The position numbers and the translations under genes are program-made. From contig JAKBBA010000029.1 of the NCBI GenBank assembly GCA_021808665.1, positions 1-43,411 of the forward strand: a stretch of 43,411 nt of DNA, given 5' to 3'. Numbering within the stretch: position 1 is the stretch's first letter; every line of letters begins with the position of its first letter. The notes under the pieces are model-generated. The model was not told the origin of the DNA. It saw only the letters and a program-made list of their open reading frames with translations, and did not search any database. Of this stretch, positions 1 to 43,411 are shown one piece after another. The DNA is from Actinomycetes bacterium. GTDB taxonomy: Bacteria; Actinomycetota; Acidimicrobiia; Acidimicrobiales; Palsa-688.

Positions 1-924
1 CGGACAGGCAACACCGTAGCGGTCGGCTTCGCAGCCGCCCTGTTTGGAGCTTCCCTCGGCGTGCCGCTGCTTGGCGTAGTGTCGTCCTCCCTGCTCGTAC
101 CTTTCAAGGGCTTGCACCTGAGCTCGTTTACGCTCTCCAACTACAAGGGTCTCCTCGGGGTGTCAGGTCTGAGCGGACCGATCCGCTTCTCCGCGGAGAT
201 AGGCCTAGTCTGCGGGCTGGCGACTGTGACGCTTGGGGCTGTGCTCGCCCGCACCATGGCATCGTCGCGCAAAGGGCTCGCTGGGAAGGTCCTCGACATG
301 GCGTTGCTAGTCGCAGTCGCCCTGCCTGGCGTGGTCTTTGCCGCAGGCTATATTTTCGCCTACAACCTTCCGTTCCTTGCGCACGCCGGGATAGACCTCT
401 ACGGCACAGTCCCCCTATTGGGAATGGCTTACGTGGCCAACTCCATACCGCAGTCCTCGCGGATAATGCTTGGCCCGTTCTCGCAGATCCACGACTCGCT
501 TCTACACGCAGCCCGGGTCCATGGAGCGGGCTGGGCGCGCTCTTGGAGGAGCGGGGTCCTCCCGCTTTTAGCTCGCCCGCTCCTTTGGGCTGGCCTCCTC
601 GCCTTCTCCGGTCTGTTCCTAGAGCTGCCGATATCCGAGCTTCTCGCACCGCCAGGGGTCATACCTGTCTCCGTGGCCATCCTGTCGGTACTCGGAAAGG
701 CGAACATCGGCCAAGGGACGGCCCTGTCAGTCGTAGCGGTTGCTTTCACGCTCGGTGTGGTAGGTGTCTGTCTCGGGCTCTTCCGTCTAATAGCGCCCCC
801 CGGATGGCGCCACTGGCAGCGGCCGGCCCCGTCGAGAGAACCCTCAGTAGAAAGTGACGCCCCGACCGCGGCGACACCCCGAAGCGAGAGCGCCAGCCGG
901 TCGGACCTCGTCGGTGTGTCGTGA
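1..924 (+). CDS. ABC transporter permease, iron(III)/FbpB type (5' partial)
   Basis: The reading frame is open from base 1, so the true start lies upstream and only the C-terminal ~307 residues are visible. They contain several hydrophobic segments and, in the 510-590 region, the cytoplasmic coupling loop of binding-protein-dependent permeases (a degenerate EAA loop: AARVHGAGW followed by a run ending in LPLL). The arrangement resembles the second half of two-domain FbpB/SfuB-like ferric permeases that move Fe3+ delivered by a periplasmic-type binding protein. The stop codon overlaps the ATG of the ATPase gene (TGATG at 922-926), so the two are translationally coupled. The C-terminal tail (~35 residues, Ser/Ala/Pro-rich) is not part of the membrane domain. 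The binding protein is not in the window; thiamine, spermidine or phosphonate substrates cannot be excluded. Confidence 0.82.
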   Translation, partial: RTGNTVAVGFAAALFGASLGVPLLGVVSSSLLVPFKGLHLSSFTLSNYKGLLGVSGLSGPIRFSAEIGLVCGLATVTLGAVLARTMASSRKGLAGKVLDMALLVAVALPGVVFAAGYIFAYNLPFLAHAGIDLYGTVPLLGMAYVANSIPQSSRIMLGPFSQIHDSLLHAARVHGAGWARSWRSGVLPLLARPLLWAGLLAFSGLFLELPISELLAPPGVIPVSVAILSVLGKANIGQGTALSVVAVAFTLGVVGVCLGLFRLIAPPGWRHWQRPAPSREPSVESDAPTAATPRSESASRSDLVGVS

Positions 925-2153
925 TGAAAACATGGGCGCAACAGCCAACCGTTTCGAGCTTGGGTCGTCGGGAGGATAGCTTGTCGGCCGTCGAGGTAGC
1001 GGATCTCACCAAGGCATTTGGCTCCAAGATTGCAGTCGACAATGTCAGCCTTGATGTGGCGCCAGGCCAGTTCGTGGTGTTGCTCGGCCCGTCAGGAAGC
1101 GGCAAGACCACCCTATTGCGCTGTATAGCCGGGATCGAACGGCCGACCTCCGGTCGACTCGGCATCGGTGGGGTCGAGATGGACGGCCCAGGCACACACC
1201 TTCCGCCCGAGAAACGGGATCTGGCTATGGTCTTCCAAGACTACGCTTTGTGGCCACACATGACAGCAGAGCAGAACGTGTCGTTCGCTCTTCGCCGGCG
1301 TCGCTACAACACCGACGAGCGGCGGAGCCGTTCCCTGCTAGCTCTTGCACAGGTTGGGCTGGCCGGCTTGGAGGGTCGCTACCCCGGACAGTTGTCGGGG
1401 GGAGAGCAGCAGCGCGTCGCCCTGGCACGAGCCTTAGTCGCCGAGCCCAGCCTCCTTCTCTTCGACGAACCGCTCTCCAACCTGGACGCCGACCGTCGGG
1501 AACAACTTAGGGTTGACATCGGGGCCATGGTACGCCGTCTTGGAGCGGCCGCCGTCTATATCACCCACGATCAGGCAGAGGCGTTCGCACTGGCAGACGT
1601 TGTCGGCGTGCTCGATCGGGGCAGGCTGGTGCAGCTCGCCGCTCCTGAGACCGTCTATCGAGACCCCGCCAGCGAGTTCGTGGCCCGCTTCACCGGCCTC
1701 GCAGGCGAGCTCGAAGGAGTAGCGGGCGGCTTCGACGGATCGCATCTGACCGTCGACGTCTCCGGACATGAGATCTACGGCAGACCGATGCTCGGCGAAC
1801 CACCCGAGCGGGGTACACCTGTACGTGTCCTGATCCGCCCTACGGCTGCACACTTCGGAGGGCCAGACAGTCCACAGCCGCGGAGCCGCAATGTGGCTCC
1901 CGGGTTGTCGCTGTCGAACGGCTCAGCAAACGGCTCAAGCCCTCCGAGAGCGACTCTAGACGCCGTCGCGCTCGACAGCGCCTTTCGCGGCTGGGGCTAC
2001 GACCACGTCATAGAGCTATCCGGCGGGCGCCGCCTGAGTGGGATCCCCCACTCGCAGCGGTTGAGATTCGAATCGAGAGCCCAGATCGTACTTTCCGCTG
2101 ACGGATGCCTGGTGTTCCCAACGTATCAGCCGCCGCGGCGGACAGGCTTGTAA
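924..2153 (+). CDS. ABC transporter ATP-binding protein, FbpC/PotA type
   Basis: Nucleotide-binding subunit that powers the upstream permease. All ATPase motifs are intact: Walker A GPSGSGKT at residues 55-62, Q-loop VFQDYALWPHM, signature LSGGEQQR starting at 157, Walker B LLLFDEP with Asp181 and Glu182, and the switch histidine in ITHDQAEAFALAD. The C-terminal ~160 residues form a regulatory TOBE-like domain typical of the CUT1/FbpC/PotA group. I prefer the ATG at 924, which overlaps the permease stop, over the GTG one codon earlier. The N-terminal ~20 residues before the domain are extra. Ferric iron is the best substrate guess because of the permease type and the ExxE membrane protein that follows, but no residue specifies iron. 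Confidence 0.88.
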   Translation: MKTWAQQPTVSSLGRREDSLSAVEVADLTKAFGSKIAVDNVSLDVAPGQFVVLLGPSGSGKTTLLRCIAGIERPTSGRLGIGGVEMDGPGTHLPPEKRDLAMVFQDYALWPHMTAEQNVSFALRRRRYNTDERRSRSLLALAQVGLAGLEGRYPGQLSGGEQQRVALARALVAEPSLLLFDEPLSNLDADRREQLRVDIGAMVRRLGAAAVYITHDQAEAFALADVVGVLDRGRLVQLAAPETVYRDPASEFVARFTGLAGELEGVAGGFDGSHLTVDVSGHEIYGRPMLGEPPERGTPVRVLIRPTAAHFGGPDSPQPRSRNVAPGLSLSNGSANGSSPPRATLDAVALDSAFRGWGYDHVIELSGGRRLSGIPHSQRLRFESRAQIVLSADGCLVFPTYQPPRRTGL

Positions 2154-2180
2154 GATACAGAAGAGAATGGGATCTCAGCC

Positions 2181-2966
2181 ATGAACGCGGGAGCGCTGTT
2201 TCTCGCCGTCTTTCTTGCGTGTGCCGTCGAAGCGGTAGAGGCTACGACTATCGTGCTTGCTGCCGGGACAGCTCGAGACTGGCGCTCAGCACTCATCGGG
2301 GTGGGCGCCGGTCTAACAGTCCTCGCCGTAGTCGTGGCCGTTCTTGGACCTGCCCTGACAGCCATACCGCTACGGGACCTGAGGTTGTTCGTCGGCGCTT
2401 TGCTCCTCGTCTTCGGCCTTCAGTGGCTTCGTAAAGCGGTGCTTCGGGCGAGCGGGCGCAAGGCCCTCCACGACGAGGATAGGATCTTTCGTGAGCAGCT
2501 GGCGGCTGCAAGGGCGGCAGACTCGAAAGGGGTCGGCGTCGTAGCGGACTGGTACGCGTTCACGTTGTCCTTCAAAGGGGTCGTACTCGAAGGTCTCGAA
2601 GTGGCGTTCATCGTATTGACCTTCGGGTCGAACCAACACGATGTTTCGCTCGCCGCTGTTGCTGCTGTCGCCGCGGTGGTAGTAGTGGTGGCTGTCGGAG
2701 TAGTGGTTCGCGCCCCACTCGCCCGAGTGCCAGAGAACACGATGAAATTCGTGGTGGGAGTGATGCTCATCTCGTTCGGGACATTCTGGGGAACCGAAGG
2801 GGCGGGCGCCCACTGGCCCGGATCCGACGCCGCCCTACTGGTCTTGGTCCCAGCAGTCGCAGCTTTCGGGTTGGCCCTGGCTGCTGTAGTGAAGCCGCGC
2901 GCTAACACCAAGACGGCCTCAGGGAATAGAGCCTCAACATCGAGAGGCGCTGGAACCCCCGTATGA
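2181..2966 (+). CDS. Polytopic membrane protein with paired ExxE motifs (COG4280-like), possible metal transporter
   Basis: A 261-residue protein with about six to seven hydrophobic helices. The first helix carries VEAVEATT and a helix in the second half carries LEGLEVAF, so each half begins with a membrane-embedded E-x-x-E. That recalls the glutamate pairs of Ftr1-type iron permeases (REXXE) and of TMEM165/GDT1-like cation transporters, although the sequence is not clearly a member of either; it looks like the uncharacterised COG4280 group. Between the halves is a charged cytoplasmic stretch around residues 90-130. It begins 27 nt after the ABC ATPase stop on the same strand and its own stop overlaps the next small gene (ATGA), so it probably belongs to the same transcript. 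Function in iron or manganese movement is inference. Confidence 0.7.
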   Translation: MNAGALFLAVFLACAVEAVEATTIVLAAGTARDWRSALIGVGAGLTVLAVVVAVLGPALTAIPLRDLRLFVGALLLVFGLQWLRKAVLRASGRKALHDEDRIFREQLAAARAADSKGVGVVADWYAFTLSFKGVVLEGLEVAFIVLTFGSNQHDVSLAAVAAVAAVVVVVAVGVVVRAPLARVPENTMKFVVGVMLISFGTFWGTEGAGAHWPGSDAALLVLVPAVAAFGLALAAVVKPRANTKTASGNRASTSRGAGTPV

Positions 2967-3163
2967 AGCACTTCAAAAGCTTTCTTGCGTTCTGGTATGA
3001 CTTCATTATCGGAGACGACTGGACTGTCGCCTTCGGCGTAGCCGTGGCGCTGGCTGTAACCTACGCTGTTGCCCGTACGAATGTAAGTGCTTGGTGGATC
3101 GTTCCGTCTGCAGTAGCGGTCCTTTTCCCATGGAGCCTTTGGCGGGCAGTCCGCAAGAGTTAG
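2963..3163 (+). CDS. Small two-helix membrane protein, unknown function
   Basis: A 66-residue protein whose ATG overlaps the stop of the preceding membrane protein (ATGA at 2963-2966), a strong sign that it is translated. It has a hydrophilic, aromatic-rich N-terminus (KSFLAFWYDFIIGDDW), two predicted membrane segments at about 21-36 and 42-56, and a basic C-terminus (RAVRKS) that should stay inside the cell. I do not recognise a family. Position and coupling suggest an accessory subunit of the ExxE membrane protein or of the ABC importer. A stem-loop follows the stop codon immediately. Confidence 0.62.
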   Translation: MKHFKSFLAFWYDFIIGDDWTVAFGVAVALAVTYAVARTNVSAWWIVPSAVAVLFPWSLWRAVRKS

Positions 3164-3212
3164 CTGCCTCGGACCGGACGCGTCAGCCGGTCCTTTCGGG
3201 TCTAGGAGGCAG
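3164..3212. terminator. Nested inverted repeat between convergent genes
   Basis: Two perfect nested inverted repeats start one base after the small membrane protein stop: outer arms CTGCCTC (3164-3170) and GAGGCAG (3206-3212), inner arms GGACCGG (3171-3177) and CCGGTCC (3187-3193). It sits exactly between two convergent genes, so it probably terminates both. There is no clear T-tract. Confidence 0.6.
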
Positions 3213-3214
3213 TC

Positions 3215-3778
3215 TCAGACTGCCGGTACGGACGTCACGAGGGTCTGGCGAATAAGCGGCTCGAAGTGTTCGAGTGGCTCGCTGGAGTAGTCGATGTCGA
3301 AGGCAACTTGGTCGTACTTAGCGCAGAACTCGGCGGTGTAATCGAAGAATTCGCTGTCCCGGAATTGCTCTCGTGCGTTGCGATCGAGACCTATGTGATG
3401 CCAAAAGTAGTAGCCTTGGAAGATACCATGATGCGCGACCATCCAGTGGTTGGCCTCCGACACGAATGGTTTCAGGATGTCAGCGGCGATAGACGGGTGG
3501 TTGAAAGGTGACAGAGTGTCACCTATGTCGTGCAGCAGGGCGCACAAGACGTACTCTTCGTCCCTGCCATCTCTCTCGGCCCGGGTCGCAGTCTGAAGCG
3601 AGTGCTCCAGGCGATCCACGGGGAAACCACCGTGATCGCTCTCAAGTTCGCGCAGGAGACGAATAACCCGTTCAGGAACCAGGCTCTGCGTGATATCCAG
3701 CCTGGGCGCTATCTTGGCCCAGTCCTCCCGCGTGGACTCTTCGAAACTCGAGAACTTTGCCCTCTGCAGGATGCCCAT
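3215..3778 (-). CDS. HD-domain metalloenzyme (PhnZ/HD-phosphohydrolase-like)
   Basis: A 187-residue protein with metal-binding HD-superfamily residues: His59 in LEHSLQTA, the His83-Asp84 pair in LLHDIGD, histidines at 94 and 116-117 (AHHG), and a late Asp in KYDQVAFD. The 24-residue spacing between the first His and the HD pair equals that in PhnZ, the mixed-valent diiron HD oxygenase of phosphonate catabolism, so a diiron oxygenase and a hydrolase are both possible. No phosphonate genes are nearby. The frame extends 33 residues further upstream, but the Met at 3778 begins a typical N-terminus (TREDW motif soon after), so I chose it. It is convergent with the iron-transport block and divergent from the SGNH hydrolase. 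Confidence 0.75.
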   Translation of the reverse strand: MGILQRAKFSSFEESTREDWAKIAPRLDITQSLVPERVIRLLRELESDHGGFPVDRLEHSLQTATRAERDGRDEEYVLCALLHDIGDTLSPFNHPSIAADILKPFVSEANHWMVAHHGIFQGYYFWHHIGLDRNAREQFRDSEFFDYTAEFCAKYDQVAFDIDYSSEPLEHFEPLIRQTLVTSVPAV

Positions 3779-3971
3779 CCTATTATCGTAGCCTCTTGGA
3801 CCCCTCGCGGCCTTTCCAGTGTGACTTTCGCGCCAGGGGAACTTCGATAGGATCGAAAAGGTGATTTCAGCCTTCACGACGGGCGCTTCAGGCGATCTTG
3901 GAACATTCGAAGTACTCTTCTGATTTGGCCGAGTCAGCGCTAGCGCGCAAAGCGACGAAAGTCAGACGGAA

Positions 3972-5462
3972 GTGACTCACTACCTACCGGGGGGAGGAGT
4001 GCCGCTTCCAGGCGGCGGGCGGCGGCGTATCTTCTCTTCGAGACGGTCCCGCAACTGGCCGCTAATGGGACTTCTCGCCGTTGTCACAGCGGCGGTGATC
4101 GTGGCAGCAACCGTACTGTCAGGCGGATCTACCACAGCGAACAAGCAGGCCTACACCGCTCCCATCCAGTCCGACCCGACGTCGCTTCCATCTATCGCCA
4201 GTACGACGACCACGAAGACCACGACGACCACGACGACCCCCCAACCGGTGTGGCGAGTCGCATGGGGGTCCCCGATGGCATGGGGTTACGGCGTCGCCTC
4301 CAATGCCACGGTCCGCGACCTGGTGACGGTCGCCCTCGGGGGCCAAGCCGTTAAATTCAGGGTTTCCAATCTCTGGGGCACCCAGCCGTTGGTGATCGGG
4401 GCCGCCACCGTGGCGCAGTCCGCCGGGGGCTCCGCCACGGTTCCGGGTAGCAGCCATACCGTGACCTTCGATGGCGCTCCCAGCGTGACCATACCCCCAG
4501 GCCAGGCGATGTATACCGACCAGGTCCAGATGTCCGTCACTCAGAACGAAACCTTGGCGATTAGCCTCTGGGTGCAGAGCACCACCACCGTTAGCTTGCA
4601 CTGGTGTTGCACCACGAGCCCCATTCGCGGCTACTTCACGGCGAACGGACGAGGCAACGTGACCGGCTCGGCGAACCTACTTGGGATCGGATACCAAAGC
4701 ACGCAGATCAGGTTCGTGGACTCAGTCGACGTGCTCGAGACCACCGGCCAGCCAAGCATCGTCGTCGTTGGAGACTCGATCACCGACGGCTATAACAGCA
4801 CCTTGAGATGGACTCACGTTCTACAGGAACGCATCGACTCGCTTCCCGCCAGCGAGCAGCGTGCTGTTATCAACGAAGGTATCAGTGCCAACGCTCTCCT
4901 GCCTCCGAGCTCGACAGCTCCGACCGACGACACCAAGAGCGGTGGGCTGCCCGGACTAACGCGCTTGGCGGCTGACGCCCTCCAACAGCCCGGCGTCGGC
5001 GAAGTCGTGCTGTTTCTTGGGACGAACGACCTGTGGTTCGGTTCCAACGCTTCCGAACTGATCGCCGGTTACCAGCAGGCCATCGCGCAAGCTCACGCGG
5101 CCGGGATAAGGATCGTGGGAGTCACCCTGCTGCCGCGCAGCACAGACAAGGACGAGTATTGGAGCCCCGCTGACCAGGAAAACCTAGTAGCAGTGGACAA
5201 CTGGATCCGAACATCGGGTGCTTTCGACGGAGTCCTAAACATGGCCCCTGTGATGGCCGACGTCTACAACGGCCAGTGCAACCCGGCCGCATTGTTCCCC
5301 CCCTACGACTCCGGTGATCACCTTCATCCCAGCCCCGCCGGCCAGACAGCGTTTGCGGATGCTATCGACACTGCAACGCTCCAACTGCCCTCTCTACCCC
5401 AGGTTCCCCCCCTCGTCAGCGTCACCCCGACGCCTGGATGTAACGCCTCCAGCGCCCCCTAA
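3972..5462 (+). CDS. Membrane-anchored or secreted SGNH/GDSL-family hydrolase
   Basis: A 496-residue exported esterase-like protein. An Arg-rich N-terminus is followed by a hydrophobic signal/anchor segment at about 34-52 and a Thr-rich linker (residues ~77-90), then an N-terminal beta-rich region of about 150 residues and an SGNH domain. Catalytic blocks are visible: GDSITDG with nucleophile Ser269, GTNDLW (block III, Asn), and DHLHP with Asp449 and His452 (block V). This architecture matches actinobacterial secreted GDSL lipases/esterases that deacylate polysaccharides, lipids or simple esters; the substrate cannot be read. The start is a GTG at 3972 without a strong ribosome-binding site. 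An intergenic stretch of about 190 nt separates it from the divergent HD gene. Confidence 0.82.
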   Translation: MTHYLPGGGVPLPGGGRRRIFSSRRSRNWPLMGLLAVVTAAVIVAATVLSGGSTTANKQAYTAPIQSDPTSLPSIASTTTTKTTTTTTTPQPVWRVAWGSPMAWGYGVASNATVRDLVTVALGGQAVKFRVSNLWGTQPLVIGAATVAQSAGGSATVPGSSHTVTFDGAPSVTIPPGQAMYTDQVQMSVTQNETLAISLWVQSTTTVSLHWCCTTSPIRGYFTANGRGNVTGSANLLGIGYQSTQIRFVDSVDVLETTGQPSIVVVGDSITDGYNSTLRWTHVLQERIDSLPASEQRAVINEGISANALLPPSSTAPTDDTKSGGLPGLTRLAADALQQPGVGEVVLFLGTNDLWFGSNASELIAGYQQAIAQAHAAGIRIVGVTLLPRSTDKDEYWSPADQENLVAVDNWIRTSGAFDGVLNMAPVMADVYNGQCNPAALFPPYDSGDHLHPSPAGQTAFADAIDTATLQLPSLPQVPPLVSVTPTPGCNASSAP

Positions 5463-5507
5463 CACCAGCTTGCCATCCGCTACGGGCGCCTCCCTCGAAT
5501 ACGTCGC

Positions 5508-6293
5508 ATGAGGTTCGCCATCCAAGACAGCAAGCGCCTGGCTGATCGCTTGCGCTGGGACGACCTCGACCTGGGTGATTTCGAGCACAGCCCCCTTGAC
5601 CAAGATGCGCTTCGATGCCTGCGCTACATGCACGACGTCGAGTTCCACACTGCGTGCTACCTGCGGGACCTTCTCGTCAGTCCCGCCCACGCCGACCCCG
5701 ATCTGACTTCCTTCTTGTCCATATGGGCGTTCGAGGAACTGTGGCACGGGGAGGCGATCGCTGCGGTGCTCGCCGCGCACGGGGAAAGCTCCGGAGGGCC
5801 GCGGATCCACGCCATGCGACAGAGCTTGGGAGCGGCCGACCGGATCAGACCTCTAGTAATGCTGGGTGGATCCTGGTTGGCGGGTGGGAACCTTCTGGCC
5901 CTTCAGATGGCATGGGGAGCCATAAACGAGATGACCACCCAAGCCGGCTACGCCCTCCTCGGGGCGAAGGCAGCTCACCCGTTGCTGTCGGCACTGTTGA
6001 AGCGCATCATGGTTCAAGAGGGACGTCACATGGATTTCTACTCGTCCCAAGCCGACATGCGCCTAGCCAATAGCGTCTCGGCACGTCGCCTTACCAGGAG
6101 CGCCCTCCGCTGGCTGTGGTCACCCGTTGGGTCGAAGGTGATGCCATCCGGTGAAACAGAGTTCCTGGTGAGATATCTCTTCAGCGACCTACAGGGGATC
6201 AAAGCCACTCGCCGGATCGACCGCCGGATCGACCGGCTTCCCGGACTCGGCGGCATGAACTTAACTCGGCGCTGGTTCGAGCGCTTTCCTTAA
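5508..6293 (+). CDS. Ferritin-like diiron-fold protein
   Basis: A 261-residue helical protein with the paired metal motifs of the ferritin-like superfamily: Glu in HDVEFHTACY, E-E-L-W-H in the next helix, Glu in INEMTTQ, and E-G-R-H in the fourth helix, i.e. the E, ExxH, E, ExxH pattern of diiron carboxylate enzymes. It lacks a signal peptide. The length and motif spacing are closest to acyl-ACP-desaturase-like or oxygenase-like members rather than iron-storage ferritins, but I cannot assign a substrate. The C-terminal ~70 residues are basic (RRIDRRIDRL). It starts 45 nt after the SGNH hydrolase and may be co-transcribed with it. Confidence 0.72.
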   Translation: MRFAIQDSKRLADRLRWDDLDLGDFEHSPLDQDALRCLRYMHDVEFHTACYLRDLLVSPAHADPDLTSFLSIWAFEELWHGEAIAAVLAAHGESSGGPRIHAMRQSLGAADRIRPLVMLGGSWLAGGNLLALQMAWGAINEMTTQAGYALLGAKAAHPLLSALLKRIMVQEGRHMDFYSSQADMRLANSVSARRLTRSALRWLWSPVGSKVMPSGETEFLVRYLFSDLQGIKATRRIDRRIDRLPGLGGMNLTRRWFERFP

Positions 6294-6391
6294 GGGAGTA
6301 TTTTTCCGTTTCCTCCGCTGCTGAGCGGCGCCCTCTGCGTAAGTCGTGCCGGGTCTTCAAGTCGAGACTCGCTTCTGCCGACTGATGTTCA

Positions 6392-8344
6392 GTGTCAAGG
6401 ACAGACCAAGCGTCAGGTCGCAAGCCCTGGCCCGGCGAAAGACGTGGCCAGTCGGTCACCAGCCGTCCGCTACGCAAATCGGTCAAAGTCCGTAACACGT
6501 GGTTTCCCAAGACGCGTTCGTGGTTCGCTCTTGGTGCTCCAATCGAGCTGCTCAGCCCGCTTTCGGTCATCCGAGTCGTCCTCGTGTTCGCATCGGTCGT
6601 TCTTCCCCCAGCGGCCCTCGTTGCAGGGTACCCGTTCACTCAGCGCTGGATAGTCGCTACCGTAACCGGGGTGTCAGGCTTGACTCTCGTCGCTCTGATG
6701 AGGGCCCGGACTGTCGACCACACAGCTTCCACGCTGCTAACCGGGTGGATCACAGTTTCCGCAGTCTTCGCCGTGTGGGGAGCCCGTCAAGACAGCGGCG
6801 CGATCTGCTTTCTAATAGCTTGGGCTGGTCTAGCAATCTTCGACGCACTCTTCTCTTCGTGGAAGCGCCTGATCGTCGACACCGCCACTCTCGGCGTAGC
6901 TTTGTGGATCGAGCTCGGGAACCACCGGACAGCGATCTCAGAGGTAGCCGTCATCGCCTCGGCGCTCATCGCATACGCCGGGGCCGGCTTGGCTCTTGCC
7001 TTCGCCGCGACAGCGGCCCGACGCCGGGACACGGTGGACACTGACACAGGGTTGCCAAACGGGTACGGTCTCGCCAAGCGGCTGGGAGCGGGACCTCCCC
7101 GCCCGCTGGTCGTGGCGGTCACCAACCTTGCCGGTCTAAGCGACGCCCGGGGAGCCCTAGGCTACGCGGTAGGGAGCGAGCTCCTCCAACGGATCGTCGA
7201 GAACATCGGACAGGTTCTCCCCCCAGACGCGATGATCGGCAGGGTTGACGGCGACGAGATCGTCGTCGTAGAAGTCGTGGGACCGCCAATCGGGCACCGG
7301 GGCCCCTCCCTAGACACCGCCGCCCAGAAGGCCAGCATACTCGTCGACGTCCTCAACAAAGCTCTCGGCGCAAGCCGTTACCTAGTTGGCGGCATCGAGT
7401 TGGCGATCCGTTCCCACACAGGCGTGGCATTCTCTCCTTGGGACGGGGATGACCTGGCAACCCTCATCCGCAAGGCATCACTCAGTGCAAAGAGGGCGAT
7501 GACAGAGAACCAGCCGGTCCACATCTGGGACGGCGACGAGGGAGCCCTGACGGCCGAGGACCTGGCGCTCTTGGCCGAGTTACGCGTCGCGATCAACAGG
7601 GGTGAACTCTCCCTCGCTTATCAGCCCCAGGTGTCCAGCGAAACAGGGGAAATCCTAGCTGTAGAAGCGCTCATGCGCTGGACCGGCACCAAGCACGGGC
7701 CGGTGTCACCAGCCAGGTTCATCCCTCTAGCTGAAAGAACCGGACTGGTAAGTCGGCTCACCGAGTGGGCTCTAGCCGAGGCTCTCGACGCCCAAGTGAG
7801 GTGGCGGAAGCAAGGCATCTGCATACCGGTTGCAGTCAACTTGTCTGCGGCGCTACTCAGCAGGGGTGATCTAGCCAAGTGGATCCTCTCCGAACTGTAC
7901 TCCCGCCAGCTACCTCCAAGCGTACTAACAGTCGAGATAACCGAAACCGCCGAACCGGCGAGCATCTCCCGTGCAGCTGCGCTGCTCAGCCCTCTTCGCC
8001 AACGAGGGGTCAAGATATCCCTCGACGACTTCGGTACCGGTTACACGTCAATGTCGGTGCTGCCGACTTTGCCTCTCGACGAAATCAAGATCGACCAGTC
8101 CTTCGTGGGACGCAGCGGAACATCCCCAGCCGACGATGCGATCGTGCGGAGCATCTCCGACCTGGCCCATAGGTTAGGGTTCGCGGTGGTAGCCGAAGGA
8201 GTCGAAGACCAAGCGTGCGCCGAGCGTCTCCGCCAGCACGGTGTCCAAATCCTTCAGGGCTTCTTCTTCCACCGTCCATTGAGCGAAACGGCTCTGATAG
8301 AGGTGGCCAAGCAGGCCGAGGTGGAGCGAACCCGCAGCGCTTAG
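6392..8344 (+). CDS. Membrane-bound GGDEF-EAL protein, probable c-di-GMP phosphodiesterase
   Basis: A 650-residue protein with about five to six membrane helices (residues ~55-215), then a GGDEF domain and an EAL domain. The GGDEF signature is degenerate (R-V-D-G-D-E-I, residues 284-290), so cyclase activity is doubtful. The EAL domain looks complete: EAL at 425-427 with MRW following, an NLS motif, EITE, DDFGTG at 545-550, KID, AEGVE and a QGFFFHRPLS end. It therefore probably hydrolyses c-di-GMP, perhaps with the GGDEF half sensing GTP. The GTG at 6392 is taken as the start, but several downstream starts in the first 40 residues are possible. It faces the sugar-transport operon tail to tail. 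Confidence 0.85.
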   Translation: MSRTDQASGRKPWPGERRGQSVTSRPLRKSVKVRNTWFPKTRSWFALGAPIELLSPLSVIRVVLVFASVVLPPAALVAGYPFTQRWIVATVTGVSGLTLVALMRARTVDHTASTLLTGWITVSAVFAVWGARQDSGAICFLIAWAGLAIFDALFSSWKRLIVDTATLGVALWIELGNHRTAISEVAVIASALIAYAGAGLALAFAATAARRRDTVDTDTGLPNGYGLAKRLGAGPPRPLVVAVTNLAGLSDARGALGYAVGSELLQRIVENIGQVLPPDAMIGRVDGDEIVVVEVVGPPIGHRGPSLDTAAQKASILVDVLNKALGASRYLVGGIELAIRSHTGVAFSPWDGDDLATLIRKASLSAKRAMTENQPVHIWDGDEGALTAEDLALLAELRVAINRGELSLAYQPQVSSETGEILAVEALMRWTGTKHGPVSPARFIPLAERTGLVSRLTEWALAEALDAQVRWRKQGICIPVAVNLSAALLSRGDLAKWILSELYSRQLPPSVLTVEITETAEPASISRAAALLSPLRQRGVKISLDDFGTGYTSMSVLPTLPLDEIKIDQSFVGRSGTSPADDAIVRSISDLAHRLGFAVVAEGVEDQACAERLRQHGVQILQGFFFHRPLSETALIEVAKQAEVERTRSA

Positions 8345-8349
8345 CCACG

Positions 8350-8377
8350 GCCTGGGCCCCGTCGCGCGGGGTCAGGC
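8350..8377. terminator. Hairpin between convergent genes
   Basis: A GC-rich stem-loop: GCCTG at 8350-8354 pairs with CAGGC at 8373-8377, and CCCCG at 8357-8361 with CGGGG at 8367-8371, around a five-base loop and one bulged base. It lies six bases after the GGDEF-EAL stop and 12 bases before the end of the permease gene on the other strand, so it probably serves both. No T-run is present. Confidence 0.6.
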
Positions 8378-8388
8378 TTCGGCGGCGC

Positions 8389-9360
8389 TCAGCCTTTGAC
8401 GCTACCTGCGAGCAACCCGCGCACGAAATACCGCTGCAGCGAGAAGAAGACGATCATCGGAATAATGATCGTCACGAAACCACCTGCAGTTAGCAACTCG
8501 AGGTGGCTTCCGAAGGTACCCGAGAGTTGTTGGAGTTGCACGGTGAGAGGTTGAGCACTGGCGCTCTTAGCCGAGAAGGTCAAGCCGATGAGCAGGTCGT
8601 TCCAAACCCAAAGGAACTGGAAGATGGCGAAAGAAGCTATCGCCGGCAGCGAAAGCGGCATCACCACCCGGCGGTAGATGTACAAGAAGTTGGCGCCGTC
8701 AACCCGGGCTGCCTCTATCAACTCGTTGGGGAGCTGCGCAATGAAGTTGTACAGCAAGAACACCGCAAGCGGCATCGAGAACATGGTGTGGGAGATCCAC
8801 ACTTCCGCTATCGAACCGTGCAGGTTGAGGTTCGGGAAGATCGGAAACCCACCGATGTGGGCGCCGTGGCTATAGAGCTGCAGGAGCGGCACGAGCGACA
8901 TCTGCAGAGGAACGACCTGAAGACCGAAGATTATGAAGTACACCGTGTCCGCGCTCTTGAAACGCACCCAGGACAGAGAGTAGGCGGCCATCGAAGCGAC
9001 GATGATCGGGATGATCGTCGCCGGTATAGCGATTGCGAGCGAGTTCATGGCGTACGGGAACAACCCGCCGCCCTGGATATTCGCACCACCGTGGAAAAGG
9101 ACGTTTATGTAGTTGGAAAAGGTGAGAGACGGGTGCACGAACACCGTCCACCACCCGGAGCCTTCAGCCGCCGCCTTCGACCGGAGCGACGTGACGAAGA
9201 ACCCGAACACCGGGAGAGCCCAAAGGACCGACATCACGACGACGACCACAGTGGCTAGACGCTGGTGCGTCTTGGCCGGTTCCCGCTGCGGAGGAGGTGC
9301 GGTGCGCTCAGGTTCGGGGGTCTCACCTGCTTCGGTGAGCAACGCTTCATCGAGGCTCAT
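8389..9360 (-). CDS. Carbohydrate ABC transporter permease, MalG type
   Basis: A 323-residue inner-membrane permease of the CUT1 sugar-import family. A ~40-residue hydrophilic N-terminus (E/P/T-rich) precedes about six helices. The coupling motif is visible as EAARVDGANFLYIYRRVVMPLSLPA, and the protein ends in FVRGLLAGSVKG, a typical MalG/LacG C-terminus. Its ATG overlaps the stop of the MalF-type gene (ATGA at 9357-9360). With the MalF-type partner and the lipoprotein it forms an importer for an oligosaccharide, probably a sucrose-like or alpha-glucoside substrate given the divergent GH13 enzyme. No ATPase gene is in the operon; actinobacterial systems of this class usually share a general ATPase (MsiK type). 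Confidence 0.93.
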   Translation of the reverse strand: MSLDEALLTEAGETPEPERTAPPPQREPAKTHQRLATVVVVVMSVLWALPVFGFFVTSLRSKAAAEGSGWWTVFVHPSLTFSNYINVLFHGGANIQGGGLFPYAMNSLAIAIPATIIPIIVASMAAYSLSWVRFKSADTVYFIIFGLQVVPLQMSLVPLLQLYSHGAHIGGFPIFPNLNLHGSIAEVWISHTMFSMPLAVFLLYNFIAQLPNELIEAARVDGANFLYIYRRVVMPLSLPAIASFAIFQFLWVWNDLLIGLTFSAKSASAQPLTVQLQQLSGTFGSHLELLTAGGFVTIIIPMIVFFSLQRYFVRGLLAGSVKG

Positions 9361-10346
9361 GCGTAGCGCTCCTTTCGCAAGCGGAGGATACTGACCGTGA
9401 CCAGTGGAACGACGGCCATGAACAGTACGACAGCGAGGGCGCTGCCCCGACCGTTGTTGAAATCCTGAAATATCTGGCTGTACATCTCGTTCGAGAGGGT
9501 GTCCGTGTGAAAGTCACCGCCGGTAATCGTGTAGACGATGTCGAAGATCTTCAGCGTCGCAGTCATAATGGTGATGATGACGACGGTCACCGTCGACGAG
9601 ATCATCGGCAGCTGAACTGATCGGAACAGTCGCCAGCCTTTCGCCCCGTCGACCCTGGCCGCTTCTATCACATCATCAGGTATGGAGCGCAGGGCCGCCC
9701 CCAGGATCACCATTGCGAACCCCGTCTCGATCCAAACCAAGATGACCATCATTAGGAATGTGTTGAGAGGAGAACTCAGAAGCCAGTTCGGCGGGTGCGA
9801 CCACCCCAGTTTCATCGCGACTTCCGAAAGCAGTCCGATCTGAGGGAGGTTAGGCGCCCGGTACTGATATACGTACTTCCAGATAAGGCTGGCGCCCACG
9901 AAGGAGATAGCAGTCGGCATGAAGATAAGGGACTTCGCGATCACCTGGAACTTCATACGGTCGACTAAGAGCGCGAACACGAGCCCAGCAACGGTAGAAA
10001 CGAGAGGCACGATAACGAGCCACTCGGCAGTCCGCTCTAGCGTGTGCAGCGTGTGTGGGTCAGTGAAAGCCCACTTGTAGTTAGCAAAGCCGACGTACTT
10101 GACGTCCGGTCCGATCACATACTGACCGCGGAAGCTCAGGAAGATCGTCCTGATCGCTGGGATGACCAGGCCGACGAGAAGCAGGATCACTGCCGGTCCG
10201 AGCAGGAGGATGTTCGCTAGGGGCCTCTCGAAGCGACCTCGGACCTTACCAGCCAACCAGAACAAAAAGGCCAAAATGGCTACGAAACCCCCGACGGCTT
10301 CGAGCACACCCAGAAGCTTGTCGAGAGAAGTAGTCAGAAGATTCAT
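9357..10346 (-). CDS. Carbohydrate ABC transporter permease, MalF type
   Basis: A 329-residue partner permease. It contains six or more membrane helices and the coupling motif EAARVDGAKGWRLFRSVQLPMI. The frame is open 16 residues further upstream, but the ATG at 10346 has a purine-rich AAGGTGGGG sequence just ahead of it and starts the expected short N-terminus, so I use it. The first ~50 residues add an extra N-terminal helix before the core, as in MalF-like proteins. It is translated from the same message as the binding protein, separated by a 163-nt leader that holds a strong hairpin. Confidence 0.92.
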   Translation of the reverse strand: MNLLTTSLDKLLGVLEAVGGFVAILAFLFWLAGKVRGRFERPLANILLLGPAVILLLVGLVIPAIRTIFLSFRGQYVIGPDVKYVGFANYKWAFTDPHTLHTLERTAEWLVIVPLVSTVAGLVFALLVDRMKFQVIAKSLIFMPTAISFVGASLIWKYVYQYRAPNLPQIGLLSEVAMKLGWSHPPNWLLSSPLNTFLMMVILVWIETGFAMVILGAALRSIPDDVIEAARVDGAKGWRLFRSVQLPMISSTVTVVIITIMTATLKIFDIVYTITGGDFHTDTLSNEMYSQIFQDFNNGRGSALAVVLFMAVVPLVTVSILRLRKERYA

Positions 10347-10444
10347 GGGTCCCCACCTTTTCAACGCCCTTTTAGCAAACAGTAACCGACCCACTCGCCG
10401 GCAACAACTTCATTTTTACCAGTCGAAAGCTGGCACGAGCAGAC

Positions 10445-10478
10445 GTGGTGGCCAACCCCGCACGGGGTCAGCCACCAC
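10445..10478 (-). terminator. Intra-operon hairpin between binding protein and permease genes
   Basis: An imperfect hairpin of 13 base pairs: arms GTGGTGGC (10445-10452) and GCCACCAC (10471-10478), then ACCCC (10455-10459) with GGGGT (10464-10468), enclosing a four-base loop. It follows the binding-protein stop. Such a structure inside a sugar-import operon typically stabilises the 3' end of the binding-protein mRNA or causes partial termination, giving more binding protein than permease. Confidence 0.6.
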
Positions 10479-10509
10479 TAACGCTGCTCTAGGCGCTACT
10501 AGTTCAGTC

Positions 10510-11910
10510 TCAGCCGGCCGACTTGAAGGCGGCGTCGATCTGCGCTGCAGTCTGTACTTGGTCTTGGCTACCGGCGAACCATTCGGTGCTCGCCTTCCAC
10601 CAGGTGTTCTCCACTGAGGCGGGCATCGAGTCATCGGCGCTGAACCTGAAGGTCGCGTTCGGGTCCGACAGGTACTTGGCCGACAGTTGGTCGATCGGGT
10701 CCGTGTACAAGGAGGTAGGAACCTTGGTGTTGGCGGACACCCAGCCGGGAGCAACCTTTATACGGCTCTCCGCCCACTGCGGCGAGGACAGATAGTTCTG
10801 CACCATCTGAACTGCCGGAGCGCTCGAGAAGGCTGTCGTGAACTCGCCGCCTCCCATCACCGGTGTCGAAATGGCTGGGTTCACCGGGGGAAGGTAGAAA
10901 GCCATCGCCTGGTCCGTCGGAGCAGAACCTACGGTCGTACCCGTCGGCAACTGAGCCTCGTAGAAGGAGGCCTGCTGCAGCATCGCGCACTGACCCTTGA
11001 GGATCGGAAGGCCGGCATCCTGGAAAGTGGTGGTAGCGATCGACGACACACCGCCGAAACCGCCGTTCACCCAAGCCGGGTTCTGCATCCAGTTCTTGAG
11101 GATCGTCATAGCCGACTGGATCTGCGGCGAAGAGAAGGTCACCTTGCCAGCAACCCAGTTGTCGAAGACGGTGCCGCCGAAGTCACCCAGCACTATCTGC
11201 GACAACCAGTCAGCCGACGGCCAACCGGTCGCAGTGCCGGAACTGATGCCACCGCACCAAGGCTTCATCTTGCCGGAGGCCGCTATCTGCGAAGACAGCG
11301 TCATGAGCTGCTGCCAGGTTGTAGGCACTGTCCAGCCGTTCGCTGCGAACTGCTGCGGTGAGTACCAAACCATAGTCTTCATGTTGGCGCTCTCCGGCGC
11401 CGCCCAGAAGGTGCCATTGACTGTAGCGAGAGTCTTCCAGATAGACGGCCAGTTGTTCTCGTTAGCGACGGTCTGGGCGGGGGGCTTCTTAACAGCGCCG
11501 GTGTTGACCATCTCTGCGAGAAGGCCGGGCTGGGGGATGATCGCCAGATCCGGGGGGCTGCCACCTTGGACTTCCACTGGAAGCTGGGACTCGAAGCTGT
11601 TCGACCCGGTGTACTGGATGGTGATCCCGGTGCACTTCTCGAACTGCGACCACGAAGTCTCCAACGAGGTCGACTCCGGAGCAAGGATCGAACCGAAGAT
11701 CGTTACCGTGCCGGGATGCCCTGCGTACTGCGAGTAAGGAGCGCAGGCCCCGGTGAGAGTGGCACCAGACGTGGTCGCACTGGTAGCTCCTGAACCAGCG
11801 GTCGTGGCTGAACTCGACGAGCTCTTACTGCTCGAACCGCACGCCGACAGAGCCAGCGCCATCGCGGACACAGACGCGGTTACTGCTAGTGCCCTCTTCT
11901 TATGGGCCAT
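10510..11910 (-). CDS. Sugar ABC transporter substrate-binding lipoprotein
   Basis: A 466-residue extracellular solute-binding protein (family 1, MalE-like). The signal peptide ends in a lipobox L-S-A-C with lipidated Cys24, followed by a Ser/Thr/Ala-rich tether. The mature part has the two-lobed sugar-binder pattern, with VTIFGSILAPES at the N-terminal strand and many Trp residues (for example CGGISSGTATGWPSADW) suited to stacking on sugar rings. A good ribosome-binding site (purine-rich, complement of 11914-11923) precedes the ATG. It is the first transporter gene downstream of the LacI regulator and has its own promoter with an overlapping LacI-type operator. Substrate is unproven; neighbouring amylosucrase favours sucrose or a related glucoside. 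Confidence 0.93.
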   Translation of the reverse strand: MAHKKRALAVTASVSAMALALSACGSSSKSSSSSATTAGSGATSATTSGATLTGACAPYSQYAGHPGTVTIFGSILAPESTSLETSWSQFEKCTGITIQYTGSNSFESQLPVEVQGGSPPDLAIIPQPGLLAEMVNTGAVKKPPAQTVANENNWPSIWKTLATVNGTFWAAPESANMKTMVWYSPQQFAANGWTVPTTWQQLMTLSSQIAASGKMKPWCGGISSGTATGWPSADWLSQIVLGDFGGTVFDNWVAGKVTFSSPQIQSAMTILKNWMQNPAWVNGGFGGVSSIATTTFQDAGLPILKGQCAMLQQASFYEAQLPTGTTVGSAPTDQAMAFYLPPVNPAISTPVMGGGEFTTAFSSAPAVQMVQNYLSSPQWAESRIKVAPGWVSANTKVPTSLYTDPIDQLSAKYLSDPNATFRFSADDSMPASVENTWWKASTEWFAGSQDQVQTAAQIDAAFKSAG

Positions 11911-11931
11911 GTATCCCTCCCTCTATTTGGA

Positions 11932-11945
11932 TGCAAGCGTTATCA
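11932..11945. promoter_or_regulatory. Putative LacI-family operator upstream of the sugar-binding protein
   Basis: TGCAAGCGTTATCA fits the LacI/GalR-family operator pattern TGnAAnCGnTnnCA with a central CG. It overlaps the -10 box of the binding-protein promoter. A similar site lies in front of the divergent GH13 gene (13009-13022); the two share TGnAAnCGnTATC. The regulator is probably the LacI protein encoded next door. Confidence 0.6.
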
Positions 11946-11970
11946 TTACACGAGCCTGAGAGAAAAGCAA
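11943..11970 (-). promoter_or_regulatory. Putative sigma70-type promoter of the sugar-binding protein gene
   Basis: On the minus strand a -35 like box TTGCTT (complement of 11965-11970) and a -10 like box TAATGA (complement of 11943-11948) are separated by 16 nt. The -10 box touches the operator at 11932-11945, so repressor binding would block RNA polymerase. The start codon lies about 32 nt further on. Confidence 0.5.
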
Positions 11971-11978
11971 ATTTCTGA

Positions 11979-12983
11979 TTAAGTCGGCGGCCTCGACGAG
12001 GACCTCACCACCAACTTGGTCGGGATCTCCACCTCTCCTTGCTTGTGCTCTGAAGCATCGGAAATCTGGTCGAGCAGCATCTGGGCCGCCACGGCTCCGA
12101 TTCGAGCCACGGGTTGGGCCACAGTCGTCAGGTCCAGCATCCCGGCGAGGTCATGGCCGTCGAATCCGACCAGCGACACGTCGGTGCCGACAGCGAGACC
12201 GTGGAGGCGCAACGCCCGCATAGCCCCAAATGCCATCTCGTCAGACATACAGAACACGGCCGTAGGCGGATCCGGTTGTGCCAGCAAGGCGTTCATCGCT
12301 GTTTCGCCCCCGTCCACCGTGAAGTCTCCGTAGCCACACTCGAGCGCGGACGAGTCCGGAACCGGCCAGGCGACAGCCGTTTCGAATCCCCTCTTGCGCG
12401 CACGCTCCGCGAGGAACGGGCTTCGACCTTGACGCCCCGCGATCATTCCGATCCTGCGATGACCGAGGTTGACCAGATGCTGTGTGGCAAGGCGCGCTGC
12501 ACGCTCGTCGTCGATGCTGACGCTGGGAACTCCGGGCCACTTGGTGCCTATGAGAACCTTCGGGGCGTCGAGAGCGAGAAGTCCGCCTAAATCCGGGCTG
12601 TCAGGGTCGAGGGATATCACGAGAAACCCGTCAACTCGCTGAGAGAGCCGTCGCACGGGCGGTGTGCGGGCTGGGCGGCCGGGATCCCCTGCGACGAGAA
12701 GCAGAAGATCCGTCTCGGCGTCTTGGAGGACCTGCTCCACCCCGCTTAAGACCGTCGCGAAGTACCAGCGCGACAGGTATGGGGTCAGCGCTGCGACGCT
12801 GCCGGTGCGCCCACCTGCGAGACGCGACGCTGCCGGTGACACGACGTAGGAGTACCGGTCTGCGACCGCTTGGACCCTGGCTATCGTCGCCGGGTCCACG
12901 TTGTGCAAGCGGCGAAGCGCCCGGGACGCAGTAGCAGTGGACACGCCGGCCTCTCGCGCTATGTCACGGATGGTGATGGCCAT
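11979..12983 (-). CDS. LacI-family transcriptional regulator of sugar uptake
   Basis: A 334-residue repressor. Residues 1-58 are the LacI helix-turn-helix and hinge (TIRDIAREAGVSTATASRAL, then SPAASRLAGG), followed by a periplasmic-binding-protein-like sensor domain (VSIDDERAARLATQHLVNLGHRRIGMI, SDEMAFGAMRAL, VSLVGFDGHDLA). It is 68 nt upstream of the sugar-binding protein gene on the same strand and divergent from the GH13 enzyme, 64 nt apart. A GGGAGG ribosome-binding site lies at the complement of 12994-12999. The two operator-like sites flanking it suggest control of both transcripts, derepressed by the imported sugar or a derivative. Confidence 0.92.
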   Translation of the reverse strand: MAITIRDIAREAGVSTATASRALRRLHNVDPATIARVQAVADRYSYVVSPAASRLAGGRTGSVAALTPYLSRWYFATVLSGVEQVLQDAETDLLLLVAGDPGRPARTPPVRRLSQRVDGFLVISLDPDSPDLGGLLALDAPKVLIGTKWPGVPSVSIDDERAARLATQHLVNLGHRRIGMIAGRQGRSPFLAERARKRGFETAVAWPVPDSSALECGYGDFTVDGGETAMNALLAQPDPPTAVFCMSDEMAFGAMRALRLHGLAVGTDVSLVGFDGHDLAGMLDLTTVAQPVARIGAVAAQMLLDQISDASEHKQGEVEIPTKLVVRSSSRPPT

Positions 12984-13008
12984 CGGCTCTTAACCTCCCT
13001 GGTGGTCG

Positions 13009-13022
13009 TGTAAACGCTATCG
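13009..13022. promoter_or_regulatory. Putative LacI-family operator in the regulator/amylosucrase intergenic region
   Basis: TGTAAACGCTATCG lies midway between the divergent regulator and GH13 start codons and matches the site ahead of the sugar-binding protein at 9 key positions (TGnAAnCGnTATC). It could repress both the GH13 gene and the regulator itself. Confidence 0.55.
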
Positions 13023-13047
13023 TGCCGGGCGGGAGGTCCGCCTGTCC

Positions 13048-14970
13048 ATGTCAGACTGCTTAGAAGAACGCCACGAACGCTGGTTGCCAGACATACGAGA
13101 AGCTCTCGAACTCGTCTACGGCGACGTCGACCTGTTAACTCGCGTCGACGACCTCATACGGAAGGCTCATTCCAAACGCCCGGCAGAGTTGAAACGGCGG
13201 GACAGGCAGAGGCTGCTGAACCCGGACTGGTTCCAACGCGAGTCGGAGGTCGGATACGTCGCCTACGCAGACCTGTTCGGCGAAACCCTTCGCGGCGTAG
13301 CCGAACGCGTCGGCTATCTGAAAGAGCTGGGGATCACCTACCTGCACCTGATGCCGCTCCTGGAGCCGCGGCCTGAGCCCAACGACGGCGGATACGCGGT
13401 CGCAGATTACGACAAGGTGAGATCCGACCTGGGCACCATGGACGACTTGGAGCGCATGGCGACGGTGCTCCACGGGGCCGGTATCAGCCTGACACTCGAC
13501 TTGGTCTTGAACCATGTCGCCCGGGAGCACCGATGGGCCTCGTCGGCGCGACAAGGAGTGCCGAGATACCGGGACTACTTCCACATCTTCGCCGACAGAT
13601 CGATGCCGGACGAATACGAGAAGACCCTCCCAGAGGTCTTCCCGGCTACTGCACCGGGAAGCTTCACCTTCGACCAAGAACTGCGAGGGTGGGTATGGAC
13701 AACGTTCAACAACTGGCAGTGGGATCTCAACTGGGCCAACCCGGACGTGTTCATCGAATTCGCGTCGATAGTCCTTTCCCTCGCCAACAGAGGTGTCGAT
13801 TGTCTACGGCTGGACGCGATCGCCTTCATCTGGAAGCGGGTGGGCACCGACTGCCAGAACCAGCCCGAGGTGCACGCCATTACTCAGGCGCTACGAGGGA
13901 TCGCACGGATCGCCGCCCCATCGACGATCTTCAAGGCAGAGGCGATAGTGGCTCCAACTATGGTGACCACCTACTTGGGGTCAGGGGCACGGACCGGTAA
14001 AGTCTCGGACCTGGCTTACCACAACTCCCTCATGGTCCAGATTTGGTCTGCCCTGGCCGCGCGCGACGCTCGCCTAGCCGCCAAATCCCTGTCTGCCATG
14101 CGGCCCAAGCCGACCACCACTGCATGGACGACCTACCTGAGGTGCCACGACGACATCGGCTGGGCGATCGACGACCGCGACGCTGCGTCGCTCGGGTGGA
14201 GCGGGCCGGCCCACCGCGCCTTTCTAGCGGATTTCTACAGCGGGGTCTTCCCGGGAAGCTTCTCCTCGGGAGCCGACTTTCAGTCCAATCCCGGCACCGG
14301 GGACCGCAGGACGAGCGGCGCCGCCGCCAGCCTGGCGGGCTTGGAAAAGGCACTCGAAGATATGCGAGAGGCGGTCGGCGATGACCTACCAAAGGACCAC
14401 GCAGGTATGACGGTCTGGTTCGACGGCGTGAACCTGGCCGTGTCCCGCCTGCTTTGCGCCTACGCCGTCATCATCGGCTTCGGCGGTGTTCCTCTCATAT
14501 ACATGGGTGACGAGCTAGGCCTGCGCAACGATTACAGCTTCCTGGGCGATCCGGGCCGCAGGGCTGACAACCGCTGGATGCACCGTCCCCGCATGCCATG
14601 GGATCGCGCCGTGCTGCGCAACCGCGAAGGTTCGCTAGAGCACAAGGTGTACAGCGGCATGCGCAACCTGATTGCGACTCGCAAGAGGCTGGCCGGCCTG
14701 CATGCCGCCGTGGAGAGCTCCGTCTCAGCGGGGTCAGATCCAGCCGTTCTTGTGGTCGCTCGCCGGCACCCCGCGGGTGACATCGTCCAGGTTTACAACT
14801 TCTCCGAGCATCGCACCTGGGTGGCGTGGGATGAGATCGGGGTTCCGGTTCAAGACACTACCGAGGAGATATCACGCAGATCTATTGACGCCAGCGCCGG
14901 CGGGATCGAGCTGACCCCTTATGGCTCGTGGTGGATCAGCGGAATCGACGCGACGACCAGGAAACCTTAA
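13048..14970 (+). CDS. Amylosucrase-type GH13 enzyme (glucan from sucrose) or sucrose hydrolase
   Basis: A 640-residue glycoside hydrolase family 13 protein, close in length to amylosucrase from Neisseria (about 636). The family catalytic triad is visible: nucleophile Asp256 in LRLDAIAF, acid/base Glu298 in FKAEAI, and transition-state Asp368 in CHDDIGW. Amylosucrase-specific surroundings are present too: GGYAVADYDKV, the WTTFNNWQWDLNWANP stretch, FIWKRVGT, NPGTGDRRTSG and NRWMHRPRM. The expected reaction is sucrose to alpha-1,4-glucan plus fructose, or hydrolysis. There is no signal peptide, so it acts on imported sugar, consistent with the divergent importer and the LacI operator ahead of it. 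A GGGAGG ribosome-binding site (13031-13036) precedes the ATG. Trehalose synthase-like or sucrose phosphorylase activities are less likely because of the amylosucrase-type motifs. Confidence 0.85.
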   Translation: MSDCLEERHERWLPDIREALELVYGDVDLLTRVDDLIRKAHSKRPAELKRRDRQRLLNPDWFQRESEVGYVAYADLFGETLRGVAERVGYLKELGITYLHLMPLLEPRPEPNDGGYAVADYDKVRSDLGTMDDLERMATVLHGAGISLTLDLVLNHVAREHRWASSARQGVPRYRDYFHIFADRSMPDEYEKTLPEVFPATAPGSFTFDQELRGWVWTTFNNWQWDLNWANPDVFIEFASIVLSLANRGVDCLRLDAIAFIWKRVGTDCQNQPEVHAITQALRGIARIAAPSTIFKAEAIVAPTMVTTYLGSGARTGKVSDLAYHNSLMVQIWSALAARDARLAAKSLSAMRPKPTTTAWTTYLRCHDDIGWAIDDRDAASLGWSGPAHRAFLADFYSGVFPGSFSSGADFQSNPGTGDRRTSGAAASLAGLEKALEDMREAVGDDLPKDHAGMTVWFDGVNLAVSRLLCAYAVIIGFGGVPLIYMGDELGLRNDYSFLGDPGRRADNRWMHRPRMPWDRAVLRNREGSLEHKVYSGMRNLIATRKRLAGLHAAVESSVSAGSDPAVLVVARRHPAGDIVQVYNFSEHRTWVAWDEIGVPVQDTTEEISRRSIDASAGGIELTPYGSWWISGIDATTRKP

Positions 14971-14999
14971 GCCCGCTAAATGCTCAAGGTACCGTCACC

Positions 15000-16499
15000 C
15001 TATTTGTCAAGTCCCGCGGCGTGGCGGTCCAAGAAAGAGTAAACGTCGGTTAGTTCGACCCCGGGATGTGGGCTGAAGACGACCGTATCGGTCGGCAATC
15101 CCGAGACGAAATGACTGTGGTCCCGGGCTGACGGCCAGGCCGCACCTGCCCATTTCGCTACCGCCTCCGACGGCGGTTGGCGGCAGCAGCCCGGGTCGGG
15201 ACAGCGTGACACCTCACGCCTCGGGGTGTCAGAACCCCTGAACCAGCGCGACATCGAGTCGACGGTGCCGACCGTGATCGCGTCCCCACGGTCACGATCC
15301 AAGTCGATGTGGGTGGCGCACCAGAATGTCCCCGACACGGTGTCGGTCCTCTGATAGTGCATTTCGTAGGAGTCTGGTGACTCGTAGGCCTGGCGAGAAC
15401 TCCACCACCTGCACAGCCGCTGGCCTTCGATCGTTCCGTCAACGTCGGCGGGCAAAAGCACACCGTCGTTCTCGTATGCCTTCCACAGCACTCCCTCGGG
15501 ATCGGAGCGCTGGAAGTGTATGGGAATGTCGAAGTGGTGGGTGATGAGATTGGTAAGCCGGTGGCCCGCCATCTCGTAGGAGATGTAGAAGGTCTCTCCT
15601 AGATCTTCGACTGATATGTCCAGGCGCCCCTTGGCCTCTCCGATGGCCCTGACGGCCGCTCGTTCAGGTGCGAGAAGGGCCCCGGCGAAGTAGTTAGCCT
15701 CTACTCTTTGACGCACATAACCGTCGAAGTCGACTGGCTCTCCGTGGCCTAAAGCGAAATGGCCGAGCGTTTGCGCGATAACCGACCGAGTGGAGCGCTG
15801 GCCACCCGTCGCATTACGCTGTGGCACGTAGACTACTCGGTTGCGGACGTCTGTAATGGATCGTGTCGACGGCGGAAGATCCTGCACTCTGGCGACGCTG
15901 AAGCCAAGATAGGATGCGATATCGGTCAGGTTGCGTTCCGACACTGCACCTGAGCCGCTGTAGCCGACTGCGTCGAGAGCCCGGGTGGCCACAGCCTCGA
16001 CCTCGGCGAAGTAGTTGTCTCTCCTACGCATCTCGTCTCGCATCGCAGCGTTGGCCTCCCTAGCACCGCTTTGGCGGGAACCCCCATTAGCTCCGCCTGG
16101 CACGGGGGACATACGTCCTGACACCTCCTGGAGGCGCTCGTAAAGGCGGACAATGTGTTCGAGAGCGACGTCGTCGAGTCGAGCGCCTGGCCGCAGGTAT
16201 GGAAGACGCAAGGAAGAGTACAACGGGTCCTGTTGCATGTGTGTGACCGCAACTTCCAACTCGGCACGGCGGCTGGGAGCCTCGGTCGACAAGAGCTCAC
16301 CGGGCGAACACCCCAAGGCAGCCGCCAGTTGGCCGACCGTGGACAGCCGGGGCTCGCGATGGCCGTTCTCCAGCTGAGACAGATATGACGCAGGCCTTCC
16401 CAATGCGCCACCGAGAGCTTCCAATGTCATGCCAGCCCGACGCCGAAAGTACCGCAGGCGCTGCCCGAAGATGAGCGGGTCGAGAACAGAAGATCCCAT
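15000..16499 (-). CDS. ramB: RamB/ScfR-family transcriptional regulator of acetate and glyoxylate metabolism
   Basis: A 499-residue XRE-type regulator. Residues ~6-65 form the helix-turn-helix (FGQRLRYFRRRAGMTLEALGG, then SYLSQLENGHREP). A middle IrrE/ImmA-peptidase-like domain follows, in which the zinc-protease motif appears as H-F-A-L-G-H without the catalytic glutamate, so it is probably a sensor and not a protease. The C-terminal ScfR domain contains the Cys cluster CPDPGCCRQPP. Corynebacterial RamB and mycobacterial RamB control isocitrate lyase and malate synthase genes; here the gene is divergent from aceB-aceA. I choose the ATG at 16499; the frame extends to a TTG at 16535, but that region reads as promoter. 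A perfect palindrome overlaps this promoter, suggesting autoregulation. Confidence 0.82.
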   Translation of the reverse strand: MGSSVLDPLIFGQRLRYFRRRAGMTLEALGGALGRPASYLSQLENGHREPRLSTVGQLAAALGCSPGELLSTEAPSRRAELEVAVTHMQQDPLYSSLRLPYLRPGARLDDVALEHIVRLYERLQEVSGRMSPVPGGANGGSRQSGAREANAAMRDEMRRRDNYFAEVEAVATRALDAVGYSGSGAVSERNLTDIASYLGFSVARVQDLPPSTRSITDVRNRVVYVPQRNATGGQRSTRSVIAQTLGHFALGHGEPVDFDGYVRQRVEANYFAGALLAPERAAVRAIGEAKGRLDISVEDLGETFYISYEMAGHRLTNLITHHFDIPIHFQRSDPEGVLWKAYENDGVLLPADVDGTIEGQRLCRWWSSRQAYESPDSYEMHYQRTDTVSGTFWCATHIDLDRDRGDAITVGTVDSMSRWFRGSDTPRREVSRCPDPGCCRQPPSEAVAKWAGAAWPSARDHSHFVSGLPTDTVVFSPHPGVELTDVYSFLDRHAAGLDK

Positions 16500-16504
16500 A
16501 ACTG

Positions 16505-16523
16505 GAAAGATTACCAATCTTTC
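16505..16523. promoter_or_regulatory. Perfect 19-bp palindrome, candidate operator of the RamB-like regulator
   Basis: GAAAGATTACCAATCTTTC has perfect 8-bp arms (16505-16512 and 16516-16523) around a 3-nt centre. It lies in the ramB-aceB intergenic region, six bases before the regulator's ATG and over its putative -10 box. It differs from the TTTGCAAA-type motif described for corynebacterial RamB. Confidence 0.55.
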
Positions 16524-16535
16524 TGATTTAGACAA
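16508..16535 (-). promoter_or_regulatory. Putative leaderless promoter of the ramB-like gene
   Basis: On the minus strand TTGTCT (complement of 16530-16535) and TAATCT (complement of 16508-16513) are separated by 16 nt, and the -10 box is 8 nt from the ATG at 16499. With no Shine-Dalgarno sequence visible, a leaderless transcript is likely. The palindrome at 16505-16523 covers the -10 box. Confidence 0.35.
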
Positions 16536-16553
16536 GTAGCTCGATATTTAGAG

Positions 16554-16582
16554 TCGACAGTTTTACATTTCTTGGCAATGAT
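16554..16582 (+). promoter_or_regulatory. Putative leaderless promoter of aceB
   Basis: TCGACA (16554-16559) and AATGAT (16577-16582) are separated by 17 nt, and the ATG of aceB follows 6 nt after the -10 box. No Shine-Dalgarno sequence precedes aceB, which fits a leaderless message. The regulator palindrome lies about 30 nt upstream of the -35 box. Confidence 0.35.
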
Positions 16583-16588
16583 GGGCCT

Positions 16589-18211
<1,623 letters not shown>

Positions 18212-18270
18212 CACTGCGCCGTTTCCAAAGTCACCAACGACCTCCCCAACCAAGCCAAAAGGAACCCGTC

Positions 18271-19575
18271 ATGACCAACTACTACGACTCTGCCGTCACC
18301 GATCTCGAAAAGCAATGGAGCACGGATCCACGGTGGGCGGGCATCGAACGCACCTACGGCGCTGCAGACGTCGTCAGGCTCCGGGGTTCTGTCCAACCCG
18401 AGCACACCTTGGCACGCAGGGGAGCCGAGCGACTGTGGGCTGAACTTCACGAGAACGACTACATCAACGCTCTCGGCGCCTTGACCGGCGGTCAGGCGGT
18501 GGAGATGGTCAAGGCTGGCTTGCACGCCATCTACCTCTCCGGGTGGCAGGTCGCCGCGGACGCAAACCTTTCCGAACAGGTCTACCCCGATCAGAGTCTC
18601 TACGCCGCCAACAGCGTCCCTGCGGTCGTCCGACGCATCAACAACGCCCTGCGCAGAGCAGACCAGATCGAATGGGCAGAGCTCGCTGGCGCAGGCCGCA
18701 CCGACGAAGCTCGGGAGTGGCTGGTTCCTATCGTCGCCGATGCCGAAGCGGGCTTCGGCGGAGCTCTTAATTCCTTCGAGCTAATGAAGGCGATGATCGA
18801 GGCCGGAGCGGCAGGCGTCCACTTCGAAGACCAACTCTCCTCTGAGAAGAAATGCGGCCACATGGGCGGGAAAGTACTGGTCCCAACCCAGCAGCACATA
18901 CGCACCCTCAATGCCGCCCGCCTAGCCGCCGACGTGTGCGGCGTCCCAACGTTGGTCGTGGCTCGCACCGACTCCTTGGGAGCAAACCTCCTCACCAGCG
19001 ACGTCGACCCAATGGACCGGGAGTTCACCACGGGCGAGCGAAGCCCGGAAGGATTCTTCTACGTTCGCCCTGGGATGGACATAGCGATCGCCAGAGGCCT
19101 CGCCTACGCCCCGTACGCCGACCTCATCTGGTGCGAGACCTCCACCCCCGACCTCGACGAGGCACGCCAGTACGCCGAGGCCATCAAAGCCCGATACCCC
19201 GACAAGATGCTCGCCTACAACTGCTCCCCCTCCTTCAACTGGAAGAAAGCTCTCGACGACGAGACCATCGCCAGGTTCCAAAAGGAGCTCGGAGCGATGG
19301 GATACACCTTCCAGTTCATAACGCTCGCCGGTTGGCACGCCCTCAACGCGGCGTCCTTCGAGCTGGCTCATGGCTATGCGGAGCGTGGCATGAGCGCCTA
19401 CGTCGAGCTGCAACAAAGAGAGTTCTCCCTCGAATCAGACGGCTACAGCGCTACCCGCCATCAACGCGAGGTCGGTGCAGGCTACTTCGACGACGTGGCG
19501 TCGACGCTCAGCGGGGGAAGCGCCTCGACCCTGGCGCTGGTCGGCTCCACCGAGGAGCAGCAGTTCGAACACTGA
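18271..19575 (+). CDS. aceA: Isocitrate lyase
   Basis: A 434-residue isocitrate lyase, the same size class as the Escherichia coli enzyme. It cleaves isocitrate to succinate and glyoxylate. The catalytic loop K-K-C-G-H is at residues 193-197, with Cys195 at the canonical position. Other family segments are present: [48 protein letters not shown] and [11 protein letters not shown]. An AAAAGGA ribosome-binding site lies about 7 nt ahead of the ATG. Co-transcription with aceB is likely. The protein lacks the long insert of the aceAa/aceAb-type mycobacterial ICL2. Confidence 0.97.
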
Positions 19576-19601
19576 GGACGTCCGACGGACGGGGGATGCT
19601 C

Positions 19602-20549
19602 TCAGAAGACCTGGATACCCCAGGCGGCTTCGAACGTCTCACCAGGATCGAGCACCTTGAGGCCGTCCCCGCTACGCAGCATGTCGGGGGCGGCTGTCAT
19701 AGGTTCTACGGCCAGGGCGCGTCTGCGCCTGGCTTGATCGTGGATCGTGTCCCCTGTGAAGAGCATGAGGTGGGTGTACTGGTGGCTCATCCAGAGTCTG
19801 ATCGTCCTGCCGTGCCCCGAAGCCATCTCCACGATCGCCCTGCCAGCGGAGTCTCGCTCTAGGTCGGTGAAAGCAGTGTCTAGGACGAGGGTCCCGATCC
19901 GCTTCGCCTCGCTGAAATCGAGGGCGGTGCCTTCGACGCTGCTACGCCCGGTTGGCAACCCGCGCTCGTCGCACACGTAGGCCGTGTGTGCGTGGATTTT
20001 CAGAGTGACGTCGTCGACTCGGTCGCCGGGAGCCCTTAGGTAGGGATGCCACCCAAGGCCGATCGGGCACGGCTCCTCTGACAGGTTGGTCGCCCAGGTC
20101 CTTACCTCCAAGCCGTTCTCGCCGAGACGGTACGCCACTCGCAGTTCGAGGGCCCAGGGCCAACCTGGCTGTGGGTAGAGGCGGTGACCCACAAGGAGAT
20201 GCTCAACTGGCGTTCCCGGCGTCCACGGGGAGTGAAGGGTCTCTGGCTCGGGAAGAACCCAGTTGGCCCAACGGACGAGTCCGTGGATAGCGTTGTTCTT
20301 GGCCACCTCGGTGATCGCTGTCTGATAAGCGGTGCCGTTCCACTCGAATCGACCCTCACCGAGTCGGTTTGGCCAAGGGGCCAGGATCTGGCCGCTCCCG
20401 GCTGGGCAGACCTCCTCTTGCGAGAAGCCGTCGAGTATGTCCTCCCCGTCCAGTTGGTAGGACCGGATACCACCGCCCACCTCGACGACTGTCAACTCCT
20501 GCCCGTAGGCTGCTAGATGCGCTTGACGGCCAGACGGGTTGGTGGTCAC
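19602..20549 (-). CDS. Aldose 1-epimerase family protein
   Basis: A 315-residue GalM-like mutarotase that interconverts alpha and beta anomers of aldoses. The beta-sandwich family markers are visible: NAIHGLVRWANW (catalytic-site His), LGWHPYLRAPGD (second His), and LAVEPMTAAPDML, in which the Glu is the likely base. This is the shorter subgroup common in actinobacteria that also includes glucose-6-phosphate 1-epimerase-like proteins. It starts with a GTG at 20549. It is convergent with aceA and stands alone, so its specific sugar cannot be told; a link with glycan or glucose metabolism is plausible. Confidence 0.87.
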   Translation of the reverse strand: MTTNPSGRQAHLAAYGQELTVVEVGGGIRSYQLDGEDILDGFSQEEVCPAGSGQILAPWPNRLGEGRFEWNGTAYQTAITEVAKNNAIHGLVRWANWVLPEPETLHSPWTPGTPVEHLLVGHRLYPQPGWPWALELRVAYRLGENGLEVRTWATNLSEEPCPIGLGWHPYLRAPGDRVDDVTLKIHAHTAYVCDERGLPTGRSSVEGTALDFSEAKRIGTLVLDTAFTDLERDSAGRAIVEMASGHGRTIRLWMSHQYTHLMLFTGDTIHDQARRRRALAVEPMTAAPDMLRSGDGLKVLDPGETFEAAWGIQVF

Positions 20550-20685
20550 GTCCCGACGCTAGCGAAACTAAGTGCATTGCCACTGCACCCGGCCACACTT
20601 CACGGCACTCGACTCGACCCGCACGGCTATTCCGTACACTCGTACCGCAGGACAGGTGGCCGTGGCGCAGGGGCCGGGACGCGCA

Positions 20686-20718
20686 GAAGGACCCGGTGGG
20701 GGGGATACCGGGTCCTTC
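20686..20718. repeat. Perfect 12-bp inverted repeat with G-rich loop
   Basis: GAAGGACCCGGT (20686-20697) and ACCGGGTCCTTC (20707-20718) are perfectly complementary and enclose a nine-base loop of seven G followed by AT. No T-tract follows, so it need not be a terminator. It lies about 350 nt before the LCP gene. Confidence 0.6.
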
Positions 20719-20920
20719 GCATCAGCGCTTCACGGTCCAGAGGGGGGGAACTGGCCGGTGCGCTGTTATCATTCTCGGACAGATTCGACCCTCAGCGGAG
20801 ACATTCTTAGCTCTTTCTCACACTTTTTTCTTCTCCGCTGCACGGGGCGATCCAAGTGGGCGCGCGACGACCCAAACGACCTCGGAACCCGTAGGGTGTC
20901 TGGAGTGATACGGCTTCTCG

Positions 20921-20946
20921 TTCTCCTGGCGGTAACACCAGGAGAA
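20921..20946. repeat. Perfect 9-bp inverted repeat upstream of the LCP gene
   Basis: TTCTCCTGG (20921-20929) pairs with CCAGGAGAA (20938-20946) around the 8-nt loop CGGTAACA. It ends 120 nt before the LCP start. The second arm contains AGGAGAA, a good ribosome-binding-site sequence, so this could be a sequestering hairpin for a very short leader ORF, although none is evident. Confidence 0.5.
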
Positions 20947-21066
20947 GGAGCGCCACCATCTACTTCTTCATACCTGCTTTGCAACCAGGTTAGGCCAGCG
21001 TCGCAATAAACCGCTACCACAATCGAGTACAGACAAAAACACTACTCTTCAATATCTTCGATACCT

Positions 21067-22710
21067 ATGCATGCTAAACCATCACGCAGACAGATGCGAG
21101 CCATGGAACGTCAGTCGCGGGGTGGTACCCCCCACGCCAAGCTGATCCCGAGACGACGCTGGCCTAGGCGCTTGTTGATAGCAGCCAACATCTTTGTGGC
21201 TGTAACGTTAATCGCCGTCGGCGCCGCCTACGCGTACGTGCGCTACCGGATCGACTCTATCCACACCGTTGCTGCCCCAGACCTCACCGCACAGGGAAAC
21301 CAGACCGGCACCAACAATCCCGCGGCGGGAACTGCTAGCGGGGCATCCGAGAACATACTGCTCATTGGCAATCAGAGCCGGGCCGGCCTCACCACACCTG
21401 CGGATATCCAGCAGTTCGGCAACCCGCAGCTTCTATCGGGATCGCTGAGCGACGTGATCATGATCCTGCATCTGGACCCCACAACCAAGCAGGCATCGAT
21501 ACTGTCAATCCCCCGAGACCTGTTCTCGCACATGCCTGCAGGCAGCCCGGTCCTGTCGTGGGAGAAGATCGACGCCGCGTTGAACGACGGGGCCAACGGA
21601 CCCGACAACCTCGTAAAGGCGATCCAGCAGGATTTCGGGATCCCGATCAACCACTATGTGGAGATCAACTTCGGCGGGTTCGAGAACACCGTAAACGCCT
21701 TGGGCGGGCTGCGGATGTACTTCCCTGAGAAGCTCTATGACCTTGAGTCGCAGTTGAACATCACCACTACCGGGTGCTTACAGATCAACGGCGCTCAGGC
21801 ACTGGCCTTGGTCCGCTCCCGTCATCTTCAATACGATCCGCCGGGATACAACGGCCCCGTGTCCAGTTGGCCGTACGACCCCGAGTCTGACTTGGCCCGG
21901 ATCGTACGAGACCACGAGTTCGTCCGAGTACTGTTATCCACAGCCGTCTCCAAGGGTTTGACAAACCCGATAACGCTGAACTCCTTCATCGGCGCAGTCA
22001 TCAACCAGGTAACCATGGACCCAGGCTTGAAAAGTCAGCTGATCAGTCTTGCCGAAACGTACGGGCACCTGAACCCGAACTCGATCCCTGAAACAACCCT
22101 GCCCGTCACCACCTACAACGGCTACTACTACCAGGGTTCCTCGATGGGAGACATTGACTTCCCCGTGCAACCTAACGACTACCAGACGATTGCAAAGTGG
22201 GATCCGAGCGCACTTCCGGCACCAGTAGCTCCGGCCACGGTGAACGTGCTCAACATCGTCGGCTCGTACAACCTCGCCTCCACCACTGCTGCCGCTCTCC
22301 AAGCTGACGGGTTCAACGTCGGGACGATCGCTAACGGCACCATCCCCGCCAACCCGTCAGAGACGGTCATCGAGTACGCCACGGGAGGGTTGGCTCAAGC
22401 GGTATCTGTTCTCGACAAGCTCTCCGGGGCCGTTACGCTCCAACCGGTACCGTCGCTGCCTGCCGGGACCGTAACGCTCGAAGCCGGAACCAGCTTCTCC
22501 GTCATCGGGGCCTCGACGCCCAGCCCGACAACCTCTGCGACGTCCGCCGCCCCGACTGACGCCCCAACTTCGTCAGCGGGGGTTTCGCCATCGACCACGA
22601 ACCCGCCAACGGTGGGCAATCAGGCGCCCAGCTCAAGCGCCGACAACCTGACGCCTTATGACCCTCGGCCGTGCCCCTCGGGTGCTCCTGTAAAAACTCT
22701 CGGAGGCTGA
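21067..22710 (+). CDS. LytR-CpsA-Psr (LCP) family wall-polymer ligase with LytR_C domain
   Basis: A 547-residue membrane-anchored protein. A basic cytoplasmic N-terminus is followed by one membrane helix (about residues 36-58), the LCP catalytic domain (about 95-330; SDVIMILHLDP, LSIPRDLF with the phosphate-binding Arg, KIDAALNDG, ALALVRSRH), then a LytR_C domain (about 385-470; VNVLNIVGSYNLASTTAAAL) and a Ser/Thr/Pro-rich tail. LCP enzymes transfer lipid-linked glycopolymers such as arabinogalactan or teichoic-type polymers to peptidoglycan at the outer membrane face. Actinomycetes usually have several. It is preceded by a 517-nt structured gap and followed by two DedA genes on the same strand. 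Confidence 0.92.
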   Translation: MHAKPSRRQMRAMERQSRGGTPHAKLIPRRRWPRRLLIAANIFVAVTLIAVGAAYAYVRYRIDSIHTVAAPDLTAQGNQTGTNNPAAGTASGASENILLIGNQSRAGLTTPADIQQFGNPQLLSGSLSDVIMILHLDPTTKQASILSIPRDLFSHMPAGSPVLSWEKIDAALNDGANGPDNLVKAIQQDFGIPINHYVEINFGGFENTVNALGGLRMYFPEKLYDLESQLNITTTGCLQINGAQALALVRSRHLQYDPPGYNGPVSSWPYDPESDLARIVRDHEFVRVLLSTAVSKGLTNPITLNSFIGAVINQVTMDPGLKSQLISLAETYGHLNPNSIPETTLPVTTYNGYYYQGSSMGDIDFPVQPNDYQTIAKWDPSALPAPVAPATVNVLNIVGSYNLASTTAAALQADGFNVGTIANGTIPANPSETVIEYATGGLAQAVSVLDKLSGAVTLQPVPSLPAGTVTLEAGTSFSVIGASTPSPTTSATSAAPTDAPTSSAGVSPSTTNPPTVGNQAPSSSADNLTPYDPRPCPSGAPVKTLGG

Positions 22711-22717
22711 TCGACAC

Positions 22718-22807
22718 CGTGGGACCTCCGAAAAATATCGAGAACAGCTTCATTTCGGATGGCCCGGCGCGTGGCACAACCAGGAAGCCGGCTAGAGCGG
22801 TCCCACG
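22718..22807. repeat. Nested long-range inverted repeat in the LCP-DedA gap
   Basis: Outer arms CGTGGGACC (22718-22726) and GGTCCCACG (22799-22807) are perfectly complementary; inner arms CCGAAA (22728-22733) and TTTCGG (22753-22758) nest inside. The outer right arm ends three bases before the GTG start of the first DedA gene, which has no clear ribosome-binding site. It may be a translational control element or chance. Confidence 0.35.
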
Positions 22808-22810
22808 CCT

Positions 22811-23440
22811 GTGAACGTCAATCATCTGCTGCTCACCTACGGCGACGGAGCTATCTTTGTCCTCGTCCTAGCAGAATGCCTGGGAGTTCCACTTCCAGGA
22901 GAGACGATACTCATCGCGGCCGCCATCTACGCCGGAGCCACCCACAAACTGTCAATCCTTGGGATCTTCGCAGTCGCCGCAATAGCGGCAATCCTCGGCG
23001 ACAACATCGGCTTTTGGATTGGGAACAAAGGCGGCTACCGGCTGCTACGGCGCTACGGCAGCCGAGTGCGCATCGACCCAGCCAAGATCAAAGTCGGACG
23101 GCTGGTATTCGACCGTTACGGGCCGAAAGTGGTCTTCTTCGGACGTTTCGTATCGATCCTCCGTACCTACGCCGCCTTCCTCGCCGGGACTTTGAAAATG
23201 ACCTGGCGAAAATTCCTGCCGTTCAACGCCGCCGGCGGGATCGTCTGGGCGGCGCTGTACAGCTTCGTCTCTTACAGCCTCGGCAGCACCGTCAACAAGC
23301 TGTCCACTGTCGCCAGCATCGTCTTCGGGGTCGCTGCGTTCGTAGCCCTCGTCGCAGGCTTCCTAGCTGTGCGCCACAAGACGGCTCAGCTAGTCGACGC
23401 CGCCGAGCTCGCCTACCCCGGCCCGCTCCCAGAACGTTGA
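22811..23440 (+). CDS. DedA-family membrane protein (first of two)
   Basis: A 209-residue DedA/SNARE-associated family protein (the family includes phospholipid flippase-like polyprenyl-phosphate transporters). It shows the family pattern of a first hydrophobic half with E-C-L-G-V-P-L-P-G-E, the G-D-N-I-G-F-W-I-G segment, and the amphipathic FxGRFxxxxRT motif as VFFGRFVSILRTYAAFLAG, followed by FLPFNAAGGIVWA. The start is a GTG at 22811. DedA proteins of this kind recycle undecaprenyl-phosphate or phosphatidyl lipids, which fits the adjacent LCP wall-glycopolymer ligase. Confidence 0.88.
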   Translation: MNVNHLLLTYGDGAIFVLVLAECLGVPLPGETILIAAAIYAGATHKLSILGIFAVAAIAAILGDNIGFWIGNKGGYRLLRRYGSRVRIDPAKIKVGRLVFDRYGPKVVFFGRFVSILRTYAAFLAGTLKMTWRKFLPFNAAGGIVWAALYSFVSYSLGSTVNKLSTVASIVFGVAAFVALVAGFLAVRHKTAQLVDAAELAYPGPLPER

Positions 23441-23513
23441 CCCCAACTACGACGGACAAGCCATCCGTCCTAGTTGTTCCACTCGGCGCTAGAGTTCAAG
23501 TGGAGGGCAATCT

Positions 23514-24359
23514 ATGGTCGGCCTGCTAAACGTCACAAACCTCGTCGCCTCGTCGGGTTACGTTGCCATCTTCGTGCTTTCGATCCTCCAGTCGTGCTGC
23601 GTTCCGACTTCCTCGGAGTTGACTCTCGGGTTCGCCGGCGTTCTTGCAGCTCAAGGCAAGCTAAGCCTCCCTGCAGTGATAGTCGTAGGGGCATCCGGGG
23701 AAATCGTCGGAGCCTACGTAGCCTGGATGGTAGGACGCTTCGGAGGACGGGCGTTCGTCGAACGATACGGGAAGTACGTGTTGATGAGCTCCCATGACCT
23801 CGACAGGGCACAGGCCTGGTACGAGCGTCACGAGCGTTGGGGGGTCCTTGCCAGCCGGCTGCTTCCCGTAATCCGCAACTTCGTAGCGGTACCTGCCGGT
23901 GTCGCCGAGGTCCCGCTTGTCAGCTTCGGGATCTTGACGGCTCTCGGTTCGCTGATCTGGGACGCTGCGATGGCCTTCATCGGCTACGAGATCGGCGGCT
24001 CGTGGCGCAGCGTAATGAAAGGCTTCAGCGACGCCGGGTATCTCCTTGCCGCAGCCGCCGTGGTGGCCATATCGTTCGTAATCTGGCACCGCTGGAAGGC
24101 CTACCACCGGGCCACGCCGAACCCTACAGTGACGCCGTCGCAACCAGGCGCCGAACCAGGGTTCCCCGCCCTGCGCCAGCCGTCGCGCAGAACTTCCATC
24201 GGCCGAGCCGCCCAGGTAAGGTCAGACCTCACCAGAAGCCTCCAGACGGATACCCGAGCAGCCGACGGCGACGCTCTCCGTCCAGATTCCGCTGTGTTAC
24301 GTGAAGATGGGATCGACGCTGCCTTGCTACCTGAGCGCTACCGCAGGGCCGGCGGCTAG
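23514..24359 (+). CDS. DedA-family membrane protein (second of two) with extended C-terminus
   Basis: A 281-residue DedA-family protein lying 73 nt after the first. Conserved segments are LQSCCVPTSSELTLGFAG at the re-entrant loop (Pro-Thr-Ser-Glu), GEIVGAYVAWMVGRFGG, ASRLLPVIRNFVAVPAG for the FxGR-like motif, and a final helix near 178-196. The C-terminal ~80 residues are hydrophilic and rich in Arg, Pro and Thr, absent from the first copy. The two copies are diverged, so they are old paralogues with probably distinct lipid substrates. A GGAGGG ribosome-binding site precedes the ATG. Confidence 0.87.
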   Translation: MVGLLNVTNLVASSGYVAIFVLSILQSCCVPTSSELTLGFAGVLAAQGKLSLPAVIVVGASGEIVGAYVAWMVGRFGGRAFVERYGKYVLMSSHDLDRAQAWYERHERWGVLASRLLPVIRNFVAVPAGVAEVPLVSFGILTALGSLIWDAAMAFIGYEIGGSWRSVMKGFSDAGYLLAAAAVVAISFVIWHRWKAYHRATPNPTVTPSQPGAEPGFPALRQPSRRTSIGRAAQVRSDLTRSLQTDTRAADGDALRPDSAVLREDGIDAALLPERYRRAGG

Positions 24360-24364
24360 CGGGG

Positions 24365-24399
24365 ATTGCTACGGTCGGGACCTTCCCGACCGTAGCAAT
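24365..24399. terminator. Strong bidirectional terminator hairpin
   Basis: A perfect 16-bp stem (24365-24380 with 24384-24399) with a 3-nt loop sits between the convergent DedA and MATE genes, starting six bases after the DedA stop. The stem begins ATTGCTACGG on one arm and ends CCGTAGCAAT on the other, so each strand shows an AT-rich foot. Confidence 0.8.
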
Positions 24400-24402
24400 T
24401 GG

Positions 24403-25698
24403 TCACTCGGCGCTCCAGCGGGAACCCCTGGTCCGCCGCAACATGCCCGCCAACCTCACGACGATCGAAGCCGTCAAACCCGCCCAAAGGCCCTGAATAC
24501 CCCAGTCGAGCTGCCAAGCCGCCAAACCAACAGGTAGGTACACCCCAAGGGTCGCGACCAGAGTCAGGTCGCGCATATATCGCACGTCGCCCGCACCTAT
24601 TAGGACTCCGTCGAGAGCGAAGACAACTCCGGCCGCAGGCTGCATGCCGGCCAGGAACGGCCACAGCAGTTGGACTTGGTGGCGAACCGGGGCGGCTGCA
24701 GTGAAGGCGTCAGGGATCAAAGACCATCCAGCGGCGAGCACCGCTCCCATAAACGCGCCGGCAGCGGCCCCGTAGCCTGCAACCTGCCACGCAATGCGGC
24801 GTGCCGCAGCCGGGTCTCCCGCTCCGAGGACAGCCCCGACAAGTGCCTGTGCTGCTATCGCAAACGAGTCGAGCAAAAGCGAGACGAAGGCCCAACATTC
24901 ATACCCGATCTGATGCGCAGCGATCTGAGCTGTACCCATGCGAGCCGCTACCGCTGACGCCGCCAGGATTGATAGTTGCAAGCCGGCTTTACGTGCGAGA
25001 AGGTCCTTCGCTGGTCGCAGGAAGCCGACCATGGTCTCCCGGCTCGGACGCCACGGACGCTGTTCTGCCCGTAGCACCGCCACGAAGAAAGCCCCGGAGA
25101 CGGTTTGCGCCCCCAGGTTCGCCACGGCCGAGCCGACTAATCCTAGGCCGACTGCGTAGACGAGCACCGGCGACGCTGCTGCGGATGCCACGTTCGCGGC
25201 GACCACTATCGCAACGGGACGCTTCGTGTCTTGGACGCCTCTCATCCAACCGTTCCCAGCAAGGACGACAAGCATCCCTGGCAGTCCGATAACTGCCACG
25301 CGAAACCAGCGTTCGGCGGCGACAGCAAGCGTCCCCGGGCCGCCCGCGAGCAGGACTAGCACCGGCCTTGAAAGAGCCTCCCCGGCGATCACCCCTACTA
25401 AGCCGACTCCGAGAGCAAGGATGGATGCAGCGACCCCCTCGTCCACGGCGAGGTCACGCCGTCCAGCCCCGAACCATCTCGCCGCACGTGCGGTAGTTGC
25501 ATAGTCGAGGAAGCTACCGAGCATCGCGATCAACGACAGCAGCGTTCCTCCAAGGCCCAAGGCCCCCAGCGGCACGGGACCTAGGTGGCCGACCACAGCC
25601 GTGTCCACCAGCACATACGTCGGCTCTGCCGCTAGCACCAGAAATGCTGATCCGGCGAGAACCAAGAGCCGGCGCGTTCCAGGCACTTCGAGCACCAC
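24403..25698 (-). CDS. MATE-family efflux transporter, DinF-like
   Basis: A 431-residue multidrug and toxin extrusion family protein with about 12 membrane helices. The first helix region holds LAAEPTYVLVDTAVVGHLGPVPLGALGLG, the family hallmark of DinF-type members, and the mid-region has KAGLQLSILAASAVAARMGTAQIAAHQI. It exchanges cations (H+ or Na+) for organic cations or oxidised compounds. The open frame continues to 25962, but the extra residues are non-membrane and overlap the divergent HAD gene; the GTG at 25698 puts the start directly ahead of the first helix and gives a normal MATE length. It stands alone, so the substrate is unknown. Confidence 0.86.
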   Translation of the reverse strand: MVLEVPGTRRLLVLAGSAFLVLAAEPTYVLVDTAVVGHLGPVPLGALGLGGTLLSLIAMLGSFLDYATTARAARWFGAGRRDLAVDEGVAASILALGVGLVGVIAGEALSRPVLVLLAGGPGTLAVAAERWFRVAVIGLPGMLVVLAGNGWMRGVQDTKRPVAIVVAANVASAAASPVLVYAVGLGLVGSAVANLGAQTVSGAFFVAVLRAEQRPWRPSRETMVGFLRPAKDLLARKAGLQLSILAASAVAARMGTAQIAAHQIGYECWAFVSLLLDSFAIAAQALVGAVLGAGDPAAARRIAWQVAGYGAAAGAFMGAVLAAGWSLIPDAFTAAAPVRHQVQLLWPFLAGMQPAAGVVFALDGVLIGAGDVRYMRDLTLVATLGVYLPVGLAAWQLDWGIQGLWAGLTASIVVRLAGMLRRTRGSRWSAE

Positions 25699-25759
25699 CC
25701 GCGATGTTACCCGGCCTCGGCAGGTCTGGCCGCCAAGATCGGACTGGTACTCTGAAGGG

Positions 25760-26674
25760 ATGGGAGCGCTCCGACTTCCGTCACCGGGATCGTGGCCAGG
25801 CGACGATAGGGCTCTCCTAGAGTTTCGGAATGTGGGCGTCGTGGCCTTGGACGTCGACGGGACCTTGCTCTCAGACGCCACCTCAACGGTGTCGCAACGC
25901 ATCGTCGAGATGCATCGCCTTCTCGCTTCGCATCCGGCACCTGTGGATTTCGTTCTAGTCACCGGCCGGCCCTGGGCAGGTGTCAGAGAAGTAGTCGCCG
26001 CCTTCGAGGAGGCCGCAGGACGCCGGGCGCCTCACGTGGTGCACTTCGGGTCGGTAGTGACTGACGCTGTCGGCGGGCGGGCGCTCCGACGTAGCCCGAT
26101 CCCCGCCGAGATAGTTCGACAGGTGGTCGACGTGTACCGGGCGCACGGTCTGTCTGCGTCAGCGATCGAGTGCGGCGACGACCTGCAAGAGACACACTGG
26201 TTCGTCCCGGACACCCTAGACGCAGACGCAGCGTCGACGTACGATTTCGGCGTACCTATCAGGCGTGTGCGCCACCTCCCCGACGGAGTGGACAGCCAGG
26301 CCGTTCTCACCAGGACAGGCGAGTCGACCGCTAGGAGGGTGCTGTCAGACCTGGCTTCTCTGGGCGCCGGCCTGCCGATGGAATACAACTCACCGACTGG
26401 GATCTTGTACGTGGACTCTCAAGGTTCGTCGAAAGCCGAGGGCCTTTACCGGGCTTTGGCCGAGATCGGCGTGCCACCCAACCGGACTATCGCAATCGGC
26501 GATGCCACTCCTGACATCGCTATGTTCGACAGCGTCCGCTTCGGTGTGGCCGTCGGCACGGCTAGCAGCGACGTGGTCGCAGCTGCCCGGTACGTGTGTG
26601 AGGGCGGGCCGTCACGAGCGGTCATAGAAGTGCTCGAAGTCCTCATAGCGGCCCGGTCTGAAACGTTCGGTTAG
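25760..26674 (+). CDS. HAD-superfamily phosphatase, Cof-like (IIB)
   Basis: A 304-residue cytoplasmic phosphatase. Motif I is VALDVDGTLLSD (nucleophile and acid Asp), motif II VLVTGRPW, motif III the Lys in GSSKAEGLYRAL, and motif IV IAIGDATPDIAMFD, in which a Pro stands at the usual Asn of GDxxND. A type IIB cap sits between motifs II and III. These enzymes dephosphorylate sugar phosphates, pyridoxal phosphate or flavin precursors. I choose the ATG at 25760, which has a GAAGGG upstream, over the earlier in-frame start at 25601. It is divergent from the MATE gene, 61 nt apart. Confidence 0.88.
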   Translation: MGALRLPSPGSWPGDDRALLEFRNVGVVALDVDGTLLSDATSTVSQRIVEMHRLLASHPAPVDFVLVTGRPWAGVREVVAAFEEAAGRRAPHVVHFGSVVTDAVGGRALRRSPIPAEIVRQVVDVYRAHGLSASAIECGDDLQETHWFVPDTLDADAASTYDFGVPIRRVRHLPDGVDSQAVLTRTGESTARRVLSDLASLGAGLPMEYNSPTGILYVDSQGSSKAEGLYRALAEIGVPPNRTIAIGDATPDIAMFDSVRFGVAVGTASSDVVAAARYVCEGGPSRAVIEVLEVLIAARSETFG

Positions 26675-26741
26675 CAGGCGGTGGCACAGTCAGGGAGCAG
26701 TGTGCCTTGAACCCGCTGCTGTCAGCGGAACTGCGAGTTCG

Positions 26742-28223
26742 TCAACCCGACGCCAAGTCGGCGACGCCCTGCATTCGGGCGGATACTGCACTGTGTCGGC
26801 GCAGGATGTCCTCGACGGCGTTGCTGACAAGCCTCCCGTCGAGCACCACAGGTCGCCCAGCGACGATAGTGTGCCTCGCTTGGACCGGCCCGCACCTCAA
26901 CCAGGCCTCGACGGGGTCCGTTAGAGCACCGGCGAACGGTACGCCTTCCAAAGGCCAGCAGACCAGGTCGGCGACACTTCCCGGAGCCAACTGGCCGATC
27001 TCGCCATCGCGACCGAGACATGCCGCCGACCCGCGGGTCGCTATCTCCAGCGCTCTGCGAGAGCCCATCGCTGTCGGACCGCCACGAAGGCGACCCTGCA
27101 TCAGGGCCATCCTCGCCTCCAACCAAAGTGACGCGTGGTCAGTCGAAGCGGACCCGTCGCAGCCCAGCCCCACAGGAGAGCCCGCTGCTATCAACTCGGC
27201 GACCGGCGCGATGCCCCCGGCGATCATCATGTTTGACGACGGGCAGTGAGCGACACCAACACCGGCGCGGCCAAGGCGGGCGATCTCAGAGCTGTCTGGG
27301 TATACGCAGTGAGCGACCCAAGCTCTCGACGTCATCCATCCGACGTCTTCGAAGTGGTCGATGGTCCGCTTCGAGAACTTCTCCATAGCGAAACGGTCCT
27401 CGTCGGGGTCCTCGGCTAGGTGGGTGTGCAAGCGGACGTCAAGACGTTCGGCCAGTTCGGCCGTTCGCCTCATCAGCTCGTCAGTCACCGAGAATGGAGA
27501 GCACGGCGCAAGAGCGATCTGGAGCATCGAGCCCGGATTGGGGTCGTGGAATGCGAGGACGAGTCGCTCGCTTTCGGCAAGGATTTCGTCGTCGTCCTGC
27601 ACGACAGAGTCCGGGGGTAAGCCCCCGTCTTTGACCGAAAGGCTCATCGACCCACGGGTCGGGTGAAACCTCATACCCAACTCGCGGGCGGCTGCTATCT
27701 CAGCCGCTATCAGGTCCCCTCCACCTTTCGGGTGGACGTAGAGATGGTCGGTCGTAGTTGTGCAGCCGCCGAGGGCCAACTCCGCCAGTCCCACCCAAGC
27801 AGACAGGTAGGCGGCCTCTTCGTCGAGGCCGGCCCAGACAGGGTAAAGGGTGGTGAGCCACTCGAACAGCGTCCCGTTGACAGCAGGGGCGAATGACCGG
27901 GTGAGGTTTTGATAGATGTGGTGGTGCGTGTTGATGAGGCCGGGCGTGACGAGACAGCCTCGCGCGGAGATTGTCTCCGCGGCGCGTGGCACGGGATCGC
28001 CAGTCCCTCCCAGCGCGGCGATGAAACCGTCCCGGACGGCGACCCATCCTCCGGGGATCTCCGTGCGCCGGTCGTCCACGGTCGCCACCAGATCAGCTCC
28101 GACCACAACCAGGTCGACGGCCCCGGCCTGGACGCGCGCCGCCAGAGGTTCGCCTCGAAGTCGACCTGAGCGATCATGCGCGTCCCCGGCCGTACCGGAG
28201 CCTCCTAAGTCGTCTGGAGCCAT
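26742..28223 (-). CDS. Amidohydrolase, 8-oxoguanine deaminase/TrzN-AtzB-like
   Basis: A 493-residue subtype III amidohydrolase. Metal and catalytic residues are visible in order: H-H-H in PGLINTHHHIYQN, H in VRLHTHLAED, H in WVAHCVYPDSSEI, and D in LGCDGSASTDHASLW. The beta-sandwich flanks and the PGSVADLVCW segment are typical. Proteins of this type are annotated as 8-oxoguanine deaminase (8-oxoguanine to urate) or hydroxyatrazine-type aminohydrolases. I use the ATG at 28223 because the earlier frame start adds a charged stretch overlapping the divergent promoter. It is convergent with the HAD gene and divergent from the deacetylase. Confidence 0.83.
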   Translation of the reverse strand: MAPDDLGGSGTAGDAHDRSGRLRGEPLAARVQAGAVDLVVVGADLVATVDDRRTEIPGGWVAVRDGFIAALGGTGDPVPRAAETISARGCLVTPGLINTHHHIYQNLTRSFAPAVNGTLFEWLTTLYPVWAGLDEEAAYLSAWVGLAELALGGCTTTTDHLYVHPKGGGDLIAAEIAAARELGMRFHPTRGSMSLSVKDGGLPPDSVVQDDDEILAESERLVLAFHDPNPGSMLQIALAPCSPFSVTDELMRRTAELAERLDVRLHTHLAEDPDEDRFAMEKFSKRTIDHFEDVGWMTSRAWVAHCVYPDSSEIARLGRAGVGVAHCPSSNMMIAGGIAPVAELIAAGSPVGLGCDGSASTDHASLWLEARMALMQGRLRGGPTAMGSRRALEIATRGSAACLGRDGEIGQLAPGSVADLVCWPLEGVPFAGALTDPVEAWLRCGPVQARHTIVAGRPVVLDGRLVSNAVEDILRRHSAVSARMQGVADLASG

Positions 28224-28345
28224 AACGGGTCCAACCTTAGACCAGCCGGCAAGCCAGCCGAACTCGGAGTGAAACGTCGCCTTCCGGCGTGACCCCGCCG
28301 CCACCGGGGTGGCAAGACAGCCGCCGGGGGGTTAGCTTTGGGACT

Positions 28346-29368
28346 GTGACTGCGGTTCTGGTAGTCGAAGCTGGCCCGGTGGCGGACATGCACGACACCG
28401 GGTGGGGTCATCCTGAGCGCGCCGAGCGACTGCGCGCAGTGGAAGCCGGCACCAGGGATCCCCTGCTAGAAGGGGTTGTCATCAGAACCGCTGCTCGTCC
28501 GGCGACCCGGCACGAACTCGTCAGGGTGCACTCCGCCGGCTACGTCGACGCTTTGCGTGACTTCATAGCCGCTGACGGTGGTGATATCGACCCTGACACC
28601 CACGTGTCGGCTGGATCGTGGGACGCCGCGCTAATCGCCGCAGGTGCCGGCCTGACGGCCGTGGAAAGCCTCGACAGGGGTAAAGCTTCGAGCGCCTTCG
28701 TGGCGGTGCGCCCGCCGGGACATCACGCCACCCGGAGCGCAGCCATGGGATTCTGCCTTCTCAACAACGCTGCCGTGACAGCCGCTGCCCTGGCCGACCG
28801 AGGAGAGCGGGTCCTGATCGTAGACTGGGATGTGCATCACGGGAACGGCACCCAGGAAATTTTCTGGGACGACCCTCGGGTAATGTATGTCTCGACGCAC
28901 CAGTGGCCGGCATATCCCGGCACGGGCAGAGCACAGGACACGGGCGGACCGGGAGCACCCGGTTTGACGATCAACGTGCCCTTACCCGAAAATGCGACAG
29001 GCGACGTAGCCCGCAGGGCCCTAGAGCGCATCGCCGCGCCAGCGGTAGAAAAGTTTGATCCGACCTGGGTCGTTGTCTCGGCAGGGTTCGACGCACACCG
29101 GGCTGACCCTCTGGCGGACTTGGCGTGGAGCGCTGGGGACTTCGCCGACCTCACGGCAGACGTCGCCACCTGGGCTCCCCGCCCGGGCCGGATGGTGGTC
29201 CTTCTCGAAGGCGGCTACGACCTCGACGCCCTGAGGATGTCTGTGACTGCCACCATCGCAGCCATGGCCGGTGAGAAGTACCACCCGGAGGCCCCCACGT
29301 CGGGCGGGCCTGGCGGGGATCTCGTGGACCCGCTCGCAGCGTTACGCCAACGGCTCGTCGGATCCTAA
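28346..29368 (+). CDS. Histone-deacetylase-family amidohydrolase (AcuC/acetylpolyamine amidohydrolase-like)
   Basis: A 340-residue zinc deacetylase. The active site is preserved: HDTGWGHPERAERL near the N-terminus, PPGHHAT (two catalytic His), FCLLNNAAVTA, the zinc site D-x-H in IVDWDVHHGNGTQEIFW, a zinc Asp in SAGFDAHRADPLADL, and the catalytic Tyr in LEGGYDLDAL. Bacterial members remove acetyl groups from polyamines, acetyl-CoA synthetase or other small molecules and proteins. I prefer the GTG at 28346 because it precedes the conserved core directly; the frame is open to 28289. It is divergent from the amidohydrolase gene by 122 nt. Confidence 0.88.
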   Translation: MTAVLVVEAGPVADMHDTGWGHPERAERLRAVEAGTRDPLLEGVVIRTAARPATRHELVRVHSAGYVDALRDFIAADGGDIDPDTHVSAGSWDAALIAAGAGLTAVESLDRGKASSAFVAVRPPGHHATRSAAMGFCLLNNAAVTAAALADRGERVLIVDWDVHHGNGTQEIFWDDPRVMYVSTHQWPAYPGTGRAQDTGGPGAPGLTINVPLPENATGDVARRALERIAAPAVEKFDPTWVVVSAGFDAHRADPLADLAWSAGDFADLTADVATWAPRPGRMVVLLEGGYDLDALRMSVTATIAAMAGEKYHPEAPTSGGPGGDLVDPLAALRQRLVGS

Positions 29369-29427
29369 AGACAGCGGCGCGCAAGCAGGTGCGGCGCGTG
29401 CTCGTGCCACTTCAAGGCTACCGGCGC

Positions 29428-30948
29428 TCAGCGCAGCGGTACCCGCCAGATGACTACTGTGCCGGCAGGTTTCCGGCCTGTCAGTTTGAGGTCGCCTCCT
29501 AGTTGCTCCGCGCGCGTAGAGAGGTTGCGTATGCCCGAACCGGCGGAAGGGTGGTCGGAGACTCCGACACCGTCGTCGGAGACTACAACGCTGAGCATCA
29601 CGTCTTCCACGGAGACTATTACGTCAGCTGACGTGGCCCTCGCATGTCTCGCCACATTGGAAAGAGCCTCGCGAATAACGGCGGTAAGCTCGGGGTACAT
29701 GCCGTCGGGGACCGACGCCTCGACCGGCCCGCGAAACTCGAGCCGGGGCGAGAAGCCGAGTTGTTCGCGCGCGTCGGTGAGGACTTTACGCACGCCGGAG
29801 CGGAGCCCTTGGCCGGCCGAGTCGTCAAGGGGGTGGTTCAGGTCGAAGATGGTCTCCCGTATCTCCCGTATTACTTCGTCTATCGCGTCTACGCTGGAAC
29901 GAAGCCTGTCGGCCACGCCAGGGCCGGCGTCGCGCTGAGCTGCCTGCAGGCCCATTCCTATGGCGAACAGCCTCTGGATCACCGTGTCGTGAAGATCCCT
30001 GGCGATACGTTCCTGCTCGGCGGCCAAACGGACCTCGTCTAGCGAAACCCGGGTGCTAGCAAGGTCCAACACGACCGCAAGAGACGCCGCAAAGGTCTCG
30101 GCGGCGGCGACCTCGCCTCTTTCGAAACATCCCTTTCCTGCCGCCCGAGCGACGATCACACATCCGACGGCGGAGTCCTGGTTGGGCATCGGCAGGTAAG
30201 CTCCGCAGCCGAACCCACCTGCGCGGACTCTCGGATGAACCTTTGGTTCAGATGACAGATCCTCCACCAGAACAGTCAGCGCTTGGCCGATCGCCTGAGC
30301 AGCCGGGCCGTCCGGAGTAAGGTCCAGCGAGTCGGTCCCTTCGCCTGAGGACGCCACGACCGACAGACCGTGGTCGCCGTCAGTCCCGTCCCGAGCGGAC
30401 AGACCTTCGACCGCAGCCCGGTCGGCGAAGTTGGATCGAAGCACGATCCAGGCGGCGTCGGCGTCGGCGACGCCGCGAACCCTGTCGGCTGCGACCGCTA
30501 GAAGCTCTGCGACAGGTTCCCCTGCTGTGGCTTTGGTCGTCACTTCGTTGACGAAGCGCTCCACCTCCAAGCTACGCCGCTGCACCGTTGCGTCCCGGAC
30601 GAAGGCTCCTATTAGCCGGATGCCTGCAATCTGCAGCGGTACCAGGCTTACGTCGACGGGGAAAAGGCCGCCGTCTCTGCGCCGTCCTAGCAGTTCGAGG
30701 CCGGCTCCCATCGGCCTCCCAGAGGGGGCTCGAATGAAGCGGTCCACGTGGGCTTCGTGGCGCTTCCTGACATCTTGCGGTAGGAGCATTTCCAACTTGC
30801 GGCCTACGATCTCGTCGACTCGATAGCCGAAGAGTGTCTCCAACGCCGAGCTAGCCACCCTGACGGTCCTGCCTTCGTCCACGACGACGATCGCGTCGGG
30901 ACAGTTACTAAACATCTCAGAAAGGAGGTCGTTGCTTTCCGCGTCCAC
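29428..30948 (-). CDS. PAS-GAF sensor histidine kinase, DevS/NarX-like
   Basis: A 506-residue kinase with an N-terminal PAS domain (about 10-120; FSNCPDAIVVVDEGRTVRVAS, LFGYRVDEIVGRKLEMLLP), a GAF domain (about 150-300), a HisKA_3 dimerisation helix with phospho-acceptor His320 in ARDLHDTVIQRLFAIGMGLQ, and an HATPase with N-box EALSNVARHA and G-box DDGVG/GSGIRNL. No membrane helix is seen, so it is a soluble sensor. The DLHDTVIQRLFAIGMGLQ core resembles redox/oxygen sensors of the DevS group, but I do not see a clear heme-coordinating residue. The start is placed at the GTG 30948. No response regulator is adjacent. Confidence 0.85.
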   Translation of the reverse strand: MDAESNDLLSEMFSNCPDAIVVVDEGRTVRVASSALETLFGYRVDEIVGRKLEMLLPQDVRKRHEAHVDRFIRAPSGRPMGAGLELLGRRRDGGLFPVDVSLVPLQIAGIRLIGAFVRDATVQRRSLEVERFVNEVTTKATAGEPVAELLAVAADRVRGVADADAAWIVLRSNFADRAAVEGLSARDGTDGDHGLSVVASSGEGTDSLDLTPDGPAAQAIGQALTVLVEDLSSEPKVHPRVRAGGFGCGAYLPMPNQDSAVGCVIVARAAGKGCFERGEVAAAETFAASLAVVLDLASTRVSLDEVRLAAEQERIARDLHDTVIQRLFAIGMGLQAAQRDAGPGVADRLRSSVDAIDEVIREIRETIFDLNHPLDDSAGQGLRSGVRKVLTDAREQLGFSPRLEFRGPVEASVPDGMYPELTAVIREALSNVARHARATSADVIVSVEDVMLSVVVSDDGVGVSDHPSAGSGIRNLSTRAEQLGGDLKLTGRKPAGTVVIWRVPLR

Positions 30949-31007
30949 CGACCAAGAGGCTACCCTCTGGCTGGGGGACGGCTCCCGCCGGTAGAGTCGT
31001 CGGTGCC

Positions 31008-32240
31008 GTGAGGATAAGACCGCTCCGCTCGTATGAACCTGAGGCGGACACACCGACCACGAAACCAGCACGGGACCGTCTCTTCCAGGGACCCGAAGAC
31101 CGCCGGGCTCTTCTCGTCATGAGCGTTGGCCACGGAATCCAGCATTTCTACGTAGCCGGCCTGGCAGTCTGCTATCCATTCGTGCTCGCAGACCTGCACG
31201 TGTCTTACGGGCAACTCGGCCTTGTGCTCACCGTCGCCGGGATTCTAGGAGGACTGCTCCAAGGTGCAGCAGGGCTGCTTCGAGGAGCAAGCGCCAGGCT
31301 CGTACTCGGCCTGCAAAACGCTGGACTGGCAGCGTCAACGCTTCTCGGGGCGGTAGCCCCGGGGTTCGCCGTGTTCGGAGCGGCCCGAGTCCTCGGAGCG
31401 CTCACAAGCTGGCCCCAACACCCGGTCGGCTCGGCCTATCTGTCGGAACGTTTCCCCCGCCGGCGTTCGACAGTGTTGAGCTGGCACACAGCGGGAGGTA
31501 GCGCCGGGACGGTGACCGTACCTTTGATAGTCACCGCCCTCATCGCGACGGCCGGATGGCGGTGGGCCCTGGTCGCGCTCACGGGCTTCCTCGCGGCCGG
31601 GGCGCTGCTAATGGCCGCTGCCTTGCCGAAGGAGCACCACCCCACCCAGGTGAGCCATGAAACCGCCCGGGTCGGGACACGTGACCTGCTCCGCAACCGC
31701 CGGGTGATCGCAGTGCTCGCAGCTTCGACCGTCGCCGCAGGAGGCAGGGGCCTGGGGACGCTCTCCACGTTCATCCCAGGCGATCTGCGAACCCACCTCG
31801 GGCTTTCGGCGCTGACAGTAGGAATCGTCTTCAGCGTCATCATGGCGGCGAGCATCGCCGGTCCGCTGGTCGGCGGGACCTTGGCAGACCGGTTCGGACG
31901 GCGCTCGACCCTGGTCATCACTTATCTTGCCGGGGCGGGAGCGATGGCAGCGTTCGGCTTCTCCGGGAGCTCTCTAGCCTCGTTGATCCCGCTCGGACTC
32001 GCAGTTGGGCTCCTCGCGTACACCGAGTCTCCGCTGATCCAGGCGCTATTCTCCGACCTTACAGCCGACGGCAACGCCAGGTCAGCGTTCGGGGCCTTCT
32101 TCGCGATCGCCTACGGGGTCGGCTCCCTTTGGACCGCCCTACTCGGGTGGATCATCGACGCATCGGGCTTCCCGGCAGCGTTCGCCACCATGGCCGGCTC
32201 GTTCGTGCTCGCAGGCGCCATCATCGCGTTCGGCACTTGA
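31008..32240 (+). CDS. Major facilitator superfamily transporter
   Basis: A 410-residue membrane protein with about 12 helices. Signature MFS loops are visible: an N-terminal segment YGQLGLVLTVAGILGG, the motif-A-like LADRFGRRS after helix 8, and FGAARVLGALTSWPQHPVGSAYLSERFPRR around helix 4-5. It lacks a signal peptide. Probably an exporter or proton symporter of small organic compounds. The start is a GTG at 31008; a Met 37 residues later is an alternative. It is divergent from the histidine kinase (60 nt) and ends five bases before the convergent sulfatase gene end, so the two genes abut. Confidence 0.87.
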   Translation: MRIRPLRSYEPEADTPTTKPARDRLFQGPEDRRALLVMSVGHGIQHFYVAGLAVCYPFVLADLHVSYGQLGLVLTVAGILGGLLQGAAGLLRGASARLVLGLQNAGLAASTLLGAVAPGFAVFGAARVLGALTSWPQHPVGSAYLSERFPRRRSTVLSWHTAGGSAGTVTVPLIVTALIATAGWRWALVALTGFLAAGALLMAAALPKEHHPTQVSHETARVGTRDLLRNRRVIAVLAASTVAAGGRGLGTLSTFIPGDLRTHLGLSALTVGIVFSVIMAASIAGPLVGGTLADRFGRRSTLVITYLAGAGAMAAFGFSGSSLASLIPLGLAVGLLAYTESPLIQALFSDLTADGNARSAFGAFFAIAYGVGSLWTALLGWIIDASGFPAAFATMAGSFVLAGAIIAFGT

Positions 32241-32244
32241 GGCC

Positions 32245-33777
32245 TCAAACCGGAGCTTCCAGGTCTAGGCGGGGCCTGCGCTCGGGAGGGCGGAGCTCGC
32301 CGAGCAGGCTGAGCAGGTCGTCCCTGTCCACCCTTCGAGCCGGGTCGTCCCACAGGTTCACTCGCTGGAGCGGATCCTCGGCGAGGTTGTAGAGCTCTCC
32401 CTCGCTACCGTCATAGAGTGTCCCCGGCTTGTAGGCGGTGCAAACCCATTCGGAGGTGCTCACGGTGCGCAGGTGAACGTCGACGCCGTACAGCTCACTA
32501 TCCCACTCGGTGAGGACACCCTCGTGGGTAGTTTCGCCTGGCTTTGCGAGCACCGAACCTTGCATCCACCCCGGCCGATCGATGCCGGCGATCGAAGCTA
32601 TGGTCGGGGCAAGGTCGACAAGACCAACCGGAGTAGAGACCACACCGGGCGTTGCCCGGCTCGAAAGAGCAGGACGCCAGATGAGCGGAAGGCGCATCAG
32701 GGACTCTACGTGGTAAGGGCCTTTGAACAAGAGCCCGAAGTCACCTTGGAACTCGCCGTGGTCGGTGGTGAAGATGACGTCCACGTCATGCTCCCATCCT
32801 CTAGCGGCGATAGCGTCCATCACCCTACCGACCGCTTCGTCGATCAGTTCACACTCCACAGCGTTTCTAGCGTTGACTTCCCTTACTTGGTCGGTTGTGA
32901 GAGTGGCAGGAACCCACTTCGGGGGAGCCTCGAAGTTCGATACCAACCTTCCCTCGTACCACATCTTCCAGTGGCGGGGTTTGGCGTCCAGGATCGCCTC
33001 GCGTTCGGACCTGTCCACGGGGTAGCCGACCGGTAGGGGCACTTGGCGCCAGTCAACCCGGGACATCTCGGACTGCGGCGGATCCCACGGGTGGTGCGGG
33101 TCGGGAAAGCTCATCCACGCGAACCAGTCGTCACCGGACCGGAGGGAGTCCAACCAAGCGATCGTGTGATCGGCGACCCAATCGGTGTGGTAACAGCCGC
33201 GCGGCACGTGGTTCACATGAACCTGGGGTGCACCGGTCTCGCCTCCCCCGGCGGCGTTCACCTCAAGGTCAGCGTCGAGAGCCGGATAGAACATGGCGGC
33301 GGCCTCGGGGTGATTCGCCCGCAGCCAGCGTGCGTAGTGGAGTTGCCCGGCAGAGCCGTGCGTCGCCAGCTCAAGGTGCTCGAAACCGCGGTGCTCGCCA
33401 CCGGAGGGCACCGTTCCCGTCGCTGCCAGGGCATTCTCCGTGAAGCGCGTGAAGGGGTCAAGGAAAGGCTCGAAGTGGGCCTTTCCTATCAGTGCCGTCT
33501 TGTAACCGTTTTCACGGAGCAAGGCAGCGACAGACGGTGCGTCGAGAGGGAGAGGCACGCCGTTCATCCACACCCCATGAGTGCTCGGGTGCTGGCCGGT
33601 GAGGATTGTCGAACGCGACGGCATGCAAACCACCGACTGCGGCACCGCCCGTTCGTAACGGAAGCCCTGAGACGCCAAGCCGTCCACCACCGGGGTCCGT
33701 GCGATCACACCACCGTTTACCCCGATCGTGTCGTAGCGCTGCTGGTCGGTGGTGACCAGCAGAATCTTTCGGCCCAT
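32245..33777 (-). CDS. Type I sulfatase
   Basis: A 510-residue sulfatase (alkaline phosphatase superfamily, COG3119). The N-terminus KILLVTTDQQRYDT gives metal-binding acids and the activation motif is C-M-P-S-R-S-T-I-L-T-G, with Cys51 the residue converted to formylglycine. Further conserved parts are GKAHFEP, WFAWMSFPDPHHPW and FTTDHGEFQGDFG. It has no signal peptide, so it acts in the cytoplasm on imported or internal sulfate esters (choline-sulfate or sugar sulfates are possible). Formylglycine-generating enzyme is needed but is not in the window. Its ATG overlaps the stop of the SRPBCC gene, giving a coupled pair. Confidence 0.9.
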   Translation of the reverse strand: MGRKILLVTTDQQRYDTIGVNGGVIARTPVVDGLASQGFRYERAVPQSVVCMPSRSTILTGQHPSTHGVWMNGVPLPLDAPSVAALLRENGYKTALIGKAHFEPFLDPFTRFTENALAATGTVPSGGEHRGFEHLELATHGSAGQLHYARWLRANHPEAAAMFYPALDADLEVNAAGGGETGAPQVHVNHVPRGCYHTDWVADHTIAWLDSLRSGDDWFAWMSFPDPHHPWDPPQSEMSRVDWRQVPLPVGYPVDRSEREAILDAKPRHWKMWYEGRLVSNFEAPPKWVPATLTTDQVREVNARNAVECELIDEAVGRVMDAIAARGWEHDVDVIFTTDHGEFQGDFGLLFKGPYHVESLMRLPLIWRPALSSRATPGVVSTPVGLVDLAPTIASIAGIDRPGWMQGSVLAKPGETTHEGVLTEWDSELYGVDVHLRTVSTSEWVCTAYKPGTLYDGSEGELYNLAEDPLQRVNLWDDPARRVDRDDLLSLLGELRPPERRPRLDLEAPV

Positions 33778-34172
33778 CAGCCTTCCCCTTCCAAGATCTC
33801 ACGTAGGTGACGCAGTGCGGCACCAGCGGCGCCAGCTATCACCAGTGCCATGGCGGCGGGGTCCGCGTCAGCTGCGTAGGAAACCAGACTTGTGCCGTCC
33901 CCGAGATCGAACACGTCGATAGTAGATAGATGTTCGCGAAATAGCGCCGTGCCGATCCTGTACTGGAAGCGCCTCTGCAGAGAGTCGTTCGTGACGATAG
34001 TCTCGGGCATCGACATCCCGCTGGCGGTCAGGACTATCCTCGTCGATCCTTCGACCGTCGCCGATTCGATGCCGTCGAACCATTCGGATATCCGATTGGG
34101 ATCACCGACCAGTTCCCAAACCTGTTCGGCGGTCCGTCCTATGCGCATCTGTCGCCTGACGCTTGCTCTCAA
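33777..34172 (-). CDS. SRPBCC/START-fold lipid- or polyketide-cyclase-like protein
   Basis: A 131-residue SRPBCC-superfamily domain protein. It shows the standard opening VRRQMRIGRTAEQVWELVGDPNRISEWFDG and the long C-terminal helix AGAAGAALRHLREILEGEG. Such proteins bind hydrophobic ligands, and many are uncharacterised. The stop overlaps the sulfatase ATG (ATGA at 33775-33779 on the minus strand), indicating translational coupling, so the ligand or product may be linked to the sulfatase substrate. No catalytic residue is recognisable. Confidence 0.8.
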   Translation of the reverse strand: MRASVRRQMRIGRTAEQVWELVGDPNRISEWFDGIESATVEGSTRIVLTASGMSMPETIVTNDSLQRRFQYRIGTALFREHLSTIDVFDLGDGTSLVSYAADADPAAMALVIAGAAGAALRHLREILEGEG

Positions 34173-34228
34173 CGTGGAGGCTCCCCAACGGAGAGCTCTT
34201 GCGCTGCGTCACTAACCATCATCTGCGC

Positions 34229-35128
34229 TCAGCCTCGCTGCGCTATCAGCTCGACTAGGAACTCTGCTATCGCCGGGCCTTGGTCCTCCTGCAGAAAGTG
34301 ACCCGCCCCTTCGATAGTCCGGTGCGGCTGGCTCTTGGTCCCAGGGATCCGGCCGAGGAAAGCCCGCTCCCCTCCCCTGGTTATGGGGTCACTGTCACTA
34401 AACGCACAGACGAACGGGCGTTCGAACCGCTCCAGCACCTCCCACGCAGCAAGGTTCGCTTTACGAGCGGGATCCTCGGTGGATGTCGGGACCAGGGCAG
34501 GGAATACCCGAGCACCAACTTTGTATGAGTCATCCGGAAACGGCGCGTCATAGGCTCTGACGACGCTCTGCGCCAGAGGAGTCTTGCATCCCCGCGATAC
34601 GATGGCTCCGACGGGTAACTCCGGAGATTCTTGGCTGTAGCGCTGCCACGACAGGAATGCCTCGGTGGGTGGGTGGTCACCGGTCGGCAATCCGGTGTTA
34701 GATACGACGACCCGGGAGAAAATATTCGGTTTCTCACCGACGAGGCGTAGACCTATCAGCCCACCCCAGTCTTGACAGTAGAGCGTCACATCCTCTAGGG
34801 CGAGAGCGCCAAAGACAAGGCTCGCCATCCACTCAACATGGTTTTGGTAGGAGTAGTCAGCCGACCTGGTCGGCTTGTCAGACCGGCCGAAGCCGACCAA
34901 GTCGGGTGCGACACAACGAATGCCGTGGGAGACCAGCGTCGGAATCATTTTCCTATACAGGTAGCACCATGAAGGCTCTCCGTGCATCAGAAGCGCCACC
35001 GGACCGCTGCGCGGCCCCTCGTCTAGATAGTGGATCCTTATACCGCCCGTGCTCTGCGCGTAATGAGGTTCGAAGTCGAATCCGTCGAGGTCTTCGAAGT
35101 ATTCGTCGGGTGTGCGCAGCACTTCCAT
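34229..35128 (-). CDS. Haloalkane dehalogenase (HLD-I-like)
   Basis: A 299-residue alpha/beta-hydrolase that hydrolyses carbon-halogen bonds. The key features are oxyanion HGEPSW at 49-54, nucleophile Asp120 followed by halide-stabilising Trp121 in CQDWGG, a probable catalytic acid Asp247 in FSDSDP, and base His277 in GAGHFLQED. The arrangement (acid after the cap, Trp directly after the nucleophile) fits subfamily HLD-I (DhlA/DmbB type). Epoxide hydrolases and related members share the fold, but the Q-D-W-G-G pentapeptide favours dehalogenase. It lies 56 nt upstream of the SRPBCC gene on the same strand and may be transcribed with that pair. Confidence 0.87.
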   Translation of the reverse strand: MEVLRTPDEYFEDLDGFDFEPHYAQSTGGIRIHYLDEGPRSGPVALLMHGEPSWCYLYRKMIPTLVSHGIRCVAPDLVGFGRSDKPTRSADYSYQNHVEWMASLVFGALALEDVTLYCQDWGGLIGLRLVGEKPNIFSRVVVSNTGLPTGDHPPTEAFLSWQRYSQESPELPVGAIVSRGCKTPLAQSVVRAYDAPFPDDSYKVGARVFPALVPTSTEDPARKANLAAWEVLERFERPFVCAFSDSDPITRGGERAFLGRIPGTKSQPHRTIEGAGHFLQEDQGPAIAEFLVELIAQRG

Positions 35129-35153
35129 GGGTATCTCGATTCTTCCCGGGGCC

Positions 35154-36317
35154 TCAAGAGTTGTACTGAGACTCTAACATGGCAACGTCACTGACAAGGT
35201 TACCGAGAGCCAGGTTGACGTCGTCTAGGTGGTACCCCCAGGTAGGCCCGAGTGAGGCCTTTACAAGAGGCCTGGTGTCTCCGGGGATGCCCGTCGGAGT
35301 CACCTGGAGCCACGTCGCCCCGTCAGCGGTCTTGCACTCGGCTGTATAAAGGTCCGGGTAGGTGACCCATGGAACCGCCCCGCTACCACGGAAGTAGGGC
35401 GACAGCAGGCCTGAGGTCCCGCCGACATCTGCTGGGTTGACACAAGCCACCTGTTGACCGGTAGAAGTCGTCTGCAATGACATGAGGCTCACCCCGCTGC
35501 CCGGCCTGCCGAACAGCGAATCCGGCGGCGGTTGGGAACCGAACGTCGAGTAGGCGATTGCGCAGCCCGGGACTTTTAGCGAGGTGCACAGGGGAATGTG
35601 CTTGAAGGTGGCTCCCACGACAGACCCGGTTGGAACCTGCAGGTTGCCGCCAGCGAGTATGGCGACGACTACACGCTTTAGGAGGGCAGGATTGTCGTCG
35701 ACTTGCCCAGACAGGAGTCGGATCAGCATCGCAGCCCCCTGGGAGTGACCTATGAAGATGATCGGCCGACCGTCATTGTCGTGGCTGAGGTAGTAGCTCC
35801 AGTCGGCAAGCAGGCTTTGGTATGCCACATCCAGACCGGAGACGCCAGCGGTGAAGAGCCCGGCGACTGTCACCTGACGGTACATAGGTGCCCATACCCG
35901 ACACACCGAGGAGAAGCGGGAGGCCTGTTGCTCGGCTGCGCTGATCTCGGCGGGCTGGACTGTCAGGTTGGCGTTGTCTCCGCTCTCGGTGCTGACTGTC
36001 GGATAGACGTAGAAGCAGTCGAATGGAGAGTTTCCAGCGGGGCCGGCTTTTACCTGTGACGTGGTCCCGCTCGCCGTGACCGATTCGGCTTCCAGATTCG
36101 CAGTGCACGGGTCTGGGGTCGCTCCCGGCTGGCAAAGCCAGACCGGCTCTCCAGTAATTGTCTCCCCTTCTGCCGGCGAGTTTGTCTGCGTAGATAGCGT
36201 GGTGGAAGGGGAGGCGTGGGGCAGGCTCGGCGATGACGACTTAGCAGGAGACGACCCACACGATGCGAGAATGAGAGCCAGCAGGACTAATAGAGCCATC
36301 GAGATGCGAATGCGCAT
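35154..36317 (-). CDS. DUF3089-family alpha/beta-hydrolase lipoprotein
   Basis: A 387-residue secreted lipoprotein: signal peptide ending in lipobox L-A-S-C with Cys20, then a Ser/Thr/Pro linker. The body matches the DUF3089 lysophospholipase-like family: DCFYVYPTVSTESGDN, the RVWAPMYRQVTVAGL segment, nucleophile motif GHSQGAAML (Ser-Gln), then FKHIPLCTS and CAIAYSTFG. It probably hydrolyses lipid or ester substrates at the cell surface. It ends 25 nt before the dehalogenase start, so both could be one transcript. The substrate is unknown. Confidence 0.82.
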   Translation of the reverse strand: MRIRISMALLVLLALILASCGSSPAKSSSPSLPHASPSTTLSTQTNSPAEGETITGEPVWLCQPGATPDPCTANLEAESVTASGTTSQVKAGPAGNSPFDCFYVYPTVSTESGDNANLTVQPAEISAAEQQASRFSSVCRVWAPMYRQVTVAGLFTAGVSGLDVAYQSLLADWSYYLSHDNDGRPIIFIGHSQGAAMLIRLLSGQVDDNPALLKRVVVAILAGGNLQVPTGSVVGATFKHIPLCTSLKVPGCAIAYSTFGSQPPPDSLFGRPGSGVSLMSLQTTSTGQQVACVNPADVGGTSGLLSPYFRGSGAVPWVTYPDLYTAECKTADGATWLQVTPTGIPGDTRPLVKASLGPTWGYHLDDVNLALGNLVSDVAMLESQYNS

Positions 36318-36357
36318 ACCTTGAAGCTACCAATCCCCAGCGAACTGCGACGGATCC

Positions 36358-36392
36358 GGGGCGGCGTTGTCCATCGACGCTGCCGCCGCCCC
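36358..36392 (-). terminator. Hairpin downstream of the M20 peptidase gene
   Basis: GGGGCGGCG (36358-36366) pairs perfectly with CGCCGCCCC (36384-36392) around a 17-nt loop. It lies 16 nt past the peptidase stop (minus strand) and ahead of the lipoprotein gene, so it can separate the two transcripts. No T-run follows. Confidence 0.5.
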
Positions 36393-36408
36393 GCTGGTGC
36401 TGCAAGGG

Positions 36409-37827
36409 CTAGTCGGACGGAGGGATGCCACCGCCTTTGGCCATCTCTGCGCGGGCTTCGAGCAAGTGGGCTACCGAAAGCGTGACCGACTCGGCTGTGG
36501 GAATGTGAAGGCTCTCGTCGATGCTATGGGCGTTGGATCCTGGTCCGAGCACTCCGGTGGCCACGACTTGGACCCCCGGAAAGCGCTTTCCCAGCGTGGC
36601 CAGGAAAGGTATTGTCCCGCCTTCGCTCGTCCAGCCTGCCTTGCGCCCGAACGACGCTGTCGATGCTTTGTCCAACGCCTCAAGTAGCCAAGGTGCGAGC
36701 CGAGGACACGACCAACCGGAGGCCGGAGGGTGCGCTGTTACGGTTACTTTCGCGCCGGACGGTGGGTCTTGTTTCAAGACATCGACGATTGAGGCGGTTG
36801 CCGTCACAGCATCCACAGACGGCGGCAGGCGGAACGAGAGATTGGCTGTCGTGCCAGCATGGACCACGTTCCCGCCTTCGCTCACAGAAGGCATGCCGTC
36901 GATACCGATGACCGACATCGCCGGCCTCCACGCTTGTCTCAACAGGCGCTCCGCAGGGCCGTCGCCGGCGAGCTCGACGCCTTCCAAGACGGGAAGCTGA
37001 CCTGCGACGACATCGCCAAGTTCACTAGCGAGGTCTTCGAGCCTACGAACCTGATCTGCGGGGGGTTGCGCCGAGAGCGCAGGTAGGAGCACTTCGCCTG
37101 TATAGGGATCCTCCATGCGGTTGAGAAGCTGGCGAAGCACACGAAAAGGAGAAGGCACGACGCCGGACGCCGTTCCCGAGTGAACTCCCCGCTCGAGAAC
37201 CCTTATGTCGACCGTGACCACTGCATTGCCTCGCAGCGATTGGGTCAGCCACAGCCGGTCAAAGGTTGGCGCCCCCGAGTCAAGGCAGACGAGCAGGTCC
37301 GTTCCCTCTAGTCTTTCGGTCAGCGCATCGAGGTGTGCTTCTAAATCGGGGCTAGCGCTTTCTTCGCTTCCCTCTATCAAGACGACGCAGCGGGGATGAC
37401 GCAGCCCCGCTCTTTCAACTGACTCGACGGCTAGAAGCGCAGCGAAAAGTGAGTAGCCGTCGTCTGCGGAGCCTCTTCCGTAGAGCCTCTCACTGCGAAC
37501 TATCGGGCGGAATGGGTCCAGCCCAGGACTCCAGTTCCCCAAAGGCGGCTGCTTGTCGAAGTGACCGTACAGCATCACAGTTCCGCTCGCTTCGGGATCG
37601 GTCGCGGGAATTTCGCAGACGAGCACCGGGGTGCGGCCTTCGAGGCGGTGGATGTCTACCTGGATGCCCGGAATGGGACGGTTCTTCGCCCAGTCGGCCA
37701 GGAGTTCCACGGCCCGATCAAGCTGGCCTGCGGTAGCCCACTCGGGATCGTAGGCGGGTGATAAACAGGGTATTTCCAAGTAGCGAGCCAAGACGTCTAA
37801 CGCCTCGTCGGCAAATGTGGCTTTCAT
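36409..37827 (-). CDS. M20-family metallopeptidase (dipeptidase/deacylase-like)
   Basis: A 472-residue binuclear zinc hydrolase. Metal ligands are visible in the standard order: H in VMLYGHFDKQP, D in LYGRGSADDGYS, E-E in EGSEESAS, D in LLVCLDSG, and a late H in GSNAHSIDES. A dimerisation domain lies between (RGVHSGTASG). Family members cleave dipeptides, N-acyl amino acids or related amides. The frame opens at 37929, but that overlaps the upstream gene; the Met at 37827 gives a normal N-terminus (TFADEALDVLARYLEIPCLSP). It lies 40 nt after the LarA-like gene stop and may be in its operon, though its role in sugar-acid use is unclear. Confidence 0.87.
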   Translation of the reverse strand: MKATFADEALDVLARYLEIPCLSPAYDPEWATAGQLDRAVELLADWAKNRPIPGIQVDIHRLEGRTPVLVCEIPATDPEASGTVMLYGHFDKQPPLGNWSPGLDPFRPIVRSERLYGRGSADDGYSLFAALLAVESVERAGLRHPRCVVLIEGSEESASPDLEAHLDALTERLEGTDLLVCLDSGAPTFDRLWLTQSLRGNAVVTVDIRVLERGVHSGTASGVVPSPFRVLRQLLNRMEDPYTGEVLLPALSAQPPADQVRRLEDLASELGDVVAGQLPVLEGVELAGDGPAERLLRQAWRPAMSVIGIDGMPSVSEGGNVVHAGTTANLSFRLPPSVDAVTATASIVDVLKQDPPSGAKVTVTAHPPASGWSCPRLAPWLLEALDKASTASFGRKAGWTSEGGTIPFLATLGKRFPGVQVVATGVLGPGSNAHSIDESLHIPTAESVTLSVAHLLEARAEMAKGGGIPPSD

Positions 37828-37867
37828 CGAAGTCGTAGGCGGCACCTTTTCACTGTAATCGTGGCGA

Positions 37868-39151
37868 TCAGCGATGGGTCGCCTCCCTTGAGAGCCTGTA
37901 GAGTTGCTCGCCCGCACCACGAACGACAAGAGTCCCCTCCTCGTCCGCCCATGCTGCCAGGTCGATGCCCGCAGGGTCGAGGTAGTCGAGGTTGACCGAA
38001 CGGACGACTTCCTCGGGGATACCGGTAGCGAGCGTAACGGTCACGCGTGCCCGCTCCCCATCGAGATCACTGTAAGTTCCGACTCCTCGAAGGTGGGTGG
38101 AGTGAGCAAGATCCCCCCAGTGATATCCCTTGAACCGGTCCCACTGCTTGACGTAGAAGTCGCGACAGTGATAGCCGATCTCGGTGATAGCGGGATGGGT
38201 GACCGCCAACTCCGTCACGTGCGGCGCGTAAATAACTACGTTACCGCCGTCTGCTACTACCGGCTCGACTTTGTAGAAGCCTTTGGCGCCGGTCCACATG
38301 TCGTCATACTTGCCGGGGAGAATTGCCAGCACTTTACGTACAGGGGCGTCCAAGTATCGTATGTGCGTCTGGGCCGACACGTCCGCTGCGGCCCGCCAGG
38401 CTGCAGCGGGTTCACCGAAGGCCAAGGCGCTTAGGCTGTTGGACCATGAGCTGGTCACCACGCAGAAAGCCAAACGCTCGGAAGGGACCATCGAAGCTGC
38501 CTCGTCGATGAGGGCTCGGACCGGGGTGATCCCCCGAACTCCGATTATGTCAGCGCTTGTTATCAACGCACCCAGCCAGTGGGACACGTCGATGAGCTCC
38601 TGGCCGGAGACCCCGGGAAAGAGGTACTTGTTCCCCCCGGAGAAGCCGACGACTTCGTGAGGAAAGACAGGTCCGACGATGAGAGTGACGTCATGGTCGA
38701 CTACGGCCCGGTTGACCCTCACTGGCACGTCCTGGATAACGAGGCCGTTGGACAGCTCCGCCATCCTCATTGAGCTTATAGTGCCGAGGGTCACCAGGGA
38801 ACCAGGGTCCCACCAGGCGTGATCCACCACGCGCATCCCGGGAAAGGTTTCTTCCGGCCCGCCCAGACCGTACCCAAGGTGGCGGGCGTGGGCTTGAGCC
38901 CCCATCGCTGCATGAGTACCGAGAGCTACAAGGACCGTCAGCCTAGTAACCCTCGGCTGCAGGGCAGAGTGCACGGACCTGACCAGAAGGGGTAGTGGAC
39001 AACTTCGGGTCGCGTCGGGCACCAACATACAAACGCTTAGTCCGTCGAGGGGAAGGGCCGACAGCTGTTCGCATATGAACGCTTCCACTTCGTTGTCGGC
39101 CAGGAATCGTCCAGGGCCGCCGATGGTAGCCGCCCCGTCCGGCGAGCTCAT
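37868..39151 (-). CDS. LarA-type nickel-pincer 2-hydroxyacid racemase/epimerase homologue, possible D-mannonate/D-gluconate 2-epimerase
   Basis: A 427-residue protein of the lactate racemase LarA superfamily (DUF2088). Active-site residues are preserved: D46-A-T-R49, GTH with His80, PH with His165, F-S-G-G-N-K with Lys175 (the residue that tethers the nickel-pincer cofactor in LarA), and His191. The spacing His165-Lys175-His191 equals LarA His174-Lys184-His200. A later Lys in GAKGFYK matches the second catalytic lysine. Cofactor assembly would need LarB, LarC and LarE, which are not in the window. The gene is divergent from uxaC, and the superfamily includes a known D-gluconate 2-epimerase, so epimerisation of mannonate and gluconate is proposed; lactate or malate racemase function cannot be excluded. 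The start is the ATG at 39151. Confidence 0.82.
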   Translation of the reverse strand: MSSPDGAATIGGPGRFLADNEVEAFICEQLSALPLDGLSVCMLVPDATRSCPLPLLVRSVHSALQPRVTRLTVLVALGTHAAMGAQAHARHLGYGLGGPEETFPGMRVVDHAWWDPGSLVTLGTISSMRMAELSNGLVIQDVPVRVNRAVVDHDVTLIVGPVFPHEVVGFSGGNKYLFPGVSGQELIDVSHWLGALITSADIIGVRGITPVRALIDEAASMVPSERLAFCVVTSSWSNSLSALAFGEPAAAWRAAADVSAQTHIRYLDAPVRKVLAILPGKYDDMWTGAKGFYKVEPVVADGGNVVIYAPHVTELAVTHPAITEIGYHCRDFYVKQWDRFKGYHWGDLAHSTHLRGVGTYSDLDGERARVTVTLATGIPEEVVRSVNLDYLDPAGIDLAAWADEEGTLVVRGAGEQLYRLSREATHR

Positions 39152-39205
39152 TTCGATCCTCTCGTGGTCAACGTGTCTTGCACCCCCGTGCCAGACGGCG
39201 AGTAG

Positions 39206-39234
39206 TTGCGTCGAATGGTACTTCGGATGAGTAT
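39206..39234 (+). promoter_or_regulatory. Putative leaderless promoter of uxaC
   Basis: TTGCGT (39206-39211) and GAGTAT (39229-39234) are 17 nt apart and the uxaC ATG lies 7 nt after the -10 box; no Shine-Dalgarno sequence is seen, consistent with a leaderless message. It lies in the 90-nt gap shared with the divergent LarA-like gene; I see no obvious palindromic operator there. Confidence 0.35.
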
Positions 39235-39241
39235 ATGAGCG

Positions 39242-40663
39242 ATGCCTTCCTCGTCGTCTCGGCTGGAGCTGAACCCTGATCGCCTCCTACCGGGAGATCC
39301 CCAGCAACGGCGCATAGCCCGTCGACTCTACGAGGCGGTCGAGGACCTGCCGGTGATCTCACCGCATGGCCATGTCGACCCCCGCCTCCTCGCCGGCGAC
39401 GTCGCCTTCAGGGACCCGGCGACCCTTCTACTATCCCCCGATCACTACGTTACTCGCCTCCTTCATGCAGACGGTGCGGACCTCCACGAGCTCGGGGTAG
39501 GCTGCCAATCGCTTTCCGAGTTCGAAGCCAGACGGGCGTGGAGACACCTCTGCGAGCGCTGGGAAGTCTTCGCTGGGACACCTGTGCGGTTCTGGTTCGA
39601 GGCTGAGCTGGTGGAGATATTCGGAGTCACGCTGCGACCCTCGGCACAGACAGCCGACGCCATATTCGACCAGGTAGCCGGCCGCCTCGACCAGGACGCC
39701 TACAAGCCAAGGGCGCTCTACGACCGTTTCAAGATCGAAGTGCTCACAACGACCTTCGACCCCTGCGACGACCTTTCGGCGTACGAATCGCTTCTAGACG
39801 ACCCCAGCTGGACAGGGCGGACTATCCCAGCGTTTCGCCCGGACCGCTACCTCGAACTCGACCGGCCCGACTGGCCGAAACTGGTTGACCGACTCGGGGA
39901 GACTGCCGGCTTGGACACCGGGGATTACCAAGGCTTCCTTGCGGCACTCCGGGAGCGCAGGCGCTTCTTCATCGACCATGGCGCCACGTCGGCTGACCAC
40001 AGCCACCTCGACGCGCGGACCGATCCGCTCGAACCTGCGGAAGCGGAGAGAATCTACCGGGCTGCTCTGACTGACGGCGTCAACGGAGACGAAGCGACCG
40101 CCTTCCGCAGACACATGATGATGGAAATGGCACGGATGTCGTGCGAGGACGGGCTCGTGATGACGCTTCACCCCGGGATCAGACGTAACCACCATCGGCC
40201 GACCCAGGCTGTATTCGGCCCTGATGCCGGCTGCGACATCCCGGTTAGGGTGGAGTTCACGGAGGCTCTGCGCCCGCTGCTAGAGCGTTACGGCACCTCC
40301 GCGGGCTTCCATCTGGTGGTCTTCACCGTGGACGAGACCGCCTGGTCGCGGGAACTGGCTCCCCTGGCCGGCTTCTACCCGTCGGTGTACGTAGGAGCGC
40401 CGTGGTGGTTCCTAGACGCTCCCGACGCCATCCGGCGCTTCCGGTCTGCTGTAACAGAAACAGTTGGTTTCTCCAGAACTTCCGGGTTCGTCGACGACAC
40501 CCGCGCCTTCTGCTCCATACCAGCACGCCATGACATGGCGAGACGCGTCGATGCCGGCGTGCTTGCCGGCTACGTTACGGAGCACCGACTTAGCGAGGAC
40601 GAGGCGGCGGAGATCGCCGTCGACATGGTGACGATGCAGCCCAGACGGGTGTTCAAGCTTTGA
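39242..40663 (+). CDS. uxaC: Uronate (glucuronate) isomerase
   Basis: A 473-residue member of the amidohydrolase-superfamily UxaC family that isomerises D-glucuronate to D-fructuronate and D-galacturonate to D-tagaturonate. Diagnostic sequences are the metal-binding H-x-H at 42-44 in SPHGHVDPRLL, DHGATSADHSHLDA, MTLHPGIRRNHH, GAPWWFLDAPDAIRRFR, and VDDTRAFCSIPARHDMARR. The length equals the family norm. It leads the plus-strand run uxaC, reductase, sugar kinase. It is divergent from the LarA-like gene, 90 nt apart. Confidence 0.94.
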   Translation: MPSSSSRLELNPDRLLPGDPQQRRIARRLYEAVEDLPVISPHGHVDPRLLAGDVAFRDPATLLLSPDHYVTRLLHADGADLHELGVGCQSLSEFEARRAWRHLCERWEVFAGTPVRFWFEAELVEIFGVTLRPSAQTADAIFDQVAGRLDQDAYKPRALYDRFKIEVLTTTFDPCDDLSAYESLLDDPSWTGRTIPAFRPDRYLELDRPDWPKLVDRLGETAGLDTGDYQGFLAALRERRRFFIDHGATSADHSHLDARTDPLEPAEAERIYRAALTDGVNGDEATAFRRHMMMEMARMSCEDGLVMTLHPGIRRNHHRPTQAVFGPDAGCDIPVRVEFTEALRPLLERYGTSAGFHLVVFTVDETAWSRELAPLAGFYPSVYVGAPWWFLDAPDAIRRFRSAVTETVGFSRTSGFVDDTRAFCSIPARHDMARRVDAGVLAGYVTEHRLSEDEAAEIAVDMVTMQPRRVFKL

Positions 40664-40682
40664 CAGGTTCGCAGGCCTCGAT

Positions 40683-42074
40683 GTGATTCCTCGACGGCTT
40701 TCGCGGGCTGCAGGCATGGGCCGACCTGCAGGCCCTGTACGACTTGTGCATCTCGGGTTGGGAAACTTCTTCCGATCCCACCAGGCTTGGTACACGGACA
40801 AAGCTAGCGACGCAGAAGAGTGGGGTTACGCTGCGTTTTCGGGACGCTCCACCGGGATAGCACGAATACTCGAAGACCAAGGAGGTCTCTACACGCTCGC
40901 CGTTCGATCACCCTACGAAGACCGGTTGGAGTTGGTCAACTCTATCAGCGAGGCGCACAGTGCCCGAGATCATCAAGCTTGGCTCGCCTCCCTGTCGTCA
41001 CAGCTGGTAACCGCCGTAACGATAACGATTACCGAAGCCGGCTACTGCACAAGTGGGACAGGCGGTCTCGACTTGTCTCGAGCTGACATCGCCAGTGACA
41101 TCGACCGGCTAAGGAGAGACGTGACCGAGCCGGTCATCACAGCGCCAGCGCGGCTGCTGGCCGGCTTGGCGGCTCGACACCGGGCGGACGCCGGGCCGGT
41201 CACCCTGATCCCCTGCGACAACCTAGCCAGCAACGGCGCTCTGACCTCCCGGATCCTCCAGAAGCTCACCGAAGCTGCCGACCCATCTCTTTCGCAGTGG
41301 ATAGCCGAGTCGGTGAATGTCGCCTCGACCGTAGTCGACCGTATCACCCCGAGGACAACCGTCGAGGACCTGGACGCCGTAAGCTTCAGGGCCGGGTACC
41401 GGGATGGAGCTGTCGTAGTCGCAGAACCTTTCAGCGAGTGGGTCCTCGCAGGAAGCTTCCCGTCCGGTCGGCCAAGGTGGGAGGACGCGGGCGCCCTCTT
41501 CGTCGACGATGTCACTGGCTTCGAGCACCGTAAGCTCTGGCTGCTCAACGGAGCCCATTCACTACTTGCTTACGCCGGGTCTATCAAAGGTCACCAAACC
41601 GTACCGCAAGCTATTGCAGATGACACGTGCCTGTCCTGGGTGCGCCAGTGGTGGCAAGAAGCCAAAAGCCACCTACCGCAATCCACTGTCGAACTGGACG
41701 CTTACAGCGACGCTCTGCTCGAACGCTTTGCTAACACGAAGATCGGCGACCGGCTGGAGCGGATAGCCGAGGATGGCTCACAAAAGATACCTGTCCGAGT
41801 GCTGCCGGTGCTTCGAGCCGAGCGATCCGCCGGCCGCGTGGCAACTGGGGCTACCCGAATTCTCGCAGCATGGATCTGCCATCTACGAGGACGAGGAGCA
41901 CCCATTCATGACGTCGAAGCCCCCAAAATGATCGCCTTGACCCAAGGTTCTCTGCAGCGTGCCGTTCGGAACGTCTTGTTCTTCCTCGACCCGGAGGTCA
42001 CCTCAGACACCGAAGTAGTAGCCACCATAATCGAACAGTGCACAGAGGTTTCCGGACTTGCCCGCCGACCCTGA
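40683..42074 (+). CDS. Mannitol-dehydrogenase-family oxidoreductase, fructuronate reductase-like (UxuB)
   Basis: A 463-residue NAD(P)-dependent polyol/uronate reductase. The N-terminal nucleotide-binding domain shows VHLGLGNFFRSHQAWY, and the C-terminal domain carries the family catalytic motif K-x-x-x-x-N-x-x-H as Lys284, Asn289 and His292 in KLWLLNGAHSLLAYAG. In the UxuB role it reduces D-fructuronate to D-mannonate; tagaturonate reductase or mannitol/arabinitol dehydrogenase are alternatives. The start is a GTG at 40683, 20 nt after the uxaC stop; a Met 11 codons later (40716) is possible. The gene sits between the isomerase and the gluconokinase-like kinase. Confidence 0.88.
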   Translation: MIPRRLSRAAGMGRPAGPVRLVHLGLGNFFRSHQAWYTDKASDAEEWGYAAFSGRSTGIARILEDQGGLYTLAVRSPYEDRLELVNSISEAHSARDHQAWLASLSSQLVTAVTITITEAGYCTSGTGGLDLSRADIASDIDRLRRDVTEPVITAPARLLAGLAARHRADAGPVTLIPCDNLASNGALTSRILQKLTEAADPSLSQWIAESVNVASTVVDRITPRTTVEDLDAVSFRAGYRDGAVVVAEPFSEWVLAGSFPSGRPRWEDAGALFVDDVTGFEHRKLWLLNGAHSLLAYAGSIKGHQTVPQAIADDTCLSWVRQWWQEAKSHLPQSTVELDAYSDALLERFANTKIGDRLERIAEDGSQKIPVRVLPVLRAERSAGRVATGATRILAAWICHLRGRGAPIHDVEAPKMIALTQGSLQRAVRNVLFFLDPEVTSDTEVVATIIEQCTEVSGLARRP

Positions 42075-42090
42075 AACGACCACCGGCCGA

Positions 42091-43411
42091 GTGATAATAG
42101 GTCTCGACGTAGGCACAACTGGGGCCAAGGCGGTCGCTTTTGGCCTCGACGCAAACGCAAGGTCGGTGGCCGTCAGAGAGTACCCCCTCCTGCACCCCGC
42201 TCCCGACCAGGAAGTCCAAGATCCAGCGGTAATCCTCAGCTCTACTACCAGTGCGCTCGCCGAATGCATATCACGAGTCCGGGACGCGTCCGTCGTCGGA
42301 ATCTCGCTGAGCGCCGCCATGCACGGTCTCATGGCCCTCGACCGCGACCTACACCCCATCACGCCGCTACTCACATGGGCTGACGGGCGAGCCAGAGCGG
42401 AAGCCCTGGAATTTCGCCGTGACGGCCGGGCCGGCGACCTGCAGAGCTTGACTGGTACTCCGGTCCACCCGATGACCCCTTTGAGCAAGCTGCTTTGGTT
42501 CTCGAGGAACGACCCAGAAACCTGGGCCCAGGCACGATGGTGGCTGAGCTTGAAGGACTTTGTTCTGTTCGGACTCACGGGCACTCTCGCCACCGAACTG
42601 TCATCAGCTTCGGGAACCGGGCTCGTCGACGTCAAAACTAAGACTTGGAGTCAGCTAGCCCTCCAGGCATGCGGTCTCGGCGCCGAGGCCCTGCCGGACA
42701 TAGTTCCGACGACCTTCGTCGTGCCTCTAGCGGCGGATTTCGCAAGGAAAGTCGGCCTTCCCGCTGGCACCCCTGTCGTGGCAGGCGCCGCCGACGGTCC
42801 GCTCTCCAACCTTGGCACTGGAGCTATATTCCCCGGGGTGGCCGCCCTATCACTCGGTACCAGCGGAGCGGTCCGTATTGTCTGTGACGGACCCCGCACC
42901 GACCGGTCTGGGAATACCTTCTGCTACCCACTGGTCGAACCGTTGTGGGTTGTCGGCGCCGCAATCTCCAATGGAGCCGAAGCTGTTCGGTGGGCGGGCC
43001 GAACCCTGCTACCCGAAGTCGCTGCTGGCTCGAACCTCGACGACGTCACATTAGGCCTTGCAGCTAGCGTTCCTCCCGGTAGCGATGGCCTCGTGATGCT
43101 GCCTTTCTTGCTCCCCGAGCGCGCCCCTCTCTGGAACTCCGATCTCTTCGGGGCTGTTATCGGCTTGCGCCATCATCACGGCTCCGCCCACCTAATTCGC
43201 GCATGTCTCGAAGGTGTGTGCCTGCAGATGAAGGTACTCGTGAACCGCTTGGACGCCCTCCAGCCGCTGACCAGCGTGAGAGCCACCGGCGGCGCCTTCC
43301 GCTCTCCACTGTGGCGTCAGGTGATTGCCGCTGCCGTCAACCGGCCTTTATACGTCGTCGGCGAAGTAGAGGGCGCCGCCCTCGGGGCGGCCGTCCTCGG
43401 GCTCTTTGCTC
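42091..43411 (+). CDS. gntK: FGGY-family carbohydrate kinase, gluconokinase-like (3' partial)
   Basis: The frame runs off the window; 440 residues are visible of a usual ~490-510. ATP-binding and sugar motifs are present: GLDVGTTGAKAVAF at the N-terminus, AAMHGLMALD, LLTWADGRARAE, and LSLGTSGAVR. The HPMTPLSKLLW segment and the AADGPLSNLGTGA stretch resemble FGGY gluconokinases (Bacillus GntK type) rather than xylulokinases, so D-gluconate to 6-phosphogluconate is the best prediction; xylulokinase cannot be excluded. The GTG at 42091 lies 16 nt after the reductase stop, with an in-frame TTG at 42058 as an alternative. Probable third gene of the uronate operon. Confidence 0.82.
   Translation, partial: MIIGLDVGTTGAKAVAFGLDANARSVAVREYPLLHPAPDQEVQDPAVILSSTTSALAECISRVRDASVVGISLSAAMHGLMALDRDLHPITPLLTWADGRARAEALEFRRDGRAGDLQSLTGTPVHPMTPLSKLLWFSRNDPETWAQARWWLSLKDFVLFGLTGTLATELSSASGTGLVDVKTKTWSQLALQACGLGAEALPDIVPTTFVVPLAADFARKVGLPAGTPVVAGAADGPLSNLGTGAIFPGVAALSLGTSGAVRIVCDGPRTDRSGNTFCYPLVEPLWVVGAAISNGAEAVRWAGRTLLPEVAAGSNLDDVTLGLAASVPPGSDGLVMLPFLLPERAPLWNSDLFGAVIGLRHHHGSAHLIRACLEGVCLQMKVLVNRLDALQPLTSVRATGGAFRSPLWRQVIAAAVNRPLYVVGEVEGAALGAAVLGLFA

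Follow-up and report, generated by a model that had tools for sequence, protein, structure and literature searches.

A four-gene actinobacterial cluster that may route glucuronate to 6-phosphogluconate through a nickel-pincer epimerase

How might glucuronate carbon travel beyond mannonate when a uronate gene cluster has no mannonate dehydratase beside it? The question is raised by one end of a 43,411-nucleotide stretch of acidimicrobial DNA (here, the window; contig JAKBBA010000029.1), where the following features lie together.

37868..39151, minus strand: larA homologue, LarA-superfamily nickel-pincer 2-epimerase (GntE type), proposed to convert D-mannonate to D-gluconate
39152..39241, no strand: spacer of 90 bases between divergent larA and uxaC (from the coordinates)
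39242..40663, plus strand: uxaC, uronate isomerase, D-glucuronate to D-fructuronate (NF002794 and PDB 2q01)
40683..42074, plus strand: polyol-type long-chain dehydrogenase, proposed fructuronate reductase, D-fructuronate to D-mannonate (Mannitol_dh, Mannitol_dh_C)
42058..43411, plus strand: FGGY kinase, proposed gluconokinase, cut by the window end, D-gluconate to 6-phosphogluconate (FGGY_N, FGGY_C)

Gene assignments and the proposed route

All four reading frames are open at the positions given by the first-pass annotation, and with all four proteins above their Pfam cut-offs the gene set can be taken as real. The reductase frame begins 19 bases after uxaC, with an ambiguous start (40683, GTG, or 40716, ATG). 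The kinase start is also ambiguous (42058, TTG, or 42091, GTG); depending on the choice, the kinase and reductase frames share 17 bases or are separated by 16. A Pfam scan of 25 proteins from the window found no product of uxuA, kdgK, or eda, in agreement with the earlier statement that the window lacks genes for UxuA, KDG kinase, and KDPG aldolase.

UxaC scored 517.8 bits against NF002794, exceeding the equivalog cut-off of 387, and matched the PDB uronate isomerase 2q01 (E 1.1e-129), which bears out the uxaC call. In the reductase, Mannitol_dh and Mannitol_dh_C both scored above the Pfam cut-off, and the motifs GLGNF, NLASNG, and KLWLLNGAH occur at residues 25, 180, and 284; the Asn and Lys/Asn/His motifs expected of an intact mannitol-dehydrogenase-family reductase are thus kept. 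This protein fell short of the fructuronate reductase UxuB model (NF011611; 202.8 bits; subfamily cut-off of 603), its top NCBIfam score came from the D-arabinitol 4-dehydrogenase model (250.9 of 600), and its best PDB sequence match was mannitol dehydrogenase. It is from gene context only that we would call it a fructuronate reductase. The kinase carries FGGY_N and FGGY_C above the Pfam cut-off. Its best model was gluconokinase (TIGR01314; 340.8 bits over model positions 2-449 of 505), a score obtained for a protein truncated by the window end and lying below the equivalog cut-off of 648.55. Its best PDB sequence match was gluconate kinase 3gbt (287.7 bits; xylulokinase, 178.4 bits). With gluconate kinases as both best model and best PDB relative, the description of a gluconokinase-like FGGY kinase stands, short of the equivalog level.

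The divergent LarA homologue (427 amino acids) matched Pfam Lar_N with 74.7 bits (cut-off of 23.3). Every pincer and catalytic residue is present, as had been claimed: D46, R49, H80, H165, K175, H191, and K290 correspond to the published cofactor and catalysis residues and are kept in 79 of 79 aligned sequences. A loop signature described for LarA groups 18 to 20 (E followed by V or S, plus W; PMC7583248) is found as E166 V167 and W192, again in all 79 aligned sequences. The signature E and W are present as well in Thermotoga maritima GntE2 (4NAR), the structure to which the predicted fold of the window protein is nearest. An initial structure prediction based on 20 close sequences reached a pLDDT of only 58.9 and was set aside. 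The best NCBIfam model was NF052594 (nickel-dependent putative hexonate epimerase, group 18), but at 157.4 bits against an equivalog cut-off of 500 the protein is not a member. Its closest named homologue, from an Acidimicrobiales metagenome bin, is 86 percent identical, which points to a probable actinobacterial source; two Corynebacterium family proteins, aligned end to end, are 47 and 49 percent identical to it. Support for the family by itself, with 4NAR left out, was only 0.273. That the LarA superfamily includes a D-gluconate 2-epimerase is confirmed by the assays of others, in which GntE1 and GntE2 epimerized D-mannonate to D-gluconate in vitro (Desguin 2020; PMC7583248); GntE from an oomycete was added later (PMC11770544). 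Because the reductase, the kinase, and the LarA homologue all score below their NCBIfam cut-offs, we infer their exact functions; for the LarA homologue, homology and gene context point to D-mannonate/D-gluconate as the likely substrate pair.

In the route that these assignments would allow, UxaC would isomerize D-glucuronate to D-fructuronate, which the mannitol-dehydrogenase-family enzyme would reduce to D-mannonate. The LarA homologue, whose nickel-pincer cofactor LarB, LarC, and LarE would supply, would then transiently oxidize C2, with the hydride moving onto the pincer and two histidines acting as acid and base; return of the hydride on the opposite face would yield D-gluconate. Phosphorylation by the FGGY kinase would give 6-phosphogluconate, and 6-phosphogluconate dehydrogenase would lead from there to ribulose 5-phosphate in the pentose phosphate pathway. 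We consider it probable that the four genes encode such a glucuronate catabolic route, bypassing mannonate dehydratase. The support consists of the genes, the residues, the predicted fold, co-conservation, and the absence of UxuA in most relatives, and from these we infer each individual reaction in the window organism.

Conservation of the cluster in related genomes

A single scan of a collection of 84,980 species genomes gave at least 586 confirmed stretches; we kept the 80 best, a set that leans toward close relatives. Gene context was counted with fixed score limits up to 10 kb either side of larA. Among these best 80 loci, uxaC was found in 44, a mannitol-type reductase in 41, and an SDR in 7; 42 of the 44 uxaC-bearing loci also carried a mannitol-type reductase or an SDR. 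Kinases were of the FGGY (11 loci, a count that leaves out weaker FGGY matches in other loci), GntK (11), and PfkB (4) types, so that a gluconokinase-type or PfkB kinase was present in 26 of 80. The 6-phosphogluconate dehydrogenase gene gnd occurred in 10 loci and a beta-glucuronidase-like gene in 13; no locus had uxuA. Maturation genes were frequent (larE in 32 loci, larB in 29, and larC in 23), with all three in the larA stretch in 22. Co-conservation of the gene set across related genomes was thus tested and found. When one protein from each of ten neighbor clusters was scanned against family models, representatives of LarE, LarB, LarC, GntK/IdnK-type kinase, NADP 6-phosphogluconate dehydrogenase, beta-glucuronidase (897.8; cut-off of 544), and D-mannonate oxidoreductase (SDR) exceeded their cut-offs; the PfkB representative fell below its own. 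The GntK of one locus (L073) scored above the TIGR01313 cut-off, and in another (L047) the GntK frame overlaps larA.

The composition of the loci varied. Nostoc loci contained gntK, lacI, uxaC, SDR, and larA, and two Chloroflexota-type loci (L067 and L080) contained uxaC, SDR, larA, gnd, and pfkB. Locus L001, from genome G001, has larA, uxaC, reductase, kinase, and a nearby M20 peptidase in common with the window. Reductase and kinase families are therefore exchanged while the partners flanking mannonate and gluconate are conserved, a pattern that argues for the substrate pair more than single genes do. Divergent larA and uxaC neighbors less than 600 bases apart recurred in 26 of the 80 loci, indicating that the layout is more than chance; in 9 others the two genes lay within 2.5 kb in another arrangement. 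The examined stretch held no uxaC in 36 of the 80, some of them cut by contig ends, suggesting that the link between the enzyme and uronates is not universal. In Kribbella, one of these, larA adjoins an FAD-oxidoreductase-like gene. The LarA enzyme may also handle gluconate or mannonate of other origin.

Genome-wide searches were made in relatives carrying larA. No UxuA match was found in 69 of 73 larA genomes (19 of 19, plus 50 of 54); the remaining 4 of the 54 in the second set had UxuA, and control genomes, T. maritima included, matched the model. LarC was found in 69 of the 73 (18 of 19 and 51 of 54). Two of the four LarC-negative genomes are 1.7 and 1.5 Mb. In relatives, then, the lack of UxuA (69 of 73 genomes and all 80 loci) and the presence of cofactor maturation genes (LarC in these genomes, larB, larC, and larE together in 22 loci) both agree with the route of the first-pass annotation. 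KDPG aldolase (Eda) was absent in 10 of 19 larA genomes. NF011654, which we take to be the model of ManD, the enolase-type mannonate dehydratase, found some match in 15 of 19 and exceeded its cut-off in 5. A 6PGD match was obtained in all 20 genomes searched, several weakly. The nearest relative searched genome-wide was G001 (LarA 72 percent identical to the window protein; genome completeness unstated), which gave no UxuA, Eda, or NF011654 match and a weak 6PGD match of 37 bits.

The absence of UxuA is weak evidence when taken alone, since UxuA is rare throughout the phylum (matched in 10 of 296 Actinomycetota and over cut-off in 9) and most uxaC genomes without this LarA lack it as well. In the same sample, uxaC occurred in 19 genomes, 17 of them without this LarA (two, G155 and G231, carry a distant LarA); UxuA was lacking in 14 of these 17 and present in 3. 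On these counts (9 of 296; 14 of 17) we dropped, as a statistical argument, the idea that larA genomes have selectively lost UxuA. LarC is not specific either, being present in 6 of 12 uxaC genomes without this LarA. Pfam Lar_N was discarded for co-occurrence tests as too broad (at an E limit of 0.001 it matches in 154 of 296 Actinomycetota); it had no match in the control Corynebacterium glutamicum genome, though LarC and UxaC matched there. Within the order to which G001 belongs, 4 of 99 genomes, counting G001 itself, have this LarA at E 1e-60. The distribution of the trait is sporadic.

Of the 27 divergent larA/uxaC regions (the window and 26 loci), 15 contain a palindrome, GGCAAnnnnTTGCC, with at most one mismatch, compared to an expectation of 0.055 from single-base shuffling. 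It was found neither in the window nor in L001, L003, L006, L010, and seven other divergent regions. All 80 loci together contained 114 sites, 55 of which lie no more than 450 bases upstream of one of the counted genes: larA (26), uxaC (22), beta-glucuronidase-like (8), lacI (7), larE (6), reductase (6), dctP (3), gnd (2), gntK (1), and pfkB (1), where one site may count for two genes. The palindrome presumably resembles a LacI-family operator, and LacI-type genes occur in many of the 80 loci; it looks like a putative LacI-type operator common to some relatives.

The route from glucuronate through fructuronate, mannonate, and gluconate to 6-phosphogluconate, as first proposed for the window, is well supported by this comparative genomics. 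We lean, by a small margin, toward a broader reading, in which nickel-pincer GntE is the main or only mannonate exit in many Actinomycetota, some Nostoc-type cyanobacteria, and Chloroflexota, and growth on glucuronate proceeds via the pentose phosphate pathway in dependence on nickel and LarBCE.

Alternative readings of the cluster

The order of the last two steps could be reversed, with the kinase making 6-phosphomannonate and the LarA homologue epimerizing it to 6-phosphogluconate. Mannonate kinase and 6-phosphomannonate 2-epimerase activities have been measured in Lactobacillus suebicus extracts (PMC6978723), and the score of the window FGGY kinase below the gluconokinase cut-off would be consistent with this order. 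However, GntE1 and GntE2 accept free D-mannonate, GntK-type gluconokinases occur in 11 of the 80 loci (including the L073 protein and the frame overlapping larA), and the available text of the L. suebicus report does not assign the activities to genes. We therefore regard a kinase-first order as unlikely.

About equally unlikely, in our estimate, is that the LarA homologue epimerizes some other acid from uronate metabolism, such as the aldarates glucarate or mannarate. The Km of C. glutamicum GntE1 for D-mannonate is 120 mM, so proteins of the actinobacterial branch may naturally act on something else; its discoverers, in the available text, left its physiological role undecided and suggested glucarate or mannarate (Desguin 2020; PMC7583248). 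The two full-length Corynebacterium relatives of the window protein would extend this argument to the present locus, but the neighboring uxaC, reductase, gluconokinase, and gnd genes encode the steps on either side of mannonate and gluconate.

It is very improbable that the cluster serves galacturonate, with UxaC forming tagaturonate, the reductase altronate, and the LarA homologue allonate. UxaC takes both uronates (PMC6353982), and the tagaturonate reductase model scores 143 bits on the window reductase. However, the same protein scores higher, at 203 bits, with the fructuronate reductase model, and the beta-glucuronidase-like genes of 13 loci, with their one scanned representative well over cut-off, point to glucuronate. 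Moreover, we know of no exit for allonate in such a cluster. The classical isomerase pathway, with uxuA, kdgK, and eda elsewhere in the genome and larA an unrelated neighbor, is hardly credible given the divergent pair in 26 of 80 loci and the lack of UxuA, Eda, and NF011654 matches in G001, even though those genome-wide searches concern relatives of the window organism.

If the epimerase route is correct, it would give the Corynebacterium GntE1 group its physiological role, uronate catabolism without mannonate dehydratase, and the use of glucuronate by these bacteria would be controlled by nickel supply. In that case, UxuA-based annotation would wrongly score them as non-users of glucuronate, and metabolic engineering would gain a redox-neutral path from uronates to ribulose 5-phosphate.

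Comparison with known systems

The idea of the route is not new. Gluconate 2-epimerase and gluconate kinase were proposed in 2012 to link mannonate to 6-phosphogluconate in T. maritima (Rodionova 2012; PMC6978723, PMC7583248), with gntE homologues in Lactobacillus, Acidobacterium, and Terriglobus (PMC6978723); an acidobacterial locus among ours (L063) therefore adds no new lineage. What appears to be new is that Actinomycetota, Nostoc, and Chloroflexota would use a GntE route lacking UxuA, in which reductases and kinases can be swapped and some relatives share a putative LacI-type operator. A search of titles and abstract openings, a coverage lying outside most subscription journals, found no description of the GntE route in Actinomycetota.

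In T. maritima, GntE2 (LarAH20), GntK, and Gnd belong to the UxaR regulon, and the same step from mannonate through gluconate to 6-phosphogluconate has been proposed. GntE2, the closest solved fold, shares the catalytic and E/W signature residues of the window protein at about 30 percent identity, whereas its S156, G286, and N348 are V167, A289, and H353 in the window protein. T. maritima also has a kdgA-kdgK-uxuB-uxuA operon, whereas most larA genomes here lack UxuA, and the direct divergence of larA from uxaC in the window is unlike its arrangement.

C. glutamicum GntE1 (LarAH19) is, like the window protein, an actinobacterial LarA homologue; it is an in vitro mannonate epimerase with a uronic-acid gene context, and the two proteins would fall into one group. 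Its discoverers, in the available text, did not place it in a mannonate-gluconate route. The L. suebicus pathway, like the route proposed here, links the upper isomerase pathway to 6-phosphogluconate and is redox-neutral to ribulose 5-phosphate, but there the kinase precedes the epimerase (PMC6978723), the reverse of the order proposed for the window. With the classical UxaC-UxuB-UxuA-KdgK-Eda pathway, the proposed route has the first two steps in common; the mannonate dehydratase and KDG tail would be replaced by epimerization and phosphorylation to 6-phosphogluconate.

Palindrome and candidate uronate regulon

The palindrome GGCAAnnnnTTGCC, scored with at most one mismatch, occurred in 15 of the 27 divergent larA/uxaC regions (26 from the best 80 of at least 586 related larA loci, plus the window), lying 5′ of larA/uxaC in L004, L012, L016, L017, L018, L028, L031, and other loci. 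Some larE, gnd, gntK, β-glucuronidase-like, and TRAP genes also carried it upstream, and the genes it precedes are a candidate LacI-family uronate regulon.

Gene content of larA loci and the window

Eight Kribbella loci (L014, L026, L029, L033, L034, L037, L042, and L043) encoded a larA of the window's family in stretches from which uxaC was absent; a gene labeled FAD-oxidoreductase-like by sequence reading lay nearby, in a conserved neighborhood. In locus L032, a stop interrupts the larA frame at codon 219, so that either this copy is broken or the sequence is in error. Among the best 80 loci, a PfkB-family kinase gene was found within the larA stretch of L067, L080, L038, and L015, adjoining gnd in the first two. 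The top-scoring model for the L067 copy was a KDPG aldolase/kinase fusion, with a score far under the cut-off; the PfkB kinase of these stretches may represent a new gluconokinase family, or it may act as a KDG kinase. M20 matches were present in larA loci L001 and L020, as in the window.

L032:10001-11233, larA frame with internal stop
L067:12854-13945, PfkB-family kinase
Window 36409-37929, minus strand, M20-family peptidase frame overlapping the larA 3′ end
Window 8389-14970, separate sugar cluster, in which a sugar ABC transporter and a LacI regulator accompany a GH13 gene whose C-terminal domain is amylosucrase-like
Window 16589-19575, adjacent malate synthase and isocitrate lyase (glyoxylate bypass)

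UxuA and LarA in uxaC genomes

In the Actinomycetota sample, 14 of the 17 uxaC genomes without a window-type LarA also had no UxuA (for example, G027, G214, G223, G224, G244, G246, G267, G276, and G288). Lar_N had no match in the Corynebacterium glutamicum control genome, though the LarA homologue GntE1 was described from that species; UxaC and LarC were both matched there.
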